The notes beneath the pieces were generated by a model, which was given only the letters and a program-made list of their open reading frames with translations, was not told the origin of the DNA and searched no databases. From NCBI RefSeq assembly GCF_018860505.1, contig NZ_JAHKPU010000032.1, positions 1 through 64,000 of the forward strand: a DNA stretch of 64,000 bases, written 5' to 3'. The translations under genes and the position numbers were made by a program. Origin of the DNA: Pacificibacter marinus (GTDB lineage Bacteria > Pseudomonadota > Alphaproteobacteria > Rhodobacterales > Rhodobacteraceae). Positions within the stretch are counted from its first letter, which is position 1, and the number at the start of each line of letters is the position of its first letter. Positions 1 through 64,000 of this stretch are shown piece by piece.

Positions 1-63
1 CGCCGTCGCCACTCATCGCTGGGCGGCAAAAGCCCCTTGGCTTTCGAGCGAAAGGCCGCATAA
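1..63 (+). pseudogene. C-terminal end of an IS3-family transposase (OrfB)
   Basis: The first 21 codons read RRRHSSLGGKSPLAFERKAA and stop at TAA (61-63). This is the typical tail of the integrase-type OrfB of IS3-family elements. The second IS3 copy in this window (minus strand, stop at 6647) ends RRRHSALGWKSPVAFERKVA, so the two elements are related. The rest of the gene lies outside the window, so it may be intact or not. It marks the edge of another insertion sequence directly upstream of the glycan genes. Confidence 0.75.
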
Positions 64-376
64 ATGAGTTCAGAGACCGGAACGTACACGAGGCAAGACC
101 ATTTTTGATCTTGTCTGAAAAGTTCCGTCGCTTCGTCATTCTCGTATCCATTCATTCGTGTTGGATACACCTTAGCACGCTGCCCAAATTTGCCGGACCA
201 CTTCAGTTGGAACAGCTCACGCTGCGCCACGTGTTTGCATTGAATGCCCCAGCACGCCCAAAACCACACTTTACGCCATGCATACTGAATTACGCCGTAC
301 AAATGGCGCTCCATTTCGGGGCGGCGTTTTTGCTGGTGAAGCGCGCAACAACAGGTCATCATGTGCCCAGTAACAT
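64..376. other. Non-coding stretch between IS end and glycosyltransferase
   Basis: It should hold the right end of the upstream IS3 element and the promoter of the glycosyltransferase gene. An imperfect inverted repeat is visible at about 93-115 (arms AGGCAAGA and TCTTGTCT). A 91-codon frame opens at 105 but has no family resemblance and ends exactly where the next gene begins, so I do not call it a gene. Confidence 0.4.
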
Positions 377-1453
377 ATGAGACATGCCGTGACCGACACC
401 AAGCCATCGATGATCTTTGTAACGCGCAAATTTCCCCCTGCGATCGGCGGGATGGAAACCTATTCGGCGCGGCTTTGTGATGGCCTAAAAGACAGCTATG
501 ACGTCACGCTTTTGGCCTGTGCAGGCCGCGAAAACGGCGCGCCGCCCAGTGAGAAAACACTGCTCACTTTTGGCTGGCGCGCCTTTTGGACTATTTTACG
601 CACCCAACAGGCCCCACGCGTTTTACACGTCGGCGATATGGCGACATGGCCTTTGGCTTTGCCTGCCAAACTCAAACGCTGGCCCACGCGCATCATATTG
701 TCTGCCCATGGCACGGATGTCAGTTATCCTTTGCGCGGCGGACTTAAGGGGCGTTTGTACGGTGCTTATCTGCGGCTGGGGCGACGTCTTTTGTCTGGCG
801 CGTGCGTTGTGGCCAATTCTGGGGCCACTGCTGCTGCCACGCGTGATCTTGGCTGGAGTGATGTCGCTGTGGTGCCTTTGGCGTCTGATTTACGTGGCAC
901 TGATACAGCCCCCACGCCCACACGATCTTTACTGTTTGCAGGGCGTATTTTGCCACTCAAAGGCCTGTCATGGTTTGTCGAACACGTCCTGCCTCAGCTG
1001 CCTGATGATATCACGCTGCAGGTGGCGGGCACCATTTGGGATGACAAAGAGGCACAATGTTTGAAGCACCCGAAAGTGGACTATTTGGGGCCTGTGCCAC
1101 AAACGAAACTGATTGAGTATTACGCGAATGCTTTGGCCGTGATCATTCCAAACATCCCGTTGCAAAACCGCACATTTGAAGGCTTTGGACTGGTCGCAAC
1201 CGAAGCCTCGGCTTGTGGCGCGGTGACGCTGGCCTCAGCCTCTGGAGGCTTGAGCGATGCTGTCATTGAGGGCACCACTGGATTTTTACTTCCCCCCCAA
1301 CAGGCCCCCGCTTGGACCCACAAAATCAACGATATTGCAAGCTGGTCCCCTGAGACCCGCGCGGACTTTGTCAGCCGCTCCATGCAAACTTGCATCGCCT
1401 ATTACAATTGGGAACGTGTCGTCGAGGAAACAGTTGCAACATATGACGTCTGA
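377..1453 (+). CDS. Glycosyltransferase family 4 (GT-B fold)
   Basis: Cytosolic sugar-nucleotide-dependent glycosyltransferase. The N-terminal acceptor domain shows the glycine-rich loop PAIGGMETYS (about 21-30) and AHGTD (110-114). The C-terminal donor domain shows FAGRILPLKG (187-196) and the EX7E signature EGFGLVATE (268-276), which binds the nucleotide sugar in GT4 enzymes. Length, 358 residues, is normal. ATG 410 (MIFVTRKF) is an alternative start. It heads a set with a GT2, a flippase-like protein and a GT39-like enzyme, which suggests assembly of a polyprenol-linked surface glycan. The sugar and acceptor cannot be read from sequence. Confidence 0.9.
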   Translation: MRHAVTDTKPSMIFVTRKFPPAIGGMETYSARLCDGLKDSYDVTLLACAGRENGAPPSEKTLLTFGWRAFWTILRTQQAPRVLHVGDMATWPLALPAKLKRWPTRIILSAHGTDVSYPLRGGLKGRLYGAYLRLGRRLLSGACVVANSGATAAATRDLGWSDVAVVPLASDLRGTDTAPTPTRSLLFAGRILPLKGLSWFVEHVLPQLPDDITLQVAGTIWDDKEAQCLKHPKVDYLGPVPQTKLIEYYANALAVIIPNIPLQNRTFEGFGLVATEASACGAVTLASASGGLSDAVIEGTTGFLLPPQQAPAWTHKINDIASWSPETRADFVSRSMQTCIAYYNWERVVEETVATYDV

Positions 1454-1591
1454 TAAAGCGGCACAAACCGTCTTTTTTCTAACTTAGGTTGCTTGAAGCC
1501 GATTGGTCCTAAATACTGCAACCAAACATAAGAGTGGGCAGTATCCGAATAGACGAGACAATCTCGCGGCGGATAAAGACGGAGAAACAGG

Positions 1592-2644
1592 TTGAAACTC
1601 ATCATTCAAATACCGGCGTTCAACGAAGTTGGAACGCTCGCGGAAACCGTGGCAGACTTGCCGCATCAGATTGATGGCATTGATGTCATCGAATACCTTG
1701 TGATCGATGATGGCAGTCACGATGGCACGTCTGATTTGGCCCGCGAATTGGGGGTTCACCACATAGTGCGCCATACTGGAAATCGCGGACTGGCCCGTGG
1801 GTTTCAAACGGGCATCGATACTGCTTTGTCGCTGAGCGCGGATATCATCGTCAACACAGATGCGGACAATCAATATGCTGGGCAAGACATCGAAAAGCTC
1901 GTGCGCCCGATTTTGGATGGCACCGCCGACATCGTGATCGGCGATCGTCAGGTGGGCGATCACGCGCATTTTTCTTGGCTCAAACAACGTTTACAGCAAG
2001 TGGGCAGTTTCGTGGTCGGGCGTCTATCCAACACAAATATCCCTGATGCCGTCAGTGGGTTTCGCGCTATAAGTCGCAAAGCCGCCCAACGCATTCACAT
2101 TTTGTCGGATTTTTCCTATACCACAGAAATGTTGATCCAAGCGGGACGCAACCGTTTGACCGTGATCGCCGTCCCGATCCGCACCAACGAAGTGGATCGT
2201 CCATCGCGGTTGTTTGGCTCTATTCCAGGGTTCATAATGCGCACAGGAACGACCATCGTGCGCGCCTATGCGATGTATTACCCGCTCAAAGTGTTCATGG
2301 TCATCGGGCTTGTTTCGGCTTTGATCGGGGCGGCGCCAATCCTGCGTTTTATCTATTTCTTCTTTATTGATGGTGGCCAAGGTCACATTCAATCCTTGGT
2401 CATTGGTGGCACGCTGTTCATGCTCGGGATCGTGGCGATGATGCTTGGCATTTTGGCGGATTTGATCGGTCGCAATCGGCAATTGCATGAGGCGACTTTG
2501 GAGCGGATCAAACGGGTCGAATACATGCTGGCCGAAGCGCAAAACGTTGCCAAGGTTCCAGCCCCAAAAGCCAAAGCCCCTGCCACAGCGAAAGCGCCCA
2601 CCAAAGCGAAGACGGCTTCCAAAAAGACAGCCACGGCCACGTGA
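1592..2644 (+). CDS. Glycosyltransferase family 2, polyprenyl-phosphate type, with basic tail
   Basis: GT-A enzyme of the dolichol/undecaprenyl-phosphate sugar synthase type. It shows IPAFNE (7-12), VIDDGS (37-42) and the metal-binding NTDADNQ (88-94). Two membrane segments follow at about 232-256 and 269-293. The start is TTG, with GGAGAA about 6 nt upstream. The last 30 residues are almost only Lys, Ala, Pro and Thr, like a histone H1 tail; this is unusual for the family and may interact with lipid head groups or be low-complexity drift. It probably loads a sugar on undecaprenyl phosphate for the GT39-like enzyme two genes downstream. Confidence 0.88.
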   Translation: MKLIIQIPAFNEVGTLAETVADLPHQIDGIDVIEYLVIDDGSHDGTSDLARELGVHHIVRHTGNRGLARGFQTGIDTALSLSADIIVNTDADNQYAGQDIEKLVRPILDGTADIVIGDRQVGDHAHFSWLKQRLQQVGSFVVGRLSNTNIPDAVSGFRAISRKAAQRIHILSDFSYTTEMLIQAGRNRLTVIAVPIRTNEVDRPSRLFGSIPGFIMRTGTTIVRAYAMYYPLKVFMVIGLVSALIGAAPILRFIYFFFIDGGQGHIQSLVIGGTLFMLGIVAMMLGILADLIGRNRQLHEATLERIKRVEYMLAEAQNVAKVPAPKAKAPATAKAPTKAKTASKKTATAT

Positions 2645-2684
2645 TCTCGATGCGCGTTGACATGCCCCATTGGACCGACCTGCC

Positions 2685-3611
2685 ATGATACGTCTGCTCA
2701 CAGCGACAGGTGTTTTGGTGTCCCTATTGGCCATCGGCTGTGTCGGCTATGCAATCCATTCGAACTGGGCCACAATCGCAGCATTCGACTATGCGCAGAT
2801 GGACTTTAAAATGGCCGGAGCATCCGTGCTGTTATACGTGTTGTGCATTGTCGTGGCCGGCCTGAATTGGACCCAAATCCTGCGTAACATGGATAAATCC
2901 TTGCGCATCAGGCCCGTGTTCTCGGTGTTCATCGTCGCGCAATTGGGCCGCTATCTGCCAGGCAATATCGGGCATTTCGTTGGCCGCGCTGTTTTAGGGC
3001 GCGCGCTCGGTATTCCGCTCACGCTGATGGCCGTAACCTCAGTGATTGAAGTCTTAGCGGCGCTCGCGGCAGGTGCCGTGATCTTTATTGTGGTTTATGT
3101 GTTCGTCCCCGATATTTTCGCACAAGCGCTGGCTTTTTTGCCCCCACAGGCAACTCCCATGCGGGTGATTTTGCTGTTATTGGCCATCATGTTGGCGGCA
3201 GCTTTCGTGACGCGAAAGTTCAAATCGCGCGAAGCGATGCCACGCATCGGTGCTGGACTGTGGACCGCAGCAACTGGACTTGCGGGCCTAAGTCTCGTGC
3301 TGACAGGACTGTCATTTGGGGTGTTTATGCACAGCATCGCAGCGCTAACATCCGAACAGTTCGTACTGACCTTAGTGGTCTTTGCGATGGCATGGTTGGC
3401 GGGTTACGTGACCCCGGGTGCTCCGGCAGGTTTGGGCGTGCGCGAGGTTGTCATACTGGCGTTTTTAACGCCTGTTTTTGGCGCAACATCGGCTTTGACA
3501 GTCAGCGTGTTGCATCGTGTGATGTGTACGATCATCGACTTGGTGACATCCGCAATGGGTGTAGGGCTTTATATTTGGGTGAAGCGAGACAATGAAAAAC
3601 TACGGAAATAA
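2685..3611 (+). CDS. LPG-synthase-like/UPF0104 integral membrane protein
   Basis: Hydrophobic protein of about 308 residues with about eight predicted membrane segments. It carries family motifs such as LGRYLPGNIGHFVGRAVLGR and TPGAPAGLGVREVV. This fold is shared by the MprF flippase/synthase domain and many glycan-cluster proteins. I chose ATG 2685 over TTG 2670; both are possible. It overlaps the next gene by 20 nt and lies 40 nt after the GT2 gene, so it is in the same transcription unit. A role in moving a lipid-linked sugar across the inner membrane is inference. Confidence 0.82.
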   Translation: MIRLLTATGVLVSLLAIGCVGYAIHSNWATIAAFDYAQMDFKMAGASVLLYVLCIVVAGLNWTQILRNMDKSLRIRPVFSVFIVAQLGRYLPGNIGHFVGRAVLGRALGIPLTLMAVTSVIEVLAALAAGAVIFIVVYVFVPDIFAQALAFLPPQATPMRVILLLLAIMLAAAFVTRKFKSREAMPRIGAGLWTAATGLAGLSLVLTGLSFGVFMHSIAALTSEQFVLTLVVFAMAWLAGYVTPGAPAGLGVREVVILAFLTPVFGATSALTVSVLHRVMCTIIDLVTSAMGVGLYIWVKRDNEKLRK

Positions 3612-5253
3612 GTTGGATTTAGGTCTCATTTTGACTATTGCTCTCACGCTTTTGGCCAGTTTGCATTTGGCTGTATTCCAAAAGATCAATTGGGATGAGT
3701 TTTACTATCTCTCGCAGATCCATGATTATGGGCGCGGCACTTTTTCAACCGCCTTGCAAACGATCCATGTGCATTTTGGACTTTCGCTGACTACGACAGA
3801 CCTCAACGAGGTGGATCAAGTCGTGATCGGGCGCTTGGTCATGTGGCTGGCTTTGGTAGGCACGGTCACGGCGATTTATGTCACGGCACGTGCCTTTTTC
3901 AGCCGCTCTTGCGCGCTGTTTGCGGGGCTTGTCTATTTGTCGTTCAACTACACGCTTGTGCATGGCACCAGTTTTCGCACCGATCCATCGGCCGCTTTTC
4001 TGATAATGACCTGTCTGGCCATCGCCATAAGAGCCCCCCTTGGCGTCTGGGCGATACTTGGGTTCTCGGTTTGCGCTGCTTTGTCTGCGCTGATCACTGT
4101 GAAGGTGGTGTTCTATCTGCCAGCCTTTTTGGCAGCTATTCTTTGGCGCTTATCAACAGAGCCGCGCAAGGCCCCTGTTCTTATGGCGATCTTGGCGATG
4201 CTCGCGATCAGCGCTATGCTCTTTGGTCTGGGCTACAACTGGCATCAAAGCACCTTGGCCGATGCAGGTTTGGCAGGATCCAAAGCGATGTTGTCCAATG
4301 CCGCCAACACGACCTTGATGCCGTCCATTTTGTTCCCGCGCTGGCCCTATATATTGCACAACACTTACGCATCATTGGCGCCAAGCGTTATCGTGCTTGT
4401 AGGTGCGCTTTTGTTGCTAATCAAAGGCAAACACTTAACAGGGCATGGATTGGCCGCAGTCGTGGTTTTAGGGTTGGCTTTGCCGCTGGCGTCATTCGCC
4501 ATTTATCGCAATGCATTTCCCTATTATTTCCCGTTTATTTTTCCGCCTGCAATGATTTTAAGCGCCGCTGTTTTCGAGGCCGCAAAATCCCGTGTGCCAC
4601 TTTTGGCGGGCTTGATTGTGGCCTGCCTGTTCACATCTGGCAGTTCTTGGGTGGATCGTTTGAGCGCCTCAAAGCACCCGCAAGCTGTCGTCCTTGACGC
4701 AGTGCACGAGGTGTTTCCAGAACCCGTTGCCTATATTGACCGCAATGGCTCCATCGCGCGGTTTCCCAAAGCAGGGTTCTTTATGAGCACGTGGGGCGTG
4801 TTAAATTACCGCAATGCAGGCGTGCCAGTCTTGTCACAAGCCATCAACAGCCAGACCATCCCGCTTTTGCTACTCAACAGCCCTCAGCTTGAACACGCGG
4901 TATCACCAGAGACCAGCATGACGCGAACACCACTGTTTGAACTAGACCGTGAGGCCTTAAAATCCAACTTTATCCCCCACTGGGGGCCCATTTGGGTCGC
5001 AGGCAAGACTCTGATGGCAACACCGCAAGCGCAAGTCATCACATTGCGCACCCTTGGCACCTATACGCTAGAAGCATCCATGCCTATTTCCGTAAACGGC
5101 ACCCTCTTAGGTCCTGGTGCATCAATCACAGTTACAAATGCGCCAATGAGCATTCAAAGTAATGTCGCGCAAGAAATCACATTGCGCTGGGGAAAGGATT
5201 TGGTCGTGCCACAAACGGCTGTGCCACAACAAGCGTTTTTTACTGAATTCTAG
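3592..5253 (+). CDS. GT39-like (PMT/ArnT family) membrane glycosyltransferase
   Basis: A 553-residue protein with about ten membrane segments and a soluble C-terminal third. The first periplasmic loop contains KINWDEFYYLSQIHDY; an acidic residue in this loop (the DE) is typical of GT-C enzymes that use polyprenyl-phosphate sugars. It overlaps the preceding gene by 20 nt. The set GT4-GT2-flippase-GT-C fits synthesis of a lipid-linked sugar and its transfer to a periplasmic acceptor. It ends 86 nt before a transposase gene running the other way. The acceptor is unknown. Confidence 0.78.
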   Translation: MKNYGNKLDLGLILTIALTLLASLHLAVFQKINWDEFYYLSQIHDYGRGTFSTALQTIHVHFGLSLTTTDLNEVDQVVIGRLVMWLALVGTVTAIYVTARAFFSRSCALFAGLVYLSFNYTLVHGTSFRTDPSAAFLIMTCLAIAIRAPLGVWAILGFSVCAALSALITVKVVFYLPAFLAAILWRLSTEPRKAPVLMAILAMLAISAMLFGLGYNWHQSTLADAGLAGSKAMLSNAANTTLMPSILFPRWPYILHNTYASLAPSVIVLVGALLLLIKGKHLTGHGLAAVVVLGLALPLASFAIYRNAFPYYFPFIFPPAMILSAAVFEAAKSRVPLLAGLIVACLFTSGSSWVDRLSASKHPQAVVLDAVHEVFPEPVAYIDRNGSIARFPKAGFFMSTWGVLNYRNAGVPVLSQAINSQTIPLLLLNSPQLEHAVSPETSMTRTPLFELDREALKSNFIPHWGPIWVAGKTLMATPQAQVITLRTLGTYTLEASMPISVNGTLLGPGASITVTNAPMSIQSNVAQEITLRWGKDLVVPQTAVPQQAFFTEF

Positions 5254-5289
5254 GACCCAAGCAAAGTAAGCCATCCAGTGTCGTCACAT

Positions 5290-6153
5290 TGGTAATCTCC
5301 CCATTTTTGGGGTCCAGCCGTAGAATTCAGGCGGCTGTTTACAGTTTCATTGCGGGTGTGAGGCTGCCGATGCACATATTGGGTCGCTCGTTGTTATAAG
5401 CCCAGAGCCATTTCGTTGCCTGATCCTGTGCCTGCTCGATCGTTTCAAAGATGTATTGGCTCAACCATTCGCTACGAACGGTGCGGTTGTAGCGTTCGAT
5501 GTAGGCGTTTTGCTGCGGCTTGCTGGGCTGGAGTATTCCAACCGGATGTTGCGTTTCTCAGCCCATTCTATGAGCTTTCCACTAACATACTCTGGGCCGT
5601 TATCGACGCGAATTGCTTTCGGCTGGCCGCGCCACTCGATGATTTGGTTCAAACTGCGCACGACACGTTCAGCGGGCAACGAGAAGTCTACTTCGATGCA
5701 TTGCCCTTCGCGATTAAAGTCATCCAACACGTTTAATGTGTGGATAGAGCGGCCATCTGCCAGTTGGTCCGCCATAAAATCCATGGGCCAGGTGTCGTTT
5801 GGGACCTCAGGCACGGCCAGCGACTCAAGACTATCACGTTTCAGTCGCTTCTTGGGTTTGATCCGCAGGTTCAGCTCCATCTCGCAGTAGATCCGGTAAA
5901 CCATTTTGTGGTTCCAGCCGTAGCCCTGCGCGTTGCGCAGGTACAAAAAGCATAGGCCAAATCCCCAAGATCGCTTGTCCGCTGTCAGTCGTTCCAGCCA
6001 ATCTGAGAACTCTTCGTTCTCATCACTCAGAACCGGACTGTAACGATAGCACGTCTCACTGATCTCAAACGCACGGCAGGTCAGTGCAATGCTGACCCCG
6101 TGCCGTGCGACCGCGTTCATGGCCATCTCTCGCCTTAGAGATGGTCTTTCCAC
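5290..6153 (-). mobile_element. IS3-family element, copy A, left part missing
   Basis: The element contains a frameshifted OrfB (5339-6153). Its right end is probably near 5291-5320, where CCCCATTTTTGGGG lies next to GTCCAGCC; IS3 ends often begin TGGACC. No OrfA (helix-turn-helix plus leucine zipper) is found upstream on the minus strand (6154-6430). That stretch contains GAACGTTC and other non-coding sequence, so the left end has been lost or replaced. Confidence 0.65.
5339..6153 (-). pseudogene. IS3-family transposase OrfB, frameshifted (copy A)
   Basis: DDE integrase-type transposase. The frame opening at 6153 reads [12 protein letters not shown], then [12 protein letters not shown], the first catalytic Asp region ([14 protein letters not shown]) and the second ([10 protein letters not shown]). 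After RNIRLEY, near 5535, the frame is lost by what looks like a 1-base deletion. The neighbouring frame carries the rest: [19 protein letters not shown] with the catalytic Glu, then [20 protein letters not shown] and the terminal PAMKL, stopping at 5339. A protein with all three catalytic residues therefore cannot be made without recoding. It lacks an OrfA partner here. Confidence 0.85.
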
Positions 6154-6431
6154 GGGGCCTAAGTAGACGGTTTTGACCTTCGTGCCTGAGCTGTTTTCGG
6201 TTTTCGAGGTGCGGGTGCCATCGGGCCACTAGGTGTAAGGCGCTGTGCCGCCGCCTGTGGCGCTCAGAGGTCGGTTCTAGACATTGACGGCATAGTGCCA
6301 ATGGCGGCTTATCAAAAACGGATGCCCGAAATTCTATTTGCAGCGAACGTTCGATTCCCGCCGATTCTGTTGAAAAACTAACGGTTGCGAGTGCAGAAAT
6401 GGGACTTCCAAATTCGGCGCGAGCGCCTTTT

Positions 6432-6638
6432 TTATCGGGCTTTGCTCGTTTGCTGCGGTGCAGGAAAGATCCCTCTCGTGCATTGGCTTTGCCAATACCC
6501 TGCCGGGCAATGCTTGGCTAGTTTGCGGAGGTTTTGGGCGGTGGCAGCGAGTAGAAATTCGTCATTTGTCGCAAGCGGGGTCGTCTCGCTATCGCGCTCG
6601 GTCGTCACTGGATCTGTCACGCTTTCGTGCCGCCCCAA
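6432..6638 (-). pseudogene. DDE transposase C-terminal fragment
   Basis: The fragment reads DEFLLAATAQNLRKLAK, a C-terminal signature of DDE transposases of the IS1182/IS5 superfamily. After that it runs into a palindromic insert (6482-6513) and unrelated sequence. No catalytic region is present. It abuts the 3' end of IS3 copy B (stop at 6647), so copy B probably jumped into or next to this older element. Confidence 0.55.
6482..6513 (-). repeat. Palindromic insert A (family II)
   Basis: On the plus strand the stem arms are ATTGGC and GCCAAT with loop TTT (6482-6496). They are followed by AATACCCTGCCGGGCAATGC, which contains a second small palindrome (TGCC-G-GGCA). It lies inside the DDE transposase fragment and ends its recognisable sequence. 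The same second half recurs at 7497-7516 and 8027-8046. Confidence 0.7.
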
Positions 6639-6831
6639 GTGCTCGTTTAAGCCACTTTCCTTTCGAAAGCGACGGGGCTTTTCCAGCCCAGTGCTGAGTG
6701 GCGGCGGCGCGAATTTACGAGGCCATTGATGTATTCAAAGATTGCCATCTCAGCTTTCCGTCTTGTCTCCCAAGGATGCCGCCAGATCAGTTCAGCCTTG
6801 ATCACTGCCCGGCAGGGGTTTTGAAGAAGGT

Positions 6832-6877
6832 GAGGAGGATCAGAAAACAGTCTGGGAGACTGTTTTCCCGACGCAAG
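6832..6877 (-). repeat. Palindromic insert F (family I), 46 nt
   Basis: A perfect 11-bp stem, arm GAAAACAGTCT, with loop GGG lies at 6843-6867. The insert splits the transposase sequence between the AAVE and TFFKT codons. Left and right of the stem are GATC and CCCG, which also flank insert H (7795-7838). A short family II-like scrap, ACTGCCCGGCAGGG, lies 16 nt away at 6803-6816. Confidence 0.8.
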
Positions 6878-6888
6878 ACTGCCGCGTT

Positions 6889-6946
6889 TTGCGCCTTTGA
6901 ATGATCTCCCAGATCATTCAATCCGCTGGCGCGGACCAACTTAAAC
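6889..6946 (-). repeat. Palindromic insert G (family I), about 58 nt
   Basis: A perfect 11-bp stem, arm TTGAATGATCT, with loop CCC lies at 6897-6921. It sits inside an outer pair GCGCC / GGCGC (6891-6942 region). The insert separates GNCY from the following NAAV codons of the transposase. The stem end TCT-CCC-AGA is shared with insert F, although the outer stem sequence is completely different. Confidence 0.8.
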
Positions 6947-7227
6947 TCATAGCAATTTCCTTTGCCGCTCATCGATATCTTGAAGCCGTGCTTGCGTAGG
7001 ATTTTCTGGTAATCGTGGGAACAGTATTGCGACCCACGATCCGTGTGATCGATACAGCCTTTTGGTGGTTTCCGGAACGCGATGGCCATATTCAACGCCC
7101 GGATTGCTAAATCGCGTTTCATTCGATTGCTTACAGCCCAGCCGATCACGCGCCTCGAATACAGGTCCAAGATGACCGCTAGGTACAACCATCCTTCACG
7201 TGTCCAAATGTAACTGATGTCACCTGC

Positions 7228-7271
7228 CTGTTATCTGACAGGGTATTGCGCAGCAATGTCCCGAGAAGGCA
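7228..7271 (-). repeat. Palindromic insert D (family II)
   Basis: Read on the minus strand it starts with the same 31 bp found at 8004-8034: a GGGACATTGC arm, loop TGC and arm GCAATACCC. It then carries a different second palindrome, CCTGT-CAGATA-ACAGG. It replaces the codons for W-A in the transposase KWAGD motif and shifts the frame. Confidence 0.8.
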
Positions 7272-7473
7272 TTTCTGATTGGGCGCATCAGCGTTGAAGT
7301 CACGATTCAGCAGGTTCGGTGCGATGTTGAACTTATGATTGCTGCCTGTGGTCACCTTATGTTTGCGGGCTCGCACAACGGATATGCCGTTCTCGCGCAT
7401 CAATCTGCCGACTTGGCGGTGACCGACGTCCAGACCAATCTCTTTAAGCTCCTCAGTCATGCGTGGCCTGCCA

Positions 7474-7513
7474 CTCTCTGGACATTTCCTACGGAAATAC
7501 CCTGCCGTGCAAC
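7474..7513 (-). repeat. Palindromic insert B (family II), about 40 nt
   Basis: The stem arms are ATTTCC and GGAAAT with loop TAC (7484-7498). They are followed by ACCCTGCCGTGCAACGC. It interrupts the OrfB frame between LSLGSY and GRPRMTEE and brings in a stop codon. Confidence 0.75.
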
Positions 7514-7682
7514 GCATAGCTACCAAGACTGAGACGCGACTGTTCTTTGATATGCGCCAACGTCACCATATCAGACCGTTGTCTGCGACTGGCTGTGCGG
7601 TTATGAAACGCCCGTAAGCCGCGCGCGCTGACATTCGTCACATGGCACATCCGTCCAATCGAAAATGCAGATTGGCGTTCTT

Positions 7683-7721
7683 CCCCTCTTATCGAAACTG
7701 CGTTTCGACTGCAGGGCAGTG
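7683..7721 (-). repeat. Palindromic insert E (family II-like)
   Basis: The first hairpin has arms TCGAAAC and GTTTCGA with loop TGC (7692-7708). The second has arms CTGC and GCAG with a 3-nt loop (7709-7719). It lies between the OrfA stop and the first OrfB block, after the KAVRFI-like codons. The second half only partly matches the AATACCCTGCC consensus. Confidence 0.65.
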
Positions 7722-7794
7722 GATAAACCTAAACCTCACGGCTTTTGGCTCGCAAAGAACACCGTGGCCTTTTTTAGAATCTCCCTCTTTCTCC

Positions 7795-7838
7795 GGGCAA
7801 GCCGTCCCCCAGACGGTTTGCATATCCGGATCAAGTCC
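7795..7838 (-). repeat. Palindromic insert H (family I), frame-preserving
   Basis: The stem arms are GCAAGCCGTC and GACGGTTTGC, with one G-U pair and one mismatch next to a CCC loop. It is flanked by CCGG and GATC like insert F. Compared with the expected OrfA sequence LLKEEREILKK, it adds a net 45 nt, so the protein would gain 15 residues without losing the frame. Confidence 0.75.
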
Positions 7839-8001
7839 TTGAGAAGACGGTTCTCGCGTCGAAGCCGATCATTCTCTTTGGCGAGGTCCAAGTCCTCTTT
7901 CGACACCACATCCGTGCCGCGATGTGCTGTGATCTTTCGCATGCGTGCTCGGACCCGTAGCGCTACACATGCTCAATGTTCAGCGTCGACATGCCAACGC
8001 C

Positions 8002-8046
8002 CACCTTCTCGGGACATTGCTGCGCAATACCCTGCCAGGCAGTGCA
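8002..8046 (-). repeat. Palindromic insert C (family II)
   Basis: A GGGACATTGC arm, TGC loop and GCAATACCC arm are followed by CTGCCAGGCAGTGCATGC. Its first 31 bp (8004-8034) are a perfect inverted copy of 7239-7269. It lies inside OrfA just after VCRRH. Confidence 0.8.
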
Positions 8047-8135
8047 TGCCGCCGACACACATCGACAGTCTTCTCGCCAGCTTCCTGTTCCTTGATCATC
8101 GCTATGATTTGTTCGTCCGTAAATCGTGCCTTCAT

Positions 8136-8476
8136 TTGTCCGTCCTTTTGTTGGGCAGACTCTACACAAATCTGGAGGAGTTTTAGGGGCTCAGGTCAGG
8201 TCCATAGGAACGATAACGGGGTGCTAAGCCTTTACCTTAGATTCTGGCAACAGAAAAATGAGACCAAGTAAAACTCAAGTGTGAGGTGAATTTTAACCAC
8301 GAATTTCACCATGGCTCTAATCCCAGAAAAATATATAAAATAGTCGTTCGCTCGGTAGGTCGTCGTCCTATCACGATAGATCATGCCCAGTACAGATTAG
8401 GACCATTGGAGTTTCCTAAAAAACTTCAGCGTTGGACCAAATGGCAATCTAAAACCCGCTATTCTGTATCGGATGT
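8136..8476. other. Intergenic stretch left of IS3 copy B
   Basis: It contains the probable left end of IS3 copy B (GGGGCTCAGGTCA, 8186-8198) and then about 270 bp in which I see no coding region, RNA gene or clear terminator. It follows the 3' end of the sugar transferase gene on the minus strand. Confidence 0.4.
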
Positions 8477-9118
8477 TCATAAGACTGCTGGAATGGTTGC
8501 TACAAGGATGTGAAAATATCGACCAATGGAAGCAGGGGTGACATATTCGAGATCAAGATCTAGCATCTGGATGGGACTGAGCTTGTTTCGACCGCTGATT
8601 TGCCATAACCTGGTCATGCTCGGAGGCACTTCATGGCGCAACGCGTATTTCTTCGGGAAGAGAGAGACTTCTTCCACAGTATGCGGGCGTGGTCCCACAA
8701 GCGATATATGCCCAAGCATTACGCTGAATAGTTGCGGAAGTTCGTCAAGGCTTGTTTTTCGAAGAATCTTCCCAGTCTTGGTGATCCTTTTTTCCATACC
8801 CGTCTTGTACTGCCCCCGTGAAGGGTCGGCGGTCTTGAGCACTTCCAGAAGATGTTCATTTCCGGCGTTAGTATCATGTGTCCTGGTCCGGAACTTGAAA
8901 ATACTGAAGATCTTGCCTCGATACCCAACACGTTCCTGCAGGTAAAATATCGGGCCCGGAGAGTCTATCCGAACCGAGAGCGCGGATATCAACAGAATAG
9001 GCGCTGCGATGATGATAAGAAACGGGGTCATCAGAAAATCCATCACGCATTTGTATCTGGGGACCAAATACCTTTCGGACAATATTTCTTGATTATGATC
9101 TGTCTTTAGGGAACTCAC
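8477..9118 (-). CDS. Undecaprenyl-phosphate sugar transferase (bacterial sugar transferase family)
   Basis: Initiating phospho-sugar transferase that moves a sugar-1-phosphate from a nucleotide sugar to undecaprenyl phosphate at the inner membrane. One hydrophobic segment lies at about 28-48, followed by the family blocks VRIDSPGPIFYLQERVG, IFKFRT, LRKTSLDELPQL and LVGPRPHT. It ends at ATIPAVL, a few residues shorter than many homologues. The start is GTG at 9118; the upstream aminotransferase remnant stops at 9127, so the two genes once formed a sugar-modifying operon. Its usual partner, an amino-sugar-forming DegT enzyme, is broken, so its present role is unclear. Confidence 0.85.
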   Translation of the reverse strand: MSSLKTDHNQEILSERYLVPRYKCVMDFLMTPFLIIIAAPILLISALSVRIDSPGPIFYLQERVGYRGKIFSIFKFRTRTHDTNAGNEHLLEVLKTADPSRGQYKTGMEKRITKTGKILRKTSLDELPQLFSVMLGHISLVGPRPHTVEEVSLFPKKYALRHEVPPSMTRLWQISGRNKLSPIQMLDLDLEYVTPASIGRYFHILVATIPAVL

Positions 9119-9126
9119 GTGACTAG

Positions 9127-9735
9127 CTACTCTACTAGATCGTTGAAATGATCTGCGATCCGCAACACAACTTCATCACTTAAGCCCAGACCGGACGGGA
9201 GGGAAAGACCGCGCCCAGCGGCCTCTTGAGCTCTGGGCAGCGAGACATGATATGCGCCGGATGTGATCGCAGGCTGCATATGGCAGGGAACGGGGTAATG
9301 TATACCAACGGGCACGCCTTTGCGTCGCAACTCTTCGCAAATGCGATCCCTATCGGCGATCTGCACCACAACTTGGAGTGTCGCGCGAGACGACCCCAGG
9401 CGGATCATTGAAAATAAAAGCAGGAGGCTGAGCCAGATGGTTCCTGTAGAGATCAAATATCTCGTTCTTTCGTTTATTCCAACTCTGCAGATGCGGCAAT
9501 TTTATTGAAAGGATGCGCGCTTGAATTGCAGACCATGTACAGCGCAGAAATTCATTGCGTCATCCATATTACAGGCATGACCAAAGAGATGGACTGCAAT
9601 GAGTGCCCGCGTCTTCGAGACTTAGCAGTAGGCTATCCACTTCGATATCACAAAAAACTGGTGTCGCCCCACATCTTATGGCGGCAGCTGCCGTGGCGAA
9701 GAATGTGTTGGCCGGAAGAATGACCTCAGCGCCTG
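9127..9735 (-). pseudogene. DegT/DnrJ/EryC1 aminotransferase, broken
   Basis: PLP-dependent sugar aminotransferase family, normally about 370 residues. An N-terminal piece VILPANTFFATAAAAIRCGA-TPVFCDI (near 9640-9735) is in one frame. A second piece, ALIAVHLFGHACNMDDAM (near 9550-9605), is in another. The C-terminal 80 residues, VVQIADRDRICEELRRKGVP to DHFNDLVE (9127-9400), are in a third. The centre, with the catalytic Lys, is missing. The 5' part is replaced at about 9735 by an IS5-like transposase fragment read in the same frame. Confidence 0.8.
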
Positions 9736-9931
9736 CAGTTGTCTGTTTCCATGGCTCAGCGTTTCGACGAGGCGGAACGACTGCGGCCGTGCTGCGGTCG
9801 GAGATGGCGCCGAAAGATTTGTGCGTGTCGAAGGCGCCATCAGCGGTGACGCTGTCGATATCATGATCCGTGTCGATCTGGGCAAGCAAATCTGGAAGCA
9901 TCGATGCGTCGACGACGTTACTGCTGCTCAC
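9736..9931 (-). pseudogene. IS5-family transposase fragment
   Basis: The stretch SVTADGAFDTHKSFGAISDR with PPRRNAEPWKQTTAGA is the second catalytic Asp region of IS5-type transposases. Only about 65 residues remain. The reading frame continues without a break into the DegT remnant (VILPANTFF), creating a false fusion protein. The other side meets the IS30-like remnant at about 9985. Confidence 0.75.
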
Positions 9932-10019
9932 TGGCTGCTTCGGGCCGGTCGCAGCCGCCAGTGAACCTTCAATACACTTTGATGACTTTTTGTGATGCGG
10001 CGAATGTCAGCTTTGGAAG

Positions 10020-10600
10020 TGTGGTTTAAACGGATCGCCGCAACACAGGATTCAAATTTCTCTGCTGGGGTTTGGTATTGCAAGGTCTTTCGGGGGCGCT
10101 CGTTGAGTTGGCGCGCGACAGCGCTGAGTTTGGCTTGATCAGGGCAGTGATAACGCTTTGGGTGTCCTTGTTTTCGACCTTTGCCAACATCACAAGCTAT
10201 ATAGCTGTTGTTAGATCCCACGATGAGCTCGTCCTCCCAGTGCTCTGGCATGGCCCGACCCTCGACCTCCGAAGGGACGGGGTCGCCCCCTTGATCTTGC
10301 GCAACTTGAGCCCTTTCTGGGTCGCATGGCGGGACCATCTGATTGCGCGTGGACTGCGCAGACACTCCTATAATTCCTTATTCAAGACCCCACGGGTCTG
10401 CACATAAAGGCTGCGATAGAACGTCTCGTGGGACACGCGAAGATGCTCGTCCTCGGGATGTTTCCGCTTGAGCCAACCCGCTACCTGCTGCGGCGACCAT
10501 TTCCGTCGCAGCTTGCGTGCAATCAGTTGGCACAATGGATCATTGAACGCGAGCTTACATGATTTGGGCCGTGTTGCGCAGTCCCAAGCCCGTTGATCCG
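10020..10600 (-). pseudogene. IS30-family transposase remnant with internal deletion
   Basis: From upstream to downstream on the minus strand: LIARKLRRKWSPQQVAGWLK and EDEHLRVSHETFYRSLYVQ (N-terminal domain, about 10405-10540), a frameshift near 10375, MPEHWEDELIVGSNNSYIA (first catalytic Asp region), then a jump to QAKLSAVARQLNERPRKTLQ and QTPAEKFESCVA. The central catalytic core, including the motif with the second Asp, is deleted. It is not functional. Confidence 0.8.
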
Positions 10601-10644
10601 AGCGCGCCCAATGCTGCGGCCACCCCTTATCTGTACAAACCGTA

Positions 10645-11607
10645 TTAACGACAGAACTCGCCGGTCATCACCTCACCGTTGTTTGTGACCGTTTGAGTTG
10701 TGAATGAATAACACCCCTCGGTCTCAGCTGGCGCGTAGCGGATGAAATAGGGGTCACCTTCATATGTGTAATCCATACTGCGGCTTCCATCATCGTTTTG
10801 CGTAAACACTAGATCGTCAACCCCACCTTGCGGAGGACGACCTGGCTGCGCCCCGCCACCTGTTGCAGCAGACAAAGGACGCACGCGGGGCAAGGCATCG
10901 AAATCAGGGACTTCGCCCATGAGGCATTGAACGATGTAAGGGGAGTCGGGTGATGTGTGATAGCGGTAGCCAAACACCTCGTCGGGTTGACCATTGCACA
11001 CATCCAACGTCCCATCGGCAATCGCAGTACCGTCAGGATTGGCATCGCTGTAGATCGGAAAACCGTCAAAAGCCCAGCCAATAATTGCTGCGTCGCCAGC
11101 GTTTTTCATTTGCTCAATCATGCAGGTGGGTTTGGCGTGATAGTGGTAATCATCGCCCCGCCCCGCGTGGCCGCCGCAGACATCCAATTGATTGGTTTGC
11201 AACGTGTCGTGCTGCGCTTGATGGTGCGCGAGATCGGCCTCAGTCATCTCGCCGCCGCCTGTGTAATCGTAAATCGGCACACCGTTCACGGCCACGCCCA
11301 AAGCCGCATCGCGAGTCAAAGGCGTGGTCCCCAGCGTTGGCGTCAAGATGATCGGCGCGGCATATTCTGCAGGTACGGGAACCTGTTCGTTTGTGCCGAC
11401 AATTCCCGTCATCAAGTCGTGATCTGGGTATGTGTCAGATGTTAAAATGGCGTGGCTGTCGGTACAGGTCACTGTGACATCGCCCTCAAATCCCGCATCC
11501 GCGACAGAGGCGGCAACCACGCTACACTGATCGTCATGAGCGCTGGCGTATGTGGGAATAGAAATAATTGAAAAAGCGATGAGCGCGATAGGTTTGGAAA
11601 GGGTCAT
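10645..11607 (-). CDS. Secreted YHYH-domain protein
   Basis: A 320-residue protein with a signal peptide (MTLSKPIALIAFSIISIPTY, cut near ASA-HD). It contains the family signature GRGDDYHYHAKPTCM, and repeated His/Cys/Asp residues suggest a metal or ligand site. GWAFDGFPIYSD and YRYHTSPDSPYIVQCLMG are further conserved blocks. The function of YHYH proteins is not established. It stops 23 nt before the start of the next minus-strand gene's neighbour at 11630, so both secreted proteins are probably co-transcribed, this one second. Confidence 0.8.
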   Translation of the reverse strand: MTLSKPIALIAFSIISIPTYASAHDDQCSVVAASVADAGFEGDVTVTCTDSHAILTSDTYPDHDLMTGIVGTNEQVPVPAEYAAPIILTPTLGTTPLTRDAALGVAVNGVPIYDYTGGGEMTEADLAHHQAQHDTLQTNQLDVCGGHAGRGDDYHYHAKPTCMIEQMKNAGDAAIIGWAFDGFPIYSDANPDGTAIADGTLDVCNGQPDEVFGYRYHTSPDSPYIVQCLMGEVPDFDALPRVRPLSAATGGGAQPGRPPQGGVDDLVFTQNDDGSRSMDYTYEGDPYFIRYAPAETEGCYSFTTQTVTNNGEVMTGEFCR

Positions 11608-11629
11608 AATTTGACGGTCCTAAATATGA

Positions 11630-12271
11630 TTATTCAACGGTTAAGCGGCACAGAACAGTGTTGCTTTGTTCAAGATCAGGACCCCAGATCAATTCAGCAC
11701 TCTCAGCCCAATTGATTTCGTCGTAGCCATCCTTGGGGCTGACCTCATGTTCAGAATAGACATTTGCTTGCGGCCAATCTGATGCGTCAAAAGCGGCTGT
11801 GTCCCATCCTGCGGGTTCATCAGATATATCAAAGGTGCAGGTCCCTTCGCCAGCAACAGGATCAGACGATGTTTCGCAGGATTTATCGAGCGGGGCTGTA
11901 TGGATCACAAGACACTGCCAGCCATCGTCGCTTACAGCGACAGGCTCACCTGCCTCATCTAAAATCTGCAATATCACGCCCCCATCGCCCATTTGTTGGC
12001 GCGGGGTCCCAATGTATTCCAACCCTGTATCGTTCTCTTTGAAATCCTTGGCGACCAAACCAACCACAAACGGGCGCTCGGCCTCAAAGGTAAAGCTTTC
12101 AGCATTGAACGACCGCTCTGTGGTGATCGAAACACTGTCTTGTGCAACCTGTGCGCCATCAATGCGCATCTCAAACCAATTGTCGGCCCAAACATCTGCC
12201 GAAAGAGTTTCAGCTGAAAGCGGAAGTACAGTTGTGGCCAGCACAGCCAATGCGGTGAGAGCGGTCTTCAT
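11630..12271 (-). CDS. Secreted protein of unknown function, YHYH partner
   Basis: 213 residues with a signal peptide (cut near LSA-ETLSADVW). The mature part looks all-beta and contains a block resembling jelly-roll/galactose-binding-like domains (EPAGWDTAAFDASDWPQANV). Four Cys residues could pair in the periplasm. I do not recognise a named family. It is directly upstream of the YHYH gene (22 nt gap), and the two products likely act together outside the cytoplasm. Confidence 0.7.
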   Translation of the reverse strand: MKTALTALAVLATTVLPLSAETLSADVWADNWFEMRIDGAQVAQDSVSITTERSFNAESFTFEAERPFVVGLVAKDFKENDTGLEYIGTPRQQMGDGGVILQILDEAGEPVAVSDDGWQCLVIHTAPLDKSCETSSDPVAGEGTCTFDISDEPAGWDTAAFDASDWPQANVYSEHEVSPKDGYDEINWAESAELIWGPDLEQSNTVLCRLTVE

Positions 12272-12903
12272 GATTGGATCCTTTTCTGAGGCAATACATC
12301 TATAACGTAGCCGATGTATTTTTCCGTCGGAAAAAAGTATAAATTATGAAAAAACTATGAGACATTTTGCCCCCAAGAGCTATTTCGACCAATTGGAGCT
12401 TCAACACTACTAAGTGCCGACCTTCACGGTTAACCTAGCGAAATTCCGTTTCCCGCCCTGCCTTAGATGCGTAAGAATCTGGCATTCGCTATAAGGTGCT
12501 ACATTATGCTGCGTCATCACCAAAGAGCGGGCAAAGATCGAGAATCTGAAACTGTTGCACCGTTTTGATTCCAGTGATCCCGCCGATGATCTGCGCCACG
12601 ATCATGCGATTGCTGACGCATAGGCACAGGTGAATACGGACGGCCTGCACGGCGCGGCGTCTGATCAGCCATTGGTCTCTTTGAATCTGGACACCATCCG
12701 CGATGACCTTTCAAGCGAAGTCCGCCAGAACATCATTCAGCGCGAGCAATGCCAATCGCTGAAAATGCCTCACCAGCTGATCACGCTTTACCTCGCTCTA
12801 ATGCTCGCTAGATTGTGAACACAGCTTACCACGTTAGGGCTGGTGGTTTGACGCAGGACACACATCTTGTAACTACATTGAACAGGGCTCAAGAGGACAT
12901 GAC
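12272..12903. other. Intergenic region with a decayed coding remnant
   Basis: The left part should hold the promoter of the secreted-protein pair. From about 12490 to 12820 the plus strand has coding-like sequence broken by stops: ITKERAKIENLKLLHRFDSS, then, after a stop near 12620, NTDGLHGAASDQPLVSLNLD and QREQCQSLKMPHQLITLYLA. The first piece resembles the start of IS66-type TnpC proteins, but the match is short. I see no RNA gene. Confidence 0.35.
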
Positions 12904-13761
12904 ATGACATATACACCACCTAAGGTTTGGACTTGGGACGCAGAGAGCGGCGGCAAGTTCGCCAGTATCAATCGGCCTATCGCTGGACCGACCCATGACA
13001 AAGACCGGAAAGTGGGCAAACACCCGCATCAGCTTTATTCACTCGCGACCCCCAATGGCGTCAAAGTTACCATCATGTTCGAGGAACTTCTTGAAGCGGG
13101 CTTTTCCGAGGCAGAATACGACGCATGGTTGATCAACATCCAAGACGGCGATCAATTTGGTTCTGGCTTTGTTGAGGTCAACCCAAACTCCAAGATCCCT
13201 GCCCTATTTGACGAAACCAACGGTGTGCGCATTTTCGAATCCGGTGCGATCTTGCTGTATCTAGCCGAAAAGTTCGGAGCCTTCTTGCCAACGGACCCAA
13301 AAGGTCGGACCGAGACCTTGAATTGGCTGTTTTGGTTACAAGGCTCTGCCCCCTACCTTGGCGGCGGCTTTGGTCACTTCTATGCTTATGCGCCAGAAAA
13401 ATTCGAATATCCGATCAACCGCTTTGCAATGGAAACCAAACGCCAATTGGACGTGTTGGATCGACGTTTGGGGGAAAGTCAGTATCTGGGCGGGGATGCC
13501 TACTCCATCGCGGATATCGCAACATTCCCGTGGTACGGCGCGCTGGTCCAGAACATCATCTATGACGCGGCAGAATTCCTTGACGTATCCTCTTACAAGA
13601 ACGTCAATCGTTGGGTCGACGACATCGCCGCCCGCCCTGCTGTGATCCGCGGTAAGATGGTGAACAAAACATCTGGCGACGAGTCCAAGCAGCTGCGCGA
13701 GCGGCATGACGCAAGCGATTTTGACACGCAGACATGGGACAAAATCAAACCATCAGAGTAG
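12904..13761 (+). CDS. yghU: Glutathione S-transferase, YghU type
   Basis: 285 residues, matching the long Nu-class GST/disulfide reductase YghU. The thioredoxin-like N-terminal domain begins after an extension of about 45 residues (PHQLYSLATPNGVKVTIMFE). It contains VNPNSKIPALFD with the cis-Pro and FESGAILLYLAEKFG, which binds the gamma-Glu of glutathione. The helical C-terminal domain follows (YSIADIATFPWYG). YghU binds two glutathiones and reduces organic peroxides or disulfides. It is a single gene ending in a shared terminator. Confidence 0.88.
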   Translation: MTYTPPKVWTWDAESGGKFASINRPIAGPTHDKDRKVGKHPHQLYSLATPNGVKVTIMFEELLEAGFSEAEYDAWLINIQDGDQFGSGFVEVNPNSKIPALFDETNGVRIFESGAILLYLAEKFGAFLPTDPKGRTETLNWLFWLQGSAPYLGGGFGHFYAYAPEKFEYPINRFAMETKRQLDVLDRRLGESQYLGGDAYSIADIATFPWYGALVQNIIYDAAEFLDVSSYKNVNRWVDDIAARPAVIRGKMVNKTSGDESKQLRERHDASDFDTQTWDKIKPSE

Positions 13762-13786
13762 CAAGAGCACTGTGGCAAGACGTCAA

Positions 13787-13822
13787 CAAAAAGCGGGGCT
13801 GCTGATCTGCGGCCCCGCTTTT
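13787..13822. terminator. Bidirectional terminator between yghU and ETF-QO gene
   Basis: An inverted repeat with arms AAAAGCGGGGC and GGCCCCGCTTTT is separated by about 10 nt. A- and T-runs on both sides allow termination of the converging genes. Confidence 0.8.
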
Positions 13823-13832
13823 CAATGCAAAA

Positions 13833-15500
13833 TCACATATTGGGATAGTTCGGCCCATCACCGCCTTGCGGGGTGGTCCATGTGATGTTCTGACTTGGGT
13901 CTTTGATGTCGCAGGTTTTACAATGCACACAGTTTTGGAAGTTGATCACAAACTCTGGCGCGCCAGCTTTTTCAACGATTTCATAAACACCTGCGGGGCA
14001 ATAACGTTGCGCAGGTTCAGCATATTTGGCCAAATTAACTGCGATAGGCACAGACGGATCAGCCAATTTCAAATGGCAGGGCTGGCTTTCTTCGTGGTTT
14101 GTCGCGGCAAAGCTGACATTGGTCAGGCGATCAAAGCTGAGAATACCGTCCGGTTTCGGATAGGTAATTTCGGCAAAATCTTTCGCCTCGCCAGTCGCTT
14201 GTGCGTCGTTTTTGCCATGCTTCAATGTGCCAAAGACTGACAGTCCGAGCAAAGAATTAGTCCACATGTCTAAGCCGCCAAGAACCGTCGAGGCCAAAGC
14301 CCCCCATTTGGCCCACAAAGGTTTAACGTTGCGTACCTTTTTCAAGTCATCGCCGATATCTCCGTCACGCACAGCTGTCTCGTAATCGGTCAGCTCATCG
14401 CCTTCGCGGCCTTCAGAAATTGCCATGGCCGCAGCCTCGGCTGCCGCGATGCCAGACAGCATCGCATTGTGGTTGCCCTTGATGCGCGGCACGTTGACCA
14501 TGCCCGCAGAACAGCCCAACAAAGCACCGCCCGCAAAGGTCAGTTTCGGCAAGGATTGCAAGCCCCCCTCAGAGATCGCACGCGCCCCATAAGCGATACG
14601 TTTGCCGCCTTCCAACAGATCCGCCACAGCGGGGTGATGTTTGAAGCGCTGAAATTCCATATAGGGCGACAGATAGGGGTTCTCATAGTTGAGATGCACC
14701 ACAAACCCGACGTAGACCTGATTGTTTTCAATGTGGTAAATGAAGGACCCACCACCGGCATTACTGTTCAGCGGCCAGCCCATCGTGTGTTGGACGGTGC
14801 CTTCTTTGTGTTTTGACGGGTCGATTTCCCAAATTTCTTTCATGCCAAGGCCGAACTTTTGCGGCTCGTGCCCCTCGGACAAATTGAACTTGTCTATCAC
14901 GATTTTAGAGAGGGAGCCACGCACACCCTCGCCCAGCAAAACGTATTTGCCGCGCAATTCCATGCCCGCTTCATAATTGGCACCAATGCTGCCGTCCGCT
15001 TCGCGGCCAAATTCGCCAGCAACAACCCCCGCAACGCGGTCGCCTTCCATAACCAATTCAGATGCGGCCATACCTGGGAATACTTCAACACCAAGCTCTT
15101 CGGCTTGCTCAGCCAACCAGCGACAGACATTGCCCATCGAGACAATGTAATTGCCGTGGTTGGACATTAGTTTTGGCATCGGCCAATTCGGGATACGTAC
15201 AGAGCGCTTATCGGTCAAAAACAAGAAATGATCTTCGGTCACAGCTGTCTTGATTGGTGCTGATTTTTCTTTCCAATCGGGGATCAAACGATCCAATCCG
15301 ATGGGATCAAGAACCGCACCAGACAGAATATGAGCGCCAACTTCAGAGCCCTTTTCCAGCACCACAACCTCAAGATTGGGGTCGAGCTGTTTCAACCGGA
15401 TCGCAGCGGAGAGGCCTGATGGCCCCGCCCCCACGATCACGACGTCATAATCTATGCTTTCGCGCAGTGGAGCGTCTGTTTCATTGCTTGTTTGCGACAT
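13833..15500 (-). CDS. etfD: Electron transfer flavoprotein-ubiquinone oxidoreductase
   Basis: Membrane-associated FAD and [4Fe-4S] enzyme that passes electrons from reduced ETF to ubiquinone. At 555 residues it is full length. The FAD-binding motif VVIVGAGPSGLSAAIRLK lies at about 20-37. The C-terminal ferredoxin-like part carries the cluster cysteines (CPAGVYEI, NFQNCVHCKTCDIKDP). It starts 3 nt after the purU stop and is the last gene of the etfB-etfA-folD-purU run. Its presence there says the operon feeds electrons from a flavin dehydrogenase into respiration. Confidence 0.95.
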   Translation of the reverse strand: MSQTSNETDAPLRESIDYDVVIVGAGPSGLSAAIRLKQLDPNLEVVVLEKGSEVGAHILSGAVLDPIGLDRLIPDWKEKSAPIKTAVTEDHFLFLTDKRSVRIPNWPMPKLMSNHGNYIVSMGNVCRWLAEQAEELGVEVFPGMAASELVMEGDRVAGVVAGEFGREADGSIGANYEAGMELRGKYVLLGEGVRGSLSKIVIDKFNLSEGHEPQKFGLGMKEIWEIDPSKHKEGTVQHTMGWPLNSNAGGGSFIYHIENNQVYVGFVVHLNYENPYLSPYMEFQRFKHHPAVADLLEGGKRIAYGARAISEGGLQSLPKLTFAGGALLGCSAGMVNVPRIKGNHNAMLSGIAAAEAAAMAISEGREGDELTDYETAVRDGDIGDDLKKVRNVKPLWAKWGALASTVLGGLDMWTNSLLGLSVFGTLKHGKNDAQATGEAKDFAEITYPKPDGILSFDRLTNVSFAATNHEESQPCHLKLADPSVPIAVNLAKYAEPAQRYCPAGVYEIVEKAGAPEFVINFQNCVHCKTCDIKDPSQNITWTTPQGGDGPNYPNM

Positions 15501-15503
15501 GAT

Positions 15504-16394
15504 TTAGCCCATTCTTTCAGACGAGTAGCTGCCCGGTGACGCAGACACGACCACAGTTTTGTTGCCATTCAAGAACACGCGGTGGTTTGCGTGGGCGTGG
15601 ATGGCACGGGATAGAACTTGCGCTTCAACATCGCGCCCCAAAGACACATAATCCTCTGGGCTTTGCGCATGGGTAATACGCACAACGTCTTGTTCAATAA
15701 TCGGACCTTCATCAAGATCAGCAGTCACATAGTGAGACGTTGCACCAATCAATTTCACGCCGCGCGCAAAGGCTTGTTTATACGGGTTAGCACCCTTGAA
15801 GGATGGCAAAAACGAGTGGTGGATATTGATGATGCGACCTGACATTTTGGTACACATATCGTCAGACAAAATTTGCATATAGCGCGCCAAAACGATCAAT
15901 TCCGCACCAGAGTCTTCGACCACTTTCATAATCGCGGCTTCGGCTTCTGGTTTGTTATCTTTGGTCACTTTGATGCAATGAAACGGCAGGTCGTTGTTCA
16001 CCACAACCTTTTGATAATCCATGTGGTTTGAAATCACAGCAACGATTTCAATCGGCAAAGCGCCGATTTTCACGCGGTACAAAATATCATTCAGACAATG
16101 ACCAAAACGGCTGACCATAATCGCGACTTTCATCTTGATGCTTTCGTCATGGAAAGCAAACTGCATGTCGAAAGGCTTGGCCACTGCGGCGAATTCGGCC
16201 TCTAGATCACTTTGGGACACGCCATTTTCAGAGGTAAAGCTGACTCGCATGAAAAATTGATTGGTGTCCAGATCGTCATACTGCGAGCTGTCTGTGATGT
16301 TGCAACCGTGGTCAGACAGAAAGGTCGCGATAGCTGCAACGATGCCGCGGCTGGCAGCACAGGTCACGGTGAGGCAATGGTTTGTCATAGTCAT
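15504..16394 (-). CDS. purU: Formyltetrahydrofolate deformylase
   Basis: Hydrolyses 10-formyl-THF to formate and THF. An N-terminal ACT domain (about 1-85) is followed by the formyltransferase-like catalytic domain. The catalytic motif is visible in INIHHSFLPSFKGANPYKQA, with GATSHYVTADLDEGPIIEQD after it. AAGGAC precedes ATG 16394. It follows folD with a 9-nt gap. In methylotrophic marine bacteria this step releases one-carbon units as formate. Confidence 0.95.
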   Translation of the reverse strand: MTMTNHCLTVTCAASRGIVAAIATFLSDHGCNITDSSQYDDLDTNQFFMRVSFTSENGVSQSDLEAEFAAVAKPFDMQFAFHDESIKMKVAIMVSRFGHCLNDILYRVKIGALPIEIVAVISNHMDYQKVVVNNDLPFHCIKVTKDNKPEAEAAIMKVVEDSGAELIVLARYMQILSDDMCTKMSGRIINIHHSFLPSFKGANPYKQAFARGVKLIGATSHYVTADLDEGPIIEQDVVRITHAQSPEDYVSLGRDVEAQVLSRAIHAHANHRVFLNGNKTVVVSASPGSYSSERMG

Positions 16395-16403
16395 ATGTCC
16401 TTT

Positions 16404-17321
16404 TCAAGCGCCCAAAAGCACTGGTTCAGGGAGAGAATTAAGGTGGCAACACGCACTGAGAGTGTTAACCAAGAGACAGGCGATGGTCATCGGGCCGACG
16501 CCACCAGGCACTGGTGTGATCGCGCCCGCGACCTCTTTGGCCGCATCGAAATCGACATCGCCCACAAGTTTGGTTTTGACGGTGCCATCGTCTTTCACGC
16601 CATTTTCAGGCGCAGGCACACGGTTGATACCCACATCAATCACGGTGGCACCGGGTTTAATCCAATCGGCCTTCACCAGTCCAGGCACCCCTGCTGCGAC
16701 AACAATAATGTCGGACATCCGTGCCAGTTCGGGAATATTGGTCGAGGATTTATGCGTGACAATCACCGTACAATCCGCGTTCAACAGCAGGCGCCCCATG
16801 GGTTTACCAACGATGTTGGAATGACCGATAACAAGCGCGGTTATGCCCCGAAGATCAGGATAAATCTGCGCCAACATCATCATGCAGCCACGCGGCGTAC
16901 AAGGCACGATGGCGTCCTGACCCGTGCCGACCATGCCGACATTGGTGGTGTGAAACCCGTCCACGTCTTTATGCGGATCAATCGCGTTGATCACGAGCTT
17001 GCTGTCCAGATGCACTGGCAGTGGCAATTGTACCAAAATGCCATGCACCTCAGGATCGGTGTTGAGCCGTTCAATCAGGCTCATCAGTTCTTTTTCCGAG
17101 GTGTCGGCAGACAGGCGAAATTCAAAGGAATTCATGCCTGCCTCAATGGTTTGTTTGCCTTTGGAGCGCACATAGACCTCAGAGGCCGGATCGTTGCCAA
17201 CAAGGACAACGGCCAAGCCGGGAATGATCCCGTGCTCGGCTTTAAGCTGTGCAACGGCATTTTTTACAGTCCCACGCACCGTTGATGCGAGAGCCTTGCC
17301 GTCGATGAGCTGCGCTGTCAT
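16404..17321 (-). CDS. folD: Methylene-THF dehydrogenase/methenyl-THF cyclohydrolase
   Basis: Bifunctional enzyme interconverting 5,10-methylene-THF and 10-formyl-THF with NADP. It has the [14 protein letters not shown] block with the catalytic Lys, [11 protein letters not shown], and the nucleotide-binding [14 protein letters not shown]. 305 residues is slightly longer than E. coli FolD. The start ATG overlaps the etfA stop (ATGA). Placement between ETF and PurU shows a dedicated copy for oxidising methylene-THF; another folD elsewhere in the genome is possible. Confidence 0.95.
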
Positions 17322-18241
17322 TTGAGTTGCTCCGTCAAAGCAGGAACCGCGTCAAACAGGTCTGCGACCAAGCCGTAATCGGCCACTTGGAAGATCGGCG
17401 CCTCTGAATCGCTGTTGATTGCGACGATCACTTTGGAATCTTTCATGCCAGCCAAGTGTTGGATCGCACCTGAAATACCACAAGCGATGTACAGATCTGG
17501 GGCGACAACTTTACCCGTTTGCCCGACCTGCATGTCATTGGCGGCAAAGCCACTGTCAACCGCCGCACGCGAGGCGCCAACGGCACCGCCAAGTGTATCA
17601 GCCAGCGCAGAAATGATTGCAAAGCTTTCTTCCGAGCCAACGCCACGGCCACCTGAGACAACAACACCGGCAGATGTCAGTTCAGGGCGATCGCTGGTCA
17701 CAACACGGTCTTCGACCCAACGCGAGCTGTCTACAGCCTCTGCCGCATCGATAACCTCTATGGACGCTGCGCCGCCATCCGCCACTGCGTCAAAGCCAGC
17801 GGTACGAATAGTCATCACTTTGATCGCGTCAGTAGAGGTCACAGTTTGGATCGCATTGCCCGCATAAATAGGACGTTGGAACGTATCCGCGCTGTCCACG
17901 GCAATCACATCAGTGATCACCATCACGTCGAGCAAAGCGGCCAAACGCGGAAAGCTTGCTTTGGCTGATGTGGTCGCGGGGGCTGCGATATGGGTGTAAT
18001 TTGGAGCAAGGGATTGCAGCAATTTGGCGTATGCTTCTGGCATTTGGTGGCCGTAGTCAGCCCCTTCGACGTGAAGCACTTTGTCCACGCCCGCCAATGC
18101 GGCAAGTGGGGCCGGATCAACCCCCTCGCCTGCGGCCAAAATGGTGACCGGACCAAGCGAGGACACAGCCGCCAGCGCTTTGGATGTTGCATCAATAGAT
18201 ATTTGCGAGCCGGAGATTTCGGCGACGAGAAGAACGGACAT
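17318..18241 (-). CDS. etfA: Electron transfer flavoprotein alpha subunit
   Basis: 307 residues. The C-terminal FAD-binding domain shows [36 protein letters not shown] and [20 protein letters not shown], all hallmarks of EtfA. It pairs with EtfB to carry electrons from dehydrogenases to ETF-QO. The start overlaps the etfB stop by one base (TAATG), so translation is coupled. Confidence 0.95.
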
Positions 18242-18999
18242 TATACCACTCCTGCTTCTTTAAGTTTGGCCTTGAGTTCTTCAACAGAACCAACGATTTC
18301 ACCTGCCGCGCGTGCAGCGGGTTCGACAGTTTTCACAACGGTCAAACGCGGTGTAATGTCCACGCCGTACTCCGCGGCGGTGGTCGCTGCGAGTGATTTT
18401 TTCTTGGCCTTCATGATGTTCGGCAGTGACGCATAGCGTGGCTCGTTGAGACGCAAATCGCAGGTTACAATCGCTGGCATGTTCACATCGACAACTTGCA
18501 AACCACCATCAACTTCGCGCGTCACACGCGCCACGCCATCGGTGATTTCCAGCGCAGAGGCAGAGGTCGCCTGCCCCCAACCGAGCAAGGCACCAAGCAT
18601 CTGACCGGTTGCGTTCATGTCATTGTCGATCGCTTGCTTGCCCGCCAAAATCAAATCAGGAGTCTCGGCCTCAGCAACTTTTGCCAAAAGCTTGGCAACG
18701 GCCAAAGGTTCGATATCTGTGTGCACATCGTCTGCCGCTTCGATCAAAATTGCGCGGTCTGCCCCCATGGCCAGCGCAGTGCGCAGCACGTCTTCGGATT
18801 TTTTCACGCCAATGGTGACCACAACAACTTCCGAAGCCACGCCTTTTTCTTTCAGACGAATGGCTTCTTCCACTGCGATCTCATCGAACGGGTTGATCGA
18901 CATCTTTACGTTGGCAAGCTCAACACTGCTTTCATCTGCCTTCACGCGGACTTTCACATTGTAGTCAATGACGCGTTTGACCGGCACTAAAATTTTCAT
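18241..18999 (-). CDS. etfB: Electron transfer flavoprotein beta subunit
   Basis: 252 residues, starting [23 protein letters not shown] 18999 has AAGGAGCG about 6 nt upstream, so I prefer it to the in-frame codon at 19038. The AMP-binding family blocks are [37 protein letters not shown] and ETF-beta signature [20 protein letters not shown]. It is the first gene of a five-gene run. A promoter is expected in the 211-bp gap before it; no clear -35/-10 is visible. Confidence 0.95.
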
Positions 19000-19209
19000 C
19001 ACATCGCTCCTTGGGAGATTAAGGGAGATTAAGTTCATTCAAAATGCGCCTGAAGCGCGAAATTATCGCATAGATAGACCAGAGCCAGCCGTGACGATTG
19101 AATGCTTGTCGCGGCTGGTTCGACCCGCGATGCACAAGGGGGGCGTGCACCGCAGATCAACTGGTTCAGCCTTTGAGGACCAGCACAAGGCCGGTCACTC
19201 GTTTGCTAT

Positions 19210-21645
19210 TTAGCCCCGCATGAGTGCGTAGGATGGATCGTAGGGGGACATTTCAATCACTTCCGCGCCAACCATATCGCCCAACAAATCGAGCTCCATC
19301 TTGGTGCCCACAGCTGCCAGCTCTGGCTTAACGAACGCATAAGCAAGGTTCATGCCCACACGGTGGCCATAATCGCCAGATGTGATCGTGCCGACCACTT
19401 TTCCGTCCAGCATCAAAGACGCGCCACCATGTGCGGGTGCATGGGTTGCATCGATTTTGAAACAGGCAAGCTTGGCTTGAACACCAGCTTCTTGGCGTTT
19501 GACCAAAGCCTCTTTACCGATGAAGTCGACTTTTTCCATTTTGATAAAACGATCCAAGGATGTCTCGAATGGGTCAAATTCGGTCAGCAAATCAGCTTTC
19601 CAGTGCATAAAGCCTTTTTCCATCCGCATGGAGTCAACCGCACGGGCTCCAAACAGACCAAGACCGTGCTCTTTACCTGCGGCGCGCAGGGCGAGGTACA
19701 CAGCGTAAAGCGATGCGTTTGGTACATGGATCTCATAGGCCAATTCGCCAGAGAAGCTAACGCCAAGGACAGTCACAGGTGAGAAGCCGATGAACGCTTC
19801 GCGCACTGACAACCATTTAAAGCCTTCTTTAGACCAGTCGCCGCGGCTTGTGGCTTCAAGCACTTTACGCGCTTTTGGTCCAGCCAAGACAAGAATAGTC
19901 TGATCATTTGTCAGGCTCTTGATTTGAACGTCCTCGTCCGCATTCAAGTGCTTTTGCAACCAATCCATATCGTGGAATTCAGCAGCCGCAGCAGACCCGA
20001 ACCAAGCACGCTCTGGCCCGCGATCACTTGCTGGAATATTCGCAATTGTCGCTTCGCCTTTGACCATACCGTGGTGGTTGAGCATGTAACCCAAGCCAAC
20101 GCGGCCGTCTTTTTTGGTGACGTTGCCACAGAACATGCGGTCCAAGAACGCGTGACGATCCGCGCCAGTGATCTCGAAGCGGTTGAAACCGTTGACTTCA
20201 CACAGACCAACGTTTTCTTGCACGTTTTTCACTTCAGCGGCAACGATGTCGAAAGTCTCGTCGAACAGGAAGTTCAAAGACGGGTGGAAATCAGACGTTG
20301 GCTTGATGTAATCCATACGCTCCCAGCCGTTCACAACAGTGAATTCAGCGCCTTCAGCGGCCAATATTGGCGTCAAAGGAGTTGTTTTCGCTGGGCGACC
20401 TGCGGGGCGGTGTTCATGTGGGAAATGGAACCGGAATTCATTTTGGTAATCTTCGATCGCTTTCAGGGCGGTCAATTCAACATTGGTGTGACCTGTGAAA
20501 CGACGTGGATCGATGCACCATGTGTCAAATTCTGCTTCGCCGTGAACGATTTGTTGTGCAAGCATCAACCCGTGACCACCGCCTTCACCAAGGCCTGCAC
20601 GCAGACCGATGATACAGAAGGCGTTGCGTTTGCCAGGAATAGGTCCAACAAGCGGCGCGCCATCGATTGTGTAGGTAATTGGACCGTTCACAATCGCACG
20701 GATTCCGGTTTCTTCCAAAGCTGGCATACGTTCAAACGCACCGGCCAGAACATCCATAACGCGGTCCAGATCGTCTGGGCAAAGCGCGTTGACAAAATTC
20801 GGGTCGATGCCGTCCATGCCCCATGTTTTACAATCTTGCTCATAGAACCCAACCAAAAGGCCGTTCTTTTCTTGGCGGCAATAGTAATCTGAGATCGGAC
20901 AACGCAAAAGCGGCATGCGCTTGTCTGATTCCACGATCGCAGGAATGTCTTCGGTTAAGAAATACTGGTGCTCCATAGAGGCAACAGGGTGGTGAACACC
21001 CATCATCGCACCCACTTCGTTCACGCGGTAGCCACAGGCGTTGACCACGATTTCACAATCGATATCGCCGTGTTCGGTGTGCACTGTCCATGTGTCGTCT
21101 TTATGCTGGGTCAGGCCAGTCACAGGTGTGTTACGATAGACTTCGGCGCCGGCTTTGCGGGCACGACGTGCAAGCGCTTGGCACAATTGCGCTGGGTCGA
21201 TGTCGCCATCAGAGCCATCCCAAAGGCCGCCGAGTAGGTTATCAGTAGAAATCAACGGGTGGCGACGCGCACATTCTTCTGCGTCGAGGACTTCGAAATC
21301 AACGCCCATGCCGCGCGCCATAGACGCGAAGTGGCGGTAGCCCTGCATTTGCTCTTCAGTATTGGCCAAGCGGATACCGCCGTCACCGTGGTGATACCCA
21401 ACGGGATAATCGGCGTCTGCTGCCAGTTCTTTGTACAGTTTGATAGAATGGCTTTTCAAACCAACCATCGTCTGGTTACCACCAAAGTTGGTGACTTGCG
21501 CCGCAGAGTGCCATGTTGTGCCCGATGTCAGCTCATTACGTTCGACCAAAACAACATCGGTCCAACCTTCTTGTGTGAGGTGGTACAGCGTGGAACAGCC
21601 AGCAATGCCCCCACCAATAACAACAACGCGTGTTTGAGTTTTCAT
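19210..21645 (-). CDS. Dimethylglycine/sarcosine dehydrogenase-like FAD-GcvT fusion enzyme
   Basis: About 811 residues with two domains. The N-terminal half is a DAO-type flavin oxidoreductase (VVVIGGGIAGCSTLYHLTQE). Its SGTTWHSAAQV block contains the His that carries covalent FAD in dimethylglycine and sarcosine dehydrogenases. The C-terminal half (about 430-811) is a GcvT-type folate-binding domain (YEIHVPNASLYAVYLALRAA). Such enzymes oxidise N-methyl groups and give 5,10-methylene-THF, with electrons going to ETF. I start it at ATG 21645 (MKTQTRVVV), after GTGAGAT. It lies just upstream of etfB on the same strand. The substrate (dimethylglycine, sarcosine or another N-methyl compound) is not fixed. 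Confidence 0.85.
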   Translation of the reverse strand: MKTQTRVVVIGGGIAGCSTLYHLTQEGWTDVVLVERNELTSGTTWHSAAQVTNFGGNQTMVGLKSHSIKLYKELAADADYPVGYHHGDGGIRLANTEEQMQGYRHFASMARGMGVDFEVLDAEECARRHPLISTDNLLGGLWDGSDGDIDPAQLCQALARRARKAGAEVYRNTPVTGLTQHKDDTWTVHTEHGDIDCEIVVNACGYRVNEVGAMMGVHHPVASMEHQYFLTEDIPAIVESDKRMPLLRCPISDYYCRQEKNGLLVGFYEQDCKTWGMDGIDPNFVNALCPDDLDRVMDVLAGAFERMPALEETGIRAIVNGPITYTIDGAPLVGPIPGKRNAFCIIGLRAGLGEGGGHGLMLAQQIVHGEAEFDTWCIDPRRFTGHTNVELTALKAIEDYQNEFRFHFPHEHRPAGRPAKTTPLTPILAAEGAEFTVVNGWERMDYIKPTSDFHPSLNFLFDETFDIVAAEVKNVQENVGLCEVNGFNRFEITGADRHAFLDRMFCGNVTKKDGRVGLGYMLNHHGMVKGEATIANIPASDRGPERAWFGSAAAAEFHDMDWLQKHLNADEDVQIKSLTNDQTILVLAGPKARKVLEATSRGDWSKEGFKWLSVREAFIGFSPVTVLGVSFSGELAYEIHVPNASLYAVYLALRAAGKEHGLGLFGARAVDSMRMEKGFMHWKADLLTEFDPFETSLDRFIKMEKVDFIGKEALVKRQEAGVQAKLACFKIDATHAPAHGGASLMLDGKVVGTITSGDYGHRVGMNLAYAFVKPELAAVGTKMELDLLGDMVGAEVIEMSPYDPSYALMRG

Positions 21646-21985
21646 ATCGATCTCACTTTTAAAATATGGATTTGTATCTTCTAAACCTGAGCGAACAGTC
21701 ACCGTCAATCGTTCAAATTTAAGTTCACAAAAACAGAACGACCCACTAAAAAATACAGAACAAATCTTACTGGAGACACTGATGAAAAACCCATCAAAAA
21801 CATCAAAAACATCAAAATACGTGGTTTTTATTCATGAAATAAGGGTTTTCAACTTAAAATAGCCTATAACGTAGCGCACATTTTTTTAGCAACTTAAAAA
21901 CCTAAGGAATATATACGGTTCACAAAAAACCACTCCAAAGCTGTATTCAAATTGATTCTGAACAGGCCAAAGGCTATGATGCAGC
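21646..21985. promoter_or_regulatory. Divergent promoter region with CATCAAAAA repeats
   Basis: A 340-bp AT-rich region separates the dehydrogenase (minus) from the LysR gene (plus). At 21792-21818 there are three tandem copies of CATCAAAAA(C). LysR proteins often control the divergent neighbour, so operator sites are likely here; the repeat is too simple to be called one. Confidence 0.4.
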
Positions 21986-22996
21986 ATGATAGATACTCTC
22001 ACCACATCCGCCATACTCAATGACTTTCCCGACCGGCTGACCATACGGGGCTTACGAGTCTTTATTGCGCTGGAAGACACCAAATCCGTTGCGGAAGCGG
22101 CAAAGGCCTTGGGGTTGAGCAAGTCCAATGTTTCGCAACAAATCACCACGATGGAACAAAACCTTGGCACGCTCTTGTTTGATCGAAAGCAAAAGCCGAT
22201 TTCGCTAACCCCTGCGGGTCAAGTTCTCAGTCTGCACGCCCACCGCGTGGTGGCGATGCTCTTAGCGGCAGAAGCCTCGCTTGGGGAATTCACCGTTGCA
22301 AATCTACCCGTGTTGAACTGTGCGATCATCGATGACTTGGATGCCTCCCTGACACCGGTGATGGCCACATCGCTGCAAACGCAACTGCCACGCAGTTTCA
22401 TCAACACCTTTTCTGGCCGATCTGATCACGTGACGGCCCGTTTGGAGTCGCGCGAAGCGGACATCGCGGTGACAGCCACCATTCCTACCAATACGCTTAA
22501 ATTTCAAGTGCAACAATTGTACCGCGAACAATTCGTCTTGGTGACAGCGCGGGGCACCTATCATCCCACGAATGAATGGCGCAGCGCTCTGCGCGCTATG
22601 CCATGGGTGCAATATTCCGAAGCTATGCCGATGGGGCAATTGGTTGCAACGCATCTCAAACGTCTAGGCTTTGATGCGCCCCGACGGTTTTCCTTTGAAA
22701 CAAGTCGTTCGGTTATCGCCACTGTCGCCCGCACTGGTGGCTGGACATTAGCCACCCCCTTGAGCATTTTGGATGCCAGTCGATTTCGAGACTTGGTGGA
22801 TATCCATCCCCTGCCCTTTGCCAATATTTCGCGCCAAATCTATTTGATCAATCGTATGAATGAATTGGGCGCTTTGCCCGAAGTCTTGGCCAAACAGCTG
22901 CGCGATTTTCTGCAAAATGAACTGTTCCCTGAATTTAGCAAGACAGCTGCGAATGTGTCACAAACGCTCGATGTGTTCAGCGAGACCGTGATCTGA
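21986..22996 (+). CDS. LysR-family transcriptional regulator
   Basis: 336 residues. The N-terminal winged helix-turn-helix lies at about 18-78 (LRVFIALEDTKSVAEAAKAL, SKSNVSQQITTMEQNLGTLL), slightly shifted by an N-terminal extension. The remainder is a periplasmic-binding-protein-like effector domain. It is divergent from the N-methyl dehydrogenase gene and is its most likely regulator. The effector is unknown. Confidence 0.88.
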   Translation: MIDTLTTSAILNDFPDRLTIRGLRVFIALEDTKSVAEAAKALGLSKSNVSQQITTMEQNLGTLLFDRKQKPISLTPAGQVLSLHAHRVVAMLLAAEASLGEFTVANLPVLNCAIIDDLDASLTPVMATSLQTQLPRSFINTFSGRSDHVTARLESREADIAVTATIPTNTLKFQVQQLYREQFVLVTARGTYHPTNEWRSALRAMPWVQYSEAMPMGQLVATHLKRLGFDAPRRFSFETSRSVIATVARTGGWTLATPLSILDASRFRDLVDIHPLPFANISRQIYLINRMNELGALPEVLAKQLRDFLQNELFPEFSKTAANVSQTLDVFSETVI

Positions 22997-23029
22997 ATGC
23001 GGCGCTCAAGTAAACCTATCCTTAGACCT

Positions 23030-23072
23030 AAAAAACCACCGTTCGCGTCATGCAAACGGTGGTTTTATTTTT
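23030..23072. terminator. Bidirectional terminator between LysR gene and tauC
   Basis: The arms AAAACCACCGTT and AAACGGTGGTTTT flank a loop of about 9 nt, with A-run on the left and TTTATTTTT on the right. Confidence 0.85.
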
Positions 23073-23090
23073 AACAAGATCGAAAAGATC

Positions 23091-24353
23091 TTAGCTGCGG
23101 CCTTTCCATGGCACCAACCAGTTTTCGGCTTTGCGCATCAAAATATCGATGCCGAAACCGATCAAACCAATCACAATAATCCCCATCAACACGATGTCAG
23201 TGGATTGGAACTTGGACGCAGTGACGATCATTTTGCCGATGCCTTTTTCGGCAGCAACCAATTCAGCGGCCACAACTGTGCCCCAGCAAACGCCCATAGC
23301 AACGCGCGCACCGGTAAAGATTTCCGGCAGTGAGTTTGGCACGACAACATGGCGCAAGATTTGCCATTTGTTGGCCCCCAAAGAATAAGCGGCCTGCACT
23401 TTGGTGATATTGACCCCAGATACGCCAGCACGGGCGGCGATGATCATCACCCAAAGAGCGGCAAGGAACAGCAGAACAATCTTACCTTGTTCGCCAATAC
23501 CGAACCAAATAATCACAAGCGGGATCAAAGCAAGCGGCGGAACCGGACGCATGAACTCGACGATGGGATCAAACCAACCGCGCGCCCAGCCGGACAAGCC
23601 CATAGCGTAACCAAGCGGAATTCCCACAAGCGAACCAAGCACAAAGCCAGCAACAACTCGCCACAACGACCAACCTATGTGTGAAAACAAGGATACATTT
23701 TGATAGCCTTCTGTGGCGATTTCATAGAAGCGAGCGGCCACGGATTCTGGTGCTGGAAGCCAAATGGGCTCCATCTGCCAGCCAGCATTGGGTGAAAAAT
23801 TCAGCGACCCTTTGGCTGTCATCGTGACAACACCATTTGGCACTTTGACTGTATCACCAGGGGTGATCGCTTTGCCTTCGATGGCCGTGATCTTTGCATC
23901 GTCGCCGTCATTGGCCTGTGCGCGGATCAAAACAGACCGCCATGCGGCCACTGTAGCTGCATCGTTTTGTGCAAACCCTGTTGATGCGTCCACCTCAGGC
24001 GCGTCCACATCAGCGCCGGCTTGATGTACCAAAACATCGACTATGGCGTCAGCCGTGTCACCGCTTGGGCTTGTGGAAGTGTAGGTAAAGCTGGTGTCGC
24101 CCATAAAGGGGCCAGGCATGTGGATCGGAACCAATTTGGACCCTGTAAACGCCCCCCAAACCAAGAATACGGCGATAACAGAGATGATTGATGCGACACG
24201 ATCCGCAGTGACGGCACTTTCATCACCGAAAGTGACCGTTTTCAAAGACGTGTAATCCGTGGCTTTTCCCAAAGCCGCGCGGATCACCTTGGCTAAGAAA
24301 AACGCGCCTATGAACAAGCCAGCATAAATTGCGAGTACGATTAAACCAGACAT
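23091..24353 (-). CDS. tauC: Taurine ABC transporter permease, with long N-terminal extension
   Basis: About 420 residues, against roughly 270 for E. coli TauC. The C-terminal 200 residues are a standard permease domain of the nitrate/sulfonate/taurine type, with the EAA-like loop AAYSLGANKWQILRHVVVPN. Before it come two extra membrane segments (about 4-25 and 48-68) and a soluble region of about 150 residues rich in Asp, Ala and Thr. I start it at ATG 24353, 2 nt after the tauB stop. Similar long TauC proteins occur in this bacterial group as far as I recall; the role of the extension is unknown. Confidence 0.85.
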   Translation of the reverse strand: MSGLIVLAIYAGLFIGAFFLAKVIRAALGKATDYTSLKTVTFGDESAVTADRVASIISVIAVFLVWGAFTGSKLVPIHMPGPFMGDTSFTYTSTSPSGDTADAIVDVLVHQAGADVDAPEVDASTGFAQNDAATVAAWRSVLIRAQANDGDDAKITAIEGKAITPGDTVKVPNGVVTMTAKGSLNFSPNAGWQMEPIWLPAPESVAARFYEIATEGYQNVSLFSHIGWSLWRVVAGFVLGSLVGIPLGYAMGLSGWARGWFDPIVEFMRPVPPLALIPLVIIWFGIGEQGKIVLLFLAALWVMIIAARAGVSGVNITKVQAAYSLGANKWQILRHVVVPNSLPEIFTGARVAMGVCWGTVVAAELVAAEKGIGKMIVTASKFQSTDIVLMGIIVIGLIGFGIDILMRKAENWLVPWKGRS

Positions 24354-24355
24354 AG

Positions 24356-25156
24356 CTATTCGTCTCCCCCGCCCATAATTTCTTCTTCCATTTCCCAAAT
24401 CATTTCGAGAATTTCCTTTTTGGTCTCGCCGAAGGCAGGGTCTTCTTTGACCACACGCAAATCAGCGCCAACTGCCCGTTCTGCAAACGGAAGACGGTAT
24501 TCTTTAAAGATGCGCCCTGGCCGTGGCGCCATCACCAAGAGGCGTTCGCCCAACAGCAGCGCTTCATCAACCGAGTGGGTGATCAAGATAATGGTTTTTC
24601 CGGTCTTCTTCCAAAGATCCAAAACCAAACCTTGCATTTTTTCGCGGGTCAAAGCGTCCAGTGCGCCCAGCGGTTCGTCCATCAAGATCACGTCGGGATC
24701 GTTGGCCAAACACCGCGCCAGTGCAACGCGTTGCTGCATGCCACCCGACAGTTCATAAACAGCTTTGTCTTTGAAATCGCGCAACCCCACGGTATCCAGC
24801 AGGTTTTCAACGGTCGTGTTACGTTCCGTTTCGGGCATATTTTTCATACGCGGGCCGAATTCAACGTTTTCGCGCACACTCATCCATTCAAACAATGCGC
24901 CTTGCTGAAACACCATGCCACGCTCTGCACTGGGTCCCGTGACTGTCTCGCCACCCAATGTGACGACGCCGTCAGTTGCTGCAAGAAACCCCGCTAAGAT
25001 ATTCAAAAGGGTTGATTTTCCGCAACCCGACGGGCCTAGAACCGAAAGCAGCTCCCCCTTTTCCAAATTTAGGGAAACGTTTTGTAAAGCTTGCACATGA
25101 GAGCCATCCGGCAACTCGAAACGCATGGAGATATCATTAATTTCTAGAGCACCCAC
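24356..25156 (-). CDS. tauB: Taurine ABC transporter ATP-binding protein
   Basis: ABC ATPase of the nitrate/sulfonate/taurine type. It shows Walker A GPSGCGKST, the Q-loop (GMVFQQGALFEWMSV), the signature LSGGMQQRVALARCL and Walker B DVILMDEPLGALD. GTG 25156 has GAGGAG 6 nt upstream and is my preferred start; ATG 25174 is the alternative. It sits between tauA and tauC. Confidence 0.92.
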   Translation of the reverse strand: MGALEINDISMRFELPDGSHVQALQNVSLNLEKGELLSVLGPSGCGKSTLLNILAGFLAATDGVVTLGGETVTGPSAERGMVFQQGALFEWMSVRENVEFGPRMKNMPETERNTTVENLLDTVGLRDFKDKAVYELSGGMQQRVALARCLANDPDVILMDEPLGALDALTREKMQGLVLDLWKKTGKTIILITHSVDEALLLGERLLVMAPRPGRIFKEYRLPFAERAVGADLRVVKEDPAFGETKKEILEMIWEMEEEIMGGGDE

Positions 25157-25194
25157 AAGGTTCTCCTCTTTCATACTCTTTTTCGGGACATATC

Positions 25195-25226
25195 AAAAAA
25201 TGCGCAGGACGATTGCCCCGCGCATT
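25195..25226 (-). terminator. Hairpin with T-run between tauA and tauB
   Basis: On the minus strand AATGCGC pairs with GCGCATT and is followed by TTTTT. It lies 10 nt after the tauA stop. Partial termination here would give more binding protein than transporter, as in many ABC operons. Confidence 0.7.
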
Positions 25227-25236
25227 GAGTATGCAA

Positions 25237-26241
25237 TTACTTGATCGCAGCAAGTGGACCAGTGGACACTGTATCATCGTAGCTCTCGAGCGCTGATGGA
25301 ATGGATTCAGCTTCAACGAACACGTCAGCAACGCCTTTCATGTAGGCTTGCGCCGCGCCACCAAGCCATTTTTCAGACAACTGATCTTCAACGGATGGGA
25401 AGTTAAATGTGGCCATAGAGGCCGCGGCTGCATCTTCATCCATGCCTGCTTCCACGGCCACTTTTGTCAACATATCAGCAGGTTGATCTGCCATCCAAGC
25501 CGCGTTGTATTCAGCAGTAACAGCCAAGAATTTGGACACAATTTCTTCATTTTCAACAACAAAATCAGATGGGCCTGATGTCACGTCAAAAACCAAGATA
25601 CCGATGTCTTCTTTTTCAGTGCCTGTTAGCAAAATGTTGCCATGTTCTTTCATGCGCGACAAAGCACCACCCCAACCACAGGCAAAATCAACAGAGCCTT
25701 GCGCCAAAGCCGCAGCACCATCTGTTGGCGCCATGTCGATGATTTCCAAAGATGCAAGGTCGACACCGAAGTGTTCCATTTGTTTCAAGAAACCGTAATG
25801 CGCGCCCGTGCCAAGCGGAACAGCCACTTTTTTACCCGCCAATTCATCGGCGCTGTCTTTGTCGATTTCAAGCTCAGCCGCAACCACACAGTTATCGTTT
25901 TCTGCGTAGCTCACTGCCACATCAAGCATTTGCAACGCTTGACCTGAAGATGTCGCAATAACGAAAGGAGGCACACCTTGGCTGACAGACAATTGTACAT
26001 CGCCAGAGGCCATAGCAGCAGACATTGCTGTGCCTGTGTCAAAGCTCACCCAGTTGACAGGCATGCCAAGCGCTTCGGCGTATTTTCCGTCAGCTTTGGC
26101 CGCAAGGAATGGCATTGGCCACTCAAGAAAATACCCAACAGTCAGTTCATCAACAGCAAATGCAGGTGTTGCAACGCCGAGTGCTGTCAAGGCCAGTGCA
26201 GATGAACCTGCAAGGGATTTAAGTGTTTTAGAAAAGATCAT
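25237..26241 (-). CDS. tauA: Taurine ABC transporter substrate-binding protein
   Basis: 334 residues with a signal peptide (MIFSKTLKSLAGSSALALTA, cut near AFA-VDELT). The mature part is an SsuA/TauA-type binding protein (GYFLEWPMPFLAAKADGKYA, FACGWGGALSRMKEHGN). ATG 26241 has GGAG 6 nt upstream. It collects taurine in the periplasm for TauBC. The gene comes 276 bp after tpa and may have its own promoter. Confidence 0.9.
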   Translation of the reverse strand: MIFSKTLKSLAGSSALALTALGVATPAFAVDELTVGYFLEWPMPFLAAKADGKYAEALGMPVNWVSFDTGTAMSAAMASGDVQLSVSQGVPPFVIATSSGQALQMLDVAVSYAENDNCVVAAELEIDKDSADELAGKKVAVPLGTGAHYGFLKQMEHFGVDLASLEIIDMAPTDGAAALAQGSVDFACGWGGALSRMKEHGNILLTGTEKEDIGILVFDVTSGPSDFVVENEEIVSKFLAVTAEYNAAWMADQPADMLTKVAVEAGMDEDAAAASMATFNFPSVEDQLSEKWLGGAAQAYMKGVADVFVEAESIPSALESYDDTVSTGPLAAIK

Positions 26242-26260
26242 TGATAGCTCCATATTGGTT

Positions 26261-26286
26261 TTTTGGCACATAGTTTTGGCACATAG
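26261..26286. repeat. Perfect tandem 13-bp repeat upstream of tauA
   Basis: TTTTGGCACATAG occurs twice without a gap, about 20 nt upstream of the tauA start codon. It may be a regulator site or part of the leader; nothing else marks it. Confidence 0.5.
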
Positions 26287-26487
26287 TGATGCCTTAGATT
26301 GTGATCGGTTTTTCCGATTCTGGTAGTGTTTTTCTTTGATTTCATAAGGATACGCAGTTTAAACTGCGTTTCAATTTTGGACGCCCCTTTTTTATGCACT
26401 GCCTAGAAATGCACCTTACGTTACGACAAGATAGATCGAAAACCAAACAAGGTCCAACCCAGATATGCAGGTCATTTTGGCGAGGCA

Positions 26488-26504
26488 GCTCCAATATTTG
26501 GAGC
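26488..26504 (-). terminator. Hairpin after tpa
   Basis: The arms GCTCCAA and TTGGAGC with a 3-nt loop start 13 nt after the tpa stop. No strong T-run follows, so it may protect mRNA or terminate weakly before tauA. Confidence 0.4.
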
Positions 26505-26516
26505 CACCGTTTTTGT

Positions 26517-27899
26517 TTAAGCACAGGTCGGTATCGCGCTCAAAGCGCGGTCAAGTGTTTCCGTAATTTGGTTGATTTCGCTTTCGCCTACGATCAAGGA
26601 TGGGGCAAGACATAGCGTGTTGTTAAAGCCTTCAATCGCGCGGGCTGTTTTGCCAATCAAAACGCTTTCAGCGTCACAGCCAGCAACCACTTTATCAACC
26701 AAAGCCTCTGCCAGTGGTTCGCGCGTCTCGCGATCTGCGACCAATTCAAGACCACAAAACAGACCTTGGCCGCGCACATCCCCAACGATTGCATGACGAT
26801 CTTTGATCTCAAAAAGCTTATCCATCAAATAAGCGCCCATCTTTTTGCTATTATCCAGAAGATTTTCATCTTCGATAATGCGCATATTTTCCATCGCAGC
26901 CGCTGGTCCAGCCGTACAGCCGCCAAAGGTCGAGATGTCACGGAACATGCTCATTGGATCTGCGGGATTGGTGCGGAATTTTTGGAACACGTCTTCGGTT
27001 GTGATCAAGCAAGAAATCGCAGCGTAACCAGACGCCACACCTTTTGCAGTGGTGATGATGTCAGGTTTGATGCCGTAGTTTTGGTACCCAAACCACTCGC
27101 CCGTACGCCCCATGCCGCAGACAACTTCGTCCATGTGGATCAAAATATCGTATTTTGTGCAGATTTCCTGCAAGCGTTCCCAGTAACCCGCTGGCGGTGT
27201 GATAACGCCGCCGCCTGCTGTCATTGGCTCAAGGCAGATCGCGCCAATGGTGTCTGGACCTTCGCGCAAAATGACCTCTTCAACCGCATCGGCCGCGCGA
27301 ACGCCATAGTTTTCAACGTCCCATTGCGCCCTGTACTCAAGGCAGTGCGGCACAGCAACAAAGCCATCAGGAAACGGACCAAAATGCGCCTTGCGCTGGC
27401 CTTGGCCTGTGGCTGCCATCGCGCCAAAGGTGCTGCCGTGATAGTCGCGATCACGGTACAAGATTTTCCATTTTTTGCCACCGTGATGTTGATGCGCGAT
27501 TTGGCGCACCATTTTAAACGCTTTTTCATTGGCTTCGGACCCTGAGTTCAAAAAGAATACCCGATCCAACCCTGGCGTTTTAGATGTGATCTGTTCAGCA
27601 AATTGTGCGGCAGGAACAGTTCCCATGTTACCGCCAAAAAAGTTCATTTTAAGAACTTGATCGCGGATCGCATTGGCCATGCTTTCGCGGCCATAACCGA
27701 CATTCACAGTCCACAGACCGCCCGACACACTGTCAAGGAATTCACGACCATTTTGGTCCCACAACTTCATCCCGCGTCCTTCAACAAAAATACGTGGATC
27801 TTTTTGGTCAAGTGCGGCGTGTTGAAACAGGTGATGCCACACATGCGCACGATCCGAGTCTACAGTTGCGCGAATATCGTTGATTTGAGTCATTTCCAT
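26517..27899 (-). CDS. tpa: Taurine-pyruvate aminotransferase
   Basis: PLP enzyme converting taurine and pyruvate to sulfoacetaldehyde and alanine. The 460-residue class III aminotransferase shows LNSGSEANEKAFKMVRQIAH, the Asp-containing HMDEVVCGMGRTGEWFGYQN and the PLP Lys in TTAKGVASGY. The neighbours TauABC, TauR and a TSUP exporter support taurine over other amines. Other class III transaminases share these motifs, so the substrate rests partly on context. The downstream enzyme Xsc is absent from the window. Confidence 0.87.
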   Translation of the reverse strand: MEMTQINDIRATVDSDRAHVWHHLFQHAALDQKDPRIFVEGRGMKLWDQNGREFLDSVSGGLWTVNVGYGRESMANAIRDQVLKMNFFGGNMGTVPAAQFAEQITSKTPGLDRVFFLNSGSEANEKAFKMVRQIAHQHHGGKKWKILYRDRDYHGSTFGAMAATGQGQRKAHFGPFPDGFVAVPHCLEYRAQWDVENYGVRAADAVEEVILREGPDTIGAICLEPMTAGGGVITPPAGYWERLQEICTKYDILIHMDEVVCGMGRTGEWFGYQNYGIKPDIITTAKGVASGYAAISCLITTEDVFQKFRTNPADPMSMFRDISTFGGCTAGPAAAMENMRIIEDENLLDNSKKMGAYLMDKLFEIKDRHAIVGDVRGQGLFCGLELVADRETREPLAEALVDKVVAGCDAESVLIGKTARAIEGFNNTLCLAPSLIVGESEINQITETLDRALSAIPTCA

Positions 27900-28143
27900 G
27901 AGACGGGTTTACCTAAGCGTTAAGAAACTATTTTTGCAGATCATCGCGGAAATGGCTGCATTCGATAGAGCCAGTTTAGAAATCCGAATGGAGCCAGATA
28001 GAGCAACCTTCCTTATTTTGCTAATTTTTCAGGCAATAGCACAAATAATTGTAGTACATATTAAGCAAATCCGCTTTTCCACCCGCTCAACGCTTTAAAC
28101 TGGCACCTTAATTGGTGAAAAGAGCAGAGCCAGTACATCAAGC
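27900..28143. promoter_or_regulatory. tauR-tpa intergenic region: Divergent tpa-tauR promoter region with repeated CCAG sites
   Basis: GAGCCAG occurs at 27968, 27991 and 28127, and its complement appears in TTTAAACTGGCACC (28094-28107). The first two are 23 bp apart, about two helical turns. TauR of Rhodobacter capsulatus is known to bind direct repeats containing CTGGAC; the CTGGCACCTTAA stretch here is similar but not identical. I infer TauR operators. Confidence 0.5.
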
Positions 28144-29634
28144 ATGGCTCACCGCAAAAGAAAGTCACAGATGCAAAATCTTCCCTTTTCCATAGATCGC
28201 GACAGCGCTGAGCCTCTGCAACGCCAGTTGCGTCGTGCCTTCATCGATGCGATTCATGATGGGCAGATGGTCGTTGGGCAAAAAATACCATCCTCGCGTG
28301 CCTTGGCCGAACAGCTCGGTATCGCGCGCAACACAGCAACCGCTGTCTATGATGAACTGATCGCGCGTGGGTATCTGGAAAGCCAAGCCCGACGGGGATG
28401 CTTTGTGTCTGCACGTGGGGCCGAGCAAGATGAAAACACCGCTAAGCCGTCAACTTTGGATTGGAATGCGCGTATGCGTGTGCATCCGTCAAGATTCAAT
28501 CACATCCGCAAGCCACTGAATTGGAAGGATTATTCATATCCCTTCATTTATGGTCAAGTCGATCCACGCCTGTTTCCCGTGAATGCATGGCGCACCGCAT
28601 CACGCGACACTTTAGGACGGGCCTCGATTGACTGGTGGGCTGCAGATCGCGCCGTTGATGATGACCCAATGTTGATCGAGCAAATCCGCACTCGAATTTT
28701 GCCTGATCGCGGCGTTTACGCCCGTCCCGAAGAAATACTGATCACATTGGGTGCCCAAGAAGGATTTTACCTATTGGCGCGCATGCTATCAGGCCCCGGT
28801 GCGCGGGTTGGTTGCGAATATCCTGGATATCCAGATTCCCGCTTTATTTATGAACTCTACGGTGGACAATCGGTGCCTTTGCCAATCGACGCACAAGGGG
28901 CGCGCATAGCACCCGGTTTGGGGTTGGATGTGGCCCTGTTAACGCCAGGGGCGCAATGCCCGACCATGACTTTGATGACAGATGCACGCCGCGACCAGAT
29001 TTTAAATCTTGCGGCCCAAGAAGATTTCTTGATTGTCGAAGACGATTATGAAGGCGAAGTGTCTTTTGCCCGCGACACAGCTTTGAAAGCGCGCGACAAA
29101 GACGGACGCGTTTTGTATCTTGGCACCTTGTCCAAAGTCTTGGCCCCTGGTGTGCGGCTTGGCTTTATGGTGGCCCCACCAGAAGTCGTGCAAGAGGCGC
29201 GCTGGCTGCGCCGCTTGATGCATCGTTCTGTGCCACTGAACAACCAGCGCGCGGCCGCTATATTTTTAGCCGAAGGGCATTATCTCGCTCTGGTGCGCAA
29301 ATTGCGCAAAGTGCATGCCGAACGGTGGTATCGTGTCATGGAGCACATCGATACATTGATGCCCGGCTTTAAAGTGCCTGACCCCTGCCAAGGCGGGGCA
29401 AGTGTTTGGCTGGAATGCCCCGAAGGTGTCGATGGCCGTGATTTGATGCGCGAGGCGATGAAAGCTGGCGTACTGTTTGAAAGCGGCGATCCCTTTGTGC
29501 GCTCTGAAGACGCAGGTCGTTTCTTGCGCCTTGGGCTATCGCTGATCGAAACCGACGCCATCGTGCCAGGGATGCGTGTTCTCGGTGAAGTCGCGGCACG
29601 ATTGGCGGACTCTGCCCCCACTGTGGCCCCATAA
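28144..29634 (+). CDS. tauR: MocR/GntR-type taurine regulator
   Basis: 496 residues. An N-terminal GntR winged helix (about 20-85, IPSSRALAEQLGIARNTATA) is followed by a type I aminotransferase-like domain with the PLP Lys in YLGTLSKVLAPGVRLGFM. Proteins of this architecture sense PLP adducts of an amine. It is divergent from tpa, as in Rhodobacter capsulatus, where TauR activates tpa in the presence of taurine. ATG 28144 is used; ATG 28171 (MQNLPF) is also possible. Confidence 0.88.
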   Translation: MAHRKRKSQMQNLPFSIDRDSAEPLQRQLRRAFIDAIHDGQMVVGQKIPSSRALAEQLGIARNTATAVYDELIARGYLESQARRGCFVSARGAEQDENTAKPSTLDWNARMRVHPSRFNHIRKPLNWKDYSYPFIYGQVDPRLFPVNAWRTASRDTLGRASIDWWAADRAVDDDPMLIEQIRTRILPDRGVYARPEEILITLGAQEGFYLLARMLSGPGARVGCEYPGYPDSRFIYELYGGQSVPLPIDAQGARIAPGLGLDVALLTPGAQCPTMTLMTDARRDQILNLAAQEDFLIVEDDYEGEVSFARDTALKARDKDGRVLYLGTLSKVLAPGVRLGFMVAPPEVVQEARWLRRLMHRSVPLNNQRAAAIFLAEGHYLALVRKLRKVHAERWYRVMEHIDTLMPGFKVPDPCQGGASVWLECPEGVDGRDLMREAMKAGVLFESGDPFVRSEDAGRFLRLGLSLIETDAIVPGMRVLGEVAARLADSAPTVAP

Positions 29635-29724
29635 AAACCCAAGGCGTGGACCAATCGCCGCCTAGCAATGCTGTCTAGGGGCTGGATATCCCTATAGACA
29701 TCTTGATTCGAGAAAGCCCAGATT

Positions 29725-30465
29725 ATGATCCTTAGCACCACCATCCTTGTTCTTGTCGCGGTTCTATTTTCCGCCTTCTTGCGCGGCCTCGCTGGGTTTG
29801 GATTTGCCTTGGCTGCCGTACCAATTGTGTCTTTGGTTTTGTCGCCGCTTGAGGCGGTGACACTATCGATTTTGCTGCAAGTCGTTGTCGGCGTGCGCGA
29901 TAGCTTGACCCTATATGGCGAGGTTCATAGACCCTCGCTTTTGCGCCTATGCATCGGCGCCATCGTTGGAATCCCTGTTGGCGTTTTGGCCCTTACGGCT
30001 TTGAGCGCCGATTCCGCGCGGATCATGATTGCGGTTGTTGTCTTAGCTGGTTTGATCATTTTGCTGCGCTACAAACCCAGCACCGCAGAACCCAACGGTC
30101 CGCTGGCGGTTGTTGCCGGTGTTATCGCAGGTGCCTTTACAGGCTTGGCAGCCATGCCCGGACCACCCGCTGTCGCGTATTTCTTGGGCACGAGCTTGCC
30201 ACCCAAACAAACACGCGCATCCTTGTTGTTGTTTTTCTTTGTGGTGTGCATCTTGGCGACACCAGGTCTGTATTTTAAAGGCGCATTGACGCAATCCACA
30301 CTGGTCATGACCGCTCTGTCTATCCCCTCAATGGCGCTCGGCACATGGCTTGGCACCGCCACATTTAAACGCCTGAACAGCACGCAGTACCGCAATATTG
30401 CCATTGGCGTCATGGCCATCGCGGCCATTCTTGCAGGCGCGCGCGGGATTGCGGCTTACATGTGA
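29725..30465 (+). CDS. TSUP (TauE/SafE) family membrane exporter
   Basis: 246 residues with about eight hydrophobic segments and the two repeated TSUP halves (LRGLAGFGFALAAVPIVSLV and AGAFTGLAAMPGPPAVAYFL). Members of this family export sulfite or sulfonates. Its position 90 nt after tauR suggests efflux of sulfite from taurine breakdown, but no sulfite-releasing enzyme is in the window. Confidence 0.82.
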   Translation: MILSTTILVLVAVLFSAFLRGLAGFGFALAAVPIVSLVLSPLEAVTLSILLQVVVGVRDSLTLYGEVHRPSLLRLCIGAIVGIPVGVLALTALSADSARIMIAVVVLAGLIILLRYKPSTAEPNGPLAVVAGVIAGAFTGLAAMPGPPAVAYFLGTSLPPKQTRASLLLFFFVVCILATPGLYFKGALTQSTLVMTALSIPSMALGTWLGTATFKRLNSTQYRNIAIGVMAIAAILAGARGIAAYM

Positions 30466-30540
30466 CCCTAGGCTGAATGCCAGCGACAGTTCCTAATGTT
30501 ATACATTAATACAACAAGACAATTGTCTGTTATAAAATAA

Positions 30541-30571
30541 AAATCGCCCCAAATTTGGAGGCGATTTTTTT
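30541..30571. terminator. Bidirectional terminator between TSUP gene and YgiB-like gene
   Basis: The arms AAATCGCC and GGCGATTT flank an 11-nt loop; a T-run follows on each strand. Confidence 0.85.
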
Positions 30572-30605
30572 AATAAGTGCAGCCACGTCAAACGAATGCA
30601 GCGCC

Positions 30606-31187
30606 TTAGCCGCCGTAGCTGCGCGTGCCTGCAGATTTCCCAAATCCACCGCGCGAGGCAACGCTGGCTTTGGTCATCGGCGCCTTACCTGCGGTTGCTG
30701 CGGGTTTGGTAAACTGAGAGCTGCTCAAACTCCCCTTGCCTTTGTTTCCTGAATAGCTCGCGTTACCAGAAGCGTTGGTATAACCGCCGCCTGCCTTTTT
30801 GTACAATGGCTGCGAGCCCGCCATTCCAGCACGATTGCTAAGCATATTACCGATCAAATAGCCCGTCAGAAGTGGCATAAAAATACCGCTTGAACCGCCG
30901 TTTCCGACCTGAGCCGCCTCAGTCCCACAAGCACCTTCGCCGTGCTGGCTTTCGCAAACCTCGACACTGTCGTAGCGTGGAGCGGCTTCAACATGCAGCG
31001 CTTGAGCTTCGGCAAAGGCCACATCGCAAGCCTCGGTTGAGGCCAATCCGCCCTGCCCGACTTCAGCCTTACAGGTCGCAAGATCAGGATAGGCTTGGGA
31101 GTCGATTTTTTCCTCTTGGCAACCAGCCAATGCGAATGAGGCTGCACCGAGAATGCTCAAAGCGACGGTTTTAGAACGTTTTGACAT
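30606..31187 (-). CDS. DUF1190 (YgiB-like) lipoprotein
   Basis: About 193 residues. The N-terminus MSKRSKTVALSILGAASFAL leads to the lipobox LAGC, so it is probably lipid-anchored. The mature part has paired Cys segments (DLATCKAEVG, EACDVAFAEA, CESQHGEGACG) and a Gly/Ser-rich C-terminus. AAGGATAT precedes ATG 31187. It lies 17 nt after the YgiC-like gene, and this pair is also conserved in enterobacteria (ygiB-ygiC, yjfM-yjfC). Function is unknown. Confidence 0.82.
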   Translation of the reverse strand: MSKRSKTVALSILGAASFALAGCQEEKIDSQAYPDLATCKAEVGQGGLASTEACDVAFAEAQALHVEAAPRYDSVEVCESQHGEGACGTEAAQVGNGGSSGIFMPLLTGYLIGNMLSNRAGMAGSQPLYKKAGGGYTNASGNASYSGNKGKGSLSSSQFTKPAATAGKAPMTKASVASRGGFGKSAGTRSYGG

Positions 31188-31204
31188 AGGGATATCCTTT
31201 GAGA

Positions 31205-32431
31205 TCAATCGCGAATGAAATGGGGTTTGAAGCGGGACAGGTCTTGAGTGATGCGCGAGCGATCTTCGCGGACACTCATGCCGACACATTGCGTGCCAAC
31301 GACCCAAGATCCGATGACAGGGCGATACCCATCGAACTCAGGCAAGGCGTGATAGGCCTGCACAATTTGCGGAAAGGCACTGTAATCATCATTAGGGGCT
31401 GTATCAGTTGTGGCCCCATGCTCGATGATGGAAACGGATGCACCTTCGCGTGAAAAGATCGGTTTGCGCACATGACCCGCCCGCAATATGTCAGACGCGC
31501 GATCAAAGGCATCCGACACATGGGGCGCCACTGCGCCTGTACCATTCAGTCCGCCAATGACATCCTCTTCAAAAAAGGCGGGCAATAGGTTTTTGTGGCC
31601 TTCAAACATGTTCCACAACACAGGCAACAGCCCCTTGTTGGACACGACAGATTTCCACGCAGGTTCGATCATCAGACAGTTGGCACCCTCGATATGCTGG
31701 GCATAGTCATCGCGCAGCATATCTTCCCAAGGGTAGAGTTTGAACAGCGCGCCGATGACGCGGGCTTCGTCGTCCAGAAACTGCCCCTCTTTGCTCAGAC
31801 CCAGCTTTTCCAGATCAAAGTAATGCGCACCAAGTCCCGCCTCGCGGGCGGCCCAACCCAGCATTTCAACCGTGCCGTAGTCTTCGGGATTGCCGCTCAT
31901 CGCGGTGAAATGCACATCCATCGCATTGTCGAATAAGGCCTTGAAACGATCAACTAAGGCCTCATGAATGCCGTTGAATTGATCGTCGTCTTTTCCAAGC
32001 ACGCCCAGCTTGATCTGGTCTTCCAGCCAAGTCCATTGATAGGAGGCGGATTCAAATAAAGACGTTGGTGTATCAGCGTTGTATTCCAACAACTTAGCGG
32101 GTCCGGTCCCATCATAGGCCAAATCAAATCGACCATAAAGCTCAGGATCACCTCGGCCCCAGCTGTCTTTCACCAAATCGAAATACGCGGCAGGAATGCC
32201 TAATTTTTCGAGCAATTCTTCGCTTTTGACAATCTCAGCCACGGCATCGCGACACATCGTGTGCAATTCGGTCGAGGGGTCTTCGATGTCATCCTCAATT
32301 TGACGCAACGAGAATTCATAGGCCGTGGTTTCGTCCCAATAGGGCTCGCCATGCATATCAGCAAAGGTAAAACCCAATTCAGCCGCTTGGTCGCGCCAAT
32401 TTGGCCGTTCAGGCAGTTTGACTTTGCGCAT
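31205..32431 (-). CDS. Glutathionylspermidine synthase-like ATP-grasp protein (YgiC/YjfC family)
   Basis: 408 residues resembling the synthetase half of glutathionylspermidine synthase. It shows YDGTGPAKLLEYNADTPTSL, LMIEPAWKSVVSNKGLLPVL and PIFSREGASVSIIEHG. It lacks the amidase half. YgiC and YjfC do not show the full synthase activity as far as known, and probably ligate an amine or peptide. It forms an operon with the YgiB-like lipoprotein gene. Confidence 0.85.
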   Translation of the reverse strand: MRKVKLPERPNWRDQAAELGFTFADMHGEPYWDETTAYEFSLRQIEDDIEDPSTELHTMCRDAVAEIVKSEELLEKLGIPAAYFDLVKDSWGRGDPELYGRFDLAYDGTGPAKLLEYNADTPTSLFESASYQWTWLEDQIKLGVLGKDDDQFNGIHEALVDRFKALFDNAMDVHFTAMSGNPEDYGTVEMLGWAAREAGLGAHYFDLEKLGLSKEGQFLDDEARVIGALFKLYPWEDMLRDDYAQHIEGANCLMIEPAWKSVVSNKGLLPVLWNMFEGHKNLLPAFFEEDVIGGLNGTGAVAPHVSDAFDRASDILRAGHVRKPIFSREGASVSIIEHGATTDTAPNDDYSAFPQIVQAYHALPEFDGYRPVIGSWVVGTQCVGMSVREDRSRITQDLSRFKPHFIRD

Positions 32432-32556
32432 GAGATCCCCCCAGAATAGTCGCTTGAGCCTCTACATAGAGGGGAATGTGCGCTTGCACCAGACCGGCTG
32501 CGCGAGATCAATGATTTGCAACCCGCGCGAGCCGTATCGATAAGGTCAACGCAGTC

Positions 32557-33387
32557 TCAGGCCTGTAGGCGCTCTGCGTGCCACGCCAAATGATCATCCA
32601 TAAAGGTCGAGATAAAGAAATAAGAGTGATCGTAACCATCTTGGAGGCGCAAGGTCAGTGCAATGTCAGTGCCAAGGCAAGCATCCTGCAAGGCATGCGG
32701 GTTACATCCGTCAAAGAAAGTGTCCGACACGCCTTGATCGACCAAAATGGCAGACAGACGCGCGCCTGATTTGATGAGTCTGACAGCATCATATGGAGCC
32801 CATTTGGACTCGTCTGGTCCCAGATAGGCCGCAAGCGCGCCTTTGGACCAATCTGCCGTCGAAGGGTTGGTGATCGGCGCAAAGGCAGAACAGGATTTAA
32901 ACCTATCAGGATTTTTCAACGCGATGGTCAGCGCACCATGACCGCCCATGGAATGACCGGTGATCCCTTGGCGAGACATATCCACAGGGAAATGTTCTGC
33001 AATCAAGTCTGGCAATTCTTTTGTGACATAAGAATACATCTGAAAATGCGCAGCCCACGGGGCTTCTGTCGCGTCAACGTAGAACCCTGCCCCTTGCCCC
33101 ATCTGCCAACTCTCTGCATTGGCCACATCATCGCCGCGAGGCGAAGTATCAGGGCAGACAATGATCAAACCAAGCTCAGCCGCTTTGCGACGGTATTCGC
33201 CTTTGTCCATCACATTGGCATGCGAACACGTCAGGCCGGACAGATACCAAAGAACGGGACATTTCTGTGACGCGGCTTGAGGCGGCACAAAAACAGAAAA
33301 GGTCATCTGTGTGCCTGTGGCGCTGGATTGATGGGTGTAGACGCCCTGCGTCCCGCCAAAGGAAAGATTGGTTGAAACGGTTTCCAT
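32557..33387 (-). CDS. fghA: S-formylglutathione hydrolase
   Basis: Hydrolyses S-formylglutathione to formate and glutathione, the last step of glutathione-dependent formaldehyde oxidation. 276 residues with an alpha/beta hydrolase fold. The nucleophile is in GHSMGGHGAL, the Asp in VDQGVSDTFF and the His in GYDHSYFF. I start it at ATG 33387 (METVSTNLSF), after GGAGATGC. It complements the methyl-oxidation genes upstream in the window but stands alone here, without the dehydrogenase gene. Confidence 0.93.
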   Translation of the reverse strand: METVSTNLSFGGTQGVYTHQSSATGTQMTFSVFVPPQAASQKCPVLWYLSGLTCSHANVMDKGEYRRKAAELGLIIVCPDTSPRGDDVANAESWQMGQGAGFYVDATEAPWAAHFQMYSYVTKELPDLIAEHFPVDMSRQGITGHSMGGHGALTIALKNPDRFKSCSAFAPITNPSTADWSKGALAAYLGPDESKWAPYDAVRLIKSGARLSAILVDQGVSDTFFDGCNPHALQDACLGTDIALTLRLQDGYDHSYFFISTFMDDHLAWHAERLQA

Positions 33388-33583
33388 CTTGCATCTCCAA
33401 ATTAAAATATCACGCGTGATACACGGTTTGAAGAAATCTATCTGAGGACGTGCTGCAGGCAAAGGCCTCTAGTAGCCGCAATCAATGATTTTGCTGCGCG
33501 CTGGCGCATTTCATATTGATCAAAAATGCAAAGGACTCTGTGTGTCATATCCCATTGCCGAACATCATCGCAGGCAAAGACAC

Positions 33584-33616
33584 GAAAAACCCCCGCAGCC
33601 TAGTGGCAACGGGGGT
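33584..33616 (-). terminator. Terminator of the DUF1127 gene
   Basis: On the minus strand the arms ACCCCCG and CGGGGGT enclose about 14 nt and are followed by TTTTT. Confidence 0.8.
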
Positions 33617-33646
33617 CAAGTCTTGCAATACGTTTTACGTATATAT

Positions 33647-33871
33647 TCAGGCGTTCGTTCCGCGTGCAGCTTCGCGCGCAACCATTGGAATGTCAGAACG
33701 TTTGATGCCGATGTCTGCCAGTTCACGATTGCTCATGTTAGACAGTTCAGACATGTAACGGCTTTCAGCCACGGAAAGCGCGAACTGCTTGAAGAAGTTT
33801 GAAATGACGGTTGTGAAGCGCTCTGTCAAAGAGGATTGAGCGATCTGTGCGTTTGAAGTTGCGTATGCCAT
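33647..33871 (-). CDS. Small DUF1127-domain protein
   Basis: 74 residues. The C-terminal half is the DUF1127 motif: ELSNMSNRELADIGIKRSDI. Such small basic proteins are widespread in alphaproteobacteria; some bind RNA or affect phosphate and carbon metabolism, but the role here is not known. The gene has its own terminator 31 nt downstream and appears monocistronic. Confidence 0.85.
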   Translation of the reverse strand: MAYATSNAQIAQSSLTERFTTVISNFFKQFALSVAESRYMSELSNMSNRELADIGIKRSDIPMVAREAARGTNA

Positions 33872-34218
33872 TTTAATATTCCTATCTTTCGGTTCGGATG
33901 TCGTTTGTGTGAAGGCGCTGTGATTGGCCTAAATTTCTATGTCTCTTGTTAGGCGTTTGCCCGTTTGCTTGAGTTGAATATGGGGTAAATGCTGCGATGC
34001 AACAATCCACAATGCGAGAACCCCGCCATGCGTCAAATGCATACATAAATCTTCAGCATATGCGTGGAATACATATCTCCCTTTCGCCTGCTGCAATGCA
34101 GAAAAAACAGATTGACTTGTCTTGGTGAAATCCGCGCTTGCGCAAACGTCTAAAGACCCGAAATCAAAAAAAGGCCCCGCGAATGCAGGGCCTTTAACAT
34201 AAAAAATAATGTAAAATA
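33872..34218. other. Intergenic region upstream of DUF1127 gene
   Basis: It holds the promoter and 5' leader of the DUF1127 gene and, at the far side, the terminator of the alanine dehydrogenase gene. No coding region or structured RNA is recognisable. Confidence 0.4.
34169..34196 (-). terminator. Terminator of alanine dehydrogenase gene
   Basis: The minus strand reads AAAGGCCCT, loop, GGGGCCTTTTTTT, a strong stem with a T-run about 23 nt after the stop codon. Confidence 0.85.
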
Positions 34219-35337
34219 TTACAGCGCCAAAGCCGCCTCATGGGCAGGCAGATAGTCAAGCCCTTGAAATTGCGCCACAGGCTCACAGGTCACTTTCCCA
34301 TGCGCCACGTTAAGGCCTTCCAGCAGATGTGGATCAGACAACAAGGCTTCTTTCACGCCCATATCCGCCAGTTTCAAAAGATGCGGCAAGGTCGCGTTGT
34401 TCAATGCATATGTAGAGGTGCGCGCCACAGCGCCCGGCATATTCGCCACGCAGTAGTGCACGATGCCTTCCTCGACATAGATCGGATCGGCATGAGTTGT
34501 CGCCTTCGAGGTCTCGAAACACCCCCCTTGATCGATGGCGACATCCACCAAAACAGCCCCCTGTTGCATCGTTTTCAACATCTCACGGGTGACAAGCTTC
34601 GGGGCCGCGGCACCAGGGATCAGCACAGCGCCAATCACCAAATCAGCAGTCGCAATAGCAGTCGCTAATGCGGACTTGCTGGAATACAGCGTTTTGACCG
34701 TGCCACCGAATTGCGTATCGATGCTTTCCAGCGCCTCATTTGAGCGATCCAGAATGGTGACATCCGCCCCCATACCGACAGCCATCGCGGTGGCATTGCG
34801 CCCGACAACACCGCCACCAATGACGATCACTTTTGCAGGGGCCACACCAGGGACGCCGCCCAGCAAAACACCGCGCCCCCCTTGGGCTTTCTCAAGCGTA
34901 TGTGCGCCAGCCTGAGCAGCCATACGGCCAGCGACTTGGCTCATCGGCTTAAGCAATGGCAGACCGCCAAAGGGCGATGTCACCGTTTCATATGCGATAC
35001 AGATGGCCCCAGAGGCCATCAAATCGACCGTTTGCGGCGCGTCTGGCGCGAGGTGTAAATAGGTGTATAGCGTTTGACCTTTGCGCAGGCGCGCGCGTTC
35101 AACCGCTTGGGGTTCTTTAACTTTAACGATGATATCCGCCGTGGCGAACACATCTTCGACAGCAGCCAGTGTGGCACCGACCGCGGTGTAATCTGCATCT
35201 TCAGCGCCTATGCCTAAGCCAGCACCATGCTCAACCACAACGTCGTGGCCATGTGCCACAAGCTCTGCTGCGCTTTCTGGCGTCAAGCCTACGCGGTATT
35301 CATGATTTTTGATTTCTTTAGGACAACCGATGCGCAT
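34219..35337 (-). CDS. ald: Alanine dehydrogenase
   Basis: NAD-dependent enzyme interconverting alanine with pyruvate and ammonium. 372 residues, starting [27 protein letters not shown] lies 6 nt before this ATG. Motifs include [19 protein letters not shown], the NAD-binding [20 protein letters not shown] and [12 protein letters not shown]. In taurine degraders using Tpa, Ald regenerates pyruvate from the alanine formed. It lies 6 kb from tpa, so the link is functional inference. Confidence 0.94.
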
Positions 35338-35608
35338 GTTCATTCCCTCCATGTTCGCTTGGGCTCAAGCTTAGCATCGCGATTTTGGGATGTTCTTCGT
35401 CATTATGCTCTGAATGGTGCAGAGGTGAAACTTATGTCCGAACTTTCGTCTTAAAGTGAAAATAAATCCCGATTTTAAAACTCGAATGGGATATTACCCC
35501 ACGCTAAAGCTGAATTGGGGCGAATCTTATGGTGTGGTTTTAACCCTTCAGCTTGCGCCCTGCCCGCGCTTTATGGTCTATGGACGCAAAGCAATTCGGA
35601 GCATTGAT

Positions 35609-36457
35609 ATGACCACCATCCAAGCCGTCACCATCGGGGACAAAAGCCTTAAAGGCGCCGTCACGCTTGCCAACGATCTGCCATTTGGCTTGATCTGCGG
35701 TCCTTGCCAGCTGGAAAGCTTGGATCACGCACGTATGCTCGCGGAAAAAATCGCGGCGGCTTGCGACGCCACAGGCACGCCATTCATTTTCAAAGGCTCC
35801 TACGACAAGGCCAACCGCTCGTCATTGTCCGGCGAACGCGGACTTGGGTCAGAAGCGGGCCTGACAATCTTGTCGAAAATTCGCGATGAATTTGGCTGTC
35901 CTGTTCTCACAGATGTGCATGAGACACATCATTGTGCCATGGCAGCGGAGTTTGTCGATATTCTGCAAATTCCTGCGTTTTTGTGCCGCCAAACCGATTT
36001 ACTTTTGGCTGCGGGCGAAACAGGAAAGACCATCAATATCAAAAAAGGTCAGTTTTTGGCCCCTTGGGACATGGCAAATGTCGCTGAAAAAGTCGCCTCA
36101 ACCGGCAATCGCAACATCATGCTATGTGATCGTGGCACGTCTTTTGGCTATAACACGCTTGTCAGCGATTTCCGCGGTTTGCCAAAGATGGCGGAAACCG
36201 GATACCCCGTTGTGTTCGATGCGACGCATTCCGTGCAGCAACCCGGTGGCAATGGCAATTCATCGGGCGGTGATCGCACTATGGTGCCGCCTTTGGCCCG
36301 CGCAGCTGTCGCTGTTGGCACTGCTTGTCTGTTCATTGAAGCGCATGAAGACCCTGATAATGCGCCTTCAGATGGTCCAAACATGGTGCGGATCGAAGAT
36401 CTACAACCGCTTTTGGCAACATTGCGTGCGCTCGATCAGGTTGTGAAGCCCCAGTAA
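35609..36457 (+). CDS. kdsA: 3-deoxy-8-phosphooctulonate synthase (KDO-8-phosphate synthase)
   Basis: Condenses arabinose-5-phosphate with phosphoenolpyruvate for the lipopolysaccharide inner core. 282 residues. It shows FGLICGPCQLES, FKGSYDKANRSS, LTDVHE and FDATHSVQQPGG. I chose ATG 35609 because the frame upstream (from 35456) has no family homology and GGAG lies 8 nt before it. The Cys in GPC and the lack of a metal Asn pattern fit a metal-dependent type, though I would not rely on that. Confidence 0.93.
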   Translation: MTTIQAVTIGDKSLKGAVTLANDLPFGLICGPCQLESLDHARMLAEKIAAACDATGTPFIFKGSYDKANRSSLSGERGLGSEAGLTILSKIRDEFGCPVLTDVHETHHCAMAAEFVDILQIPAFLCRQTDLLLAAGETGKTINIKKGQFLAPWDMANVAEKVASTGNRNIMLCDRGTSFGYNTLVSDFRGLPKMAETGYPVVFDATHSVQQPGGNGNSSGGDRTMVPPLARAAVAVGTACLFIEAHEDPDNAPSDGPNMVRIEDLQPLLATLRALDQVVKPQ

Positions 36458-36663
36458 ACTACGGTTTCGAATGCAATGAAAACATCTCGCGCTATGGGCG
36501 TCTTATCGTCATATGCCAAAGATGTCGCCCAAGCATCAAAAGTTTGCTTGGGCAGATTACGCTCACAAAATGGCATATGAAAATGCCGCAGAATTCAGCT
36601 TTTTTGTACTTTGCTTACAATCTTGAAACGGGCCATCCAACTCAGTCTTCAAGCGATATATTC

Positions 36664-37008
36664 ATGACCAAAATTTCCCCTACCGACCCTGTTTCCTCTA
36701 TTCGCAACCTCGGACCGGCCACCGATGCGGTCTATGCCCGTGCTGGAATCACCACAGCGACACAGTTGCGCGACCTTGGTCCTGATGCGGCTTACGCAAA
36801 GTTGCTCAAATCCGGTGCACGCCCACATTTCATCAGCTTTTATGCCATGGTGATGGGGCTGCAAGGACGGCCTTGGAATGACTGCAAAGGCGAGGAAAAA
36901 ACCGCACTGCGTGAACGCTTTGATGCGATTAAAGATGGTGTGACGGCTGACCCCTTGTCAGGAATTGAGAAGATTTTGAATGAGATCGGAGTGATTGAAA
37001 CCCGATAG
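36664..37008 (+). CDS. TfoX C-terminal domain protein
   Basis: 114 residues matching the helix-hairpin-helix-like TfoX/Sxy C-terminal domain: RNLGPATDAVYARAGITTAT and LRDLGPDAAYAKLLKSGARP. The N-terminal TfoX domain is absent, as in many stand-alone versions. ATG 36664 is preferred, because the frame further upstream has no homology. A role in competence is not implied. Confidence 0.8.
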   Translation: MTKISPTDPVSSIRNLGPATDAVYARAGITTATQLRDLGPDAAYAKLLKSGARPHFISFYAMVMGLQGRPWNDCKGEEKTALRERFDAIKDGVTADPLSGIEKILNEIGVIETR

Positions 37009-37078
37009 GTCTCTGGTCCTGCAACACACTCTGTTGAACGTGATCTTTAGGCCGCAATCGGCGAAAACCATTCAACAA

Positions 37079-37106
37079 AAAAGGCCACTCATATGAGCGG
37101 CCTTTT
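37079..37106. terminator. Bidirectional terminator, tfoX-C and ndk
   Basis: The palindrome AAGGCC(A/G)CTCAT-ATGAGCGGCCTT with A-run left and T-run right lies between the converging genes. Confidence 0.85.
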
Positions 37107-37149
37107 CTAATCTACATGGACCTAATTCAGATCCGTGAGGCAGAGCCTC

Positions 37150-37572
37150 TTAGCCAACCAATTCAAGACCGGAGAAGAAGTAAGCGATTTCTTCTGCAGC
37201 TGTTTCTGGAGCGTCTGAACCGTGAACAGAGTTTTCGCCGATAGACAAAGCGAATTCTTTGCGGATTGTACCCTCTTCAGCGTCTGCTGGGTTTGTTGCG
37301 CCCATAACTTCGCGGTTTTTCGCGATGGCGTCTTCGCCTTCGAGAACTTGAACAACGATAGGCTCGGAGATCATGAATTCACACAATTCGCCAAAGAAAG
37401 GACGCTCAGAGTGAACGCCGTAGAATTGCTGCGCTTGTGCAAGTGTCAATTGGATGCGCTTGGATGCGACAACGCGCAGGCCAGCTTCTTCGAATTTCGC
37501 AACAATCGCACCTGTCAGGTTACGTTTTGTGGCGTCTGGTTTGATGATAGAGAAAGTGCGTTGGATAGCCAT
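37150..37572 (-). CDS. ndk: Nucleoside diphosphate kinase
   Basis: 140 residues, the standard bacterial length. It balances nucleoside triphosphate pools through a phosphohistidine. It starts with [20 protein letters not shown], and the catalytic His is in [20 protein letters not shown]. It is a single gene. Confidence 0.97.
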
Positions 37573-37699
37573 GGGAATGCCTCATAATGCAAAGTTAAAG
37601 TGCTGTGAGGCGTCTTCACGCCCCGTTCTCGCGCCGCATAGCACGGGACTTAAAGTTTGGGAAGAGAGTACTCAAGCTATTGCGTTAAACAATGCGGTT

Positions 37700-38866
37700 T
37701 CAAAAAGATTTTTCAAAAACAAGGCTACAATCAATCGCACGGTAGTCAAATAAGGCGATGTTTGACTGATGAATGGCCTGTGCACATGACATACGCGGGC
37801 GCGCGCCCTTGATTTGGAATGTTTCGGGCCGAAAAGACCCCCCTATTGTTATTTTTGTATCGCTGCGGGCCATGGTCGTCGCGGGATAAAGTCCATCATA
37901 ACTGTTCATCGAATAGGTTGCGAAAACGCCAATATTACCGACCCCCTTAAACCCGCGGTTGATCTGGGCTGAGACCTGATGCTGCACATATGAATTATGG
38001 TCTAAGCCAGCTTTAAATCCTGAAAGACTATAGCCCAAAGCGGCATTGGTTTTGTCGGCAACAGGGAAAGCATATAACAGATTGCCTTTGGCAAACTGAC
38101 CGCTCAAATCGGCATTGGAAATATCAGTCCGATCTTGCACATCCAAACCGATCGTCACCTGTTTGCCATCACCCAAATGCCATTTGTGGCTGTATTGAAG
38201 GCCAAAATCACGGCGGTAAAGCTCTGCGTCCCCATCAAATCGCAAATACGAATAGGCCTCAACAGTGCCTTCACCACCGATATAGAATTGCTCTTGTTTA
38301 ACGCCGAACCTCAGCCGTGTGGATTGTAGGTCGTGATCCTCATACAGGCTTTGCCGCAGTTGCGCGCTCAGTCCAATTCGAGACCCGCCTTGCGTGACGA
38401 AAGCGTAGTTGAGCGTCCCGCCCAGAGATAGACCAACCCCACTTTCGGCGTTTCCGTCACCTGTTGGGACAAAAGTGCCCAATAAGGTCTCAAAACGATC
38501 ATTATAGGTGTAGCGGTAAACGTTGCTTGACGGCAAAATCGCAAAATCGGTGTTGAACGTCCAAGGGGATTTTTCCTCAACCGACTTGAGTGCCTTCAAT
38601 AAAACACGCCTGTCGTTTTCTGTCTTGGGCGATTTAAGCAAGGTGCGAATATGAAAGCGCGCTGCATCATATTTTCCAGCTTGAAAAAGCCACCCCGACA
38701 GCGCCCAGCGGGCCTGCCTATTGTCAGGGTCCTCTTTAAGCGCATTAAGAACATTCGACAGGTTTATGGCTTTGGGCTGCGCCTGCGCCTGTGCAGATGG
38801 CGAGCACAAAACAATAAAGGCTGAGGCGATCCCCAAAGAAAGACAGAAACCAAAAATCGATTTCAT
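37700..38866 (-). CDS. Slam-like (DUF560) outer-membrane protein with TPR region
   Basis: 388 residues. A signal peptide (cut near AQA-QAQP) is followed by a short helical TPR-like part (VLNALKEDPDNRQARWALSG) and a C-terminal barrel of about 280 residues. The barrel begins SPWTFNTDFAILPSSNVYRY and ends in Phe. This matches the surface lipoprotein assembly modulator architecture, though the TPR part is short. I start it at ATG 38866. No obvious surface lipoprotein gene lies next to it, so its client is unknown. Confidence 0.65.
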   Translation of the reverse strand: MKSIFGFCLSLGIASAFIVLCSPSAQAQAQPKAINLSNVLNALKEDPDNRQARWALSGWLFQAGKYDAARFHIRTLLKSPKTENDRRVLLKALKSVEEKSPWTFNTDFAILPSSNVYRYTYNDRFETLLGTFVPTGDGNAESGVGLSLGGTLNYAFVTQGGSRIGLSAQLRQSLYEDHDLQSTRLRFGVKQEQFYIGGEGTVEAYSYLRFDGDAELYRRDFGLQYSHKWHLGDGKQVTIGLDVQDRTDISNADLSGQFAKGNLLYAFPVADKTNAALGYSLSGFKAGLDHNSYVQHQVSAQINRGFKGVGNIGVFATYSMNSYDGLYPATTMARSDTKITIGGSFRPETFQIKGARPRMSCAQAIHQSNIALFDYRAIDCSLVFEKSF

Positions 38867-39158
38867 TTTGAAACACCTACCAAGGACAATAAACACGCGC
38901 TGTCGCCGCATCGGAAAAGTCGTACCGTAAACACAGAAGGATCACAAAGACCCCTCTACTTTTTTCGTCTTAAATTAGACTATTTAGCAACATTAAGGCC
39001 ACTCCTGATCCGGTTATATAACCTGCGAAATGTCCCCTTCCTTGGGATTCAAGTGATATGATTATAGCACTTTGATGTGACGTCTAGGTGTGACGTTTAA
39101 AGATGACCACATATGAACAGTTTTTCCCGATACCTGTTCAACACAAAACAAATTATTT

Positions 39159-39836
39159 CTATTCTTTCGTTTTGCTTAAAATCCGCCTCATGCTTTGCCG
39201 AATTGTTGGAATGACATCCGTTTCAAACCAAGGGTTTTGCTTAAGCCATCTGTTGTTTCGCGGGCTTGGGTGGGGCAATACAAATAAACGATCTTGGCCT
39301 TGCCAAGACAGTTTGACAGCGTCAGTAACGGTCTTTCCTTTCAGGTGAGGCAGGTGCCATGCGATGGCATAAGCCCCTAAAACCAAAGTCAATTCAACGC
39401 GTTTGAGAGCGTCCATGGTGTTTTTGCGCCATGTCGTCGCACAAATATCCGGTGGTGGTTTGTCCCCAGAAGACCCCGTACCGGGAAAGCAAAGCCCCAT
39501 CGGAAAAATGCCGATCTGAGGATCCTCATAGAAAGCAGACTTATCAATCCCAAGCCAGTCACGCAAACGATCCCCCGACGGATCGTCAAACGGTCGATTT
39601 TTCAAATGCGTAATGCGACCAGGAGCTTGACCAACAATCAAAATCTTTGCGCGCTCGTCGAGCTGAAAAATGGGATTTGGACCTAGCGGCAGGTCGTTAC
39701 ACAGTCGGCAGGCCAGCATCTTTCGTTTGAGCGTATGAAAGTCCTGTTGCATCCATTCCCAACCAAACCGTTTCAATAGCCACGGACTGAATTCTTGCGT
39801 GGATTTCTTTTCATACTTTCCAGCGCCTGTCAGCAA
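39159..39836 (-). CDS. Uracil-DNA glycosylase superfamily protein
   Basis: 225 residues from ATG 39836, or 197 from ATG 39752 (MQQDFHTLKR). The family motif GQAPGRITHLKNRPFDDPSG supplies the catalytic water-activating loop; the second motif is LPHPSPRNNRWLKQNPWF. Only the two Cys of ACRLC are seen, so a 4Fe-4S cluster as in family 4 UDG is doubtful. It may repair DNA or belong to a related non-repair branch. It stands alone. Confidence 0.75.
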   Translation of the reverse strand: MLTGAGKYEKKSTQEFSPWLLKRFGWEWMQQDFHTLKRKMLACRLCNDLPLGPNPIFQLDERAKILIVGQAPGRITHLKNRPFDDPSGDRLRDWLGIDKSAFYEDPQIGIFPMGLCFPGTGSSGDKPPPDICATTWRKNTMDALKRVELTLVLGAYAIAWHLPHLKGKTVTDAVKLSWQGQDRLFVLPHPSPRNNRWLKQNPWFETDVIPTIRQSMRRILSKTKE

Positions 39837-40082
39837 GTGGCTTTATCGATCTTTTGGTATCATTCGCCAACCATTCTCGTGATTTAATCTCTTTTTCCAC
39901 AGAATGACCGCGATACGATCTGAAGTAAGCCGCCAGGTCCGTCAAACTGCCCCGCGATAGCGGTGTCGCTCTTGTTGTAATAAAAAATCACTTTTGGTCG
40001 ACAGAATTTTAGCGCTGACGCGTAGAATTATGGAAGGCTGGTTACCAAGCCAGTTCAACTGAGATTTGAAGGATTTCTAACA

Positions 40083-41216
40083 ATGGCGATTTTACGCAAT
40101 CTGGGTCTTATGACTGCGCTCATGGTATCACCGCTCGCAGCTGTCGCCCACCATGGCAGCAGCGGTCAGTTCGACACCAGCACAACGGTTGAACTGTCCG
40201 GTGAGATCACCCGCATACGGCTCGTGAACCCGCATGCCTATGTATATTTCGACTCGACGGATGAAAACGGCGAGACCGTGAATCTTCGTTGCGAGTTGCA
40301 GTCTGGATCACTTTTGAAACGCAATGGTTGGACCACGGATATGTTTGAGATCGGCAGCACGATTTCCATCATCGGTTCGCCAGACCGCACAGACCCAACC
40401 ACCTGTTACATGAGCCAAGTCACCTTTGAAAATGGCGTTGTGGCAACGCGGTATAGTAAGTTTGACGACCAAGGCGCGATTGAGGCTGAGCAGCGCCAAA
40501 CTGAGCGCGATGACGGCACGCCCAATATTGACGGCAACTGGGCTATGGTGCGCGAAGCGGGCGCACCTCCCGGTGGTGGTGGCCGTTCGACAGTCGAGCT
40601 GACCGAAGCAGGTGCCGCCGCCATTGAGGGCGCAACCGCAGATGACAACCCGCGCTATCAGTGCGCGGCCACAAACATCGTGATGGACTGGTGGTTTGAT
40701 CAGATGGTGAACACCATCGAGCAGGGTGATGATCAAATCACAATGACTTACGGGTTTATGGATCTTGAGCGCACCATTTATCTTGATGGTACAGAAATGC
40801 CGGATGATTACGTGGCACATCGCGCCGGATTTTCAACGGGTGAATGGGATGATGAAACGCTTGTTGTGACCACCACAGGATTTGATGAAGGATGGATCAA
40901 CGCTCCGATGAGCGAAGGTGAAGGCCCTGGCTCACGTCCTGAAGGAGACGATGGTGACGCAGCAGATCGACCTGCGGGCCCCGAAGGTGCTGGAGGCCCG
41001 CCATCCCCAGTGAAAAATAGCCCTGAATTGATTGTGACTGAAACGTTTACACTCAACGATGACGGCACCGTTTTGACGCGAAACTACACGTTTGAGGATC
41101 CTCTTTACCTTGAGGCTCCGATCTCTGGGTCTGACGCGGTTACCCTCACAAACGATGCCTATGAAGACTATGCCTGTGATGACCTGACTGAAGAACGCTC
41201 AGAGTCTGCAGAGTAA
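40083..41216 (+). CDS. DUF6152-like periplasmic protein
   Basis: 377 residues. A signal peptide (cut near VAA-VAHHGSSG) exposes the conserved His-His start of DUF6152 proteins (HHGSSGQFD). A beta-rich domain follows (ELSGEITRIRLVNPHAYVYF). The C-terminal 250 residues carry DGTPNIDGNWAM and a long Gly/Pro/Glu-rich linker (SEGEGPGSRPEGDDGDAADR). Function is unknown. It is followed by two DUF6644-like membrane proteins and an anchored periplasmic protein on the same strand, which suggests one envelope complex. The HH motif could bind metal. Confidence 0.7.
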   Translation: MAILRNLGLMTALMVSPLAAVAHHGSSGQFDTSTTVELSGEITRIRLVNPHAYVYFDSTDENGETVNLRCELQSGSLLKRNGWTTDMFEIGSTISIIGSPDRTDPTTCYMSQVTFENGVVATRYSKFDDQGAIEAEQRQTERDDGTPNIDGNWAMVREAGAPPGGGGRSTVELTEAGAAAIEGATADDNPRYQCAATNIVMDWWFDQMVNTIEQGDDQITMTYGFMDLERTIYLDGTEMPDDYVAHRAGFSTGEWDDETLVVTTTGFDEGWINAPMSEGEGPGSRPEGDDGDAADRPAGPEGAGGPPSPVKNSPELIVTETFTLNDDGTVLTRNYTFEDPLYLEAPISGSDAVTLTNDAYEDYACDDLTEERSESAE

Positions 41217-41221
41217 TCTAT

Positions 41222-41243
41222 GGGGCCGCACAATCGCGGCCTC
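41222..41243 (+). terminator. Weak hairpin after the DUF6152-like gene
   Basis: The arms GGGGCCGC and GCGGCCTC pair over a 6-nt loop. CGCTTTTC follows, which is a poor T-run, so read-through into the next gene is likely. Confidence 0.35.
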
Positions 41244-41333
41244 AACGCTTTTCATTCACGAACAGATTAAATTGCCCCGCCACCCGACGCCGTCTTACGC
41301 GGCGGGGCACGACCGTTGACAGAAAGACATGAC

Positions 41334-41792
41334 ATGGAAATGCTATTCTGGTTGGAGGATTCAATCGTCGGTTTGACGGTCTCCAGCACCCAATGGGGTT
41401 ATCCCATTGTTCTCTCGCTTCACGCGGTTGGCATGGCAACCCTTGTGGGTGTGGCTTTGATGCTGACAATTCGTGTTTTGGGCTTTGCCCCAAACATCCC
41501 CGTGACCTCTATGGCACCTTATTGGCGCGTGGCTCTTGGTGGATTCATATTGAATTTGCTGTCGGGCAGCGCGCTGTTTTGCGGCAATGCGTCTGAGCTG
41601 TTTTTCAACTGGGCGTTCCGTATCAAAATCGTGTTGGTCTTTATCGGTTTGGCGCTCACATGGCGGTTGGTGCAAATCTGCGTCAAACGCACGAATGAGG
41701 TTTCACCCGCGCATCGCAAACTTGCTGCATTGGCAATGGCAACATGGATCGTCGCGATCATTTTTGGCCGTCTCATTGGTTACTGGTCTTAA
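41334..41792 (+). CDS. DUF6644-like integral membrane protein, first copy
   Basis: About 152 residues with four predicted membrane segments. The helix 1 region contains LHAVGMATLVGVALMLTIRV and helix 2 NLLSGSALFCGNASELFFNW. These match the small DUF6644 membrane family and are paralogous to the next gene (both have an LHAVG/AHFIG-LVG/LFG pattern). I chose ATG 41334 over TTG 41316. Possible His ligands in the helices hint at heme or metal, but this is unproven. Confidence 0.68.
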   Translation: MEMLFWLEDSIVGLTVSSTQWGYPIVLSLHAVGMATLVGVALMLTIRVLGFAPNIPVTSMAPYWRVALGGFILNLLSGSALFCGNASELFFNWAFRIKIVLVFIGLALTWRLVQICVKRTNEVSPAHRKLAALAMATWIVAIIFGRLIGYWS

Positions 41793-41804
41793 GGGGAACA
41801 TGAT

Positions 41805-42302
41805 ATGAATACCTTGCTCAACTGGGTCATCGATACCTTGAATTCAACGGCGCTCAGCGGGTTTATCATGACCAACGCCTATCTGTTTCCGTTTTTGGAA
41901 ATGGCGCATTTCATTGGGCTGTGCCTGCTGTTCGGGTCGCTGATTGTGGTCGATTTGCGTGTGGTTGGTTTTGCCAAATCCGTGCCAATCGCGCGCGTCG
42001 ATCTGTTTGTGCGCTTTGCTCTAATTGGCTTTGCGATCAATCTGATGTCTGGAGCATTGTTCGTGGTGGGGGATTCCGATCGCTACCTCGTGAACTATGC
42101 GTTTTGGACCAAGATGGGGTTGATTGTCCTTGCGGGTCTGAACACCGCGTATTTCGTGCGTCGGATCAAACCGCAAATGGATCGCGGCGTGACCTCGCAA
42201 AATCTGACCAATGGTGCAAAAACCGTGGCTTGGCTGTCCTTGACCTTGTGGACCTGCGTTATCATTTTGGGGCGATTTATTCCCTATGTTGAAGACCTAT
42301 AA
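41805..42302 (+). CDS. DUF6644-like integral membrane protein, second copy
   Basis: 165 residues with four predicted membrane segments (MAHFIGLCLLFGSLIVVDLR, GFAINLMSGALFVVGDSDRY). It starts 12 nt after the previous gene and shares its layout, so a heterodimer is plausible. AAGGGGAA lies about 8 nt before the ATG. Confidence 0.7.
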   Translation: MNTLLNWVIDTLNSTALSGFIMTNAYLFPFLEMAHFIGLCLLFGSLIVVDLRVVGFAKSVPIARVDLFVRFALIGFAINLMSGALFVVGDSDRYLVNYAFWTKMGLIVLAGLNTAYFVRRIKPQMDRGVTSQNLTNGAKTVAWLSLTLWTCVIILGRFIPYVEDL

Positions 42303-42486
42303 ATCGCGCGCTGCCCTGCCCTTGTGGATATTGATTGCAGGGCTTTGCATCGCCTCAACAGCTTCGGTTCAAGGCGTTGCTGCGCAAGATCAGGGGTTTC
42401 TGGCAAGCGCCTCAGGTGTTCACCTCGGCCCCATTTTTCATCCATTTCAACAGCTGCGAACGTCCTGTTGTTTGCAGCAAGGCTGA
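42286..42486 (+). CDS. Possible small secreted protein
   Basis: 66 residues overlapping the previous gene by 17 nt. The first 32 residues look like a signal peptide (LPLWILIAGLCIASTASVQG, cut near VAA-QDQG). The remainder is short and has no recognisable domain, so it may be the stump of a longer secreted protein or a chance frame. The tight overlap and signal peptide favour a real or recently broken gene. Confidence 0.35.
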   Translation: MLKTYKSRAALPLWILIAGLCIASTASVQGVAAQDQGFLASASGVHLGPIFHPFQQLRTSCCLQQG

Positions 42487-42540
42487 CCTTGTTTGACATG
42501 CAAACGGCTGGCTATTTCACCACATAACGGAGACATGATC

Positions 42541-43182
42541 ATGAACCTTACCACGAAACTCACCCTTGGTGCCTTTGCGGGCGGCGCTTTATTGGTTATC
42601 GCTGTCTTACCTGCTGAATACGGTATTGATCCGACAGGTTTAGGTGAAACATTCGGTCTGGACGCTTTATCCACTAAGCCCATTACCATCGCGCAGTTTG
42701 ATGGCGATCTGTCGTTTAATGTGGGCGATTACGACCCGACAGCAGAACGGATAGATCAATCTGTGCAAGGCCTGATCCATCTTGAAGATGCGCCTTTTCA
42801 CAGTGAGGTCATCGATATCCAGATCGAGGATTACGGCGAGGTTGAATATAAATTCGTCATGCCCGCCGACACAACATTCGTCTATTCGTGGCAGGTGTTA
42901 GAGGCGCAGGGCGATGGCGTCTATTATGATTTTCACGGGCACCCCTCATCTGAGGACGCGGTGAATTTTCCCGAGGGGTTCGAGATGGCCTATGCCAAAG
43001 GTGAGGGTTTGACCCAAAGCGGGTCTTTCACTGCGCCATTTGCAGGCTACCACGGGTTCTACTTTATGAATATCGAAGAAGGCCCCATTACGGTACGCCT
43101 CAACATCAGCGGGTATTGGGACGAGAGCAAAGAAATGTACCGCGCCATTCAAGGCGAGGTCGTCACCAACGAAGCGTTCTAG
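42541..43182 (+). CDS. Membrane-anchored periplasmic protein, unknown family
   Basis: About 213 residues. A single N-terminal membrane segment (LGAFAGGALLVIAVLPAEYG) precedes a beta-rich domain (YKFVMPADTTFVYSWQVLEA, FHGHPSSEDAVNFPEGFEMA, FAGYHGFYFMNIEEGPITVR). The His residues of DFHGHP and AGYHGFY could bind metal. I start at ATG 42541, which has GGAG 8 nt upstream. It closes the DUF6152-DUF6644 cassette. Function is unknown. Confidence 0.7.
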   Translation: MNLTTKLTLGAFAGGALLVIAVLPAEYGIDPTGLGETFGLDALSTKPITIAQFDGDLSFNVGDYDPTAERIDQSVQGLIHLEDAPFHSEVIDIQIEDYGEVEYKFVMPADTTFVYSWQVLEAQGDGVYYDFHGHPSSEDAVNFPEGFEMAYAKGEGLTQSGSFTAPFAGYHGFYFMNIEEGPITVRLNISGYWDESKEMYRAIQGEVVTNEAF

Positions 43183-43480
43183 TCAAATTAAGCGCCGCCA
43201 CTGGGGGCATGTGGTGACCTGCTCCACAGTTTGAATGCGTTTTTTTGATAGGCATATTTTGACAGGCATATCTTGTCTGTTCCACAAACTCATAACCAAT
43301 GTGGGTTTGTGGCCCCTCACCAGCCTCATGACCCTATGAGGAAGACATACCCCTAAACATCATACGCTTACCGTATGTCAGTCGCACCGATACGATATTT
43401 GAGTTTCGCACGGAACTAACCTTACCCTTTGAGCAGATATTTTCATTCCAGAAGTCTGCTCACAGAAAGTTAGTAAAAAC
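43183..43480. other. Intergenic region with a tandem near-repeat
   Basis: At 43247-43274 there are two adjacent 14-bp copies of GAYAGGCATATYTT. The rest should hold the promoter of the following catabolic genes. No terminator with a T-run is obvious. Confidence 0.4.
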
Positions 43481-44317
43481 ATGACAACCAAACCTTGTAT
43501 CATCTGCATTGCGATGACTGGATCGCTTCCCAGCAAAAAAGATAATCCAGCGGTTCCGATTACAATTTCAGAGCAGATTGAATCGACACACGAAGCCTAT
43601 GAGGCGGGTGCTTCCATTGCGCATTGTCATGTTCGCTGGGACGACGGGACACCAACTGCCGATCCAGAACGATTTGGCTTGTTGCAAGAAGGGCTGATCA
43701 AACATTGCCCTGACATGATCATCCAGTTTTCAACTGGCGGCAAATCCAGCTCAGGGGATGCACGCGGAAAAATGCTACCCCTGCGCCCCGATATGGCCTC
43801 GCTCAGCACAGGGTCCAGTTCTTTCCCGAACAACGGTGTCTTTGCAAATCCGCGCGACCTTGTTGAATGGCTTGCGTTGGAAATGGTCAAATATGACATC
43901 AAACCTGAGCTTGAAATCTTTGACCTGTCACACCTGCATCAGGCCGCGGCACTGCAAAAGTCAGGTCACATCAAAGGGCCACTATACGCGCAATTTGTCA
44001 TGGGTATTAAAAATGCGATGCCTGTCGATAAGGACGTGTTGGATTACTACGTGAAAACGCTTCATCGCCTGACGGATGATAGCGAATGGTGTGCGGCTGG
44101 TATTGGCCCCTCTCAAATCATTTTGAATGAATGGTGCGTCGCAGGCGGCGGTCATGCCCGCACAGGGTTGGAAGACAACGTGCGTCTTGATCGCGATACA
44201 CTTGCCCCCTCAAACGCGGCGCTTGTGAACCGCGTTGTCGAGCTTTGCGACAAATACGAACGCCCCGTCGCCACACCTGCGCAAGCCCGTGACCTTTTGC
44301 GTTTGCGTCCCGCGTAA
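43481..44317 (+). CDS. Beta-keto acid cleavage enzyme (BKACE, DUF849)
   Basis: 278 residues. Zn-dependent enzymes of this family cleave a beta-keto acid with acetyl-CoA to a CoA ester and acetoacetate. The Zn site is visible as HCHVRWDDG (His-X-His), and the family end motif is GGGHARTGLEDN. The N-terminal block is CIICIAMTGSLPSKKDNPAV. BKACE substrates differ between subfamilies (carnitine, lysine and others), so the substrate is open. It leads a plus-strand run with a lactonase and an intradiol dioxygenase. Confidence 0.9.
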   Translation: MTTKPCIICIAMTGSLPSKKDNPAVPITISEQIESTHEAYEAGASIAHCHVRWDDGTPTADPERFGLLQEGLIKHCPDMIIQFSTGGKSSSGDARGKMLPLRPDMASLSTGSSSFPNNGVFANPRDLVEWLALEMVKYDIKPELEIFDLSHLHQAAALQKSGHIKGPLYAQFVMGIKNAMPVDKDVLDYYVKTLHRLTDDSEWCAAGIGPSQIILNEWCVAGGGHARTGLEDNVRLDRDTLAPSNAALVNRVVELCDKYERPVATPAQARDLLRLRPA

Positions 44318-44356
44318 CAGCTCGAAACTTTTACCATTTCAGCAATAGGAAACACT

Positions 44357-45334
44357 ATGACCACCAATCGAAACCGCCGTAGATTTGTTTTGGGGACATC
44401 CGCTCTTTTGAGCACTTCCCTGATATGTCCTCGATTTGTTGGGATGGCACAGGCTGCGACCCCCACCAATCCGCTTGACGGGATGAGCGCTATTCGTGTG
44501 ATTTCACAAGACAAAATATCCACCGAAGGCCCTGTGTGGGACGCGATCAACCAGCGCCTTATCTTTACCGACATCCCCGGTGATACGATTTACACATATA
44601 CGCCAAAAACCGGCGAAGAGACGATTCTGCGCAGCCCCTCAGACATGGCCAATGGCTTGCTTTTGGATGGAAAAGGCGGTCTGCTCGGCGCGGATCAACG
44701 CACACGCATGATTTCGCGGATGGATTTGGAAACCGGAGAGGTTGAGCCCTTTGTCACCGAATATGACGGCAAAAAACTGAATTCTCCCAACGACATGTTT
44801 TACCACAGCTCTGGCATTCTCTACTTTACCGATCCGCCCTTTGGCATGGACCGCGCCAGCGCTGACAAAACACGCTATATCGATTTCAACGGGTTCTATG
44901 CGCGTCATCCAGATGGCACGGTTGAGCTGCTTAAGAAAGTCGCGACAGACCTGAATCCGAATGGCGTCATTCTAAGCCCAGACGAGAAAACACTGTACTT
45001 GTGCATTTCCAGCGATGGGGTATCACCGATCTTGGCCTTTGATGTTGCCCCAGACGGCAGCCTATCGAACGAGCGTGAATTTGCGACGGGCCACCACAAT
45101 GACGGTTTATCTGTCGATGTGGACGGCAATGTTTATGTCGGCAACGACACAGGCGTTTTCGTATATGCGCCAGACGGCACGCATCACGGTACGATCACCC
45201 TACCCGGCGGAGAAGTCGCCACGAACATGATCTTTGGCGGGGCAGATCTACAGACCCTGTTCATCACCTGCCGCGGGACCAATGTTTATGCCGTCGACCT
45301 TGCCATTGCAGGTCTTGCAGCGCGTCAGTTTTAG
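44357..45334 (+). CDS. SMP-30/gluconolactonase family protein, Tat-exported
   Basis: 325 residues. The N-terminus NRNRRRFVLGTSALL is a twin-arginine signal. The six-bladed propeller shows the family metal ligands in STEGPVWD, LNSPNDMFYHSSGILYFTDP and NPNGVILSPDEKTLYLC. Such enzymes hydrolyse sugar or other lactones. It is 39 nt after the BKACE gene and acts in the periplasm. Confidence 0.85.
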   Translation: MTTNRNRRRFVLGTSALLSTSLICPRFVGMAQAATPTNPLDGMSAIRVISQDKISTEGPVWDAINQRLIFTDIPGDTIYTYTPKTGEETILRSPSDMANGLLLDGKGGLLGADQRTRMISRMDLETGEVEPFVTEYDGKKLNSPNDMFYHSSGILYFTDPPFGMDRASADKTRYIDFNGFYARHPDGTVELLKKVATDLNPNGVILSPDEKTLYLCISSDGVSPILAFDVAPDGSLSNEREFATGHHNDGLSVDVDGNVYVGNDTGVFVYAPDGTHHGTITLPGGEVATNMIFGGADLQTLFITCRGTNVYAVDLAIAGLAARQF

Positions 45335-45466
45335 CGACGCCTATCCCCCCCCAGTCGCCCGCAGATCACAACGCGGGTGAGTATGTGACACGCTGTCCCA
45401 GTTAAAATCAGGACGGCGTGTCTCTTTATGACAGATTTTCCGACCTCAAAGAACAAGGACAACGCG

Positions 45467-46336
45467 ATGCGCAACGTCACAAAAGACAATATTACAGATG
45501 TTTTCATGAGCTACATGGGCCCTGAGACCCCTGAGCGCCTACGAGTGGTTTTGGGCAGCATGGTCAAGCACCTGCATGACTTTGCCCGCGAGGTGAACCT
45601 CACCCATGATGAATGGAACAAAGGCATCGCGTTTTTAGAGGCCGCCGCCGAAATTTCAGATGCAGAGCGCCATGAATATGTGCTGCTGTCTGATGTTCTG
45701 GGCCTGTCATCTCTCATCGACCTATTGCACGCCGATCCCGATGGCACCTCGTCGTCTGTATTGGGGCCATTCCATATTTCAGGCTCGCCCAAGCTCGAGC
45801 TTGGCGGCGACCTCAGAAAAGACTGCGATGCGCAGGTTCTATTGGCACAAGGCTGTGTCAAAGACCCTGACGGCAACCCGATTTCTGGGGCGACCTTGGA
45901 CATTTGGCAAACCGCGCCGAATGGGCTGTATTCTAGCCAAGATCCAGATCAAGACACCTATTCGTTCCATGGGTTACAAACCGTTGGGGCCGATGGCAGA
46001 TATGCGTTCACCTCGGTGCGCCCTGTTGAATACACCGTACCCTCTGATGGGCCAGTCGGGGACATCCTGCGCGCGTGCGGGCGGCACCCTTGGCGGCCCT
46101 CTCATCTGCATTTCATCGTTGAAGCCCCAGGGTTCCGCCCTTTGGTGACCGAGGTTTTCCCTGAAGACGATCAATACCTTGATCAAGATACAGTGTTTGG
46201 CGTGCGTGAAGATTTGGTCATGCGATATCAAAACATGCCCGCCGGCAGTTTCCCCGAAACAGGGTTCGCGTTGTCAGGGGCAGTCGATGAGGCCTATCTC
46301 AAAGTGGACTTTGATCTGACCCTTGTGCCCGCCTAA
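45467..46336 (+). CDS. Intradiol ring-cleavage dioxygenase (hydroxyquinol/catechol 1,2-dioxygenase type)
   Basis: About 289 residues. The Fe(III) ligands appear as Tyr in NGLYSSQD, Tyr in PVEYTVPSDGP and the two His of RHPWRPSHLHF. The N-terminal helical domain (about 15-100) is the type found in catechol and hydroxyquinol 1,2-dioxygenases. ATG 45467 has AAGGAC 6 nt upstream and is preferred to 45428. It opens an aromatic ring at a diol in the cytoplasm. No maleylacetate reductase is in the window, so the substrate is not fixed. Confidence 0.88.
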   Translation: MRNVTKDNITDVFMSYMGPETPERLRVVLGSMVKHLHDFAREVNLTHDEWNKGIAFLEAAAEISDAERHEYVLLSDVLGLSSLIDLLHADPDGTSSSVLGPFHISGSPKLELGGDLRKDCDAQVLLAQGCVKDPDGNPISGATLDIWQTAPNGLYSSQDPDQDTYSFHGLQTVGADGRYAFTSVRPVEYTVPSDGPVGDILRACGRHPWRPSHLHFIVEAPGFRPLVTEVFPEDDQYLDQDTVFGVREDLVMRYQNMPAGSFPETGFALSGAVDEAYLKVDFDLTLVPA

Positions 46337-46385
46337 CGTGTGCCTTTCTAAATCAGACATAAACACCCCTGCCCATTAGATGTTA

Positions 46386-46420
46386 AAAACGCTGGACCAC
46401 AAACATGGTCCAGCGTTTCT
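46386..46420. terminator. Bidirectional terminator after dioxygenase gene
   Basis: The arms AAACGCTGGACCA and TGGTCCAGCGTTT, 13 bp, with a 6-nt loop, lie between converging genes. Confidence 0.85.
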
Positions 46421-46502
46421 GTTTGAAGTCCCAATCACATCCGGGGAGAGGAGAATTGCAGTCCACCTGAGCAATGCGCGCTCAGATGGGACTGTTGTAC
46501 AG

Positions 46503-48203
46503 TTAGGCCGCGCCTAGGTTCGGCATAAGGTTTAACAAATGCTGACTGTACGCGTGTTGAGGGCTCTCAAACAGATCTTCGTTCGATGCGATCTCACAGA
46601 TTTTGCCATGACGCATCACAGCGATACGGTCACACATCTGACGCACCACAGGCAGATCGTGGCTGATGAACAACATCGTCAGCCCCAGCTCGTCTTGCAG
46701 GTCACGCAACAGATTTAGGATTTGAGCTTGAGTCGATACATCCAGCGCCGATGTCGGCTCATCACAGATCAATATCCTCGGCCTTGAGGCAAGGGCACGC
46801 GCAATCGCGATCCGTTGCCGTTGACCACCTGAGAATTCATGCGGATAACGGCGGGCTGCGGTCTTGCCCAACCCGACATGATCCAACAAATCATCCACAA
46901 TTTGTCGTGTTTGGCTTTCGTTTTCCGTCAAGCGATGAAAGCGCATTGGTTCGGCCACGATATCGCGAATATTCATTCGGCTGTTCATGCTCGAATAAGG
47001 GTCTTGGAACACCACCTGTAAAAACGTCCGTGAATGACGTCGTGCGAGATCATTGTGCTTTGGGCCGATTTTTTGGCCATAGATAGACAAATCGCCTGTA
47101 TCGGCAAAGTGCAATCCTGCGATGATTTTTGCCACAGTCGATTTTCCAGAACCGGATTCACCGACCAAGCCAAAGGTCTCCCCCTGTTGAATGTCAAACG
47201 ACACGTTGTCGACAGCCTGCACAAATGTGCGCTGGCTCTTAAAAACGCTGTTTTTCAAACGAAACGCCAAAGACATATTTTTCACTTGGATGGCGGGACC
47301 AACCGAAGCCTCGACACCCGCATTCGTCTTACCCAACCAATGCGACTGCACATCAATCTTTGATTGAGCCGCCTCCCCTTCGATCAAATCGACACAGGTG
47401 AAACGGTGCAGGCGCTTGTCCGGCGATGGCACTGCAACGATCAGGTTTTGGGTATATTCATGCTGCGGAAGGCGCAGGACTTGATTGACGTCACCCACCT
47501 CAACCAGCTCACCGCGAAACATCACTGCAACGCGGTCCGCAATTTCACTGACGACGCCGATATCATGGGTGACCATAATGACCCCTAATCCACGTTCATC
47601 GCAGATCCGCCTAATCAGTTTTAAAATCTGTGACTGAATCGAAACATCAAGCGCCGTTGTCGGCTCATCTGCAATGATCAATTCAGGATCCCCCGCGAGC
47701 GCCAGCGCGATCACCACCCTTTGACGCATTCCACCCGAAAACTGATGAGGGTAGGAATTAAGGCGGCTTTGCGGATCAGGAATACCAACGTCGTTCAGCA
47801 GTTCAATCGCCCGTGCCTCGGCGTCCTTGGCCTTTAGCCCAAGGCACTCTTGGATCGTCTCAACCAGTTGTTTGCCAACTGTCATCAACGGGTTGAGCGA
47901 ACTTTGCGGATCTTGAAAGATCGTACCAATACGGCGACCGCGCAATTTGCGCATCTGCTCATCCGTATAATCGCGGATGTTTTCGCCTTGAAAGTAGACC
48001 TCGCCAGAACTGATGCGGCCTGGTTTGCCCAACAATCCCGTGATCGCGTTGCCCACAGTTGATTTACCTGCACCAGATTCCCCAACAAGGCCAATGATTT
48101 CACCCGCATTCACCTGAAGATCAAAATTCTTCACGGCGTTCAAAACCAAGTTGCGCATTGGGAAATCGATACAAAGATTTCGAATGTCCAAAAGCTGTGT
48201 CAT
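46503..48203 (-). CDS. Oligopeptide-type ABC transporter, double ATP-binding protein
   Basis: 566 residues with two ABC domains. Domain 1 has VGESGAGKSTVGNA, FSGGMRQRVVIALAL and ELIIADEPTTALD. Domain 2 has VGESGSGKSTVAKI, FSGGQRQRIAIARAL and RILICDEPTSALD. Both carry the oligopeptide C-terminal extensions (SPDKRLHRFTCVDL). Such fused proteins energise dipeptide, glutathione or opine uptake. The start overlaps the permease stop (ATGA). It is the last gene of the SBP-permease-permease-ATPase operon. Confidence 0.92.
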   Translation of the reverse strand: MTQLLDIRNLCIDFPMRNLVLNAVKNFDLQVNAGEIIGLVGESGAGKSTVGNAITGLLGKPGRISSGEVYFQGENIRDYTDEQMRKLRGRRIGTIFQDPQSSLNPLMTVGKQLVETIQECLGLKAKDAEARAIELLNDVGIPDPQSRLNSYPHQFSGGMRQRVVIALALAGDPELIIADEPTTALDVSIQSQILKLIRRICDERGLGVIMVTHDIGVVSEIADRVAVMFRGELVEVGDVNQVLRLPQHEYTQNLIVAVPSPDKRLHRFTCVDLIEGEAAQSKIDVQSHWLGKTNAGVEASVGPAIQVKNMSLAFRLKNSVFKSQRTFVQAVDNVSFDIQQGETFGLVGESGSGKSTVAKIIAGLHFADTGDLSIYGQKIGPKHNDLARRHSRTFLQVVFQDPYSSMNSRMNIRDIVAEPMRFHRLTENESQTRQIVDDLLDHVGLGKTAARRYPHEFSGGQRQRIAIARALASRPRILICDEPTSALDVSTQAQILNLLRDLQDELGLTMLFISHDLPVVRQMCDRIAVMRHGKICEIASNEDLFESPQHAYSQHLLNLMPNLGAA

Positions 48204-49159
48204 CTTAATTTAGGATCCAAAATATCGCGCAGCTTGTCGCCGAGCAGGTTGACAGAAAAAACGAGGAGAACCAGTACCAATGACGGGAAGAACGCAATCC
48301 ACCAAAGGCCTGAGAACAGGTATTCATTCCCGACACGGATTAAGGTTCCAAGTGACGGTGTTGTTGACGGAATGCCCTGCCCCAGAAACGAAAGTGTCGC
48401 CTCAGAAATAATCGCAATCGCAAAGCTGAGCGTTGACAGCACAATCACGGATCGCATCACGTTGGGCAGCACATGGCGCAAGATAATCAGCCAACTTGGC
48501 AGGCCGATAACGCGCGCGGCTTGAACATATTCTTTGTTGCGCTCCACCATTGTTGCGCCACGGGTCACACGGGCAAATTGCGGCCAATCCGACAGACCAA
48601 TGGCGATGATCACAAAATAGATCGCAAATTGGTTGTGATACTCAATCGGCAGAAACGCGCGACCAAATCCGTTGATCATGATCGCAGTCAAAATGCCAGG
48701 GATCGTCAATTGAACATCCGCGATGCGCATGATGACCACATCGGTCAGCCCGCCAGCAAAACCGGAAATGACCCCAAGGGTTGTGCCTAGAACCATTCCC
48801 AACAGAACCGCTGCAAGGCCAACCAGAATAGACAATCGCCCACCGTAAAGCATCGTAGACAACAGGTCGCGCCCCTGATCATCCGTTCCCAAAATATACT
48901 GGGACTGCCCGCCTGCGGCCCACGCTGGTGGCAGCTTACCATCCCACAGCATCACCTGCGCGGGATCGAAGGGATTGAATGGGGCAATGATCGGCGCAAA
49001 CAATGCGACGCTAAAAAAGAACAGCGTTGCTAAGCCCGCGATCATGGCCATCGGCGAATGGGTGAAGCTCCAAACCACATCATTGTCTAAAAAGCGGCTG
49101 AGGCGAGATGTCTTATCAGTATCAATCATGGTCATCTGACTTTTCATAGGGATTGGCAT
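48200..49159 (-). CDS. Oligopeptide-type ABC transporter permease (DppC/OppC-like)
   Basis: 319 residues. It has an N-terminal membrane helix, a periplasmic loop (QYILGTDDQGRDLLSTMLYG) that is a family hallmark, and the EAA loop YVQAARVIGLPSWLIILRHV. The start overlaps the previous stop (TGATG). It forms the channel with the DppB-like protein. Confidence 0.9.
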   Translation of the reverse strand: MPIPMKSQMTMIDTDKTSRLSRFLDNDVVWSFTHSPMAMIAGLATLFFFSVALFAPIIAPFNPFDPAQVMLWDGKLPPAWAAGGQSQYILGTDDQGRDLLSTMLYGGRLSILVGLAAVLLGMVLGTTLGVISGFAGGLTDVVIMRIADVQLTIPGILTAIMINGFGRAFLPIEYHNQFAIYFVIIAIGLSDWPQFARVTRGATMVERNKEYVQAARVIGLPSWLIILRHVLPNVMRSVIVLSTLSFAIAIISEATLSFLGQGIPSTTPSLGTLIRVGNEYLFSGLWWIAFFPSLVLVLLVFSVNLLGDKLRDILDPKLR

Positions 49160-50121
49160 CAGCTTAAGCGAATGCGCGGGTCGATCAGGAAGTAGAGCAA
49201 ATCAACGGTCAAGCTGATCAAAACAAACAATCCTGCGACAAACAAAAGATAGGCTGCCATGACGGGAATATCGACAAAACCCACGGCCTGAATGAACATT
49301 AAACCTGTGCCAGGCCACTGGAATACAGTTTCAGTGATCACAGAAAAAGCAATCAAACCGCCGATGTTCATCCCTATAACAGTTGTCACCGGAACAAGCG
49401 TGTTGCGCAGTGCATGCCCAAAGTTGATAGCACGGTCTGTGAGCCCTCTTGCCCGTGCAAACTTGATAAAATCAGCCCGCATAACCTCAAGCATTTCGGC
49501 GCGTACAAGGCGCAAGATCATCGTTGTTTGGAACAAGGACAGTGTAATCGCAGGCAAGAGGATCGAGCGCCAACCATCCACCGTCAACAAGCTGGTTTTC
49601 CATCCCCCAAGATCGACAGTTCCGCCGCGCCCTGAGGATGGCAGCCACTGCAATGTGACCGCAAAGATATAAATAAGAGCGATGCCGATGACAAAGGTTG
49701 GCAGGCTAACCCCCGCCAAAGATGAAGATAAAATCGTCTTTGACAGCCACGATTTAGGGCGAATGCCACAAAATACACCTGCTGTTACGCCAAAGGTGAT
49801 TGCGATCACAGCCGACACCGCGACCAATTCCAATGTTGCAGGCAAGCGGCTCGCAATCAGTTCGGTCACGGGTTGTTTTAAACGATAAGAAATTCCAAAG
49901 TTGCCTTGGACGGCATTGGTCATAAAACGTCCGTATTGCGTCATCACCGTGTCGTTAAGCCCAAGCGCCTCGCGCATACGATCTGCATCCGCTGCTGTCG
50001 CATCCTCGGGCAGCAAACTGCTGAGAGGATCCCCCACAAAGTTAAACATGGAAAACGAAACAAATGACACAATGATCATCACCAGACCAACCTGCATGAG
50101 CCGGCCGAATAAATAGCGCAT
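49159..50121 (-). CDS. Oligopeptide-type ABC transporter permease (DppB/OppB-like)
   Basis: 320 residues, beginning MRYLFGRLMQVGLVMIIVSF. The family motif in the first loop is DPLSSLLPEDATAADADRMR, and the EAA loop is FIKFARARGLTDRAINFGHA. It comes 86 nt after the binding protein gene, with a hairpin between. Confidence 0.9.
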   Translation of the reverse strand: MRYLFGRLMQVGLVMIIVSFVSFSMFNFVGDPLSSLLPEDATAADADRMREALGLNDTVMTQYGRFMTNAVQGNFGISYRLKQPVTELIASRLPATLELVAVSAVIAITFGVTAGVFCGIRPKSWLSKTILSSSLAGVSLPTFVIGIALIYIFAVTLQWLPSSGRGGTVDLGGWKTSLLTVDGWRSILLPAITLSLFQTTMILRLVRAEMLEVMRADFIKFARARGLTDRAINFGHALRNTLVPVTTVIGMNIGGLIAFSVITETVFQWPGTGLMFIQAVGFVDIPVMAAYLLFVAGLFVLISLTVDLLYFLIDPRIRLS

Positions 50122-50156
50122 GACACCCCCTTTTATATCCTAGATCGCGATGAATC

Positions 50157-50189
50157 CGCCGCGCCCCATACAGATATTTGGGGCGCGGA
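50157..50189 (-). terminator. Hairpin between binding-protein and permease genes
   Basis: CCGCGCCCC pairs with GGGGCGCGG around a 12-nt loop. On the minus strand, the direction of the operon, no T-run follows. It may stabilise the upstream message and raise binding-protein output, as in other ABC operons. Confidence 0.6.
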
Positions 50190-50207
50190 CTATTATTTTT
50201 GTTGCAA

Positions 50208-51794
50208 TCAGTTTGCGTTTTTCACAGCAAATTCAAAGCGTGGCGTGTTGTCAGCCGAGATCGGCAAATCAAGATCTGACACCATCGCCCATGAAATCAC
50301 CTGATGGTGCACAGGCGCATAAGGCGCTTCATCGCGCGCAATTTGCCAAGCCTGATGAATAAGATCAAGGCGTGTCTCAGGATTCATTTCTTTGCGAATT
50401 TCGCCAATTAAATCATTTACTTGTGAGTTATCGTATTCAGCAGCATTGGCACGCCCGCCTGCTTCCAACAGGTATTCCATTGGGTATTGGCTATCCAATG
50501 TTGGCACCCCCCAGCCGATCAAGAAAAAGTCCGTATCCTTGTCGTTGACCTTGGTGAAGTGAATGTTCTTTGGTGTCGCCTCCAAAGTCACGTTGATGCC
50601 AATACGGGCCAGCATTGCAACCGCAGCCTGACAGATTTTCTCATCATTGAGGTAACGATCGTTCGGGCAATCCAATTGAACCGAAAACCCGTCTGCATAG
50701 CCCGCTTCAGCCATCAATGCCTTAGATTTTTCGGGATCATAGCCATAAGGTGCATCCAATTCAGGCGTGCTGCCAAAGACGCTCGGCGATGTCAGCATCC
50801 CAGTCGGGAAAGAATTGCCATCCATCACAACGCGCTGAATGGCTGCCAGATCAAGAGCATGATTGACGGCCAAACGCACGCGCACATCCGCAAACGGATT
50901 AACGTCAGTGATGTTAGACGATTTCAAAGGCTCCGCGCTTTGCTTCATGCCAAAGAAAATCGTACGGACTTCAGGAACTGTTTCGATTTTTAAACCTTCA
51001 GCCCCCTTGATGCGTTGAATGTCTTGCAACGGCGGATCAAGAACGAAATCTAACTCCCCCGACAACAAAGAGGCCACACGCGTCGCAGCATTGGCGATGG
51101 GGCGAAATTCAATTGTGTCGATGTTGCCAGAGTGATCGCTCCAGCCCCACCAGTCTTCATTGCGCGCCATGATCGTTTGCTCATCCGGTGCGCGTGAGAC
51201 CAATTTGAATGGGCCCGTGCCATTAGCATGGCGCACCGCATAGGTCTCTTCTTTGGTCGTGAAGTTTTGGGGCTCGACAACGCCGTTCTCTTCAGCCCAA
51301 TCGCTGTCCATGATCATAATCGATGTCAACTGCGCTGGCAAAATCGGGTTCGGATCTGTCGTTATCAATTTAACTTCGTAGTCGTTGATCACCTCAACGG
51401 ATGCAATCGAAGACATAAGTTTGATATAGGCAGAGGTCGGCGCCTGCGTGCGGGTGATTGAAAACACAACGTCTTGCGCGTTGAAGTCTTGCCCTTCGTG
51501 GAAAGTCACGCCTTTGCGCAGCTTCAAAAGCCAAGCATTCTCGCCCTCAATGGGTTCCCAACTGGTCGCGAGGCCTGGGACCAAATTCAAACTCGGATCA
51601 CGCGTGATCAAGCGCTCGTACATAATTCCGTTAATGGCCCGTGTAGAGGCATCCACTTCACTATGCGGATCAAAGGTTAGCGCATCGCCAGAACTGCTCC
51701 AGCGTAAAGTTTCAGCCGAAACCGCAGTGCCGGCTGATATGGCAGTGCCCGCTACGGCCATGACGGCCAGCATTGAGATAACATTTTTTTGCAT
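50208..51794 (-). CDS. Oligopeptide-type ABC transporter substrate-binding protein
   Basis: 528 residues, solute-binding family 5. A signal peptide (MQKNVISMLAVMAVAGTAIS, cut near VSA-ETLRW) precedes LTFDPHSEVDASTRAINGIM and YERLITRDPSLNLVPGLATS. GGGAGAAT lies 3-10 nt before ATG 51794. The ligand may be a peptide or another compound broken down by the adjacent catabolic genes. It is divergent from a LysR regulator. Confidence 0.9.
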   Translation of the reverse strand: MQKNVISMLAVMAVAGTAISAGTAVSAETLRWSSSGDALTFDPHSEVDASTRAINGIMYERLITRDPSLNLVPGLATSWEPIEGENAWLLKLRKGVTFHEGQDFNAQDVVFSITRTQAPTSAYIKLMSSIASVEVINDYEVKLITTDPNPILPAQLTSIMIMDSDWAEENGVVEPQNFTTKEETYAVRHANGTGPFKLVSRAPDEQTIMARNEDWWGWSDHSGNIDTIEFRPIANAATRVASLLSGELDFVLDPPLQDIQRIKGAEGLKIETVPEVRTIFFGMKQSAEPLKSSNITDVNPFADVRVRLAVNHALDLAAIQRVVMDGNSFPTGMLTSPSVFGSTPELDAPYGYDPEKSKALMAEAGYADGFSVQLDCPNDRYLNDEKICQAAVAMLARIGINVTLEATPKNIHFTKVNDKDTDFFLIGWGVPTLDSQYPMEYLLEAGGRANAAEYDNSQVNDLIGEIRKEMNPETRLDLIHQAWQIARDEAPYAPVHHQVISWAMVSDLDLPISADNTPRFEFAVKNAN

Positions 51795-52104
51795 CAGATT
51801 CTCCCTATCGACGTTACAAATTGCAACCCGCAAGGGTTGAATTAGACTTGCAGTACGCGGGTAAAGCCGTGAGGGGCCTCCTCCCCCTGAGCCACGTCAA
51901 ACCATCGCGTTGTCTTAATGTACTATAAAGATATAACGAGAGAAAAAGCACTGTTGCCAATACTGCTTAGGATGGGCCGCCTTTCCTAAAAAGTATCGCA
52001 AAACCCTGTTTTATATTCTAATATCAGCAACGAACCTGACTAGAGAAAATCTCAAAAAAACCTCTAGTAATATACTTTAATGTTTAAAATAAAAAGGTTA
52101 CGAG
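51795..52104. promoter_or_regulatory. Divergent promoter region, ABC operon and LysR gene
   Basis: A 7-bp inverted repeat, ACTAGAG-N16-CTCTAGT, lies at 52039-52068, about 37 nt before the LysR start. It is a candidate LysR operator. The rest is AT-rich with no coding region. Confidence 0.5.
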
Positions 52105-52998
52105 ATGAACTTACGCCAACTTGGTTACTTCGTTGCTATTGCTGAAGAACAGAACATGGGCCGCGCGGCCCAACGCTTGAACATCTCGCAGCCGCCTCTT
52201 AGCCGCCAAATACATGCCTTGGAAATTGAGTTGGGCGCACAATTATTTACCCGTATGCCCAAAGGTATGGTCCTCACCGAAGCGGGACGTATTTTACTGT
52301 CTGAAGCGAGAGAGATTCTTGCGAAAACAAACCACGTCCAAGAGCTGATCGAGGGGGTTGTCTCTGGCAATGTCGGACAGTTGAACGTCGGCTTTTTTGG
52401 TTCCACCATCTATGGCGCCGTACCTTCGGTTTTGAGAAAGTTCAGCCTGCAAAATCCCCGTGTCAACGTCACTCTGCGCTGGATGAGCAAGCCGGAGCAA
52501 ATCAACGCAATACGAGACGGGCGTATTCATGTTGGGTTCGGACGCTACTTCTTCGCAGGTGACGATCTAGAGGAAGTGACGTTTTACCGTGAACACCTGT
52601 TTGCCGCTGTGCTGAACGATTCAGAACTGTTTGATGCCGAGGAAGTGACACTTGAACAGCTCAGTAAAATGCCGCTGTTCTTGTACCCGGCAGCCGATCC
52701 ACCCAGCATCGCGGACGAAGTCATTGCCGTGTTTCGCAAGGCCGGATTGAACCCTCAAGTGGAACAAAAAGTACCGGATTTAACCTCAGCGCTTGCCCTT
52801 GTGCGTTGCGGCAAAGGCTGTGCGATCGTGACAGAGGCGGCAACGGCGCTACAGTTCCCTGATGTTAAATTTCTGCGAATTAGGGGATGCGATAGCTTTA
52901 TTCCAACCTCTTACCTTGTTTCTGCACAAAACAAATCGCCAGTCTTAGAAAAGTTCTTGGATATTATCGACGAAGACATCACCACGCATGGCGATTAA
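52105..52998 (+). CDS. LysR-family transcriptional regulator
   Basis: 297 residues. The helix-turn-helix is at about 1-60 (MNLRQLGYFVAIAEEQNMGR, LNISQPPLSRQIHALEIELG), which is typical of the CatR/BenM-like branch. The effector domain fills the rest. It is divergent from the ABC transporter operon and close to the aromatic dioxygenase genes; control of this catabolic block is likely. Confidence 0.9.
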   Translation: MNLRQLGYFVAIAEEQNMGRAAQRLNISQPPLSRQIHALEIELGAQLFTRMPKGMVLTEAGRILLSEAREILAKTNHVQELIEGVVSGNVGQLNVGFFGSTIYGAVPSVLRKFSLQNPRVNVTLRWMSKPEQINAIRDGRIHVGFGRYFFAGDDLEEVTFYREHLFAAVLNDSELFDAEEVTLEQLSKMPLFLYPAADPPSIADEVIAVFRKAGLNPQVEQKVPDLTSALALVRCGKGCAIVTEAATALQFPDVKFLRIRGCDSFIPTSYLVSAQNKSPVLEKFLDIIDEDITTHGD

Positions 52999-53024
52999 TG
53001 GCTTGCGATGAGGACTATAAATTG

Positions 53025-53075
53025 AAAATGCCGTGCCTGACATTCATCAGACACGGCATCGTTTTATCTTACGCC
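53025..53075. terminator. Bidirectional terminator after LysR gene
   Basis: ATGCCGTG pairs with CACGGCAT, with an inner CTGA/TCAG pair. An A-run on the left and TTTTAT on the right serve both converging genes. Confidence 0.8.
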
Positions 53076-53093
53076 AGTTTTATCGTGACCGTT

Positions 53094-53888
53094 TTATGTT
53101 GTGCGTGATGGCAATGCGCCTGTGAAAACGGGCTTTCGTTTTTCCTTGAACGCCATCTTGGCCTCACGCCCGTCTGGGGACATAGACAAGTAGCCTTGCA
53201 TCGTGCCTGAGGCTGCCATGTGGTTTGAATAGCCAGCGGAATCCATCAAAATATTGGTCGCTTTCTTGGTATATTTTATGGCCAGTGGCGGCAATTCGGA
53301 CAAGGCGATGGCGTAATCGTTCACGGCGTCTTCAAACTCTGCAGCAGGTACGCAGCGGTTGATCAGTCCCCAACGTTCCGCTTCCGGCGCGTTAACTTTG
53401 CGGCCCAACAGAGACATTTCCAATGAACGTGCCCTGCCGACGCTTAACAGCGCCACGCCACCGGAATGATTGCCCGCCTGAATTTCGCGCATCTGAAAAA
53501 AGGCTGTGTCCACTGCGACGATCAAATCACAAGACATCGCGATATATCCACCACCGCCGATGGCAGGCCCGTTCACGGCAGCCACAATGGGCTTGGGGCT
53601 GCGCTGCATGCGCTGACGAGTGCCTTCGTTCCAATGGCCATATTCGTCCATTTGTTCACTCGTCGCCGTTGCCGTAAACCGAAGATCTTGACCAGAGGAA
53701 AAGAAATCGCCACTGCCTGTGATGACGATGCAGCGGCAGTCGTCATTATGTTCAAGCATGTCCAAAGCCTGTGAGATTTCCTTGAAAACATGGGTATCAT
53801 GGGCGTTCTTGACCTCAGGGCGGTTCAAGGTAATCGTCCAAACGGTACCGGCTTGCGAAACCAACAGTGAATCAAATGTCATCGTCAT
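53094..53888 (-). CDS. Enoyl-CoA hydratase/isomerase family protein
   Basis: 264 residues of the crotonase fold. The oxyanion-hole region contains FFSSGQDLRFTATATSEQMD and VNGPAIGGGGYIAMSCDLIV. The second catalytic position aligns near QMREIQAGNHSGGVALL. Members hydrate, isomerise or cleave acyl-CoAs. It could act on the CoA ester made by the BKACE gene or on ring-cleavage products. Its divergent neighbour is the FAH gene. Confidence 0.85.
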   Translation of the reverse strand: MTMTFDSLLVSQAGTVWTITLNRPEVKNAHDTHVFKEISQALDMLEHNDDCRCIVITGSGDFFSSGQDLRFTATATSEQMDEYGHWNEGTRQRMQRSPKPIVAAVNGPAIGGGGYIAMSCDLIVAVDTAFFQMREIQAGNHSGGVALLSVGRARSLEMSLLGRKVNAPEAERWGLINRCVPAAEFEDAVNDYAIALSELPPLAIKYTKKATNILMDSAGYSNHMAASGTMQGYLSMSPDGREAKMAFKEKRKPVFTGALPSRTT

Positions 53889-54228
53889 AAGTGCTCTCCA
53901 ATATGCTTCGAGGCCAGACGCGGACGACGTCTCGATAACCTCTCAGATTTAGCGAAGCATATTTTTCAAACACCATATCAGGAAAATACTATTTTGCTGC
54001 GCACACCATGCCAAATCAGTATGACGCAACGCATTTCGATCAAAACTCAACACCAATATACCAGTTAGGTATGAAAGATCGGCATCAAAGGTATTTGAAA
54101 CGTATCACGTTATTTGACTAACTTCCCCAAAACCACAGGTGAATGACACAGGTGGATCAACGATTTGCCCATCGTCATCACGACAATGACAACAAAATGG
54201 GCAGTGACCGTGCAACGGAGAAAAACAC
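53889..54228. promoter_or_regulatory. Divergent promoter region of hydratase and FAH genes
   Basis: A 340-bp AT-rich stretch with no coding region or structured RNA that I can recognise. It must hold promoters in both directions. Confidence 0.4.
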
Positions 54229-55074
54229 ATGGCCAAAATTGAATTCGGTGTCTTGGATGATCAGGCGATCATCGTGGTGTCCGGCAAAATCATTAACGTA
54301 AACGAACGCTCTAACGGGCAGTTTTCAAGCGATCCAATGGCGGTCCTCGCCGAGTGGCCTGCTTTTGAGACATGGGCACGCGACGTCACTGCATTAGGGA
54401 CTGAACCTGACGTCGATTATGACGCGCTTGGCTGCCCTGTTCCAAAGCCGACTGCCGTTTATGGTATTGGTCTGAACTACGCGGATCACGCAAATGAGGC
54501 GGGTTTGGAATTCCCCAAACAGCCAATGGTTTTCGCAAAATACCCCTGCTGCATCACAGATGCCACAGCAGATGTTATTTTGACATCTAACCGCGTGGAT
54601 TTCGAGGCAGAGTTGGTCATCGTCATCAGTCGTGAAGCGTATAAAGTCAGCGAAGAGGACGCTATGTCCTATGTCGCAGGCTATTCGATTGGTCAGGACA
54701 TTTCGGATCGTCGCCAGCAATTTTCCGACAAACCACCACAGTTCTGCCTTGGTAAATCTGCGCCAACCTATGGCCCTTGTGGCCCTGTCATCGTGACAAC
54801 GGACGGTTTTGATGACCCGCATGACGTGCCGCTCAACTGTTTTATCAATGACGAACAAGTGCAAAACAGTAGCACGAAGCATCTGATCTTTAACGTGCCG
54901 CAACTGGTGTCTTTCTTGTCGCAATGGTGCATTTTGCAGCCCGGCGATTTGATTTTCAGCGGCACACCTGCCGGTGTCGGCGCCGTGCGGACTCCGCGCC
55001 GTTATTTGCAACCGGGCGAAGTCATCACAACGAATATCGAAGGTATCGGTCAAATGCGCAACCGCTGCGTTTAA
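54229..55074 (+). CDS. Fumarylacetoacetate hydrolase family protein
   Basis: 281 residues. The C-terminal FAH domain (about 75-281) has YGIGLNYADHANEAGLEFPK, the metal-binding DFEAELVIVISREA, and the conserved SGTPAGVGAVR. Members cleave C-C bonds in acylpyruvates or hydrate/decarboxylate ring-cleavage products of aromatics. It fits the nearby dioxygenase. It starts an operon with the SGNH hydrolase gene (30 nt gap). Confidence 0.88.
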   Translation: MAKIEFGVLDDQAIIVVSGKIINVNERSNGQFSSDPMAVLAEWPAFETWARDVTALGTEPDVDYDALGCPVPKPTAVYGIGLNYADHANEAGLEFPKQPMVFAKYPCCITDATADVILTSNRVDFEAELVIVISREAYKVSEEDAMSYVAGYSIGQDISDRRQQFSDKPPQFCLGKSAPTYGPCGPVIVTTDGFDDPHDVPLNCFINDEQVQNSSTKHLIFNVPQLVSFLSQWCILQPGDLIFSGTPAGVGAVRTPRRYLQPGEVITTNIEGIGQMRNRCV

Positions 55075-55104
55075 ACCCTACTCTCTCATGAACAGGATAC
55101 AACC

Positions 55105-55716
55105 ATGACCGATTTTCAACACATGGATGACGTCGCCGCAATGATGGCGCAACTGGATCGCAGAGACCCGATTGATGGATCAATCGTCTTCTATGGTTCA
55201 TCGACATTCAAAAACTGGAAACGCCTTGCCGAAGACATGAACAACTTGGACGTTGTGAACGCCGGTTTTGGTGGCGGCACATTTGAAGGAGCGATGCAGC
55301 ATTTCGAGCGCGTCTTTGATGCTGTCACGCCAAAAATGATCGTGGTCTACTTTGGCGAAAATGACATCGCCAGCGATGGGTTTACAGCCGAGGAAACTTT
55401 AGATCTGCACAAGGCTTTTCACACCCGTGTACGCGAGCGTTTTCCTACGATTCCAGTGATTTACCTGCCACCAAAGACAGGTATCATTCGCTGGATTTGG
55501 CACCCTGATTATGTCGAATACAGCCGCCTTGTGGAAAAAGACACCCAAAACGATCCGAATGCTTACTTCGCCGATGTTGGTGTGGTGACGCTTGGATCGA
55601 ATGGTCGCCCCGCGACAAAATTCTTTGAGCGCGATGGCATCCACATCGGTCCAAAGGGCTATGCAGCTTGGACACCAGTCATCAAAGCAGCGATGGCCAA
55701 AGCTGGGCTGAAGTAA
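55105..55716 (+). CDS. SGNH/GDSL hydrolase
   Basis: 203 residues. The Ser nucleophile lies in the modified block VFYGSSTFKNW, the Gly in NAGFGGGTFEG, the Asn in YFGENDI and the catalytic Asp-His in FFERDGIHIGPKGYAAW. No signal peptide is seen, so it probably acts in the cytoplasm as an esterase. The substrate is unknown. Confidence 0.85.
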   Translation: MTDFQHMDDVAAMMAQLDRRDPIDGSIVFYGSSTFKNWKRLAEDMNNLDVVNAGFGGGTFEGAMQHFERVFDAVTPKMIVVYFGENDIASDGFTAEETLDLHKAFHTRVRERFPTIPVIYLPPKTGIIRWIWHPDYVEYSRLVEKDTQNDPNAYFADVGVVTLGSNGRPATKFFERDGIHIGPKGYAAWTPVIKAAMAKAGLK

Positions 55717-55735
55717 ACAATCCGCCACAATCCGC

Positions 55736-55783
55736 CAGCGCAAAACCCGATCCTACACGTAAACGGGATCAAGTTTTGCGCTG
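55736..55783. terminator. Large hairpin downstream of SGNH gene
   Basis: The outer arms CAGCGCAAAAC and GTTTTGCGCTG (11 bp) enclose an inner GATCC/GGGATC pairing. It lies 20 nt after the stop and can end transcription in both directions. Confidence 0.7.
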
Positions 55784-55887
55784 ACTGAGGCATTTATAGA
55801 CACAACGAGATTGTGGTCAGTTTTGCGACCCCAAGTTGAATACGCCGATTTCGGTTCACCTATTTCAGCGTGATCTTATCTCAGGGC

Positions 55888-56480
55888 TTAGTGCTCAGGC
55901 TCATCGCCAATCGCTGCCATTTTGGCAGTCAGCTTGGCAAGCATCATCTTTCGAACCTCAGCATAAGCGGGATCATCGGCGACGCTGAACAATTCCAATG
56001 GGTCATTTTCGCAATCTAACAATTCCCATTCCCTTTCCTGCCCGCCTTGGTTGGTGCCCGGCAGATCAAAGCCGTCATTGTACCAATAGATCAACTTATA
56101 GCGCTGATCGCGAATGCCGTAATGAGAATAGGCGTTGTGGTCGGGATCGCGATGCATCCAGACCGAGAACGGCAGAAACAACCCTGCATGCGCTAAAATC
56201 AGCCCTGTGAAGCTATTCAATAATCCAAGTTGCAGAAAATTTTGAAAAAAAGATGGCAGCAAAGACACCGGCGGAAACATCGAGACCGCCAAAATGCCAA
56301 CCATCAAAAGCCCTGCAAACCGCAGATTCAAGCGTGACAAGGCATAGGCGGCGACGGCCATGCATAGATGCCTGCGGTGTTTTTAAACGAGGTCAGGATC
56401 AGCCAAATGATGGGAAAAAAGGAAATGAAGACCGACAGGCCAACAAGCGTATAGAGCACGTAATGTGGACGATGTGTATG
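55888..56480 (-). pseudogene. Sugar permease (MalG-like) joined to a sulfatase C-terminus
   Basis: From upstream: HYVLYTLVGLSVFISFFPII and WLILTSFKN are the start of a MalG-type permease. A frameshift or deletion follows near 56360. AAYALSRLNLRFAGLLMVGI to LILAHAGLFLPFSVWM is the permease EAA region. Directly in frame comes HRDPDHNAYSHYGIRDQRYK to ENDPLELFSVADDPAYAEVR, the C-terminus of an arylsulfatase/choline-sulfatase type enzyme ending IGDEPEH. The catalytic parts of both are missing. The join is at W-M/H and looks like a deletion between two genes. Confidence 0.82.
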
Positions 56481-56482
56481 AA

Positions 56483-57340
56483 TTAATCCTTGTTGCGCAG
56501 TGTAAAGACGTAGACCAAGCTCATGGCGAAGATGACCAAGAACTGCACCACCACGATGGCTGCGACAAAGTTGAAATCCAGAAAATCAAAGATGACCTTA
56601 TAGGCATAAAGCGACAGACTTTCTGTGGCCGCAGCGGGTCCACCGTCAGTCAGGTTGAACGGCAATTCAAACGTGCGCAGCGCATTCATTGAGCGAATGA
56701 TCAAGGCACCCAAAATGGGCCCTTTAAGCAATGGCAGGGCGATTTGCGTGAACTCGGTCCAACGGTTCATGCCGTCCATCCGCCCTGCTTCGAACAGGTC
56801 ACGCGGGATAGATTGCAGCCCCGCCAGAATGATCAAGGCCATGAAAGAACTGGTTTTTCAAACAGCGACAGTCACCATAGAGGCCACCGCCAAAACGTCA
56901 TCGCCGAGAAAATTAATAGGGCGTTCCACCAAGCCAATTTGTAGTGCGACCGAATTAAACAATCCATAATCAAAATTGTACATCCAGCGCCACATCAGCG
57001 TGTTCAACGCCGTCGGCAAAGCCCAAGGGAACAAAACGGCCAAACGCGCTAGGCCTCTGAATTTGAATATTTATTTATCAATAATGCCAAGCCGACACCC
57101 AACATCAATACCAAAGGAATTGACAACGCGGTAAAGGTGAAGGTCACACCCAAAGAGTTCCAAAATCGGGCATAGCCCATTAACTTTGCGTAGTGGTCAA
57201 ACCCGACAAAACGGTAAGGTTCAAACCCATCAATGCTTGATTGACCAAAGCTGAGAATAACCGATTGGATGATGCGATAGATAAGAATGAGGGCGATGAT
57301 CAAAACCGTCGGCGTGACAAATCCGATCCCTGTCAGCGCG
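56483..57340 (-). pseudogene. Sugar ABC permease (MalF-like), inactivated
   Basis: MalF-type permease, read in three pieces. GFVTPTVLIIALILIYRIIQ to GVGLALLINK (57061-57340) comes first. A 1-2 nt indel near 57050 shifts the frame. LAVLFPWALPTALNTLMWRW to VASMVTVAV follows, then a TGA at about 56858 where homologues have Trp (TGG). The frame then continues KTSSFMALIILAGL through the EAA loop IPRDLFEAGRMDGMNRWTEF to LRNKD. Two lesions mean no full protein. It is next to the MalG-like remnant. Confidence 0.85.
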
Positions 57341-57348
57341 GTGCGTTT

Positions 57349-57455
57349 CTATTACCGATCTTCTCAGCATGCTGGAGCACTCTCAGCTTGCGTTGAACGT
57401 CACGTTCTTCGTTCGTCATAAAAACTTCCTCCACCCAAAATTGGGTAATTTACAG
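57349..57455 (-). mobile_element. Left end and first codons of a transposase (IS481-like)
   Basis: ATG 57419 opens MTNEERDVQRKLRVLQHAEK and then breaks off at 57349. This is the typical start of an integrase-type transposase of IS481/IS3-like elements. Upstream, AATTACCCAATTTTGGGT (about 57425-57452) looks like the element's left end. The rest of the element is gone, and the sequence continues as the permease pseudogene. Confidence 0.6.
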
Positions 57456-57780
57456 GAAGTGTCCCGAGAGTCCGTACATATCTACAGGTTCAAAAAAGTT
57501 TTGCCGACGTAATGAAATGAACTCGGGAGCCGCGTTCAAGCGTGACGACACATCACGGCAAGCCGCATTCAAACTTTGCAGATCCATGCCGCCGACGGCC
57601 ATGATCTGTTCAAATGAAAAATTGGGAATTAATTTGCGATCATCCGCTTTGCGCAGATATCCCAAATCTTCGAGCTCTCCAACCAAACGATACACCGTGG
57701 ACGCAGCAAGACCTGTGCCTTTGACCAAATGCGTCACCTGCATTCCTTCGTCTTTGGCTGAAGACAGATTGTTCCAATAG
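57450..57780 (-). pseudogene. IclR-family regulator, truncated and frameshifted
   Basis: The helix-turn-helix part reads VTHLVKGTGLAASTVYRLVG and ELEDLGYLRKADDRKLIPNF. The effector domain begins but stops after MYGLSGHFL inside the transposase end. Upstream, NLKRILTLLEQSVFSQ is in another frame, so the 5' end also has an indel near 57730. It probably once controlled the adjacent sugar transporter and sulfatase genes. Confidence 0.78.
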
Positions 57781-57906
57781 TGTCAGTATTCGCTTTAGAT
57801 TTTCACTCACAAAGAATCTCCCTTATGAGAAAAGTATTCTTAAAATAAGGAATGGTCAGCGTAATGAATAAAATTGCCATTCAGCAGATTAGTCGTCAAA
57901 AAATGA

Positions 57907-58734
57907 TCACCCGCGCAGACTGCGCCACAGGTTCAGCGCTACGTCGGTCAGGTCAGCAAGGCGGGCCGTGATGTGTTCTTGCGCAATGGTATTATTGCGA
58001 TCTGATGCGACCTCTAATCGGTTAATAAGACGACACAAACGGCGTCGGTGCGTTCCTGTTATGACCTGCAATGGATCCGCGATCACGCCTGCGAACGTTG
58101 TGACCACAGAGGCCAACATCGAGAGGACAACGCCCGTTGCCACCAATTCCCAAGGCTTTAGGTCCGTCGAGAACACACCATAATACAGCCTGCCCAACCC
58201 TTGTCCGAGGGGGAAGTTTGCGATGGCATGTGCGTGGGCTCTGAGTTCGGCCACCTGTCCCGTGATAGAGATGACCCCTAGGGTGACAGTTTGAAAGGCA
58301 ATGATCCCCACAATGATGACCACGAGTGTCGTTGTTATTTCGCTCACGGCACTGCGCACACCTGTATAGTTGGCAATTTCGTGCTCGACGATTTCTTTGG
58401 AGCAGGCACGCATATTGCCCCTTGTTTCAAGATCGCGAATGAAGGCCATAACGCGCTTTGCAACCTGCTGAGATACATTGGTTTCAAGAAAAATTTGACG
58501 TTGCGACAGCCAAATAGAGGCTTTGTGGCATCGTATCGTCCGCGCGATTAGGGCACTCAGTTGGATCACAAGAAAAACGGGCGCCAACAAGACATTCGCA
58601 GGAGCACGCAACAGATCAAAGCCAAAGGCAAAACGATGAAGGCGCAAAGTGCCTCGCACCCCAAACGTCGCGCGCACGAATGCGTTAACCTCTGCGCGCC
58701 GTCTTTCATTTGATGTCACATCACTCACGACCAC
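57907..58734 (-). CDS. DUF6635-like membrane protein
   Basis: 275 residues with three or four hydrophobic segments (LLRAPANVLLAPVFLVIQLS, SEITTTLVVIIVGIIAFQTV, ELVATGVVLSMLASVVTTFA). The start is well placed (MVVSDVTSNERRR). The family assignment is from memory of the general pattern and is only moderately sure. No function is known. It stands alone between a decayed and an intact sugar transport region. Confidence 0.55.
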   Translation of the reverse strand: MVVSDVTSNERRRAEVNAFVRATFGVRGTLRLHRFAFGFDLLRAPANVLLAPVFLVIQLSALIARTIRCHKASIWLSQRQIFLETNVSQQVAKRVMAFIRDLETRGNMRACSKEIVEHEIANYTGVRSAVSEITTTLVVIIVGIIAFQTVTLGVISITGQVAELRAHAHAIANFPLGQGLGRLYYGVFSTDLKPWELVATGVVLSMLASVVTTFAGVIADPLQVITGTHRRRLCRLINRLEVASDRNNTIAQEHITARLADLTDVALNLWRSLRG

Positions 58735-58872
58735 GGCTTCCTCACGCTCTTTCAGATTACCTTATGTAGGATATCTGATCGTGATGTAAGCATTGCGACA
58801 AATCATAAAAGTCCACTGCAGCAAGGGCAGTTTGATCTTCATGCCGCGATCAAAACGGCGGTGCAGTACACA

Positions 58873-58902
58873 CAAAGCGAGGGACTTGCACCCCTCGCTT
58901 TG
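58873..58902 (-). terminator. Hairpin after the sugar ABC operon
   Basis: CAAAGCGAGGG pairs with CCCTCGCTTTG around a short loop, about 40 nt after the binding-protein stop. No clear T-run follows on the minus strand. Confidence 0.6.
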
Positions 58903-58941
58903 GAACTTGTTATAAAACTGGCTGTCTTAGTACCAGTTGCC

Positions 58942-59889
58942 TTAGAACGGGCTGTCTGCGTAGTAGAATTCAGCCGCGTTGTCTTGAGTGACCAAAACAG
59001 ACCCAATGACAAATGTACCTGATACTGGCGCTGTTGACGTCAGACCAACAGCTGTCAACTCAATCGCTGTTGCGATCATGGACGGTGGGTAAGTCACGTT
59101 CGCAGGGATCATTGCATCGCCATCACGGGTACGGGCAATCATTTCTTTCATGCCAGCGCCGCCCAAAACGAACTGAATATCGTCACGACCTGCGGCCTCG
59201 ATCGCAGCCAGAATACCAATGGCCATGTCATCATCAGAAGCCCAAACAGCGTCGATTTGTGCGTGTTTGGACAAGAAGTCCTGCATCACAACAAAGCTGT
59301 CATCACGGTTCCAATTGCCATGCTCCATGCCAATGACCTCGATACCAGAGCCTTCGATGGCCGCTTCGAACCCTGCAACGCGCTCGTTGTCGATCGAAGT
59401 TGGAATGCCACGGAATGCAACGATTTTACCGCCCTCAGGCATTGCGGAGACCATAAATTCGCCGGACACTTTACCAAAACCCGCATTGTCGCCGGCAACG
59501 TAAAGATCTTCGATACCCTCAATTGACAACCCACGATCCACAACAGTGACCCATGCACCGCCATCAGACACGGCTTTCACAGGGCTCGTCAAAGGCTCGG
59601 ATTCGAAAGGCAAAACAACCAGCGCGTCGATATTGCGTGTCGCAACCATGTCTTCGATATCGTTGACCTGTTTGGCTGCATCTGATGCCGTTGCCAAAAC
59701 GAAATCCAGTTCTGGGTAAACCTCTTCAAGGCGTTTAACCGCTTCTTGAGCGTGGAAATTCATACCACCAGCCCAGCCGTGTGTCGCCGCCGGAATGGAG
59801 ACGCCGATGACCTTTGTGTCTTGTGCAAAAGCGGGCATGACCAGTGTTGCACCAAGTGCGACTGCACCTGCAAATTTAGTAAATTTCAT
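58942..59889 (-). CDS. Sugar ABC transporter substrate-binding protein (RbsB-like)
   Basis: 315 residues. A signal peptide (MKFTKFAGAVALGATLVMPA, cut near AFA-QDTK) precedes a type I periplasmic binding fold (KVIGVSIPAATHGWAGGMNF, IDALVVLPFESEPLTSPVKA). ATG 59889 is preferred to 59904. The ligand is a monosaccharide or polyol; the neighbours include an oxidoreductase and isomerase, which would fit inositol or a rare sugar. Confidence 0.9.
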   Translation of the reverse strand: MKFTKFAGAVALGATLVMPAFAQDTKVIGVSIPAATHGWAGGMNFHAQEAVKRLEEVYPELDFVLATASDAAKQVNDIEDMVATRNIDALVVLPFESEPLTSPVKAVSDGGAWVTVVDRGLSIEGIEDLYVAGDNAGFGKVSGEFMVSAMPEGGKIVAFRGIPTSIDNERVAGFEAAIEGSGIEVIGMEHGNWNRDDSFVVMQDFLSKHAQIDAVWASDDDMAIGILAAIEAAGRDDIQFVLGGAGMKEMIARTRDGDAMIPANVTYPPSMIATAIELTAVGLTSTAPVSGTFVIGSVLVTQDNAAEFYYADSPF

Positions 59890-59931
59890 GGTTTTTCCTC
59901 CCAATAACCAATTTTCTCTGCAAAAGACATC

Positions 59932-60930
59932 TTAGCCTTCTGCCTTTTTATCGCGCTGCAAAATCACAGCGAGAATGATGATGACCCCTTGGACCGCACC
60001 GTTCAGATAGGGTGAGACGCCGTCAGTCAAATTCAAAATATTTCCAATCAATGACAAGATCAGCACACCGATGATGGTGCCCCAGACCCTGCCAAATCCG
60101 CCCTTAAGCATGGTACCGCCGATGATCACGGCCGCAATTGCTTCGAGTTCCCACAGCACACCTGTGCTAGAGGATGCAGACCCCAACCGTGGCACATACA
60201 TGATGGTGGCGATACCAACCAAAACCCCTAAAAAGATATAGGTCATCATGCGCACTTTGTTCACGTTTACCGATGAATACCGTGCGACCTGATCGTTCGA
60301 GCCAACAGCCGCAACATGACGCCCAAAGGCCGCGCGACGCATAACCAATTCGCCAATAACCGCGACAAGCGCGAAGACGATGATCGGCCAACTGATCCCC
60401 AGAATGCCGTCAAAATAGATCGGACGAATGATAGCGCGCATCCCGAAATCCAAAGACAACGTGCCCCCATCGGCCAACCACGTCACAAGACTGCGGTAAA
60501 TGCCCATGGTGCCCAAGGTGACAATAAACGCGTCAATACGCATCGTGGTGATGAGAAACCCATTGATGAACCCCGCCGCGGTACCGGCAACGATGGCCGT
60601 CAGTAACCCGACCATGACCAAAGGCCACCCTGCCCCCATCGACGGCAGCAATCCGTTCATCACAAGGATCATCAAGCCAGCGATAAACGCCGCCATTGAG
60701 CCCACTGACAGGTCCAAGCCTCCTGCTGTGATGACAAATGTCATACCCACCGCGATGATGCCAATAAAGGCCGAACGGGACAAAACATTACTGACGTTCC
60801 CTGCGCTTAGGAAATTTCCGTTCAGTGCGGCGCCGACCAGCACCAGCACGATAAGCGCAAGAATTGGTCCCATGACTTTTAGATCCAAAAGCATGTTTTT
60901 GGTGTGTTTGTTTTTATCTGCGGTGAGCAT
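59932..60930 (-). CDS. Sugar ABC transporter permease (RbsC-like)
   Basis: 332 residues with about nine membrane segments. The family motifs are AVGMTFVITAGGLDLSVGSM, GFINGFLITTMRIDAFIVTL and AIAAVIIGGTMLKGGFGRVW. ATG 60930 overlaps the stop of the ATPase gene (TGATG). Confidence 0.93.
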   Translation of the reverse strand: MLTADKNKHTKNMLLDLKVMGPILALIVLVLVGAALNGNFLSAGNVSNVLSRSAFIGIIAVGMTFVITAGGLDLSVGSMAAFIAGLMILVMNGLLPSMGAGWPLVMVGLLTAIVAGTAAGFINGFLITTMRIDAFIVTLGTMGIYRSLVTWLADGGTLSLDFGMRAIIRPIYFDGILGISWPIIVFALVAVIGELVMRRAAFGRHVAAVGSNDQVARYSSVNVNKVRMMTYIFLGVLVGIATIMYVPRLGSASSSTGVLWELEAIAAVIIGGTMLKGGFGRVWGTIIGVLILSLIGNILNLTDGVSPYLNGAVQGVIIILAVILQRDKKAEG

Positions 60931-62438
60931 CAAACTGTTTCTTCCTTTTGCGCATCAAGCCCCATAGCGAGCCGGACGATTTTGTCTTCGGTCATGTCTG
61001 CACCTGATACTTCGCCTGCAATGCGGCCAGTGCGCATGACAAGAACACGATCCGCCAGTCCAATGACTTCTTGCATTTCAGAGCTGATAACGATGATCGA
61101 CTTGTCCTGCGCCGAGAGTGCGTGAATGAATTCGTAAATCTGTTGTTTGGTGCCGATATCGATACCGCGCGTGGGTTCGTCGATGACCACGATGCTTGGG
61201 TCGGCCAGCATGATCTTGGCGATCAATAGTTTTTGCTGATTGCCACCGGACAAATTGCCCACTGCGACGTGACGGGTTGGCGCGCGAATGTCGAACTCTT
61301 CGATCGCTTTCGTCAGCGCTACCTCTTCGGCCGTGTGGTCGATCAGCCAGTTGGTGAAATCCGGCAGGCTTTGTAACGTTAAGTTCTCGCGCATGCCCTT
61401 GTTCAACAACAGACCACGGCTCTTGCGATCTTCTGTTAGATAGCAAAGCCCTGCGGCCTGTGCTTGGCTTGGGGATTTGAAACGAACGTCATCCCCGTTC
61501 AGGCGCACTTGGCCCGTGGCAGACCGCAATCCAACCAGCCCTTCGATCATTTCTGTGCGACCCGACCCGATCAGGCCAGAAATGCCAAGGATTTCGCCTT
61601 TGTGCAGGGTGAAAGATACGTCTTCAGCAAACCCGGGCACAGTCAGCCCCGTGACCTCAAGCGCAGCCGTTGTGCCAATTTCGCCAGCACGCACGGGGTA
61701 TAAAGATGACACATCACGACCGACCATGGCAGTGGCCATTTGATCTTCGTCGTAATCGCTTGCAGGCCCTTGCGACACGACATGACCATCGCGCAAAACT
61801 GTGATCTGGTCCGAAATTCGTTTCACTTCATCCAGCTTATGCGAAGTGAACAAAATGGCCACGCCATCGGCCTTCAGCTTTTCAACCTGTTCGAACAAGA
61901 CATCCGCTTCGCGTGCCGTCAAAACAGCCGTTGGTTCATCCATGATCAACACTTTCGCGTTGCGCGACAATGCCTTTGCAATTTCGACCATTTGCTTGTC
62001 AGCGTTGGCAATATCTTGGACTCGCGCTGAAGGGTCGACCTCACAGTTCAAGCGTTTAAGCAACGCCCGCGTCTCGGTTTGCATCGTAGCCTTATCCAAG
62101 AAAAGCCCGCGTGTTTTCTCATGCCCGAGGAAAATATTTTGCTCGACACTCAACTGATCCGCCAGATTGAATTCTTGGTGGATCAAAACCACGCCTTGGG
62201 CCTCGGCGTCTTGCGAATTCATGAACGACACAGGCACGCCGTTTAACGTCAACTCACCAGTGGTCGGGGCCAAATACCCCGACATGATTTTCATCGTCGT
62301 CGACTTGCCCGCGCCGTTTTCGCCAATCAAAGCATGGACTTGTCCGGGGTGCAGCGCGATGTCCACGTCGTGCAACACCTGCACGGGACCAAAACTGCGG
62401 CAAATCCCATTAAGAGAAAGCGTAAGAGGATCGCTCAT
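60930..62438 (-). CDS. Sugar ABC transporter ATP-binding protein (RbsA-like)
   Basis: 502 residues with two ABC domains. Domain 1 has GENGAGKSTTMKIM and KVLIMDEPTAVL. Domain 2 has a changed Walker A (SGLIGSGRTEMIEGL), the signature NLSGGNQQKLLIAKIML and VVIDEPTRGIDIG. The loss of the Walker A Lys in domain 2 is usual for the family. ATG 62438 overlaps the preceding stop (ATGA). Confidence 0.94.
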   Translation of the reverse strand: MSDPLTLSLNGICRSFGPVQVLHDVDIALHPGQVHALIGENGAGKSTTMKIMSGYLAPTTGELTLNGVPVSFMNSQDAEAQGVVLIHQEFNLADQLSVEQNIFLGHEKTRGLFLDKATMQTETRALLKRLNCEVDPSARVQDIANADKQMVEIAKALSRNAKVLIMDEPTAVLTAREADVLFEQVEKLKADGVAILFTSHKLDEVKRISDQITVLRDGHVVSQGPASDYDEDQMATAMVGRDVSSLYPVRAGEIGTTAALEVTGLTVPGFAEDVSFTLHKGEILGISGLIGSGRTEMIEGLVGLRSATGQVRLNGDDVRFKSPSQAQAAGLCYLTEDRKSRGLLLNKGMRENLTLQSLPDFTNWLIDHTAEEVALTKAIEEFDIRAPTRHVAVGNLSGGNQQKLLIAKIMLADPSIVVIDEPTRGIDIGTKQQIYEFIHALSAQDKSIIVISSEMQEVIGLADRVLVMRTGRIAGEVSGADMTEDKIVRLAMGLDAQKEETV

Positions 62439-63568
62439 ACTTTGACCCATGCAGCACCGCCCGCAGATGAGCGCACACAGGCGTCAATAAAGGTCACGCC
62501 ATCCAGCCCATCATGCACAGTTGGCAGCATATGATCGATGGTCGCTCCATCGCGCGCAGCAACGATCACATCAGCCGCCTCGTTATAGATATTTGCAAAG
62601 CCCTCAAGATAGCCCTCAGGGTGTCCGGGGGGAATGCGCGAAGCCGCCTGATTAACGCCATACGCGCCGGCACCATTGCGGGTCAAAAGACGTTTGGCTT
62701 CGCCATGGGGCGTGAACCACAGATAATTGGGGTCCTCTTGTGACCATTCCAAGCCACCCTTTTCGCCGTAAACCCGCAATTTCAAGCCATTTTCATTGCC
62801 GGGCGCGACCTGCGACGACCACAACATGCCTTTCGCCCCGCCCTTATAACGCAGCATCACATGCACGTTGTCGTCCAGACGCCGCCCCTCAACAAAGCTG
62901 GTTAGGTCTGCTGCAAGACTGTCCAAAGTCAGCCCTGAAACAAAACCTGCAAGGTTGTATGCATGCGTGCCGATGTCCCCCACGCACCCGCCAGCGCCAG
63001 AGCGCGCAGGGTCAGTACGCCATTCGGCTTGCTTCGATCCTTCGCCCTCAAGCGGCATGGTCAGCCAATCTTGTGGATACTCTGCTTGCACAACGCGGAT
63101 TTTACCCAAAAGGCCGTCCGCCACCATCGCGCGTGCTTGGCGCACCATCGGGTAACCCGTGTAATTATGCGTCAAAATGAACTGCGCCTTCGACTGTTCG
63201 GCTGCCGCGACCAGTTTTTTGGCATCTTCAAGCGTCGATGTCAGGGGCTTGTCGCAGATCACGTGGATGCCACGTTGCAAGAATGCATGCGCAGCAGGGT
63301 AATGCACGTGATTGGGCGTGACGATAGCGACGGCCTCGACGCCATTTTCCAACTCGGCCTCGCGCGCGGCCATCTCGTTAAAATCGCCATAGCAGCGGTC
63401 GGCATCCAAACCCAGCGCCGCGCCTGAGGCCTTGGATTTCTCAGCCGTCGACGACAGTGCCCCCGCGACCAAATCAAATCGCCCATCAATGCGGGCTGCA
63501 ATACGGTGAACGCCACCGATGAAGGCATCGTTGCCCCCACCGACCATACCTAAACGGATCGGTTTCAT
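62435..63568 (-). CDS. Gfo/Idh/MocA-family oxidoreductase
   Basis: 377 residues. The NAD-binding GMVGGGNDAFIGGVHRIAAR starts the protein. EAVAIVTPNHVHYPAAHAFL and ICDKPLTSTL carry the family Lys-Pro motif. The C-terminal domain includes GGCVGDIGTHAYNL with a conserved Asp-His. It would oxidise a sugar or polyol taken up by the adjacent ABC transporter. It overlaps the isomerase gene by one base. Confidence 0.92.
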   Translation of the reverse strand: MKPIRLGMVGGGNDAFIGGVHRIAARIDGRFDLVAGALSSTAEKSKASGAALGLDADRCYGDFNEMAAREAELENGVEAVAIVTPNHVHYPAAHAFLQRGIHVICDKPLTSTLEDAKKLVAAAEQSKAQFILTHNYTGYPMVRQARAMVADGLLGKIRVVQAEYPQDWLTMPLEGEGSKQAEWRTDPARSGAGGCVGDIGTHAYNLAGFVSGLTLDSLAADLTSFVEGRRLDDNVHVMLRYKGGAKGMLWSSQVAPGNENGLKLRVYGEKGGLEWSQEDPNYLWFTPHGEAKRLLTRNGAGAYGVNQAASRIPPGHPEGYLEGFANIYNEAADVIVAARDGATIDHMLPTVHDGLDGVTFIDACVRSSAGGAAWVKV

Positions 63569-64000
63569 CAGCTTATCCCCATCATTTTGGCATTGAGCGC
63601 CGTATCTGCACCACTGTCGGCAAAATCATCAAAAGCGCGTTCAGTCACGCGAATGATATGGTCTTTGACAAATTGTGCCCCTTCACGCGCCCCGTCTTCA
63701 GGGTGTTTAAGCGCGCATTCCCATTCGACAACGGCCCAGCCATCAAAATCGATGGCAGCCATTTTTGAAAAGATCGCCCCAAAATCAACCTGACCATCGC
63801 CCAAAGACCGAAAGCGCCCTGCGCGGTCGACCCATGATTGATAGCCACCGTAAACACCTTGACGGCCTGTTGGATTGAACTCGGCATCTTTGACATGGAA
63901 CATACGGATGCGGTCTTTGTAGATATCGATGTTATCAAGGTAATCCATGCATTGCAGAACGTAATGGGACGGATCGTAAAGCATGTTGGCGCGGGCGTGA
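63568..64000 (-). CDS. Sugar phosphate isomerase/epimerase, partial
   Basis: The last 144 codons of an AP endonuclease family 2-type TIM-barrel enzyme are present; the gene continues beyond the window. Visible are NMLYDPSHYVLQCMDYLDNI, the metal-binding MFHVKDAEF and GWAVVEWECALKHPEDGARE. Such enzymes isomerise sugars or act on keto-inositols. It is upstream of the oxidoreductase in the same operon. Confidence 0.88.
   Translation of the reverse strand, partial: HARANMLYDPSHYVLQCMDYLDNIDIYKDRIRMFHVKDAEFNPTGRQGVYGGYQSWVDRAGRFRSLGDGQVDFGAIFSKMAAIDFDGWAVVEWECALKHPEDGAREGAQFVKDHIIRVTERAFDDFADSGADTALNAKMMGIS

Follow-up and report, generated by a model that had tools for sequence, protein, structure and literature searches.

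How does a single transposase gene come to carry nine short inserts and read on after each of them? The question is raised by a contig of Pacificibacter marinus (NZ_JAHKPU010000032.1, assembly GCF_018860505.1), of which a stretch of 64,000 nt, referred to below as the window, was analysed. An IS3-family transposase gene on the minus strand, spanning 6610..8060 (approximate limits) and recognised by its rve and HTH_21 domains, was aligned with a paralogue on contig C16 and with two intact IS3 elements from Rhodobacteraceae plasmids (CP049029 and NZ_CP085160). Between 6804 and 8044 the alignment contains nine inserts of 14, 42, 57, 41, 43, 39, 45, 38 and 41 nt, all of which are missing from both intact elements, and the transposase sequence picks up again after each. 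The first-pass annotation, made from the letters alone, had counted seven or more short inserts in one IS3 copy and one more in a neighbouring remnant, and both parts of the count are borne out. It had also raised the possibility that intact IS3 relatives contain the same palindromes at the same codons; the two aligned here do not, and sites are shared only with copies that are interrupted as well. As argued below, all but one of the inserts belong to two very small structured DNA families, A and B, of about 41-43 nt, which recur in transposase genes of Rhodobacteraceae.

The interrupted locus

The element in the neighbouring IS remnant, a 42-nt copy of family A on the plus strand (6471..6512), was found by the genome search with the family A model. 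Within the interrupted gene, the 14-nt insert called by alignment at 6804..6817 (minus strand) matches the 3' end of family A and may be a truncated copy or a scar; a full A of 41 nt occupies this site in copy L095 of genome G010. It is followed by two family B elements, B1 of 42 nt (6832..6873, plus strand) and B2, a 57-nt insert (6889..6945, minus strand), which, like the 45-nt insert B3 (7791..7835, minus strand), are recognised by alignment, fold and the B model. Two family A elements identified by alignment and the A model interrupt the coding sequence at defined codons, one of 41 nt (7229..7269, minus strand) between PNQK and WAGD, and one of 43 nt (7472..7514, plus strand, antisense to the gene) between SLGSY and GRPRM. 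The 39-nt insert at 7683..7721 (plus strand, from the alignment) looks by eye like a divergent family A and is not a model hit; its limits were placed by eye, one alignment having placed the insert differently, and it is found in two G010 copies, not in the C16 paralogue. The 38-nt insert at 7939..7976, called by alignment with no strand assigned, is common to the C16 paralogue, fits neither family and folds no better than shuffled sequences (z 0.10), so that the first-pass division into two structural families stands for A and B and does not extend to this insert. Finally, the 41-nt A at 8004..8044 (plus strand, from the model search) is its own genome's best match to the A model. Its 3' flank resembles the flank of an A in another IS3 (C24), and it is thus probably a recombination junction with another IS3.

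The C16 paralogue is 90% identical to the window IS3, and most inserts are common to both. It has no insert at 7683 and carries an extra family A element near there; therefore, insert occupancy varies between IS3 copies.

A second IS3-family transposase fragment (rve) adjoins the interrupted copy at 5461-6153 and is overlapped by a sub-threshold match to the Rfam model isrN (6004-6148; 31.7 bits, the cut-off being 44). A weak match to BASRCI153, a Brucella sRNA model, covers a family B element at 6837-6877 (21.1 bits against a cut-off of 137) and is probably due to chance or a shared type of hairpin. The permissive Rfam search of window positions 5000-9000 gave three matches, every one under its gathering score. 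Beyond the locus, 8477-9931 contains a bacterial sugar transferase and then separate DegT-type aminotransferase fragments, apparently from a broken gene, one of which also has a weak DDE transposase match. The longest of the hairpins listed, with a perfect 13-bp stem and a 6-nt loop (46387-46418), is terminator-like by eye and belongs to neither A nor B.

Fold and distribution of the two families

Family A is usually 41 nt long, with the consensus CCCTCTCGGGACATTGCTGCGCAATGCCCTGCCGGGCAGTG and the ends CCCTCTC and CAGTG, and its model was built from 12 copies. The nested fold is composed of an outer helix of 3 bp, an internal loop TCTC/TGCC (4x4), an inner helix of 3 bp, a bulged A, and a 6-bp stem closed by a 3-nt loop. 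Among 52 ungapped copies, 10 of the 12 pairs changed on both sides, and the covariation score is.331 against a shuffled mean of.097. These copies were hand-picked for the 41-nt length from 92 model hits, which the model had recognised partly by structure, the outer 3-bp helix being absent from the search model. Slid versions of the fold score.029 to.074. A reading of A as three separate short hairpins was tried and rejected, the local hairpins scoring only.188 against.331 for the nested fold. Folded singly, three A copies are unremarkable compared with shuffles (z -0.3 to -1.5); consequently, the case for the A structure is a comparative one, made by covariation across many copies.

Family B is about 43 nt long. 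A 5-nt loop, for example TGGGR, closes its 10-bp stem, and there is often an additional outer stem with a bulge on the 5' side. The B model was built from 7 sequences of one genus and is out of register at the outer stem. Three B copies tested singly have strong folds (z -4.1 to -5.5 against shuffles). The earlier claim that each insert folds as a hairpin agrees with the three B copies and, through covariation, with A; a single A does not stand out, and the 38-nt insert folds no better than shuffles.

The first-pass annotation had proposed searching the source genome and its relatives, and that search returned further copies of both families. For family A, there are 32 model hits at E<=1 in the own genome, corresponding to about 30 copies, and matches in 16 of 41 genomes including the own one, in 0 of 16 genomes of other families, and in 96 of 248 sampled genera of Rhodobacteraceae; five viral contigs match as well. 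A gapped pattern scan of named genomes gave at least 120 stretches, a count in which divergent A is under-represented because the pattern fixes both ends. Judged by their titles, the sources among the 80 matches listed are Rhodobacterales or unplaced alphaproteobacterial bins, together with one Labrenzia. Longer-stemmed A variants with right flanks alike were seen at L196, L198, L229, L233 and L253. Family B is less common than family A, with 9 copies in the own genome by its model, matches in 11 of 25 genomes including the own one (one outside the family, weak), and, across 100 named loci, 10 places that account for 12 hits.

Insertion without duplication at a preferred motif

Are these elements genuine insertions? 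A structure scan of the loci gave 310 A elements, some by chance, of which 169 had a well-alignable homologous empty site. With the element taken from its first triplet to its tail, 103 of the 169 comparisons are gapless within 15 nt of the junction; in the others, the joined flanks are one base short (36), one base extra (16) or otherwise different (14). The best subject was retained for each element, which favours exact empty sites, and gaps over 8 were excluded. At these 103 sites the insertion of A is exact, without target duplication. The first-pass reading of insertions after which the codons resume, as opposed to replacement by drift, agrees with this result.

The insertion sites exhibit a common motif. 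In the flanks of 136 A copies, C stands before the element and GAYG after it; the 136 include L257, which lacks a hairpin and probably matches by chance. The full C^GAYG occurs at 28 of 94 thinned sites, where 0.36 would be expected (49 of 136 and 0.52 before thinning), and is thus preferred by A, not obligatory; its bottom-strand form is CRTC^G. Since C^GAYG is present in the aligned empty sites, the motif belongs to the target and not to the element. By eye, the IS3 sites of the window mostly fit it poorly. Grouping the targets by outer triplet or tail gave hints, in that the ACC and CAC groups differ. These differences rest on small groups, and consequently no claim of a guide is made.

Enrichment in transposase genes

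Where do the A copies reside? With same-locus queries excluded, a transposase match lies within 400 nt of 83 of the 136 copies. For control positions, taken from the same loci at a distance of 1.5 kb or more, the figure is 8 of 400. An earlier control, with queries mostly from A flanks, gave 90 of 136 against 8 of 400, and the few queries from outside A flanks matched near 37 of 136 copies and 3 of 400 controls. In the rest of the window, 4 of 400 positions have a transposase match. Query expansion brings the figure to 102 of 136 copies; clusters containing mirror-frame hits were left out of the counts. The hosts, identified by Pfam domains with IS family names assigned partly by eye, belong to IS3, IS5, IS66, IS110, IS256, IS21, IS630 and an IS481-like group. 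Most hosts of family A are transposase genes, and these come from several IS families. Relative to the coding strand of the nearest transposase, 55 copies are sense and 47 antisense (37 to 31 after thinning).

Other neighbourhoods occur as well. For example, A with similar flanks was seen in three sources (L175 1346-1386, L286 1472-1512 and L129 1023-1063), with prophage-like neighbours by eye, and the A copy of L273 adjoins a tyrosine recombinase, not a transposase. The longer-stemmed variants named above are a further exception to the transposase setting.

Then, could A consist of ordinary REP-type repeats that are over-represented in IS copies merely through hitchhiking on IS transposition? 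Its size, its palindrome, the tag-like CRTC flank and its presence in Alphaproteobacteria would be in line with this, and some IS copies do bring A to new places. However, the model search of the whole genome detects intergenic copies too, yet 26 of 30 copies in the own genome are near transposase sequence, and 68 of 94 sites are still near a transposase once near-identical sites have been thinned. We regard this explanation as unlikely.

Comparison with known small repeats

Several known kinds of small element resemble A in part. Rickettsia palindromic elements insert in frame and add a peptide to proteins, whereas the 41 nt of A are not a multiple of three and its orientation is mixed. A target-site duplication (TSD), made by the DDE transposase of a MITE, is not found for A, most of whose empty sites that are not gapless are one base off. 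PATEs of the IS200/IS605 type insert without TSD beside a preferred tetranucleotide and are mobilised by a Y1 HUH transposase via guide pairing; A likewise has no TSD and a preferred tetranucleotide, although its own genome is without a resident Y1. The very small mobile repeats of cyanobacteria treated by Elhai in 2008 are reportedly tiny and structured, with an unknown mover, and differ from A and B in host group, sequence and niche.

The closest known kind for both families was judged to be the REP-like repeats, especially the CGTC-tagged REPs of Alphaproteobacteria. These repeats, which include the Rickettsia RPE-4 and RPE-6, have no dedicated transposase and no known mover, and show a stem of 8-9 bp, a loop of 4-5 nt and a CCA-like tail (Di Nocera 2013, PMC3733652). 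A is likewise a small palindrome, flanked at one end by a tetranucleotide, mostly alphaproteobacterial, without a dedicated transposase and sometimes in genes. The differences are that A, at about 41 nt, has a terminal loop of 3 nt, an internal loop of 4x4 and a bulged A, and neither the stem, the loop nor the tail of these REPs, and that B has the 5-nt loop but a stem of 10 bp. A possible counterpart of the CGTC tag is the bottom-strand flank CRTC of A, which is supplied by the empty target. CGTC REPs are mostly intergenic, whereas A is found mainly in transposases, with exact empty sites and no TSD. GTAG REPs and REPINs are short hairpins thought to be moved by RAYT, a Y1-type tyrosine transposase (PMC3116915, PMC3733652). 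A has no GTAG tag, its flank logo being C^GAYG and its ends as given above, and no Y1 gene was found in its own genome. In a term search of the main text on RepRanger (PMC12306157), Rhodobacter and Ruegeria were not found. In the literature on palindromic and small mobile repeats and on Rhodobacteraceae, covered at the level of listed titles and abstract openings with most subscription papers outside this coverage, no earlier description of A or B was found. Family A works like a REP-type nano-element, yet it lacks the stem, the loop and the tail of CGTC REPs and occupies another niche.

Another possibility is that A consists of folded recombination sites, the folded strand being inserted at secondary sites by a tyrosine recombinase, as integron integrases do with attC, whose conserved core site is cleaved by IntI. 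The architecture of attC is brought to mind by the outer stem, the symmetric 4x4 loop, the inner stem, the bulged A and the hairpin at the tip, and TSDs are absent. However, no attC core motif was seen, judged by its consensus, and excision of a lone site is not expected. This origin seems improbable.

Interrupted copies and their apparent movement

The first-pass annotation had called the host transposases decayed, which has to be revised. With the insert columns omitted, the ORFB frame has 0 stops in 282 codons in both the window and C16 copies. Apart from the inserts, the ORF of the window copy departs in length from that of SC52 by 1 nt at two points next to inserts and through a rearrangement of its 5' end. 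One stop is present in ORFA of C16, and one stop and a 1-nt deletion in the G010 copy. The host transposase genes are not generally decayed.

Some insert-bearing IS copies also seem to have moved by transposition. Genome G070 contains an IS5-like stretch of 919-923 nt at three places with differing flanks; the three are 100% identical, include DDE-domain sequence and the same two A, and end in a manner consistent with TA duplications. No identical A-free copy was found in G070, where the closest other relatives reach 73-75% identity. An IS3-type copy of G110, with an rve domain, two A and matching ends, is flanked by GCT on either side; further copies are 97-99% identical to it or to its sister, not all with flanks of this kind. 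In G007, a 1411-nt repeat (rve, HTH_21 and HTH_Tnp_1) with an internal B is present at three loci at 99.4%. The simple reading is that the insert-bearing copies moved in trans. The earlier interpretation as moving inserts is supported, with the correction that some of their carriers seem to have moved too.

The C16 and G010 copies have six insert sites in common, one of them represented by the 14-nt remnant in C16. Their exons are about as distant from each other as either is from an intact IS3 (dS 1.21, dN/dS.083). The shared sites may be due to repeat entry, to recombination between IS copies or to selection on interrupted transposases. Identical A also occurs at one site in IS paralogues that are only 79-87% identical. 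Gene conversion was considered for these cases and rejected: the 15-nt flanks are 73-87% (left) and 87-93% (right) identical, not clearly raised, which favours recurrent insertion. The right flank beside A is perhaps raised in L157/L158, and L159/L160, 95% identical overall, are uninformative in this respect. In the C2 copy, one hybrid A stands in place of the stretch between two A sites. Hybrids of this kind were noted at L018 637-677 and L099 904-944, each with the loss of the DNA that separates two A sites in a single IS3. Therefore, A copies seem to act as recombination points.

Could the inserts instead behave like introns and be cut out of the transposase mRNA, or else be skipped by the ribosome, leaving the transposases functional? 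Mitochondrial byp elements, for instance, are small hairpins lodged in coding genes; the codons resume cleanly after them, and they are bypassed in translation. Splicing or bypass was first suggested by the low dN/dS between the two copies with six sites in common, and the frames open between inserts and the three identical A-bearing copies in G070, with no identical A-free one found, would fit as well. However, a structure-dependent RNA process requires one fixed sense orientation, and the mixed orientation of A counts against RNA removal and sets A apart from byp elements. In addition, insert-bearing copies can transpose in trans, and the copy in G010 carries both a stop and a deletion of 1 nt. 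An RNA-level explanation is consequently very doubtful. That the hairpins are a host defence, planted in transposase genes to silence IS elements, is highly improbable: the strong enrichment in transposases of several families and in both orientations would suit it, but insert-bearing IS copies appear to have transposed and the preferred target is a short motif.

Candidate movers and meaning

Which enzyme could move A? In the own genome, which is 96.7% complete, no match to a Y1 transposase, and hence no RAYT, was found; the first-pass annotation had noted that none lies in the window. RAYT was accordingly dropped as a resident mover in the own genome. Matches to Y2 (IS91-type) and to reverse transcriptase (RVT_1) were absent from it as well. 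Across the 248 genera, Y1 is present in 25, A in 96, and both in 16. A occurs in 30 of the 46 genera with Y1 or Y2 and in 66 of the 202 without (OR 3.9, p 8e-5, uncorrected for phylogeny). Y2 is associated with A (p.005), carriers of reverse transcriptase are not significantly so (p.19), and the IS66 control shows no association (p.36). Split by IS66, the link of Y1 or Y2 to A has p.055 with IS66 and p.0003 without. Neither Y1 nor Y2 is present in 66 of the 96 A-bearing genomes; therefore, the association is only a hint to the mover.

On balance, A and B are probably tiny non-autonomous mobile elements that insert without TSD, mainly in transposase genes, and hitchhike on IS; that they are mobile hairpins at all is very probable. 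Because the folded structure is kept via compensatory changes, the mobile form of A may be read as a folded single strand. An HUH-type single-strand transposase acting in trans, lost or transient, could excise the element, and the excised strand would be pasted 3' of the CRTC tetranucleotide; a mover of this type is a tentative proposal. The concentration in transposases would reflect a niche that is harmless and also copies the passenger.

It is even conceivable, though we would not call it probable, that A and B found a class of transposon-specialised nano-elements, namely folded strands of 41-43 nt that would seek out transposase genes, or IS DNA in the course of transposing, insert there without duplication (A at C^GAYG), and be hyperparasites across Rhodobacteraceae, with an enzyme not yet recognised as their mover. 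For family A there are more than 100 sites known in both the empty and the filled state, along with a sharply defined target motif and a fold supported by covariation, and consequently its mover and its transposing strand become testable. These results suggest that insertion sequences carry tiny passengers of their own, a level of parasitism that in annotation would show up as nothing more than damaged transposases.
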